Shown here one piece after another: positions 1 through 29,438 of a DNA stretch of 29,438 bases (position 1 is its first letter; every line of letters begins with the position of its first letter). Position numbers and translations under genes: made by a program. The notes under the pieces are model-generated. The model was not told where the DNA came from, did not search any database, and worked only from the letters and a program-made list of their open reading frames with translations. Origin of the DNA: a virus; IMG/VR virus record IMGVR_UViG_3300028569_000126, positions 1-29,438 of that record; one strand, given 5' to 3'.

Positions 1-294
1 AATAACAGTTCCTGTTCCTGCTGCTGCGATTGCTCCTGCAATTGTTGCTTTTGCGTCTCCAAGTTTTCTTCCTGTGTTTGTATCACTTCCATCTTTCGTA
101 ACATATAAAATATTTGTGACTGTTGCACCGGCACCCAGTCTTACAACATCAGTACCTATACCACTTCTTTCTCTGCGGGTATAAAGTTCTGCATCATAAG
201 TATTAAGACCAAGTTCCCCCAAAGGTAAATCATTTACATTTGGTTTCTTTCCAGGAACTGCTGATCTTTTAATTTTAATAATAGGTGCTGCCAT
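1..294 (-). CDS. Virion structural / fibre-like protein, N-terminal part (cut by left edge)
   Basis: The ATG is at 292-294 and the frame stays open for 98 codons to the left edge, so only the N-terminus is visible. The protein begins MAAPIIKIKRSAVPGKKP. Its N-terminal layout (a short basic strand, then a 'LPLGELGLNTYDAELYTRR' segment) matches the start of the gene at 569-2437, which has a comparable 'LKTGEPGFTTDKYDLYVG' segment. Around residue 61 it reads YVTKDGSDTNTGRKLGDAKA, which resembles the entry strand of the right-handed beta-helix proteins common in cyanophage structural genes. I infer a tail-fibre, spike or other adsorption protein. A putative late promoter and two palindromes lie upstream. 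Its base composition looks less AT-rich than the baseplate genes. The exact role is unknown. Confidence 0.8.
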   Translation of the reverse strand, partial: MAAPIIKIKRSAVPGKKPNVNDLPLGELGLNTYDAELYTRRERSGIGTDVVRLGAGATVTNILYVTKDGSDTNTGRKLGDAKATIAGAIAAAGTGTVI

Positions 295-307
295 TCAACT
301 CCATAGG

Positions 308-342
308 TGGTATATACCATAGAAACTCTTATATAAGAGTTT
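308..342 (-). promoter_or_regulatory. Two adjacent perfect palindromes in the leader of the left-edge gene
   Basis: TGGTATATACCA (308-319) and AAACTCTTATATAAGAGTTT (323-342) are perfect 12-bp and 20-bp palindromes. On the minus strand they lie between a late-promoter-like octamer (347-354) and the start codon at 294. A transcript starting there would carry hairpins at its extreme 5' end. They could stabilise the mRNA, attenuate read-through from the upstream gene, or bind a dimeric protein. A classical terminator is less likely on the minus strand because no U-tract follows. On the plus strand the 20-bp palindrome is followed by a T-rich run. Confidence 0.5.
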
Positions 343-346
343 TTAT

Positions 347-354
347 TATTTATG
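347..354 (-). promoter_or_regulatory. T4-type late promoter candidate (CATAAATA)
   Basis: The minus strand reads CATAAATA, one base from the T4 late consensus TATAAATA. It overlaps the stop region of the coiled-coil gene and lies 52 nt upstream of the ATG at 294. The same variant precedes two other structural genes in this window. Confidence 0.5.
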
Positions 355-532
355 CAAAATCTTCTTTGATTACTCTTTTTGATTTCTTTAGTTTTTCTAG
401 TTCTACACTCAAACTTTCTATGGTTTTATTTGCTTGTTCTATTTGAGTTTCTAATACAATATTAGAATTAAATAGTTCAAATGCTTTTTGTTGATATTTT
501 GCGAGCACTGATTTTAGGTCTTCTTCAGTCAT
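350..532 (-). CDS. Small coiled-coil protein of T4-like cyanophages, function unknown
   Basis: A 60-residue, highly charged protein (MTEEDLKSVLAKYQQKAFEL...). From about residue 20 to 55 the heptad pattern of Leu, Ile and Val with Glu and Lys predicts one long coiled coil. There is no signal peptide or membrane segment. It sits between two fibre-like structural genes, which suggests a small chaperone, a trimerisation partner or a minor structural subunit, but this is inference from position. The ATG at 530-532 is the only good start. No clear Shine-Dalgarno sequence is visible. An octamer TCTAAATA lies 27 nt upstream and could be a weak late promoter. I recognise the style as a conserved cyanophage hypothetical protein but can give no function. 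Confidence 0.8.
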   Translation of the reverse strand: MTEEDLKSVLAKYQQKAFELFNSNIVLETQIEQANKTIESLSVELEKLKKSKRVIKEDFA

Positions 533-559
533 AAAAAAAGAGGAGTATTGAAACTCATC

Positions 560-567
560 TATTTAGA
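560..567 (-). promoter_or_regulatory. Weak late-promoter-like octamer (TCTAAATA)
   Basis: The minus strand reads TCTAAATA, two bases from TATAAATA. It lies 27 nt upstream of the ATG at 532 and just before the 3' end of the preceding gene. Spacing supports it; the sequence match is only moderate. Confidence 0.3.
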
Positions 568-568
568 T

Positions 569-2437
569 TTAGAATGAACCACAATCAACAGTAATGTTTT
601 CTAAGAACCTTTCAGCACCAGTGCAAGAAATAACTTGTGATGCTCCAGCACAATCATTTACAAAGAGAGATTCAATTTCAATAGGTGCAAATGTTGTGAC
701 TGTAAGTTGTGGAGTAGTTGAATCAATACCATCAGTATCAGCAGCAAGAACACTTGCGAACTTAAATCTTGAGTCTCCGTGTTCCCAGATGACTGCTGAT
801 TTCTTTGCAGCAGATGAACTATAATAATTAAAAAGAATTCCCAAATCCCAAGTAGTATTGCCAGCAGGAGCAGCACCATTCACTATACCCAAGTCAATCG
901 TTCTGTCTTCTACTGTAAGAGCATCTGTATTGACTTGAGTTGTAGAACCATTTACATAAAGATTACCACTAACTGTAAGGTTATCAGCAACAGTTACATC
1001 ATTACCTGCAAGTGTAATCGCAGTTGTACCATCAGATGCTTTAATATCATTACCATTAATTCTTATATCACCAGCAACAGTTACATCTGCACCAGATAAA
1101 GTAATCGCAGTTGTACCATCAGATGCCTGAATATCATTACCACCAACTTTAATATCCCCAACAAATGTAGTTAGAGTGTTGGAGGTAAGAGTAATATTAG
1201 CATTACCATCAGATGCCTGAATATTATTACCATTTACACGAATATCCCCAGCAAATGCAGTTAGAGTATTAGATGTAAGTGTAATGTTAGTATTACCATC
1301 AGATGCCAGAATGTCATTACCATTAATTCGTAAATCACCACCAACTGTAAGATTATTTCTTACTGTAGTAATACCGGTTGTAGCACCAATACTAATTGTA
1401 GTACCAGCATCTAATACATTAGCAGTGGTTACATTAGTGTTAAAGAGATTTAAGGAAGCAGTACTACTTGTAACATCACCACCATTTACTTGCAAATCAC
1501 CAGTAACAACTAAATCTGTGCTAAAAGTAGAAACACCAGTAACATTAATTCCACCAGCACCAACAACGAGTCCACCAGCACTAAAGGTAAGATTTGTACT
1601 ATCTTCAAGAGCACCCGAAGTTCCGGCAAGAACTACTCTACCAGCAGTTAGGTCTGATACTGTTGCCGAAGAAAGAGTTGTTTCACCACCAGAAATATCA
1701 GCACCACCATTCGCATCTATTGCACCAGTAAAAGTAGAAAGTCCAGCAACACTAATATTTGTAGTCGCAATACTTACTACATTCAGACTTCTCCATCTTT
1801 GAGTGGTAATACCCAAATCGTAAGCATTATCGGTACTTGGACGAAGACTTGAAATAAACTCACCACCAACATTAATATCATCAGTATCTCCATCACCAAT
1901 ATTAATTGTTCCACCTTTAAATGTTACGACCCCAACAAACTCTGCATATCCACCAACGTGAAGATTTTGCTTGACGGTAAGGTTCTTTGCAATACCCATG
2001 CCACCATCAAGTTGTACCGCACCGGTATTTTCATCCCCTAGAGTATTATCAGTAGTATTGGAAAATGTTGTAACTCCTGTAAAAGTTGGGCTAGTTACCC
2101 AACTTAGAGTACCTGTACTATCATTTGTTAATATTGAGTGTATAGATCCCTGTACTCCTGGAAACGTATAAGTTACTGCTGCGCCTACATTAGAAGGAGC
2201 TCTGAGAGTAATATAATCTGACCCACTAGTATTTTCTACTAAATTTACACCACTACCAGTAGATGCAGTCTCTCTAGTCCAATATCTATGAGAACCAATA
2301 AATTTATTATATTCTGTAGTACTATTAAATCCAACATATAAATCATACTTATCTGTAGTAAATCCTGGTTCTCCAGTTTTTAGTGCGGGAAGATTTTGAA
2401 ATAATCCCCTTTTAAATTGGATTACTGGAGTAGACAT
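569..2437 (-). CDS. Tail-fibre-like virion structural protein with internal repeats
   Basis: A 622-residue protein rich in Gly, Thr, Ser, Asn and Val. The N-terminus (MSTPVIQFKRGLFQNLPALK) is of the type found on cyanophage fibre and structural proteins, and a similar start occurs in the gene at 1-294. The middle consists of short beta-strand-like segments (TLTVGGDLRINGND-type), as expected for a trimeric beta-structured shaft. Residues about 367-484 are four tandem repeats of 29-30 residues. The region after residue 500 (EDRTIDLGIVNG, then TTWDLGILFNYY) looks like a folded head before a short C-terminus ending VDCGSF. Base composition is visibly richer in G and C than in the neighbouring baseplate genes. 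I infer a tail fibre or fibre-like adsorption protein. A late promoter candidate lies 21 nt upstream. Confidence 0.8.
   Translation of the reverse strand: MSTPVIQFKRGLFQNLPALKTGEPGFTTDKYDLYVGFNSTTEYNKFIGSHRYWTRETASTGSGVNLVENTSGSDYITLRAPSNVGAAVTYTFPGVQGSIHSILTNDSTGTLSWVTSPTFTGVTTFSNTTDNTLGDENTGAVQLDGGMGIAKNLTVKQNLHVGGYAEFVGVVTFKGGTINIGDGDTDDINVGGEFISSLRPSTDNAYDLGITTQRWRSLNVVSIATTNISVAGLSTFTGAIDANGGADISGGETTLSSATVSDLTAGRVVLAGTSGALEDSTNLTFSAGGLVVGAGGINVTGVSTFSTDLVVTGDLQVNGGDVTSSTASLNLFNTNVTTANVLDAGTTISIGATTGITTVRNNLTVGGDLRINGNDILASDGNTNITLTSNTLTAFAGDIRVNGNNIQASDGNANITLTSNTLTTFVGDIKVGGNDIQASDGTTAITLSGADVTVAGDIRINGNDIKASDGTTAITLAGNDVTVADNLTVSGNLYVNGSTTQVNTDALTVEDRTIDLGIVNGAAPAGNTTWDLGILFNYYSSSAAKKSAVIWEHGDSRFKFASVLAADTDGIDSTTPQLTVTTFAPIEIESLFVNDCAGASQVISCTGAERFLENITVDCGSF
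985..1340 (-). repeat. Four tandem 29-30-residue coding repeats in the fibre-like gene
   Basis: The units start GDLRINGNDILASDG, GDIRVNGNNIQASDG, GDIKVGGNDIQASDG and GDIRINGNDIKASDG. Each continues with (T/N)(T/A)(N/A)ITL and a beta-strand tail. The DNA is also strongly repeated, as in the recurring plus-strand stretches around 'accatcagatgc'. Such repeats can expand or contract by recombination and change shaft length. Confidence 0.85.
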
Positions 2438-2458
2438 TTTTCTTACACTCTTTACTAA

Positions 2459-2466
2459 TATTTATG
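2459..2466 (-). promoter_or_regulatory. T4-type late promoter candidate (CATAAATA)
   Basis: The minus strand reads CATAAATA in the 33-nt gap between two genes, 21 nt upstream of the ATG at 2437. The spacing equals that of the octamers before the genes starting at 3051 and 26976. Confidence 0.6.
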
Positions 2467-2470
2467 AATA

Positions 2471-2713
2471 TTAAAAAGTTCCTCCATCATAGGATTCATC
2501 ATCTACTCCATCTGATAAATCAACTATTTGATGAGCAGGAACATGGATGTATGTTTCTGATGCTGAATCATACATTAAAAATGTTCGATCTTCTCGATTA
2601 TCTATATTAACATCCGTAGTAACAGCTTCTAATTTTGCAGATGCTACAATGGATGATGAAATTACTCTTATTGCATCTTGTTGTTGTCCTATAGTAACTT
2701 TAATGTCTGCCAT
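2471..2713 (-). CDS. Small virion-associated hypothetical protein ending DGGTF
   Basis: An 80-residue protein (MADIKVTIGQQQDAIRVISS...). It has no membrane segment or signal peptide. The second half is acidic, with a HVPAHQIVDLSDGVDDE stretch, and ends in YDGGTF. That tail resembles the last residues of the adjacent fibre-like protein (VDCGSF). Its start codon overlaps the stop codon of the upstream gene (TAATG, sharing base 2713), so the two are probably translationally coupled. The setting between structural genes suggests a small tail or fibre component. I do not recognise a named family. Confidence 0.85.
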   Translation of the reverse strand: MADIKVTIGQQQDAIRVISSSIVASAKLEAVTTDVNIDNREDRTFLMYDSASETYIHVPAHQIVDLSDGVDDESYDGGTF

Positions 2714-3051
2714 TATCTGGTAACTCCTTCTCTAACGAGTACCATACCTTCAATAACTCTACTAGTATTATTATATGCGTCAGTCATTAAAATATCATAT
2801 ACATATCTTCCTGGTTTTAAAGATGCTGTAGATGTTGTAGATAGTCCAATTTTTATTTTTCCTGTTGATGAATCATATAATGATGTGGTAAATGTTGTAA
2901 CACCAGATGCACTTGCATGTTTCCTCATTTGTGCTTTTACAATATAATTAGTTAAATTTATTGCTGAGTTTGTATTAATGTTTTCAAGAGTAAATACCTG
3001 ATCAAAATTAGTTCCTGCATTTATAACAAGATTGCTTACATAAACTGCCAT
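2713..3051 (-). CDS. Small beta-rich structural protein, cyanophage-type hypothetical
   Basis: A 112-residue protein (MAVYVSNLVINAGTNFDQVF...). The alternating hydrophobic pattern (VFTLENINTNSAINLTNYIV, then a basic 'KAQMRKHASAS' link, later 'LKPGRYVYDILMTDAYN') predicts an all-beta Ig-like sandwich, as in small phage tail or baseplate proteins. It has no signal peptide or transmembrane segment. The upstream CATAAATA octamer gives it its own late promoter, and it is coupled to the following 80-residue gene by a one-base stop/start overlap. Its place between the giant DUF4815 protein and the fibre gene fits a role in fibre attachment, but that is inference. Confidence 0.85.
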   Translation of the reverse strand: MAVYVSNLVINAGTNFDQVFTLENINTNSAINLTNYIVKAQMRKHASASGVTTFTTSLYDSSTGKIKIGLSTTSTASLKPGRYVYDILMTDAYNNTSRVIEGMVLVREGVTR

Positions 3052-3072
3052 TTTGTTAGTGACATTTATATT

Positions 3073-3080
3073 TATTTATG
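3073..3080 (-). promoter_or_regulatory. T4-type late promoter candidate (CATAAATA)
   Basis: The minus strand reads CATAAATA, immediately followed by an overlapping AATAAATA (3069-3076). It lies 21 nt upstream of the ATG at 3051, in the gap after the 56-residue gene. Confidence 0.55.
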
Positions 3081-3085
3081 ATGCA

Positions 3086-3256
3086 TTATAACTTAGGCAA
3101 AGACATCAATACTTCTTGTTGTTTTAAATATAATTTACAATAGAGTTTACAAAAATTTTTAAGTTCTTCAAACTCTAAAGTTTCTATTGATCTTGCTTGC
3201 TTTTCATATTCAAAAAGTTTATTTACGGTATTTAATTTAATTTCGTCTGGATTCAT
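3086..3256 (-). CDS. 56-residue cyanophage-type hypothetical protein
   Basis: Read directly from the sequence: ATG at 3254-3256, TAA at 3086-3088. The protein begins MNPDEIKLNTVNKLFEYEKQ and ends LKQQEVLMSLPKL. It is helical and charged, with two Cys near the middle (FCKLYCKLYLK). The 20-nt overlap with the end of the upstream 68-residue gene and the tight fit to the next promoter argue that it is real. The N-terminal pattern (LNTVNK followed by FEYEK) is one I associate with short conserved cyanophage proteins next to baseplate and fibre genes. No function is known to me. It may act with the neighbouring small coiled-coil proteins in virion assembly. Confidence 0.7.
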   Translation of the reverse strand: MNPDEIKLNTVNKLFEYEKQARSIETLEFEELKNFCKLYCKLYLKQQEVLMSLPKL

Positions 3257-3443
3257 TTAATAACTCCTGAAGTAAAGATTTAATTTCGTCAATATCCTTT
3301 TTCATTTTATTTATTTCTTTTTTTTGACAATCTCTATTATTAACTAAATTAAGATACTGATTATATGCTACAGAATCACAATTGATTATTGCTCCACTAT
3401 TTTCATCTCGATATAGATTTGTATGTCCTTTTACTCTAATCAT
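3237..3443 (-). CDS. 68-residue coiled-coil protein, cyanophage-type hypothetical
   Basis: Begins MIRVKGHTNLYRDENSGAII; the first ~30 residues look like a small beta-hairpin unit. From about residue 38 onward it is a Lys/Glu/Leu-rich coiled coil (KKEINKMKKDIDEIKSLLQE). Its ATG overlaps the TGA of the giant upstream gene (ATGA, 3440-3443), so the two are translationally coupled. Its 3' end overlaps the next small gene by 20 nt. The arrangement suggests a minor structural or assembly protein partnered with the giant DUF4815 protein. The function is not established. Confidence 0.85.
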   Translation of the reverse strand: MIRVKGHTNLYRDENSGAIINCDSVAYNQYLNLVNNRDCQKKEINKMKKDIDEIKSLLQELLNESRRN

Positions 3444-6400
3444 CGTATTGCTATTGTTCTGAGTTCTTTAATTCTTGGTGGATATGCTTGATTTTTTCCT
3501 GACATTACAATTTTAATTACATACCCATTAAACAATTGGAGATTGTTTGCAGTAAATTCATACTCTTTAAATTCATTATCTAAACTAGAACTTACAAAAA
3601 AATCTGATTTTCCATTATTTAGCGATTGATCAACTACAGAAAGACCTGAACTTACTCCAAATGAAAGATTATCATATCCAGGAAATAGTTCAAATGATTG
3701 TTCTATTTCTGAAGAATCTGACCTAAACAAACTGTACAAAACTCGGAAATCTGAAGATTCATGTCGATATGCTGATAAAATAACTTTAAGAGAAGATGCT
3801 GGTTGAACTATATTTACTGGCCTAGATACATATACTGCAGAATGTGGATCATCTAATATTGAATTAGACCTTCCATCAAATGCATAATCAAAGATTGGAC
3901 TATGTAATCTACTCGAAATAAATTCTGTAAATGCCGTATCTAAAAATATTATGGGAGATATGTTAGTATCTGTAGTGGTTAAAGTTATTCCTGTAATAAA
4001 TGATTTATTTCTTGGTAAATTAGCAAGATATTCGGTTTCATTTTCTTTAGAACAAACAAGTCTCACAGTTTTTAGTGTATTTAGTGAGTTTAATTGAATT
4101 GGCTCAATTCCATTATCTAAGAATGAAGACTCAGATCCACTTGCACTTGTACCAGTAACAGATCTGATTACTGAAGAGATCGAAGTAGATGATCCTGGAC
4201 TAATAATATCATAGGTTGGTACTATTGAGCTATATAAAATATTTTCACTTGCACGAACATTAGACCCCCCTAAAGTGGATTCTGATGTAAATGATAATTG
4301 TGGTACATTTGCAGGATTTCCATTTATAAATCCATCAATAATTCTATTTGCACCATTTGCATCTGTTCTGTCTATTTCTACATAGTATCCATCTAATCCA
4401 ATATCTAAATCACTAATATCATGAGTTTTATTTATTCTTCTTAAAGAAACACCATTTAACTCATATTTGTACATTAGCGTGTTAACACTATAATCAATTG
4501 ATATTGTAGAATCTCTTGCTCTGGTTATTGTACCTAATAAATTATTATTAATAGATTCATACTTAATTATTTCATTTCCAATTTTTATATATCCTGGATT
4601 AGATCCACTTACAGGAATACCTTCGAAGATTGCAAAATTTGCAGTGTCTCCAGCAGAAACAGAAATTGATGTTGATGTAGATATTAATGGGGAAGTAATT
4701 ATAACTGGTGCAGTACTAGATTCTACATCGTAAATTCTAAGTTTATTTGTATTTCCATACATACCGTGATCAAAATGGTCTACTCTTAAGTAATTTCCTG
4801 AGTATTGATTAGAAGAAGGTATAAAATTTCTAATAGTAGTACTTGCAACAGATACTAATCCATTAGAATTATTATAATACCCAAATTGCGATCCTAGTGT
4901 ATTGGTAAATGATCCTTGAATATTTTCTAGGTACAAAGTATCAACACCAGTAATTGATACAATTGTAATTATTGCATCTTTACCTTGATTACCTACAACA
5001 TTAGATGTAACAATACCAACAACATCACCTACTTTATAACCATTTCCTGCATTTATTACCGAAATTCCAGTAAGAGTTTTATTAGATGCCACAATATTCA
5101 AAATAAGTCCAGAACCATTACCAATAATATTAAATGTATTTACTGGAGTTGTTGTTGTTGTATAATTACTTCCACCCGTAGTTAATCCAACTGTTGCTAC
5201 AGAACTTCCAGTTTCTGAAATGTACCCATAAACATAATTTTTAGACACATCAAAAATTTTTCTACCTTTAGATAAAATACCTATTAGTTCTGAATTTGTT
5301 GTAGTTGTAATTCCCAATGCTGCAGTTCTTGGTAATGTTGTTACTGGATTTGTTGATAGTTTCTTGATATATCCGTTACTAGTATCTAATGTCGGGTTAT
5401 GAAAAAATGCAGTTCCTGGTTGATTGGTAATAAATTGAGCTTTATATAGTTTAAATTTTAGATCTTGATATTGATTTGCCGTCCATATAGATCCATTTTG
5501 AGATTTAAATAAGCTTCCCATAGAAAACTGTTTTGAGTATGTTACTGCACTTGTATCAGAAAGATCCTTAGTGTTAACAGTTTTTTCTCCCATAACAGCA
5601 GTCCACAACTCATATTGATCACTATTTTCTGAAATAATTACAACTGCATATTCTCTACCCGGTGGGAGATAAATCGGTTCGTTGAATGTAATTTTAGTAG
5701 CAATAGAAGCATCTGATGAAATATTAACTTCATTTGGGCGTAATGTAACAGAATTTCCAATAACAACCCTAGTTGGAGTCCCAAGCTCCATCGATCTTAT
5801 TTCAACCTTTACTGTAGCATTTCCACTATCTTTTTTGGCAAAAAATAAATCAACCGAAGTTATAAAAGCACCATTTTTATCATCGTTTGTTAATCCTATT
5901 CTAGAAGAATCTGGAGATTCTACATTACCACCAACTACGAAAGATTGTGCAAGAGGGTCTACAAATCTTTGAATTGTTGTAGTTGTATGTGTGTTTATCG
6001 TAGTTACTGATTGTGTAGTGTTTGTTGTTAGATTGGTTATTGTTTTTGTATTTAAATTTGATTTAGTTGCAGTAACTGTATTTTCCCATTGCTCAAGAGT
6101 GCCGTCAGAATTGAAATTTGTTTCGGCAGAAGATGTATCCGTACTTCCAGGAAGACCTGGACTATTAGATGAACTTGAAGTTAGTTTAAAAGTTTTAGTT
6201 CCTGTAGAAATTCTAACTGATGGAATTGGAATTATATTCGGATCTCTTATAAAAAATGTTCCAATTAAATCTCCAAAATTATCAGAAATAAGCCTCAAGT
6301 CATCAACAATTGCTACAGATCCACTGGTCTGACCAACTAACTGCATACCTTTAAGTAAATATCCAGAATATTTTCCCTGAGCTTCTTCTGATAGTGATAT

Positions 6401-9400
6401 AGTATCAACATTCAATATTTTTGATGACTGACTATACCCAGATGCTATAGATTCATTTCTGATATATGGATTAATTGTATATGTAGTAGACGGTGCATTA
6501 TATGGACCATACTTATGGTTAGGAACCGCAACTCTAAATGTAATTAAGTTAATTCCTCCAGATGTTCCTATCACAGTTTCTCCAACCACAAATGCTTTAG
6601 TTGAATTTGATATTTCTATTAATTTTGGAATAAAGTCAACTCCACTATTTCCATCAAGAAATTGATAAAATTGGGTAGATGGTTTAATATTAGATACCGA
6701 AAATTGAATATTTCTTGATCTCATAAATGATTCATTAGATGAAGATATTAAAACATTTCTTATATTTGTATCAGTGTTACTTACGGTATCTAAGTTTTCT
6801 GATGATGAAATACTAGGATTAGTATTAGATGAAGTTGATGATGTTTGTGATGAAGTTGTTCCTGATACTTCTTCGGTTCCTGCCCTTCCGGGATCTGCAA
6901 TATCAATAAAAATAGTGTTACTTGACTGTGTATTAATTGGTGTTAATGTAACTGAAACATCACTAATTAAATTATTAGTAAGTGTTCTACTAGAGTTTAA
7001 TGTTATATCAATATTCTTGTCAGGAAGTTGAATAGTTCTAACCCAATTATCAATTTCTGGATTTAACTTTATATCTCCAGTATAAACAATTACATTAAAT
7101 GGATTTACATTTTCTACGGTTGTTGCAAATGCTTGTTCTATCCATCCAATAGATTGATACTTCAAAGTTACTGTTTGACCAGTTTTTACAACATTAGAAT
7201 CTAATAAATTAAAATTTTCTGATAAATCTAAATTTTCGTCAGTAATTGCTGCTGCAGGTACAATTTGCGATTTAAGTGAATTTCTACTAGTGATTGGAGT
7301 TAATTCATTTGTTGATGTATTAATTCTAATGGAAGACAACCTTCTATTAATAAATTGATAATTTTTAAAGTCATCTACAAAAAATCCACTTTTAAATCTA
7401 TTATTACCTTCGGAATCCTGAATTTGCAAAGTCTGAGTATTTACTTCTAGTAAAGATAGTGAGGTAACTCTTTCTAAGTTCTCTACTCTATCTTCAATTA
7501 GTCCAATATCTCTCATAGTATATCTTCTATTATCTACTAATGTTACAATAGCATTTGCTGGATTATATAGATATGGTGGTAATTTGATTGTAGCAATTTC
7601 CATTACCGCATCATTTTTATCAGGTGCTTTAGGAGAATTTGATGATATTCCTTTTTCTAAAATAAAATTTTTATTTCTATCTAAGTATAATTTATCAATT
7701 CTTGCCAAATAATAATCATATCCAAGTAATGAATTTTCATTTGGGGATAAAATTCGTATAGGTTCTAGTGATCTCGAACTAAAATCAAACGGAGAAGAAT
7801 TGGTTGAGTTAAAAACCGGAACTCTTGGTCTAAAATCTAAAGTATCCGAAGATCTTATAGATTTTGGACCAATAAATGGAATATCATGAGTAAATCTTTC
7901 CTTATCATAACTTAGCACCGTAAATACATCTCCAGTATCATTAGAGGGAACTGAATAATAGTCGAATACAATTAAAAGTTTTTTTGCTGGTTCTGGTGTA
8001 TTTTTGTTTCTAACAATTCTAGAATAATCGTAATATTGATCTTTTTGTCCTTTGTCTAAAGTGTATGAGTTTGTAATATCCTTATATTTTCCTGGAACAA
8101 TTTTTTCAATTTCTGTAGTTATATTCGATTCTTGAAACTTTACGGTTTCTGAAGTTATTAATCTTTCAGAATTTAGATACACTACACCAAGAACATTATT
8201 AGATATCTTTGAAACAACCCTTGCAATAGATTTACTATTTTTCCCTAATATATTTTCACCAATAATAGCATTAGTTGATACATTAGCACTAGCACCAAAT
8301 GTTATATGATCTAAAGTTGGTGCGGAAGAATCAAATGACTCATAAATTGAAATAATTTTTACAACATCTGGATAATTTAATGATATTTCTTCATCCTGAA
8401 TTCTTAGTCCATAAAACTGATTATATGTAAGACCATCTCCAATTGAAGAACTAATATTAATCCCTGATTGTGGATTTTTAGATCTTTCTATTGATAAAGT
8501 TTGACTTCTATTATATGTCTTTATTTTACTACGAATTCCCTCTTTTACTAGTGTAGTATTTACAACAATTGAAGATTGACTTGGTAATAATCCACTAATA
8601 GTTATTGTATTTCCACTCAAAACAAATTGATCTGAAGTTATTGTACCAATACCCCCTCCAGAATAATGGACAGAATATCTTTCTTGATCAAATGGAACAA
8701 AAAATGAACTAGAAATTCCAGTAACTTGAGAAGAATTAAATGTTAATATTCCACCAGGATCTGTAAATTGTTCTGGTATTTGTTCAGAAACTGTTAATAA
8801 TGAACTTGATAGATTTACCGAAGAAATGTTTGAATCTGGTAACTGTGCATACAAAAAACCAGAATTCTTATTTCTTATGACTGCTGCACCGATGTAAATA
8901 TCACTAAAATTTCCATTAGTAACATTACCATTAAAAAGCCCAGTAACACTTGTTACTGGAGAAATCGTTAATGATGTTGCATCTGGAGAAATTGAGACTA
9001 CTCTATTAAATATTTCAGTAGTAATTATTTGTGTTTCGTTTCCTACAACATCACCTTCTCTCAAAGCAACTGATAATGCGTTTTGTGATATTGCAGATGT
9101 ATATCTAATAATAGATCCTATTTTTACTCCAGTGAATTGTTTACCTGGACTTAATAGTGTATTTCCTCCAGTGATTGTTCCTCCTAGTATTCCATTAGGA
9201 AATCTAAATCTTTCTAATAAACAATTTGCAGAAAATTGAGAAAATCCCGTAGAAGAACTTTGCTTTACTGATTTAATATCTTCAACTGAATATGCAGTTA
9301 CATTTTTAATAGTTCTTGGGAAATCAAGTCCATTAATAATTAGTTGCTCTCCAACTGAGAATGTTCCGGAAGTTTGTCTCAAACTTATCGTGTTAGAAGA

Positions 9401-10879
9401 TCCCCCAGAAGAAACTGAGTATCCACTAGCACCACTACTTTTACCTCTTACAAAGGATGTTGCAGGTAATTCCGTATTAGATATTGTAGTATTTAAAACT
9501 ATGGATGTATAAGTTTGAATATCATATAAGTATAAATTCCAGTTAGTTGAATTATCTTTGTATGAAGCGTCAGTCAAATTAAATTTATAAACTCTTGCAT
9601 TCCCGATAGTGGACCCTGATCCAACAAATCTGTCAAGTAGATCTATTGTAAATTTTTGTTTTGGAGTTCCGGATACAGTATTAACTCTCAAAATGTTTCC
9701 CATTTCAAAAGGAACACTAACAGTTTCTATACTTGCAGTATCTCTTGGTTTGTTGATATCTATAATTGAGGTAGAAATTTTTTCTATGTCGTAACCTCTC
9801 ACATAAGCTTTTCCTGGAGATACTTTTAAACACATTAAATCCTCTGAAGGTTTGTTATTTTGTTCTGTTGTCTCAGTATCAAAAAATAGACCATTATTTC
9901 CCAATCTATCATTTAGGGAGTTATTTACTGACACACTAAATGGTTCTACTGTATAATCTCCAGATTCATCATAAGTTCTTTCTGCCATGTAATCCTTTAT
10001 TATATTATATTGGATTTTTTGCTCAATTATTTTAATTTTTCCATTTTCAACTCTTAATAACTCAACAAAATCTGTATCATTAAGATCTGAGATTACTTTT
10101 TTAGTTAAAATAAGGTTAATTTTAAATCTATCTGACCCAGGAGCAGCATAATTAGTAAATCCTTTAGCTGGGTCATACAAACTATTATCATCTTTTGCAC
10201 TAACAAGCAATTCATCAATTTTTAATCCAACTCTATATGATGGAGTATTTCCATAGTTATCTAAAATTATAGTTTGTTTGGATACATTAACAAAATAACC
10301 TCGTATAAAATAAACTCCATCTCCAATAGACGCAGCAGATCCAATAGATGTTGAGTTTGTAGATATTAAAGAAGCAAATGGAGTTCCAATATTTATTGTG
10401 GTATTTCCGTAAATTACATTTTCTTCAGCAACTAGTGTTTCTCCATCGAGAAATGGTTTAATTTCAAAATTATTATCAGAATCTAAATATTTTACATATA
10501 TTGTTAAATTATCTACATTTATATCATCAGTGAACGAAACAAACTGAATTATTGCGGTTGTTCCTGATATTTGCCCAGTTACTTTTTTGCCAATAAAGTT
10601 ATTAATATATACAGAAATATCAATTCCAAATATAGTAGAATTGAGTTTTACTGAGTTAAAATTACCATCGTATGCAATATTTCCAGGAATTACTACCGAT
10701 CCTTCTTTAAAAATATGACTACCAAAAGATTTTACTTGATTCTGTAAAATTGATTGTAATGTTGTTAGTTCCCTTGCCTGAACCGGAAATCCTGGTTTAA
10801 ATAGAATTTTATAAAAATTCTTTTCCGGATCAAAATCGTCATAATATGGATTGATGTTTAAATCTGTTTTTTGTGCCAT
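3440..10879 (-). CDS. Giant virion structural protein with N-terminal DUF4815-type domain
   Basis: A 2479-residue protein. The N-terminus (about 1-600) contains NPYYDDFDPEKNFYKILFKP followed by GFPVQARELTTLQSILQNQV and HIFKEGSVVIPG, the hallmark pattern of the DUF4815 phage family. Residues about 1328-1380 are a Ser/Thr/Asn-rich linker. A second Thr-rich linker ends near 1637 and leads into RFVDPLAQSFVVGG, then VDLFFAKKDSGNATVKVEIR, a beta-rich module seen in related cyanophage structural proteins. Later regions include a 'YIKIGNEIIKYESI' unit like one in the gp7-position protein. It starts 5 nt after gp8, which in T4 gene order is the place of gp9/gp10. I infer a baseplate-peripheral or fibre-connecting protein. 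No enzymatic motif was seen. Function is assigned from family and position only. Confidence 0.85.
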   Translation of the reverse strand: MAQKTDLNINPYYDDFDPEKNFYKILFKPGFPVQARELTTLQSILQNQVKSFGSHIFKEGSVVIPGNIAYDGNFNSVKLNSTIFGIDISVYINNFIGKKVTGQISGTTAIIQFVSFTDDINVDNLTIYVKYLDSDNNFEIKPFLDGETLVAEENVIYGNTTINIGTPFASLISTNSTSIGSAASIGDGVYFIRGYFVNVSKQTIILDNYGNTPSYRVGLKIDELLVSAKDDNSLYDPAKGFTNYAAPGSDRFKINLILTKKVISDLNDTDFVELLRVENGKIKIIEQKIQYNIIKDYMAERTYDESGDYTVEPFSVSVNNSLNDRLGNNGLFFDTETTEQNNKPSEDLMCLKVSPGKAYVRGYDIEKISTSIIDINKPRDTASIETVSVPFEMGNILRVNTVSGTPKQKFTIDLLDRFVGSGSTIGNARVYKFNLTDASYKDNSTNWNLYLYDIQTYTSIVLNTTISNTELPATSFVRGKSSGASGYSVSSGGSSNTISLRQTSGTFSVGEQLIINGLDFPRTIKNVTAYSVEDIKSVKQSSSTGFSQFSANCLLERFRFPNGILGGTITGGNTLLSPGKQFTGVKIGSIIRYTSAISQNALSVALREGDVVGNETQIITTEIFNRVVSISPDATSLTISPVTSVTGLFNGNVTNGNFSDIYIGAAVIRNKNSGFLYAQLPDSNISSVNLSSSLLTVSEQIPEQFTDPGGILTFNSSQVTGISSSFFVPFDQERYSVHYSGGGIGTITSDQFVLSGNTITISGLLPSQSSIVVNTTLVKEGIRSKIKTYNRSQTLSIERSKNPQSGINISSSIGDGLTYNQFYGLRIQDEEISLNYPDVVKIISIYESFDSSAPTLDHITFGASANVSTNAIIGENILGKNSKSIARVVSKISNNVLGVVYLNSERLITSETVKFQESNITTEIEKIVPGKYKDITNSYTLDKGQKDQYYDYSRIVRNKNTPEPAKKLLIVFDYYSVPSNDTGDVFTVLSYDKERFTHDIPFIGPKSIRSSDTLDFRPRVPVFNSTNSSPFDFSSRSLEPIRILSPNENSLLGYDYYLARIDKLYLDRNKNFILEKGISSNSPKAPDKNDAVMEIATIKLPPYLYNPANAIVTLVDNRRYTMRDIGLIEDRVENLERVTSLSLLEVNTQTLQIQDSEGNNRFKSGFFVDDFKNYQFINRRLSSIRINTSTNELTPITSRNSLKSQIVPAAAITDENLDLSENFNLLDSNVVKTGQTVTLKYQSIGWIEQAFATTVENVNPFNVIVYTGDIKLNPEIDNWVRTIQLPDKNIDITLNSSRTLTNNLISDVSVTLTPINTQSSNTIFIDIADPGRAGTEEVSGTTSSQTSSTSSNTNPSISSSENLDTVSNTDTNIRNVLISSSNESFMRSRNIQFSVSNIKPSTQFYQFLDGNSGVDFIPKLIEISNSTKAFVVGETVIGTSGGINLITFRVAVPNHKYGPYNAPSTTYTINPYIRNESIASGYSQSSKILNVDTISLSEEAQGKYSGYLLKGMQLVGQTSGSVAIVDDLRLISDNFGDLIGTFFIRDPNIIPIPSVRISTGTKTFKLTSSSSNSPGLPGSTDTSSAETNFNSDGTLEQWENTVTATKSNLNTKTITNLTTNTTQSVTTINTHTTTTIQRFVDPLAQSFVVGGNVESPDSSRIGLTNDDKNGAFITSVDLFFAKKDSGNATVKVEIRSMELGTPTRVVIGNSVTLRPNEVNISSDASIATKITFNEPIYLPPGREYAVVIISENSDQYELWTAVMGEKTVNTKDLSDTSAVTYSKQFSMGSLFKSQNGSIWTANQYQDLKFKLYKAQFITNQPGTAFFHNPTLDTSNGYIKKLSTNPVTTLPRTAALGITTTTNSELIGILSKGRKIFDVSKNYVYGYISETGSSVATVGLTTGGSNYTTTTTPVNTFNIIGNGSGLILNIVASNKTLTGISVINAGNGYKVGDVVGIVTSNVVGNQGKDAIITIVSITGVDTLYLENIQGSFTNTLGSQFGYYNNSNGLVSVASTTIRNFIPSSNQYSGNYLRVDHFDHGMYGNTNKLRIYDVESSTAPVIITSPLISTSTSISVSAGDTANFAIFEGIPVSGSNPGYIKIGNEIIKYESINNNLLGTITRARDSTISIDYSVNTLMYKYELNGVSLRRINKTHDISDLDIGLDGYYVEIDRTDANGANRIIDGFINGNPANVPQLSFTSESTLGGSNVRASENILYSSIVPTYDIISPGSSTSISSVIRSVTGTSASGSESSFLDNGIEPIQLNSLNTLKTVRLVCSKENETEYLANLPRNKSFITGITLTTTDTNISPIIFLDTAFTEFISSRLHSPIFDYAFDGRSNSILDDPHSAVYVSRPVNIVQPASSLKVILSAYRHESSDFRVLYSLFRSDSSEIEQSFELFPGYDNLSFGVSSGLSVVDQSLNNGKSDFFVSSSLDNEFKEYEFTANNLQLFNGYVIKIVMSGKNQAYPPRIKELRTIAIR

Positions 10880-10884
10880 TTTCT

Positions 10885-12432
10885 TTAAAATTCCAAAATA
10901 ATTTTAATGTCTTCTTTTTGTCTAGCATCCCTGGATACTAAAGGTCTATTATCAATATAAATTATATCTCCTGACTGTTTATTTATCTCAGGATTTGCAA
11001 GACCTGTAGTAAAACTTACTCCCAAGTTTATAACTTTACCCCCAACAGTAATTTTATTATCTGTAAATGTATTATCTATAGAAACTGATCCTACCGATTC
11101 TATGGTAATTTGTGAGGAAGATTCAAAATTATAAACTTTAGATTTACTAGTAACTTCATTATGATCAGTTTGATTTTCTTTATTCCCAAAATGTAAGGAT
11201 CTGTCTTGGATATATTTTAATACTTTAGTCTCACTATCATAAGAAGATACATATCCTCTTGCTATTCCATCAGTTACAGTTTGAGTAATTTTTTGACCAA
11301 TAACGGGAACTCCGGCAAATCCGGAATCTAGTTTAATTGCTCCTAGTGATGAAAATTGATTTTCTGTGTATATATCGGTATCTGAGTTAATCTTAGTTGG
11401 ATTTTTTATAATCCCAACTTGAGAAAATTTGGTGTCTATTGGAAAATCCTTTGTAGAATCATCAAATCTTGCATATATTAAAACTTTATCAGTTCCCAAT
11501 TCTTTGTAAATATCATATCCATGTCCCTTAGATGGTGGTATAATCGGTATTAGTTTTGCCGCACTTGTTATTCCTACGGGCTGAATACTACCTAAATCAA
11601 CTATACCCCAGGTATATCCGTATCCTCCGTTAGTTATAGTTGTTGAATTTATTTTTCCTTTACTATCTACTGTTATTGATACTCTTGCTCCATCTCCATC
11701 TCCCAATATATCAACTATTCCTGAAGTGTATCCTTCTCCACTACTTTCGATATATACTTTTTTAATTTGGTTTGGATTTGATGAACTAGAATTACCACTT
11801 TCTCTAACGCTTACAATTTGATTATCTGTTGTTATTGTATTCCAATCGTTTGGGACAACAACATATTCTGTCGAATCAAACTTTATAATGTCACTTGGAG
11901 AAACTGAAAATAGATATTTCCAAATATATCCATCTCCACTTACTCCTGCTGCTGATGGTTGCAAATCTGTAAAATTTGGTTCGTCCTGAGATTTATTTCC
12001 TTTTTGATTTGATCCAGAAGAACCGTTGTCAATACAAATATATACTTTAAACTCACTATTGATTACATAGTAATTTGAATCATATAATCTAGCTAAATTT
12101 GAAATTGGTGCGAGATTACTACTACTGTAATCGTGCCTATACATATCATATGATGTGTTAGAACTCCAAGAAACATTTCTTATAACTCTCCTTATATTAC
12201 TACCTGTAATTTTTTTCCCAAATAAACTAGTATCTTTATAGTGACTTAGATACTCTAAATTATCTGTTGGACTAGGAGTATTAGTATCCCAGGTTGCGAT
12301 TCTTCCAAAACCAACAATACCTGGATTGGGAAGACCTAAAAAAACATAATAAGAATCACTTCCCCCCGTCACTGAATTTATAAAATTAGAGGAATTTAAT
12401 ATTCTAAATTGATCAGTTATAATTGCTGCCAT
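10885..12432 (-). CDS. 8: Baseplate wedge subunit gp8
   Basis: A 515-residue protein, longer than the 334-residue T4 gp8. Landmarks match T4 gp8: GDGYIWKYLF at residues 166-175 (T4 has GDGYVWEYLF), TEYVVVPNDW at 188-197, and a C-terminus with YIDNRPL (492-498) followed by an acidic stretch and IKIILEF, like T4's MENRPP...EINILFTF. The extra length lies mostly between about 200 and 480, with Gly/Tyr-rich repeats such as SSGEGYTSGIVDILGDGDG and TNGGYGYTWGIV that resemble modules in the giant neighbour. In T4, gp8 is a dimer in each baseplate wedge. A perfect TATAAATA late promoter lies 16 nt upstream, overlapping the end of the preceding giant gene. No clear Shine-Dalgarno sequence is seen. Confidence 0.9.
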   Translation of the reverse strand: MAAIITDQFRILNSSNFINSVTGGSDSYYVFLGLPNPGIVGFGRIATWDTNTPSPTDNLEYLSHYKDTSLFGKKITGSNIRRVIRNVSWSSNTSYDMYRHDYSSSNLAPISNLARLYDSNYYVINSEFKVYICIDNGSSGSNQKGNKSQDEPNFTDLQPSAAGVSGDGYIWKYLFSVSPSDIIKFDSTEYVVVPNDWNTITTDNQIVSVRESGNSSSSNPNQIKKVYIESSGEGYTSGIVDILGDGDGARVSITVDSKGKINSTTITNGGYGYTWGIVDLGSIQPVGITSAAKLIPIIPPSKGHGYDIYKELGTDKVLIYARFDDSTKDFPIDTKFSQVGIIKNPTKINSDTDIYTENQFSSLGAIKLDSGFAGVPVIGQKITQTVTDGIARGYVSSYDSETKVLKYIQDRSLHFGNKENQTDHNEVTSKSKVYNFESSSQITIESVGSVSIDNTFTDNKITVGGKVINLGVSFTTGLANPEINKQSGDIIYIDNRPLVSRDARQKEDIKIILEF

Positions 12433-12448
12433 ATTATTGTTTTTTAGA

Positions 12449-12456
12449 TATTTATA
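12449..12456 (-). promoter_or_regulatory. T4-type late promoter (perfect TATAAATA) for gp8
   Basis: The minus strand reads TATAAATA, identical to the T4 late consensus. It overlaps the stop codon region of the giant gene and lies 16 nt before the gp8 ATG at 12432. Confidence 0.7.
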
Positions 12457-15400
12457 ATAGTTTTGGAAGTGCTCCAGTTTTTCTTAACCCAGTGTTTCTT
12501 CTTTGAATTGTTGCAAAAGTTGACAATCCAACATCGATAGTATTTCCAGTTACTCCTATTGATATTGGAGAACTAGATCGACTAAACCCAGACATTCTAC
12601 CCCAGGAAAATTTACCAACTGGGTTTGTTACATTTCCGGAAGAAGATATTCCAGTTGTAGATGTAGTTGATAGTATATTACAAGTAATAATTCCCGTAGT
12701 GCCAGTGGAAGAGATTTGATGAATGTAGTAAATGTTATCTATAAATGTTGTTCCAATCCCAACTATCGACGAGTTTGTGGTATTAATAGAAGTTAATCCA
12801 TTTCCAACTCTTGTATCAAAAATATAAATTGGATATCCAACTTGCAATTGTGATAAGTCTTGCACCTTTAATCCGATTAAATTAAAATTAATTGCTAGAG
12901 GATTTCCATTAGTCCCAGTAGTAGTTCCAATTCCGGTAACAATTCCAGAAAAACCAGTTACTGATGTGATATTAGTAATTTTTTCTACTGATTGACTTGC
13001 GATTGTTGAGATACCATTAACTATTAATGCATCAAACTTTGTTGGGTTACTAATTTGATATTTAAAAAAATCTGCATTGTCTGTAAATATATAATCATCT
13101 GTGGTTGAGAAATTTTTAATAATTCTTGCGGTTGGGTAAATTAAAGATTCTAATGAATCGCGACTTTTGTATACAATTTCTCCATTAATTTTTTGGTCAG
13201 ATTTTTGTTTAATCCAACTTAATGGCTTATCATTTTCATCATCTATTCCCTGAGAATTGTAAAAATTAGTTTCAAACTTATCTGATGATGTCAAATCAAA
13301 TACTGTTCTTTTATTTTGAGATATTGTGTCTGGGAATGCATTATTTTTTAAAACTTGTACAATATCTCCTTTTTTTATAGTCTCGTTTATATCATCTATT
13401 ATCTTACTATCATCATTTGTAGTTCCTTTGTAAAAGAAAATTGCAATATTATCTTCTTCTTTTGGTGCTGCAGTAAATGCAAAGCTAGTTCCACCATCAA
13501 ATTGGTATGAAACTCCGGGATCTTGTATCACACCATTTATTATTATCAATAATGCATTAGATAAATTTACTTGAGAACCGGATAAAACTTGAAAACTTAA
13601 TAATTCATTATTATAAAATAAAGGAAATCTGGTTCTAGTGCCATCTTGATAATTTTTAATTGAATCTATAAAATCAAACTCTCCAAACTGCCAAGCAGCG
13701 AAAGAATCTGTAAATGTATTGACAACGGTTAACTCAAATTTGGATAATGGAGATCCTAACCTAGAATCAGTAACTAATCCAACTGGTGTAAATACATCTC
13801 CTCTCTGAAAAGAATATCCCTGTCTAGAAATATTAAATTTAGTAATTTCAAAATATGTTGACCCAATTCCAGTTGTGGAACTTGCACCAACCTCAACATT
13901 TAATAAAAGACCTATTCCAGTTTTTGTAGTTGCACCAATTCCTAATCTTGATACTCCAACAATATTTAAATTCTCATATGAAGGTTCTGATACAAATATT
14001 TTAGGATTTACATACCCAGTTCCCCCCACACCTACAGTAAATGTTAATGTTCCTCCTATACCAACACTTGCAGATATAGATGCTGGAGTTCCATTATGAC
14101 CACTCTCATAGGCACTAACACCAATAGATACAATTCCATTATATCCAGATCCAACATTATCAGTAGTTCCTAGTCCAACCGAAATAATACCACCATTTGC
14201 ATCAAGAACTGCGGTAACTGCAGCTCCAACTAAAGGGGCATATCCTAATCCAGTAGAGGAACCTAAAGAAATTATTATTCCCCCTCTGGGTATTTGATTT
14301 TGATTTATATCATAATCTGAAGTAAAAATAGTATCGGTATTTGGAATAGTAACTCCAGAAAAAACTACACTTGATATTCCTACTCCAGAATTTTCTAAAA
14401 TTCTAAAATTATTATTTGGATTATTGAGCGTAGTTGGTGTTTGAAATATGCTATTTATGAACAACATACCATTACCACCACTAGTTCCTAATCCAACAGT
14501 ATTTGCACCACCTACAGTTAAAGTAAAAGTTCTTCCAATGCCAGTAAATCTACTTGAAATATCATCATATATTTTATTTGATGTATAATTATTTCTCAAA
14601 AACACTCTTCCCGTAAAATCTGCAGTCTCAAATATTAAATTGGAAATATCTCTTTCTATTTGAGGATTTCCTCTAGGCGCTTTTGTAAAGAAAATATTAT
14701 TTTCTACAATATTATAAGATCCTTTGTAAACTCTAGCTTCAGATGAATCTATATGTGAAGTTGCAGATGATCCAACAAATCCTCGGTTTACTTCAACTAA
14801 CTTAAAATTTCCACTGTTAGTAATTGGACCAGTATTTGTTGTACCTAATCCAACATTAACTATTTCTAAAAATTCATTATCAATTTTTAAAATATTATTA
14901 GGAACTATGGTTGATATTCCACTTAGTGAAATTATTGAGGAACTAGCACTAATTTGACCATTATTATTACTTAATGTATGAGAAATTGGGGTGAATAATA
15001 ATGGGTACTGAACTAAATTATCAATAGTAATTATTACTTTTTCATTTTTCTTAACCATTTCAAGTTGGTGAGCATTCCCTTCACCAATTGAAGTAAAGGT
15101 AACTCCTATACCTAATGCTGAATAATCTTTTCTAGTAGATAATTTAAAAGTGTTGTTTGATAGTTTTATTACATAAAGATCAGAAGGTAATAATGTAGTT
15201 ACAATTCCAGAAGAGTTTAAAGTTGCTCCTATCCCGACAGAACTTGCACCAATTCCAATAAATGTTGACTTTGGTGTGTATATAATTTCTTCTTGTGGAC
15301 TAAGATAGTGGTTTTCTATTGAAAATATACCAGTTACTGGATTTAATACTAAAGAATCTGAAGGATTAAAAATTTTTGTAAAAATTTTATTTCCTTCTGA

Positions 15401-18400
15401 AGTCAAATTAAATTTAGTTCTATTGAGTCTGTTACCATTAATTGCATTATAAAACTTAAGATTGATTGATTCTGTTATATTACCATATAATAAATCTGGA
15501 GGAACATTAATATCGTCAAGGATTGTATATAAACACTGAGTAAATGCGGAAATTTTAACAAGTGATGATATTTCTGCATCTGGATAAAATTTTAATATAA
15601 AATTATCTCCAGAATATTCTCCTCCAAATGTGCCAATACCAGTTGTACTTTGACCTGAAAGAAATGGAGATTGCTGAATGTAAATATTACTAAGGTCTTG
15701 AATCATAGTAATTTGATGTAATGCACTAGTTGATCCAACACTAACCTCAACTAAAGATTTTAGTGCATTAATATTATTCTTGTTTAATGATATTATTGTT
15801 GATGGGGCGGAAACTGTTGATGAATAGTTTGACTGATATACTACACTTCTTTCATTTCCTGGAATTTCTCCACTTGTCAAAAATCTATACGATCCAGTTC
15901 CAAGAGCGGTTGTACCAAACCCAACAATTTTTGAGTTAATTGTATTATTATTTTGTGATATATTAGAATAATTTAGCGATAGTATACCAGAAGAAATATT
16001 TGAACTAAATGATCCAATAAAGTTTCCTGAATAATAATTACTAGAAAACTCAGAATCAAAAAAGTATTGTGATATAAAAGTATCAGTTCCGTTGTGATTT
16101 ACAAATATCTCTACAAAATTCATTTCGTTTGTCGTAGAATTTATAATTTGGACATTTGCATATAATGATGAACATTTATTAGATTCTACTGATATTATAG
16201 GTGTTGTTATTGTCGGTGATATACTAGAACTTAGTCCAGATAGATTTATTAAACCAATTGATGTTGTTCCTATTCCCGATCCAAATTTACTAGAAATAAA
16301 TTTTATATCATAATCTACATTAAATGGATCATTTGGTAAAAATCTCAAATATGATACTCCAGTTTCATCTTCGATTAAAGAAAATGATCCAAATTTATCT
16401 TCTGAATTGTGTACAAATCCGGTTCCTTTGTTTATTAGTGTAGATTTTTCTGCTAAAAAATTATTATTATTACCAGAATTTATTAATACTAGTTCACTTA
16501 ATTGAATTTGAGTATTATCTAAACTTGAGACTCTTACTAGTAAGTTATCGTATGATACTCCAGAATTTAATTGAATTAGATTGAGAAACTCACTAGGTTC
16601 TCCATCCAAATTAGAAAATTGACGATTTATATCATCTATTTTTAAAACCACATTAGTCTTACATTCAATATAGTCTGATAATTTTTTTGTTTTTAATCTT
16701 ATAAATTTTGAAGAAGTTCCAGCTCCAACTATATCGACATCTTGAACTAAATCAAAATCATAAATTGTATCAACTCGGTTTTCTTCTATTACGTCATATA
16801 CAATAGATGTGGCATTATTAGACGATGAGATTCCCGAATTTGTAGTAGATGTAATTCCCGTGTCTGAAAAATTTTTAAATCCACTACTGTGTAATAAATT
16901 ATTTACTGGAGTTTTTAAATCTTTATATGAAATTGGACTTTTTATTGTGTATGATAAATTTTGGTAATAATCATTATCTGAAATAACTTGGTTGTCTTGA
17001 TTTAATTTTCCTGAATCATTAGACCATCCAATATTCTTTTCAACTGAATAATTGATATCAAATTTTCCAGTATTTTCTTCAATACCACTAATAATTGCTA
17101 TATTACCAGAATCTTTACCTGTAATTGACTCACCTACAGTAAGTTTATAAGATCCGGAAACTTTAATAAATGAACTACTATATGACTGAATTGATAAATC
17201 TACTTCGGAATTATTAATAATTATTTTTTCTCCAATTAAAAATGAAGATGTAGTTTGTAAAACTTCAAACTCTGGATAATCAGTACTTTTTATTATATTC
17301 GGGATAGAATCTTGAATTGTTTTTGCTATACCGGTATTTGTTGTTAATCCTGAAATATTAATTGTAACTTTATCAAGAATCTCAGCATTATTGTAGTTAC
17401 TGATAGTAAATAATTGATAATTATAATCTTCAGAGTTAAATCCCGTACCTTCGCTACTAGATTTCTCAATTCCTTCTACAAAAACTTTATCCCCAATATT
17501 AAAAGGATTGGTAATAAATTGTGAAGTTGGAGTTGTAATAAAACAAGTAAAAATCCCACTCGAAGAAGATTCAATTTTTTGTATACTTACTCCGTTTGTA
17601 TTATTAGTGGTAAATATTTTTACTGATGTTTCGGGAAGACCTTTTGGTTTTTGAATGATATTAATTTTATCAATAGAATTTCCTACTAAAGATGATTCTA
17701 ATATTCCACTATTAATTTTTTTACCCGTCTTAGAATCTACAATTATTACAGTTGGTGGATTATTGTATCCAGTTCCACCATTGGTAACAATAATACTATC
17801 AATACTATTTAAGTCTTTGATAGTAATTAATGGTGAAACATATGCCAATGGACTTAAAGTTTTATCTGAAGAATACTCAAATCCTTCATCAACAATTCTA
17901 AGTTCTCTTAAATTACCTATGGTAGTTGATTTTGGAATAATATATGCATCTTTTCCAGCTAAAGAGTTTGAACCAGAAAATATAGGAATTTTTTTATAAC
18001 CAGACCCACCAGAAACAATATTAATTTTACTTATAGAACCATTTGCCGATAATGAATTCGTAGTATATGTTAAAATATCACACTCACTCTTTACATATTT
18101 TAATTTTTCTGGAATTTTTATTAAAGAAATATCAAATGTTGTAGAACCAATACCAGAAATGCTGTAGTTAGAAGTATAGACACTTGTATCAAATAATATT
18201 TCTGAATAATTAATTACAGATTCGTCTGAACTAGTAATACTTCCAGAATTCTCTATATTATAATATAATTTTGTAGGTAAAGATGAATCATATTTAATAG
18301 TTAGAGAAGCATTTGTAGATACTCCAACTGTTCCTATACCAGATACTGTAAATATATCAGACTCCGATGTTGAGATAAACTCATTATTATACTCTTGATC

Positions 18401-21400
18401 ATAATATATTTTAAAGTTAAATCCAGAAAGTGAATTGTCAGATAACTTAAATACTAAATTATTATTAAGTATTGTTTTAATTTGTGGATTTAATAACGAT
18501 ATTGTCTGATTTGATCCACCGGTACTTGCAATGCTTATTGTGGTTGGGGGAACTTTTTTTGAGTCGGAATAAGTTTCTGAAAGTTTTATTGAATTATCAT
18601 TTATTTTAAATACATAATATGATCCAGTATTTAATCCAGATGCAACCGAATTAGATGAATATAAAATTTTATCTCCTGTTTGTAGATTGTGTGAATTAAT
18701 TGTTATTATACTAGTAGAAGTATTAATACCTGTTGAGTTAAATCCAATAGGATTTATTAATACATTTCCGGTAGTTTGATCTCTTTTTACAAATATAGAT
18801 AAAGAAGTTCCAATTCCAACAGAAAGATTTGGATATACTTTTAAATTAATATTATCATTATTAGTAAGACCGTGAAAAGTTGATATTGAAACAGTAGATT
18901 TAATTTTTTCAACTTTTCCAGTTACGGTACTATTAGTACTAGTAAATGAATATTGATCACTATCAGAACCGTTGTTTCTAAAATAAACCTCAGATGAATT
19001 TAAATCAGTTTTAATCCCTATTGTATTTTTGTTTTTATTTACTACAAATATAGATGAAGGTAAACTAAACTGTGGTCCATTTGGGGATGTTGATATCGAA
19101 ATAGGATTACCATTTGTTGTAAATATTACTGACTGATTGTTTATAAATGGATGATTTTCAATATATATTGATTGGGTAAGAATGTCTCTAGTAATTGAAT
19201 AGCTAGCAAAATTGAATGATATTGCATTTGTAATTCCGGAAGTTGTTCCTACACCAACGGAATTTTTTGGATTAAAATATACTTTATTAGGAACTTCCGA
19301 CTCAAAATATTCTGTTTTTTTAGTAATTTTAAACGAATTTGGAATAAAATTTATCCGGGAAGTTGCGGTGTGTGATATTCCAGAAGATCCTCTTGATACT
19401 TTTAATATATTCTGAGATGAGAATACTTCCAATACTTTTAATATTTCACTACCAATTGAAATATTACTGTCTACTGATATGTTTTCAGGTATTTGAATAA
19501 CATATATTTCGGTGGTAAATCCAGAAGACCCTGCAGGAATACTGGTTAAAATATTAGAACTATATGAGGTTACTCCAATTTTATAAGAAGAATTTAATTG
19601 AGATAAACTAGTTGATAATCCAGAAATAACAACTACATCATTGTTAGATAAATTATGGGATGGTAAAATTGTAACTTGCAATTCTCTATCATTATTTCTG
19701 GTAAATATAGCATTTTCGTATGTTTGAACACTAGTATTTAATTCTACAATATCTTTACCTTCTATACTAGATACCGTTGCACTTAATCCACCTCCCATAG
19801 TGTTACTATCATCAAAAGATAAAATATCATTTATTTTATAATTTACTCCAGGAAAAATTATATCAAAATCAGTTATACTTCCATCAGATACTGATTCTAC
19901 AACAGATTCTTGATTTGTAAAATCCCTAGTTTCAATTATGAAATCATTATCTGCATATTCATCTGAAATTTTGTATGGGAATGTATTCCTAAGTAAAGAT
20001 GAATTATTAAAATCGAATGTTTGATTCAGTATAGAGTTTTCTTTCAGTGTATTAGATCTGTACTTGTTTCCGATAAAATATGGAAACTCTGGTACTAAAG
20101 AACTACTGAGAGTTGCGAAGTAGGCATATATACCATTTGGAAACTCTGGAGTTTTTCCAAATCTTCCATTATTTTCATCTAAATCGCCAGAATTTGTGTA
20201 AGTATAATCTTCAACAAAAAATCCTGGTGCAAATGAAGGAGGTCTATCAATAATATTTGATACATTTAAAGAATATCCAGATGATAATCTTTTTACTATA
20301 GATATAGTCTCTGGATCAGAAAATCCATATGGACCATATATTGGGTTTCCATCGTATGCCCATCCAATTATATTAGAAACTTTTTCCCCAGTATCGCCAA
20401 AAGAATTTCTTAATATCTCAAAATATCCACATACTGAATATTGTAATTTATTATTAGACTCAAATATAAGTTCGTCACCAAATCTTGAATTGTTATTAAC
20501 AGTCAATGCTCTAATTCTGGTTCTAAGTAGTGCACCATATCCAGAAGGTTTAACAATAACATTTGTTAATTCATCAGAATAATTTATTCCTGAATTTATA
20601 ATTTTAACATCTATTATTTTTCCATTAGATATTATCGGTCTCAGTTCAGCTCCTGATCCAGCTCCAGATGAATCGGTTACAATTAGGTCTGGTATTGAAT
20701 AGTAATCTATCCCAGAGTATTGTATATTTACAAAAGAAATTCTACCATTTCTAATAATTGGACGCAACTTAGCATCTTTACCATTTTTTATTAATATTGT
20801 TTGATTTTTTTCTAAATTTAAAATTGTAGATCCATAACCAGTTCCATTTTCGTATAGATAAGTATCAATAATACTTCCTTTAACTACTGGAGTTGTCACT
20901 AGTGATTGATATTGTGTCACTAATCCAACTGGGGAATATTCTATAGAAACTGAAATATCAGGATAACTGAAATATTGATATCCTGATCCAATCGAAGGTA
21001 ATTTTATATAATTTTCACGATTATAATTTGATATATTTGTTCCACCAATTCCAGCATCGCATAATCTAAAATAGTCTTTATCATTCGATAAAATATAATA
21101 TTGAGATACTGTTGATATTCCAATTGAAGATGTTTGATAATTATATTTAACTAATTCTCCACTATTAAATCCATGATTTTCAAAACTAATGGTATGGTTT
21201 ATTGTGGATATTCCAGATGATTTGACGATTAATTTTCTGTTAGTATATCCACTTCCTTGATTTAATATTTTGATTTCTGATATGGTATTTTTATATGATG
21301 AAGTTTTAAATTTGTGAACTCCCGAATTATTGTTTCCATTAAAAAATACCGTATTAATTCCTGAATAATAATCTGATATATTCTGATAAAGTCTGATAGT

Positions 21401-24046
21401 GGTGGAGTTGTCAATTTTGGCATAATATTCTCCTTTATTGACTAATGTAGTACTTCCAAACCCAATTTCTAGATTTCCTAGTTTGTCATATATGATAGAC
21501 TCACCATCAATTAAATTATGATTTGATAAAAAAGTTAGTTGCCCAGTATTTGTACTAATTCCTCCAGAATTTGCAATAGTTCTACCATCAAATAGAATAT
21601 CTCTTTGTCTTTTTGTTAAAATTGGTTGTATCGAAGCTCCGGAACCATTTCCACCACTTATTCCAATTGATACTATGCTATTAATATCATAATCCTGAGA
21701 ATCTATATAAACTTTTTGTATAGAACCACTAATTACTGGACGAACTAGTGCAGTTGTTCCTGACCCAGAAGATATTGATATTTCTGGTGGGTTTATAACA
21801 TCATAATTTTTCCCCTGATTTAAAATATCGATAGATTGTATAGGACCATAATAAATTTTATCATCTGATTTGTAGTTACTTATTTCTACTCCATTAATTA
21901 ACATTCCAGTTGTACCTGGAAGTGTTAATTCTTGAATCCCACTATCAATATCTGACGTTAATTTAAACTTCTTAAGTAATTTTTGTGATCCAATTATGTT
22001 TGATTTTTGGGAATATATTGTAAATTTGTGTTGATTTTGTTCATTAAAAGTAGATTCTTTGAATGTTAAAAAATTATCAGTACCAACAAATGATCTAGAT
22101 GAATATAATCTTATAATATTATCTGGATTTGAAACTTGCACATAATAATCACCAGTATTTAATCCAACTATAGAATTTCCCGAAGGTTGGTAGTAAATTC
22201 TATCCCCAGTAATAAATGGGACTGTATTTCCAAAGTTTATTTTTGTATACTTATCATCTATTATAGATGAAAGTCCTACTGCAGTATTAAACTGTATATT
22301 TTTTTCTATTTTATATGTAAAATTGCCGTAATCTTCATCTCTACCTGATGCTGATGGTAATGAATTTGAAGCTACGTATGCATACTCATCATCAGTATAT
22401 AAATTTTGAATATCTGAAAGAATGGCATTATTGCCAAATTCTATAGGAACATTTGATGAACTGTAGGCACTATTAAGTTTTCTTCTTACATCATATTTAG
22501 TTCCAATTCCAATAGTAAATCCTAATTCGTTAATATTAATTTTATTTTCAGAATCATTGATATTCGAAATATATGCTGTTGAGGAAGAAACTACTTCACT
22601 TGTACCTCTTTTTAAAACTTCAACTTTATCTCCAATTTTTAAACTAGATCTATCAATTTTGCTTTTTAAAATAAAATTATTATTATCTTTTACTTGATAT
22701 CTAGAACTAGTATTGTATATCCATGAGTTTGCAAAAATTTCTTTATATGATCTATTTTTTTCTGGATTTTCTATCAAATCTCCAATACTTTTAACTGATA
22801 TTATTTGCCCTTCATCTAAATTTAGAGAATCTGATACTTGAACAAATTTTGATAATACTCCAGTTAAACGAAGTTCAACTTTTTTTGAAATATCTCCATT
22901 CTCATACCCATAGTAAATTTCATTAGATCTAATATCACTTGCCTGTGGAATTTTTTCACCAATTCCACTACATCCAAAAAATTGATTAATACTTTTATCA
23001 GTGTAAGTAATTGTATTATTACCAGATATAATTATTCCAGATTTTTTAAATCCGATTGTAGAATCTACTGAAATTACTGAAGATCCAATTGATACAGATT
23101 CCAAACATCTTGTATTTGGTGTAATTGTAAAATTTCCTTCAATTGCAGAAATATCAGTATACCCAACAAAGAGTGAAATCTTGAAATATTGCCTATTATT
23201 TCTAGTAAAAGGTTCTATTTCAGAAATTGATGCAAAGGTGTCTTTGTCTTCTGCCTTATACAGAGTCTGACCACTTAAATTTAATGGGTTTCCTGAGATT
23301 TTTTCGGCAATTGCAATTTCTCTTCTAATATAATCAGCATGTGATGCCTTAATTAGAAAATTTTCTAAATTTACAACTCTTGGAGTTACTCCATATAAAA
23401 TATTAAATAAAATTCTAAAGGATTCATCAGTTCCTTTTGCTTGATAAAAAGATTTTGCTTCTTTTATAAAATTTCCAACATTTAAATTAGAAACTAGCTC
23501 ATACTCTTCTAGTCCTGGTATAAAGGTATATTTTATTTTTTTATAAAATTCTTTTAGAAATAATGAACTTAAATTTTGTATGAACGATTGAGTAGTATGA
23601 GATGTTGCTACAGACTGTTTGAATACTAATTCTTCCTGATTATTATCATCATGATAATCAGTAATTGCACTAAATCCACGAATACATCCAGTAAAAGTAT
23701 TCGTGGTTAATCCAGTATATGTAATAATTTCATCATCAATTTTAAGCAATCCATAGGTTTGAGGAAACCCCTTAGTACTATTTACCGTAATAATATTTGA
23801 TGTTGTGGTAATTCCTATTGTAAGTATTGTACTATCGACTACAACTTCTGGAGTTAAATTATCTAATTTTAAATATTGATCTAAATTTTCTGCTATGTCG
23901 GTTGGACCACCTTGATATTCTTGTGAAATATAATATTGTTTTAAAAATTCTGCTGCATTCGGATTTTCATCCAGAATGAAATTTGGAAGTTGGTTATCAA
24001 TAATCTGCTGAATTTTAACTCTAGATTCGAATCCCGTTTGTATCAT
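12452..24046 (-). CDS. Giant gp7-position baseplate wedge protein (3864 residues) with YHYH-like domain
   Basis: It sits between gp6 and gp8, where T4 has gp7 (1032 residues), so it is very probably the wedge protein of that place, greatly enlarged. The N-terminal ~330 residues (LKEFYKKIKYTFIPGLEEYE, then FIKEAKSFYQAKGTDESFRI and LIKASHADYIRREI) are of the type found in cyanophage gp7-like proteins. Scattered through the protein are Gly-Tyr modules (NGGTGYNNPPTVII, GSGYTNRKLIV, GGTGYVNPKIFV) and 'I-D-x-E-I-x-Y-T' units. At about 1228-1326 lies a YHYH-like domain: GWAYDGNPIYGPYG, LDENNGR, then YAYF (1307-1310) and FPYFIG. The C-terminal part has a fibre-like segment (IIINGVIQDPGVSYQFDGGT). No signal peptide or membrane segment. 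Two bases separate it from gp6. The frame is open throughout, with no sign of decay. Confidence 0.85.
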   Translation of the reverse strand: MIQTGFESRVKIQQIIDNQLPNFILDENPNAAEFLKQYYISQEYQGGPTDIAENLDQYLKLDNLTPEVVVDSTILTIGITTTSNIITVNSTKGFPQTYGLLKIDDEIITYTGLTTNTFTGCIRGFSAITDYHDDNNQEELVFKQSVATSHTTQSFIQNLSSLFLKEFYKKIKYTFIPGLEEYELVSNLNVGNFIKEAKSFYQAKGTDESFRILFNILYGVTPRVVNLENFLIKASHADYIRREIAIAEKISGNPLNLSGQTLYKAEDKDTFASISEIEPFTRNNRQYFKISLFVGYTDISAIEGNFTITPNTRCLESVSIGSSVISVDSTIGFKKSGIIISGNNTITYTDKSINQFFGCSGIGEKIPQASDIRSNEIYYGYENGDISKKVELRLTGVLSKFVQVSDSLNLDEGQIISVKSIGDLIENPEKNRSYKEIFANSWIYNTSSRYQVKDNNNFILKSKIDRSSLKIGDKVEVLKRGTSEVVSSSTAYISNINDSENKININELGFTIGIGTKYDVRRKLNSAYSSSNVPIEFGNNAILSDIQNLYTDDEYAYVASNSLPSASGRDEDYGNFTYKIEKNIQFNTAVGLSSIIDDKYTKINFGNTVPFITGDRIYYQPSGNSIVGLNTGDYYVQVSNPDNIIRLYSSRSFVGTDNFLTFKESTFNEQNQHKFTIYSQKSNIIGSQKLLKKFKLTSDIDSGIQELTLPGTTGMLINGVEISNYKSDDKIYYGPIQSIDILNQGKNYDVINPPEISISSGSGTTALVRPVISGSIQKVYIDSQDYDINSIVSIGISGGNGSGASIQPILTKRQRDILFDGRTIANSGGISTNTGQLTFLSNHNLIDGESIIYDKLGNLEIGFGSTTLVNKGEYYAKIDNSTTIRLYQNISDYYSGINTVFFNGNNNSGVHKFKTSSYKNTISEIKILNQGSGYTNRKLIVKSSGISTINHTISFENHGFNSGELVKYNYQTSSIGISTVSQYYILSNDKDYFRLCDAGIGGTNISNYNRENYIKLPSIGSGYQYFSYPDISVSIEYSPVGLVTQYQSLVTTPVVKGSIIDTYLYENGTGYGSTILNLEKNQTILIKNGKDAKLRPIIRNGRISFVNIQYSGIDYYSIPDLIVTDSSGAGSGAELRPIISNGKIIDVKIINSGINYSDELTNVIVKPSGYGALLRTRIRALTVNNNSRFGDELIFESNNKLQYSVCGYFEILRNSFGDTGEKVSNIIGWAYDGNPIYGPYGFSDPETISIVKRLSSGYSLNVSNIIDRPPSFAPGFFVEDYTYTNSGDLDENNGRFGKTPEFPNGIYAYFATLSSSLVPEFPYFIGNKYRSNTLKENSILNQTFDFNNSSLLRNTFPYKISDEYADNDFIIETRDFTNQESVVESVSDGSITDFDIIFPGVNYKINDILSFDDSNTMGGGLSATVSSIEGKDIVELNTSVQTYENAIFTRNNDRELQVTILPSHNLSNNDVVVISGLSTSLSQLNSSYKIGVTSYSSNILTSIPAGSSGFTTEIYVIQIPENISVDSNISIGSEILKVLEVFSSQNILKVSRGSSGISHTATSRINFIPNSFKITKKTEYFESEVPNKVYFNPKNSVGVGTTSGITNAISFNFASYSITRDILTQSIYIENHPFINNQSVIFTTNGNPISISTSPNGPQFSLPSSIFVVNKNKNTIGIKTDLNSSEVYFRNNGSDSDQYSFTSTNSTVTGKVEKIKSTVSISTFHGLTNNDNINLKVYPNLSVGIGTSLSIFVKRDQTTGNVLINPIGFNSTGINTSTSIITINSHNLQTGDKILYSSNSVASGLNTGSYYVFKINDNSIKLSETYSDSKKVPPTTISIASTGGSNQTISLLNPQIKTILNNNLVFKLSDNSLSGFNFKIYYDQEYNNEFISTSESDIFTVSGIGTVGVSTNASLTIKYDSSLPTKLYYNIENSGSITSSDESVINYSEILFDTSVYTSNYSISGIGSTTFDISLIKIPEKLKYVKSECDILTYTTNSLSANGSISKINIVSGGSGYKKIPIFSGSNSLAGKDAYIIPKSTTIGNLRELRIVDEGFEYSSDKTLSPLAYVSPLITIKDLNSIDSIIVTNGGTGYNNPPTVIIVDSKTGKKINSGILESSLVGNSIDKINIIQKPKGLPETSVKIFTTNNTNGVSIQKIESSSSGIFTCFITTPTSQFITNPFNIGDKVFVEGIEKSSSEGTGFNSEDYNYQLFTISNYNNAEILDKVTINISGLTTNTGIAKTIQDSIPNIIKSTDYPEFEVLQTTSSFLIGEKIIINNSEVDLSIQSYSSSFIKVSGSYKLTVGESITGKDSGNIAIISGIEENTGKFDINYSVEKNIGWSNDSGKLNQDNQVISDNDYYQNLSYTIKSPISYKDLKTPVNNLLHSSGFKNFSDTGITSTTNSGISSSNNATSIVYDVIEENRVDTIYDFDLVQDVDIVGAGTSSKFIRLKTKKLSDYIECKTNVVLKIDDINRQFSNLDGEPSEFLNLIQLNSGVSYDNLLVRVSSLDNTQIQLSELVLINSGNNNNFLAEKSTLINKGTGFVHNSEDKFGSFSLIEDETGVSYLRFLPNDPFNVDYDIKFISSKFGSGIGTTSIGLINLSGLSSSISPTITTPIISVESNKCSSLYANVQIINSTTNEMNFVEIFVNHNGTDTFISQYFFDSEFSSNYYSGNFIGSFSSNISSGILSLNYSNISQNNNTINSKIVGFGTTALGTGSYRFLTSGEIPGNERSVVYQSNYSSTVSAPSTIISLNKNNINALKSLVEVSVGSTSALHQITMIQDLSNIYIQQSPFLSGQSTTGIGTFGGEYSGDNFILKFYPDAEISSLVKISAFTQCLYTILDDINVPPDLLYGNITESINLKFYNAINGNRLNRTKFNLTSEGNKIFTKIFNPSDSLVLNPVTGIFSIENHYLSPQEEIIYTPKSTFIGIGASSVGIGATLNSSGIVTTLLPSDLYVIKLSNNTFKLSTRKDYSALGIGVTFTSIGEGNAHQLEMVKKNEKVIITIDNLVQYPLLFTPISHTLSNNNGQISASSSIISLSGISTIVPNNILKIDNEFLEIVNVGLGTTNTGPITNSGNFKLVEVNRGFVGSSATSHIDSSEARVYKGSYNIVENNIFFTKAPRGNPQIERDISNLIFETADFTGRVFLRNNYTSNKIYDDISSRFTGIGRTFTLTVGGANTVGLGTSGGNGMLFINSIFQTPTTLNNPNNNFRILENSGVGISSVVFSGVTIPNTDTIFTSDYDINQNQIPRGGIIISLGSSTGLGYAPLVGAAVTAVLDANGGIISVGLGTTDNVGSGYNGIVSIGVSAYESGHNGTPASISASVGIGGTLTFTVGVGGTGYVNPKIFVSEPSYENLNIVGVSRLGIGATTKTGIGLLLNVEVGASSTTGIGSTYFEITKFNISRQGYSFQRGDVFTPVGLVTDSRLGSPLSKFELTVVNTFTDSFAAWQFGEFDFIDSIKNYQDGTRTRFPLFYNNELLSFQVLSGSQVNLSNALLIIINGVIQDPGVSYQFDGGTSFAFTAAPKEEDNIAIFFYKGTTNDDSKIIDDINETIKKGDIVQVLKNNAFPDTISQNKRTVFDLTSSDKFETNFYNSQGIDDENDKPLSWIKQKSDQKINGEIVYKSRDSLESLIYPTARIIKNFSTTDDYIFTDNADFFKYQISNPTKFDALIVNGISTIASQSVEKITNITSVTGFSGIVTGIGTTTGTNGNPLAINFNLIGLKVQDLSQLQVGYPIYIFDTRVGNGLTSINTTNSSIVGIGTTFIDNIYYIHQISSTGTTGIITCNILSTTSTTGISSSGNVTNPVGKFSWGRMSGFSRSSSPISIGVTGNTIDVGLSTFATIQRRNTGLRKTGALPKLL

Positions 24047-24047
24047 C

Positions 24048-25937
24048 TTATTCTCTAATTAAGTTTCCGTTCGAATAACTTGAGGTGTAAAAATCTCTCA
24101 CAAATGAGGTTCCTGAAATCTCATCACCAGAAGAAATTACATCTTTTACCATATTTATTGTACTTCTAGAAAGATTTAAATTTAGATAAAGATCATTTAA
24201 TCCAACAACATCATTTGATTCTGGAAATGCCTGTATTTCTATAATGTCATTTTCTCGTAATGTAGAAATGATTTTTATAGTTGAGAGGTTAATTTCTCCT
24301 TTCATATAATCTACAGTTCCTGCAGATTTCACAATTACTCTTAGTTTATCATTACCGAGTGGTTTCACCAGCGAGAGAACGCCCGTTCTATTATCAGAAT
24401 TAGGAGTATCGCTTAAGTATACAAAATCAGATTCTCCAACAACCTTAAATCCTGTAGATTTGATATTATACCCAGAAGTGTTTACATGAAATCTATTACC
24501 AAAACATAATTCATATTGTGTAAAGATATTCTTAGATACTCTTAAGTCTCTTCGTATTCTAACTTTAGTAATATTAGAGCTAATTGCCACATCTGTATTG
24601 TCGATAATTTGAAGAATCTTACTGTACTTAAGTCTTCCACCAAATTTATTTAAATCTATAGAATTCGAGTATTTTGATAGTGAGTTTATAATTTTTGATT
24701 TTAAATACTCAACCGATGAAACTTGAGAATAATTATAGTAAATTGATGAATCAATCTCAACATAAAGAAGTTTAAGATCTACTATTTCTTGGTTAATTCC
24801 AGAAATACTATATTGCTTTAGGTCAGATAAAATTCTTGATTTTAAAAAATCCGAAACATATGTTCCATTTTTTGGTTTTATGCTAATTATAACAGTCCCA
24901 AATTTTGGAGGATCTAATTCTTCTCCACCAATAATAGATACTGATTCGGTATCTGGGTATATTTGTTTAATAATTGCTTCATAATCTCTTGCAGTAACTG
25001 CTCGGTACTGTGATGCATATATTCGTGGAGCAAAATATTTAATTGAGTCTAAAGGTTCTATTCCAGATCCATTTTGAGATTTTTGTGTTACCGTTAGAGA
25101 TACTGAATCTGGATTTATATTTGCACCATTTGCAGCTTCTAAATTTCCAGAAAAAGAAAATGAAGATGCTCCGTTACCATCTTCACCGTCGGTAATAATA
25201 TAATTTACTGTAATCACAGAATTATTTTCTAATTTTTTTCCAATGATTCCATCACCAAAAAGTAGTTCATATTTTTCATCCTGAACTTCCTGCAATAAGA
25301 AAATTTTAGATTCTGAATTTACATTTAAAATATTGTCGGCAATAAAGTATTCAACTCCTAGCCCAATATCATTAATTCCTTTCACATACACTGCGATAGT
25401 ATCAGTATCAATAAATGAATTGTTTAAAATAAATCTTTGATCTAATGACCCATCAACCGTAAAATTTTTACTTAAGAAAGTTCCTTGATATACATCAATA
25501 TTATCAAATTTTACGACTCCTGATTTTACGCTTGCCGATATATTATTTGGAACTGAAAATGTATATGAAGTATCATTTATGCTTCCTATGCACACCAGAC
25601 CCGCCTTTAGGGTGACTGTAGGAGTATCCTCAGTAATAGATGCAGTGAGAGATACTAGCGCCTTGGAGGATGTTCTAGAGCGAGGTACATATCCAATATT
25701 TCTTGCTAGTGATACCACATTTTCCCTGAGAGTTGCAGAATCTAAGAAAGATTCGTTCACAATCATATTTGAGTTAAATGCCGTAATATAAGTATTATAT
25801 GCAAGTGTATCGATAAGTACTGAAAAATTAGATCCTTCGAAATCAAAATCAGTAAATGATGAATTTGATCTTAAATAATCTTTGATTGATGTTTTTATCT
25901 GATCGAAATCTAGATTTGTGAATTTGGTGAAAGGCAT
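24048..25937 (-). CDS. 6: Baseplate wedge subunit gp6
   Basis: A 629-residue protein, close to T4 gp6 (660). The N-terminus has the usual gp6/baseplate-J-like start: FDQIKTSIKDYLRSNSSFTD, then SNFSVLIDTLAYNTYITAFN and an ATLRENVVSLARNIGYVPRS helix. The FGDGIIGKKL motif at 227-236 and the ARDYEAIIKQIYPDTESV segment in the second half are typical of the baseplate J/gp6 fold. In T4, gp6 dimers form the ring that links the wedges and drive the sheath-contraction switch. It follows gp25 by one base and precedes the giant gp7-position gene by one base, the classical wedge operon order. No separate promoter was seen, so it is probably co-transcribed with gp25. Confidence 0.93.
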   Translation of the reverse strand: MPFTKFTNLDFDQIKTSIKDYLRSNSSFTDFDFEGSNFSVLIDTLAYNTYITAFNSNMIVNESFLDSATLRENVVSLARNIGYVPRSRTSSKALVSLTASITEDTPTVTLKAGLVCIGSINDTSYTFSVPNNISASVKSGVVKFDNIDVYQGTFLSKNFTVDGSLDQRFILNNSFIDTDTIAVYVKGINDIGLGVEYFIADNILNVNSESKIFLLQEVQDEKYELLFGDGIIGKKLENNSVITVNYIITDGEDGNGASSFSFSGNLEAANGANINPDSVSLTVTQKSQNGSGIEPLDSIKYFAPRIYASQYRAVTARDYEAIIKQIYPDTESVSIIGGEELDPPKFGTVIISIKPKNGTYVSDFLKSRILSDLKQYSISGINQEIVDLKLLYVEIDSSIYYNYSQVSSVEYLKSKIINSLSKYSNSIDLNKFGGRLKYSKILQIIDNTDVAISSNITKVRIRRDLRVSKNIFTQYELCFGNRFHVNTSGYNIKSTGFKVVGESDFVYLSDTPNSDNRTGVLSLVKPLGNDKLRVIVKSAGTVDYMKGEINLSTIKIISTLRENDIIEIQAFPESNDVVGLNDLYLNLNLSRSTINMVKDVISSGDEISGTSFVRDFYTSSYSNGNLIRE

Positions 25938-25938
25938 T

Positions 25939-26340
25939 TTATCTTGTTGCCTCTAGTATGAATGAGTACTCTTGAGTTGGAAATTCTTGCCCTATAATAT
26001 CAAAAATTACTGTCACATTAAAAGAATTAGAGTCGGGCGTCGGATCGACATCGATAATTACATTTTCGACCCTGGGCTCAAAGTTACTGATCGAAATCTC
26101 AATCTGCCTTTGAATTACTGAAGCCGTACCAAAGTCAATAAACTCAAACAGACTTTGTGTAATATCAGATCCTAAAAGAGAATTAAAAAATCTTTCTGTA
26201 GGAATAGTCTGAACAATATTTCTTACGGATCTACGAATCGCATTTTCATTTTTTAGTATTGGTAAATCCTTTGTCACTGGATGTGGTTCAAAGGATAGAC
26301 TGATATCTTTAAATGATCTGGATATCCTTTGAATTGACAT
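25939..26340 (-). CDS. 25: Baseplate wedge subunit gp25 (gpW/gp25 family)
   Basis: A 133-residue protein, almost the same length as T4 gp25 (132). It shows the family pattern: an N-terminal segment with DLPILKNENAIRRSVRNIV (residues 25-43), then the conserved EPR at 88-90 (SNFEPRVENV), followed by a beta-strand C-terminus. In T4, gp25 is part of the wedge core with gp6 and gp53 and nucleates the sheath. A perfect late promoter, TATAAATA, lies 20 nt upstream of its ATG, so it heads the transcript that includes gp6. Confidence 0.95.
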   Translation of the reverse strand: MSIQRISRSFKDISLSFEPHPVTKDLPILKNENAIRRSVRNIVQTIPTERFFNSLLGSDITQSLFEFIDFGTASVIQRQIEISISNFEPRVENVIIDVDPTPDSNSFNVTVIFDIIGQEFPTQEYSFILEATR

Positions 26341-26360
26341 CTAATATTGAGAGTTTTCTT

Positions 26361-26368
26361 TATTTATA
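26361..26368 (-). promoter_or_regulatory. T4-type late promoter (perfect TATAAATA) for gp25-gp6
   Basis: The minus strand reads TATAAATA in the 34-nt gap between the 78-residue gene and gp25, 20 nt before the gp25 ATG. Confidence 0.75.
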
Positions 26369-26374
26369 TTCTTT

Positions 26375-26611
26375 TTAGAAAGATTTAAATATTGGTTCTG
26401 CTCCATATTCCCAATCATCATAATCATCATCATTTCTAATTTTTTCATGTAGTTCGTATTGCTTTTCATAATCGTGCTTTGGTGCAATATCATGAATAAC
26501 TTCTTGAATAATTCTTTTTTGTGGAGTTGGACTATATTCAGTAATTAATTTTGTAGTCCCCCACATTTTATACATGTAGTCTTTGTCTCTATCAACCGGT
26601 AAATTTGACAT
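26375..26611 (-). CDS. 78-residue acidic hypothetical protein
   Basis: Begins MSNLPVDRDKDYMYKMWGTT. The C-terminal half is strongly charged, with a DYEKQYELHEKIRNDDDYDD run and an end at AEPIFKSF. It has no signal peptide, membrane segment or catalytic motif that I recognise. It lies between speD and gp25 on the same strand, 23 nt after speD and 34 nt before gp25. The coding frame is clean and the style matches conserved cyanophage small proteins. The function is unknown. Confidence 0.8.
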   Translation of the reverse strand: MSNLPVDRDKDYMYKMWGTTKLITEYSPTPQKRIIQEVIHDIAPKHDYEKQYELHEKIRNDDDYDDWEYGAEPIFKSF

Positions 26612-26634
26612 TTTTTAGTAAACTCTACTTCTAT

Positions 26635-26976
26635 TTAACGATTTACTTCTCTTAGGGAATAATCAAGTGAATTTAAATATTCCAAGAGTTTAATTGCAAT
26701 AATTTTTGGATTTTTATCGCCACAAGTGTATATATCAACTGAAAGACACCCATTTTCGGGCCAGGTATGACAAGAAACATGACTTTCTTCCAGAGCGATT
26801 ACGATTGTACATCCCTGAGGAAAAAACCGATGGGCAAAAATATTAAGAATCGTCATTTCTGCACGAGAAATCCCCTCAACCATAACAGATTGAAGGGATT
26901 CTACATCATCAATAAGACTAAATTCAACATTATACACCTCTAATAAGAGATGATTACCCATAGAAAACTGTTTCAA
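26635..26976 (-). CDS. speD: S-adenosylmethionine decarboxylase proenzyme (SpeD)
   Basis: It decarboxylates S-adenosylmethionine to give the aminopropyl donor for spermidine synthesis. The 113-residue length fits the small bacterial class. The self-cleavage and active-site block is intact: EESHVSCHTWPE at 63-74, with Glu64-Ser65 as the predicted cleavage pair that makes the pyruvoyl group, His70, and Cys85 in DIYTCG (81-86). The N-terminal GNHLLLEVYN matches the family. This is a known auxiliary metabolic gene of T4-like cyanophages. The listed start is a TTG at 26974-26976, giving an N-terminus like other SpeD proteins. An ATG at 26959-26961 would give 108 residues and is the alternative. 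No clear Shine-Dalgarno sequence supports either. An AATAAATA octamer lies 21 nt upstream of the TTG. Confidence 0.95.
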   Translation of the reverse strand: MKQFSMGNHLLLEVYNVEFSLIDDVESLQSVMVEGISRAEMTILNIFAHRFFPQGCTIVIALEESHVSCHTWPENGCLSVDIYTCGDKNPKIIAIKLLEYLNSLDYSLREVNR

Positions 26977-26997
26977 TTTATAACTTATTAAAAATTA

Positions 26998-27005
26998 TAT
27001 TTATT
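26998..27005 (-). promoter_or_regulatory. Late-promoter-like octamer (AATAAATA) upstream of speD
   Basis: The minus strand reads AATAAATA, one base from the T4 late consensus. It lies 21 nt before the TTG start of speD, in the gap after the 48-residue gene. Confidence 0.4.
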
Positions 27006-27030
27006 GTGTTTTTAAATCAAATAGGTATAT

Positions 27031-27177
27031 TCATCCTTTACCTTGCCCTCTGTATTTTTTTGGTGCACTGTTACGACTTGATTTTGAATATCTTGTATTT
27101 TTTCCTTGACCTTGACTTGTATTTTTTGGTTTTGACTCAATCATCTGCTTCCCACTAGATGAACTCTTAATCGCCAT
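27031..27177 (-). CDS. 48-residue basic Ser/Lys/Gln-rich hypothetical protein
   Basis: Read directly: ATG at 27175-27177, TGA at 27031-27033. It begins MAIKSSSSGKQMIESKPKNT and ends KKYRGQGKG. It is strongly basic, low in hydrophobic residues and probably disordered, which suggests nucleic-acid or RNA contact, though this is inference. A good Shine-Dalgarno sequence (GGAG within ACGGAGATTTATTATGG) lies about 7 nt before the ATG, the clearest ribosome site in the window. The start overlaps the end of the upstream 53-residue gene by 11 nt, another sign that it is translated. I recognise this 'SSSSGKQM...TSQGQG' style from conserved short cyanophage proteins. The function is unknown. Confidence 0.8.
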   Translation of the reverse strand: MAIKSSSSGKQMIESKPKNTSQGQGKNTRYSKSSRNSAPKKYRGQGKG

Positions 27178-27328
27178 AATAAATCTCCGTTTTTAATTGT
27201 TCTGGGGGTGGAGAACCTGTCTGATAAAACTGTATAGACAAGTCCTCCATAGTATTGAAATATTCTTCTTCGGTTAATTCTGAATATAGTATTTCATTAT
27301 TGAATATTATATTGTAATATTCTTTCAT
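27167..27328 (-). CDS. 53-residue acidic cyanophage-type hypothetical protein
   Basis: Read directly: ATG at 27326-27328, TAA at 27167-27169. It begins MKEYYNIIFNNEILYSELTE. A central EEYFNTMEDLSIQFYQTGSP segment resembles the 'YFExMEDLAxxFYxTG' pattern common in short conserved cyanophage proteins. The protein is acidic and aromatic with no signal or membrane segment. It lies 9 nt after the glycosyltransferase gene and overlaps the following basic small gene by 11 nt, so the two small proteins are probably made in a coupled way. The function is unknown. Confidence 0.75.
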   Translation of the reverse strand: MKEYYNIIFNNEILYSELTEEEYFNTMEDLSIQFYQTGSPPPEQLKTEIYYGD

Positions 27329-27337
27329 TTTTGCACT

Positions 27338-28096
27338 TTAGATTACTCTCATTTTTTCATGACCAACACGAATACGAGGATCACACCAAATCTCAAAACC
27401 GGCTTCTTTTGCATCGAGACAGAATGATACATCTTCTCCACACATATCCTGAACTTCTCCAGACTCAAAAACTTGCATCTTAGGAGCAAACCAGGGATAC
27501 TTCATTTCTTCGTGCTCAAATACTCCTTTTTTAATCAGAATCCAACCAAACCCGGCATAATCCACTGTAAATGGTTTACGACGCTTTGAGATACTCTCTA
27601 CATTTTCGTGATTCATCACTCCACCATTATTTCGGAAATCGTCCTCTTCCATCCAATGAGCAACTGATGTAGTGACACCATCTTCTGTTGCATACCAACC
27701 AGATGCAATATCTTGATTCATTAAAACTAACTGATAAAACTTCTCAGTATTAAAAACTATATCACTATCAATCCAAAGTTGCCAGTCATAATTTAATTTT
27801 CCGTCCCAGGGAAGTTGGTCTGGTCCGCGAAGAACATTTGCACCTAGACACTTACATCTGGCGAAGTTCACCATAGATGAATAGTCTTGTGAAATTTGAA
27901 TACTTGCACCATTTTGAACAATATCAAAACAAAGTTGAACGAACGATTTTAAGAATGTATATGATACTCCTTTTCCGGGAAGACAAAATACAATCGATTT
28001 TCCTTTAATAATTTCTCTTGCTTTATCGTAATCCCATTCCAATTCAGAGCTTGCCGCCGTAGGGGCTTTTGCTTTTACAGTAAATCCTTTTGCCAT
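27338..28096 (-). CDS. Glycosyltransferase, GT-A-like fold (phage type)
   Basis: A 252-residue protein. After a ~30-residue leader it has KGKSIVFCLPGKGVSYTFLK (32-51), the first strand and nucleotide-binding turn. A LWIDSDIVF strand carries the DxD-type metal/nucleotide motif Asp110-Ser-Asp112. C-terminal GEDVSFC (220-226) and a final GHEK (245-248) match the acceptor/base and metal-ligand positions of GT-A glycosyltransferases. It probably transfers a sugar from a nucleotide-sugar. The acceptor (phage protein, DNA base or host glycan) cannot be told from sequence. It has no membrane anchor or signal peptide. A sigma-70-like promoter and a shared 18-bp element lie upstream, so it may be expressed earlier than the structural genes. 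Confidence 0.82.
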   Translation of the reverse strand: MAKGFTVKAKAPTAASSELEWDYDKAREIIKGKSIVFCLPGKGVSYTFLKSFVQLCFDIVQNGASIQISQDYSSMVNFARCKCLGANVLRGPDQLPWDGKLNYDWQLWIDSDIVFNTEKFYQLVLMNQDIASGWYATEDGVTTSVAHWMEEDDFRNNGGVMNHENVESISKRRKPFTVDYAGFGWILIKKGVFEHEEMKYPWFAPKMQVFESGEVQDMCGEDVSFCLDAKEAGFEIWCDPRIRVGHEKMRVI

Positions 28097-28119
28097 AGTT
28101 TGTAAATAGGTACTTTGTT

Positions 28120-28148
28120 ATTTTACGACATTATATATCATTTGTCAA
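28120..28148 (-). promoter_or_regulatory. Promoter region of the glycosyltransferase gene, with shared 18-bp element
   Basis: The minus strand has TTGACA (28143-28148), a 17-bp spacer and TAAAAT (28120-28125). A second possible -10, TATAAT, lies at 28130-28135. The interval 28126-28143 (plus strand CGACATTATATATCATTT) is repeated with one mismatch before the next gene upstream. The promoter overlaps the 3' end of that gene. Which -10 is used is not decidable from sequence. Confidence 0.55.
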
Positions 28149-28319
28149 CTCGGGGGTTTCTGTTAAAACTAAATCAGACCCTTCTAATGATATTTTTATT
28201 AGACTATCTTCATACCATGATAGTTCGTTTATAATTTGCTCGGGGATAGTTATAAAATACTGACCGGTAATTGGATCAATCTGTAGGGACTCAAAAATTT
28301 CTTCGGATTTTTTTTTCAT
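28131..28319 (-). CDS. AbrB/SpoVT-like small DNA-binding protein (putative)
   Basis: A 62-residue protein. After a short charged lead (MKKKSEEIFESLQID) it has a swapped-hairpin-like pattern: PITGQYFITIPEQIINELSW, then 'YEDSLIKISLEGSDLVLTE'. The 'I-P-x-x-I-I-N-E-L-x-W-x-x-x-D-x-I' core is the usual signature of AbrB-type antitoxins and transition-state regulators. Such proteins bind DNA as dimers. No toxin-like partner gene is adjacent, so I infer a phage transcription regulator rather than an antitoxin. It is the last confident minus-strand gene before the repeat region. It may regulate itself or the glycosyltransferase, because both are preceded by the same 18-bp element. Confidence 0.75.
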   Translation of the reverse strand: MKKKSEEIFESLQIDPITGQYFITIPEQIINELSWYEDSLIKISLEGSDLVLTETPELTNDI

Positions 28320-28343
28320 GGCGCGTAATTATACTTAATAATT

Positions 28344-28361
28344 CGATATTATATATCATTT
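28344..28361 (-). promoter_or_regulatory. Promoter-like 18-bp element upstream of the AbrB-like gene
   Basis: The plus-strand sequence CGATATTATATATCATTT differs in one base from 28126-28143. Read on the minus strand it contains TATAAT (28348-28353), located 29-34 nt before the start codon in both copies. It is a candidate -10 region or operator. I see no good -35 for this copy. Confidence 0.5.
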
Positions 28362-28488
28362 TAAAATTTTTGGCGGGATTTTTTTTTATTTTGAGTGTTA
28401 TGTTTAACTGGCAAAAGCAAGACTTTATAGCTTACGGGGACCCATGCTTTTTGAAACCGCCGCCCCCGCTAATTATAATAACTGCCGA

Positions 28489-28524
28489 TCACGAACGCAC
28501 GAATAATCACGAACGCACGAATAA
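28489..28524. repeat. 18-bp tandem direct repeat (two copies)
   Basis: TCACGAACGCACGAATAA occurs at 28489-28506 and again at 28507-28524 with no gap. The second copy runs into the 47-bp repeat family. Confidence 0.9.
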
Positions 28525-28612
28525 TTATAATTAGCGATAAGATATAATAACTGATAGTCACGCACGAATAATTATAATTAGCGATAAGATATAATAACTG
28601 ATAGTCACGCAC
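28514..28612. repeat. 47-bp AT-rich tandem direct repeat (two copies plus a 5-bp start)
   Basis: Two identical 47-bp units at 28514-28560 and 28561-28607 begin CGCACGAATAATTATAATTA and end CTGATAGTCA. A third copy stops after CGCAC (28608-28612). Each unit contains the palindrome TAATTATAATTA. The composition is strongly AT-rich, so it could serve as an easily melted segment or a protein-binding repeat. Confidence 0.9.
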
Positions 28613-28696
28613 AAATTAATTAATACTGATAGTTATTATAAATTCACGAAGGGTTTGCTTAACTGTTTATTTTTTTATATGATAATTGTAATTAAC

Positions 28697-28778
28697 AATC
28701 TCGGTGAGTATTATTATACTGTGCTAACTAATCTCGGTGAGTATTATTATACTGTGCTAACTAATCTCGGTGAGTATT
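28697..28778. repeat. 33-bp iteron-like direct repeats (two full copies and a 16-bp third start)
   Basis: Units start AATCTCGGTGAGTATTATTA and end ACTGTGCTAACT, at 28697-28729 and 28730-28762. The third copy (from 28763) matches for 16 bases and then diverges into the first DnaA-like box, after which the 'ATACTGTG' part of the unit resumes. A period of 33 bp is close to three helical turns. Confidence 0.9.
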
Positions 28779-28964
28779 CCACAAGCATACTGTGGCGTTT
28801 TCCACAGTATGCTGTGAGTTTTACACAGGTATTCCACAGAACTACCGAAGTATTCCACAACCTTATGAGTTTTCCACAGACATTCGGAGGTTTTCCACAG
28901 GGCGCCTTATGAGTTTTCCACAGATATCTATGAGTTTTCCACAGATATCTATGAGTTTTCCACA
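28775..28964 (+). promoter_or_regulatory. Array of ten phased DnaA-box-like nonamers (putative phage origin or DnaA decoy)
   Basis: Six exact TTTTCCACA boxes start at 28798, 28870, 28891, 28914, 28935 and 28956. Three TATTCCACA boxes start at 28775, 28830 and 28851, and one TTTTACACA at 28819. All read on the plus strand. Start-to-start distances are 23, 21, 11, 21, 19, 21, 23, 21 and 21 bp, so nearly every step is a whole number of helical turns. TTTTCCACA is the DnaA-box form reported for cyanobacterial origins. The array follows iteron-like repeats and precedes an AT-rich segment. I infer binding by host DnaA, either for phage replication or to titrate the host initiator. Binding by another repeat-recognising protein cannot be excluded. 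Confidence 0.75.
28785..28812. repeat. 11-bp perfect inverted repeat embracing a DnaA-like box
   Basis: GCATACTGTGG (28785-28795) and CCACAGTATGC (28802-28812) are exact reverse complements separated by the 6-nt loop CGTTTT. The loop plus the right arm contains the second box of the array (28798-28806). It could form a stable cruciform in single-stranded or supercoiled DNA. Confidence 0.85.
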
Positions 28965-29020
28965 AGATAACTGAGTTTTATGATAGTGTTATAATGTATT
29001 TGTATAATACTATGAAACTG
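28965..29020. other. AT-rich segment next to the box array (possible unwinding element)
   Basis: Directly after the last box the sequence becomes very AT-rich, with TTATAATG and TATAATAC stretches and only scattered G/C. In bacterial origins a DNA-unwinding element usually lies beside the DnaA boxes, so the position fits. No sequence-specific signal proves the role. Confidence 0.4.
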
Positions 29021-29026
29021 TGAGGT

Positions 29027-29050
29027 GTGCCACTTCCGCAACTGGCGCCA
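29027..29050. repeat. Imperfect inverted repeat upstream of the rightward promoter
   Basis: GTGCCACTT (29027-29035) and AACTGGCGC (29040-29048) pair at 7 of 9 positions around a 4-nt loop. The right arm ends in the palindrome TGGCGCCA (29043-29050). It lies 5 bp before the -35 element, where an operator or activator site would be expected. Confidence 0.45.
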
Positions 29051-29055
29051 GACCC

Positions 29056-29084
29056 TTGACAATCTTACAGTCGTGTGTTATAAT
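29056..29084 (+). promoter_or_regulatory. Perfect-consensus sigma-70-type promoter, rightward
   Basis: TTGACA (29056-29061), a 17-bp spacer and TATAAT (29079-29084) match the bacterial sigma-70 consensus exactly. T4-like cyanophages use host-sigma-type promoters for early genes. It points away from the minus-strand late genes, so it probably starts an early transcript continuing beyond the right edge. No plus-strand gene starts within the remaining ~350 bases. Confidence 0.8.
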
Positions 29085-29102
29085 TAACAGGCCAAGCAAA
29101 CA

Positions 29103-29139
29103 ATAAGAACTCATAATAATCTATAAGAACTCATAATAA
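29103..29139. repeat. 17-bp direct repeat in the leader after the rightward promoter
   Basis: ATAAGAACTCATAATAA occurs at 29103-29119 and 29123-29139, a period of 20 bp. The core ATAAGAACT recurs once more near 29368. Its place in the predicted 5' leader suggests a transcript-level or protein-binding role, unproven. Confidence 0.85.
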
Positions 29140-29211
29140 CACAATATAACACATATGTTTTTAAATACATTTATATTTCGTTTCTAATTGTATCAATAGC
29201 AACCACACATA

Positions 29212-29340
29212 TCACATTTCTTGTACTTTAGCAATCGCATCACAGATAAGTGTAGTCAACAATATACACTGACCAGAGAGATTACATACTGCATAAACAG
29301 TTTGCTTTGTTTGAATGTCTTGAGTGAAACGAATAGTCAT
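29212..29340 (-). CDS. Possible 42-residue small protein (low confidence)
   Basis: ATG at 29338-29340, TGA at 29212-29214. The protein begins MTIRFTQDIQTKQTVYAVCN and ends CDAIAKVQEM, with three Cys (residues 19, 25 and 33). The composition is like a real small protein, but no Shine-Dalgarno sequence is visible and it would be transcribed against the strong rightward promoter. It is the only ORF of note in the last 350 bases. I do not recognise a family. Confidence 0.35.
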   Translation of the reverse strand: MTIRFTQDIQTKQTVYAVCNLSGQCILLTTLICDAIAKVQEM

Positions 29341-29438
29341 TTGAGTAATGAATGAAGTGAATAAAAAATAAGAACTAAGTATTCTAAATCATCCTTGCAG
29401 GAGAACCACAAGAGCGATAGAATTGTATCATTGACTGT

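Follow-up and report, generated by a model that had tools for sequence, protein, structure and literature searches.

The array and its surroundings

The window analysed here is a 29,438-b virus fragment from IMG/VR (IMGVR_UViG_3300028569_000126). Leftwards from a dense array of DnaA-type nonamers, its minus strand presents phrog_661, phrog_1574, two small ORFs, speD, a further ORF, gp25, gp6 and a very long wedge ORF (Table 1). This gene content bears out the T4-like cyanophage context given in the preliminary description: gp25, gp6 and gp8-type wedge proteins are present together with speD, and the isolate nearest to the window by DNA is Synechococcus phage S-SRM01, of the Kyanoviridae. AT content is locally lower in the array than on either side of it, and the contig stops 474 bp beyond the array. 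No tRNA gene was found in the window, and Rfam families gave no match in the window or in four isolate regions.

Table 1 Features of the window at and around the array
Feature	Position	Strand	Remarks
gp6-like baseplate wedge subunit	24048..25937	-	positional landmark
gp25-like baseplate wedge subunit	25939..26340	-	landmark; array ~2.5 kb upstream
phrog_1574 gene	27338..28096	-	weak glycosyltransferase-like match; first larger gene beside array
phrog_661 small gene	28131..28319	-	S-SRM01 homologue annotated as DNA-binding domain-containing protein
47-bp tandem repeat, 2.3 copies	28513..28622		AT-rich
33-bp tandem repeat, 2.6 copies	28697..28778		abuts array; closely similar 33-bp repeat in relatives L130 and L317
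Array of ten DnaA-type nonamers	28775..28964	+	antisense to wedge genes; 6 exact TTTTCCACA and 4 one-mismatch, single orientation
Perfect 12-bp inverted repeat AGCATACTGTGG...CCACAGTATGCT	28784..28813		around box 2; also scored terminator-like
Perfect sigma-70 promoter TTGACA-N17-TATAAT	29056..29084	+	TG before -10; ~90 bp past array, pointing away; conserved in L317

A motif scan of the window recovered all ten of the nonamers first described at this site, six exact and four with one mismatch, in a single orientation. They start at 28775, 28798, 28819, 28830, 28851, 28870, 28891, 28914, 28935 and 28956 on the plus strand, which reproduces exactly the steps originally listed (23, 21, 11, 21, 19, 21, 23, 21 and 21 bp). 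Six of the nonamers are TTTTCCACA, three are TATTCCACA and one is TTTTACACA. The usual DnaA-box consensus, TTWTNCACA, has an invariant position 2; because TATTCCACA deviates at that position, three of the ten boxes may be weak. The total of one-mismatch nonamers in the whole window (16) is ordinary, and it is the clustering that stands out: in 300 first-order Markov simulations the maximum was 3 nonamers per strand within 199 bp, as against the 10 observed. The spacing also lies near multiples of the helical turn, as had been suspected, with a vector length R of 0.86 at 10.6 bp and p ~0.0016 when compared with randomly drawn spacings of 10-31 bp, a value to be read with the caveat that the array is partly a 21-bp tandem repeat.

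Comparison with close relatives provides insight on constraint. L317 (IMGVR_UViG_3300027772_000792), which was picked by protein similarity and not by its boxes, presents ten boxes, nine of them exact, spaced in the window's direction by 23, 21, 11, 21, 19, 21, 22, 22 and 21 bp; the edge of the L130 contig carries the first part of a window-type array. Of the 90 box positions 3 differ between the window and L317, compared with 29 of the 106 spacer positions (Fisher p 3e-6). Judged by these differences, the boxes are under selection relative to the spacers and evolve far more slowly. Boxes are rare among the more distant relatives chosen by phrog_1574 or phrog_661 similarity, and few of the nearest protein-level relatives have them.

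The partial 21-bp repetition invites the reading that the array is a neutral tandem duplication, or a coding repeat, with no function. Against it stand the slow evolution of the boxes and the fact that distant genera, too, have clusters at this position, with unrelated spacers. A coding repeat is ruled out, as no reading frame is open across the array in both the window and L317. Contradicted by constraint and synteny alike, a functionless repeat is highly improbable.

Host-type boxes and their likely binding protein

The nonamer TTTTCCACA is identical to the published cyanobacterial DnaA box (PMC4674748), and its flanks and spacings are as in host chromosomal clusters, in agreement with the cyanobacterial type originally assigned to the boxes. 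In a three-box scan of GTDB the matches were mostly cyanobacteria (45 of 80 among the matches listed), and clusters of this kind occur in 162 of 291 cyanobacterial genomes, while reversed-pattern controls gave none. Chromosomal clusters and phage boxes have in common G flanks (in phage, G in 72% at -1 and in 66% at +10) as well as spacing peaks at 11-12 and 20-22 bp; the search pattern biases the -1 G among the host clusters but not the +10 G or the 21-bp peak. Cyanobacterial oriC and the chromosomal clusters resemble the array in exact TTTTCCACA, in the G on both flanks, in both spacing classes and in the use of several boxes in one orientation. The difference is one of place, since oriC sits beside dnaN, whereas the phage array lies upstream of the baseplate operon of a T4-like phage. 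DnaA is essential in S. elongatus and dispensable in some cyanobacteria (PMC7198777).

From the identity of the box and its arrangement we infer that host DnaA binds the array. The repeats could instead bind a phage-encoded protein of DnaA-like specificity, and the small phrog_661 gene beside the array, with its DNA-binding annotation in S-SRM01, offers a candidate. The phrog_661 protein, however, is also found in many box-free relatives and in S-SRM01 itself, which is cluster-free, and the match to host chromosomal clusters in 9-mer, flanks and spacing points away from a phage protein. In addition, the Bac_DnaA_C domain, which is the C-terminal, box-binding domain of DnaA, was not found in the 18 isolate genomes examined; in this the phages differ from the setting of cyanobacterial oriC, and, by this domain, no DnaA of their own was found in these isolates. 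A phage-encoded binder is for these reasons unlikely.

A recurrent locus upstream of the baseplate genes

Eighteen T4-like cyanophage isolates were compared by exact-box maps, by their upstream regions and by a search for one-orientation pairs of TTWTNCACA. Tight clusters are present in ten (Syn9, P-SSM7, S-WAM1, DSL-LC03, DSL-LC02, S-RIM12, S-PM2, Syn19, S-SM2 and S-SKS1) and absent from the other eight (S-SRM01, P-SSM2, P-SSM4, P-HM1, S-SSM7, Bellamy, S-RSM4 and Sf-CH5). All of the isolate clusters lie upstream of baseplate gene 25 or 6, within a range of 1.6-10 kb: the distance to gp25 is 1.6-7.7 kb in eight genomes (tblastn), and that to gp6 is 8.1 kb in S-WAM1 and 9.3 kb in S-SKS1. No second pair of exact boxes within 70 bp was found elsewhere in the 18 genomes. 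When all letter permutations of the nonamer were compared (n=1260), TTTTCCACA formed clusters in 9 of the 10 genomes tested and the runner-up in 3. A tree of gp6 places the window as sister of S-SKS1 (96/91); across this tree the presence and absence of boxes require at least six changes, with the locus constant.

The preliminary description had proposed a search of related cyanophages for clusters at the same place and had counted absence of the array from all close relatives among the findings that would speak against its proposal. Such absence is not observed: the closest relatives carry the element, as do 10 of the 18 isolates, at the same place upstream of gp25/gp6. Its presentation as the property of one phage needs revision: the array is indeed present there, but the locus is family-wide and patchily distributed. 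Many T4-like cyanophages carry, at this fixed locus, a host-type, phased and selected cluster of DnaA boxes.

The organization around the boxes has recurring parts. In S-SKS1 three DnaA boxes spaced by 21 bp have 22-bp tandem repeats on one side and an AT-rich stretch on the other, within a 490-bp gene-free gap. Several isolates show the order of boxes, AT-rich stretch, an element resembling GTGCTCAG...CTTAGCAC, and promoter. A conserved element with hairpin potential, GTGYTC..ATTG.AGTCTTAGCACG, occurs ~50-100 bp past the boxes and is followed in most cases by a sigma-70 promoter; its sites are in Syn9 (52565-52730), P-SSM7 (45973-46150), Syn19 (50629-50800), S-RIM12 (47705-47860) and S-PM2 (19231-19400). 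Around the box cluster of S-PM2 (L262, 17000-20000), several annotated tRNAs were not recovered by ARAGORN, and either the coordinates or the calls may be wrong.

Metagenomic viruses extend this pattern. An IMG/VR scan that required three exact boxes and ignored gene content returned at least 120 stretches. Among the matches listed (120), protein coverage by seven isolates was at least 30% in 49 and at least 10% in 74, and gp25, gp6 or phrog_1574 was found in 54, the cluster being upstream in all of them. Taken gene by gene, again among the matches listed, clusters are upstream and never downstream in 48/48, 44/44 and 55/55 cases for gp25, gp6 and phrog_1574, respectively; as the loci span ~10 kb, the cluster-gene distance is bounded by design, while the direction is free. 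Same-orientation spacings of 11-12 bp (29) and 20-22 bp (61) make up most of the 110 recorded, and opposite-orientation spacings are mostly 13 and 19. Most phages with clusters have 2-5 boxes, and the number reaches ten per genome.

Two observations on these contigs are of separate interest. The 284-kb contig IMGVR_UViG_3300027541_000009 presents two clusters ~200 kb apart (L049 and L086), each upstream of a phrog_1574 match, and these are either a duplicated locus or the product of a joined assembly. About 46 of the 120 cluster contigs among the matches listed (e.g. L015, L024, L037, L047 and L051) have little or no T4-like cyanophage protein match; many contigs without Kyanoviridae proteins have another GC content and steps of 11-12 bp. 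Clusters of DnaA boxes may occur in other phage groups too.

Promoters, known origins and the probable role of the element

Promoters were scanned for the sigma-70 consensus only, within 160 bp of the clusters, where the background is ~2%. On the side of the wedge genes, strong promoters read towards those genes in 20 of 51 cases and into the cluster in 5 of 51; on the other side they read away in 14 of 44 and into the cluster in 0 of 44. Outward promoters on both sides are what an origin lying between diverging units would be expected to show. An AT-rich stretch adjoins the boxes in S-SKS1 and several other isolates, and over 49 clusters there is no consistent signal of this kind. Cumulative GC skew, computed for nine complete genomes, does not mark out the cluster site, but skew is confounded by the one-sided gene orientation and was dropped as a test for an origin.

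The same promoters would fit an early transcription hub, in which host DnaA acts as a transcription factor on the adjacent sigma-70 promoters and ties early genes to DnaA and growth state with no start of replication. Strong promoters are far commoner within 160 bp of the clusters than in the background and point outward on both sides, which is consistent with such a hub, as are the retention of the window promoter in L317 and the position of the loci among many small ORFs, which are likely early genes. From phage to phage, however, the promoter differs in its distance from the boxes and in the side on which it lies, unlike a typical activator or repressor site, and for many clusters the scan found no strong promoter. 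We regard this reading as rather unlikely, though it is the likeliest of the rivals to an origin.

A third use of bound DnaA would be titration. The E. coli locus datA, a chromosomal regulator that titrates DnaA, is likewise a DnaA-box cluster away from oriC, and the array might in a similar manner soak up host DnaA and halt initiation on the host chromosome. With as many as ten boxes in each genome, and with the phage genome multiplying during infection, such an effect would grow, and boxes selected over spacers agree with it. Yet a decoy needs neither the fixed position nor the flanking promoters nor the conserved spacing, all of which are seen, and the array differs from datA in lying, with those promoters, on a lytic phage. 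The 2-5 boxes of most phages are also few compared with the DnaA molecules that a cell usually contains. A decoy is quite improbable; the fixed location, the flanking promoters and the phasing all speak more for an origin or a regulatory hub than for a mere decoy.

We place at about one half the probability that the array exemplifies a syntenic cis-element, bound by host DnaA, which occurs in T4-like cyanophages (Kyanoviridae and their near relatives) and most likely serves as an origin of phage replication. It counts against this reading that T4-like phages already possess a replisome of their own and recombination-dependent replication. Host DnaA would bind the exact boxes, which lie one or two helical turns apart and mostly on one face of the DNA. 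The resulting filament could bend or open the adjacent promoter-flanked DNA, possibly aided by outward transcription from the sigma-70 promoters. A phage replisome of the gp59/gp41/gp43 type might then load for the first rounds of replication, to be followed by recombination-dependent replication; this loading is suggested by T4 and by the T4-like replication genes of these phages. With 8 of the 18 isolates lacking the element and at least six changes on the gp6 tree, it cannot be the sole way by which these phages start replication. More tentatively, many T4-like cyanophages may start the first round at a single host-DnaA-dependent origin upstream of gene 25, repeatedly lost and regained at the same site, despite a full T4-type replisome.

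Known origins offer partial parallels to the origin proposed here. T4 has the R-loop origins oriF and oriG and the iteron-bearing oriE, which needs an early promoter (PMC3016281). Located 1.7 kb upstream of gene 6 of the baseplate wedge operon, oriE offers a loose positional parallel; it contains repeats, and the promoter on which it depends is an early (sigma-70) one. These repeats, however, are 24-bp units that form part of the gene 5 coding sequence and are not DnaA boxes, so that position is comparable and sequence is not, and homology to the oriE iterons was rejected. A same-strand TTWTNCACA pair of the kind searched was not found in T4. The origin oriF (ori uvsY) is likewise promoter-associated and beside gene 25, but it is an R-loop origin from a MotA middle promoter, without DnaA boxes and on the opposite side of gene 25, and was dropped as the positional counterpart. 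Among mobile elements, P1 oriR and pSC101 use host DnaA at their own origins, together with a Rep protein and iterons of their own; they serve stable low-copy replication, whereas the array is in a lytic T4-like phage. For Syn9, a review cites an in-silico prediction of a single theta origin (PMC2984593). An incomplete search of the literature returned no paper that treats DnaA boxes as a feature of cyanophages or T4-like phages.

T4-like cyanophages are among the commonest viruses of oceans and lakes, and on how they begin DNA copying the review consulted cites only the prediction for Syn9 (PMC2984593). The syntenic DnaA-box locus provides a precise candidate in the cultured phages Syn9, S-PM2, P-SSM7, S-SM2, S-SKS1 and DSL-LC03. 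If it is an origin, the host initiator would fire a T4-type replisome, tying infection to host growth and light; a DnaA-dependent first round would couple phage replication to the host initiator and the cell cycle. If it is a decoy or a switch, it would be a new device for host take-over.

Box-negative phages show a different repeat in the same part of the genome. The palindrome TCTMGWCKAGA is clustered in L007 at 10947-11046 (90907-90996 of the S-SRM01 record) and in P-SSM2 at ~65.99-66.12 kb, and at least two copies are present in 25 IMG/VR relatives. It was rejected as a substitute iteron of box-negative phages, since it co-occurs with boxes in the L150/L019 contig and one P-SSM2 copy overlaps the spacer of a TTGACA/TATAAT promoter. 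The palindrome looks more like the operator of some repressor.
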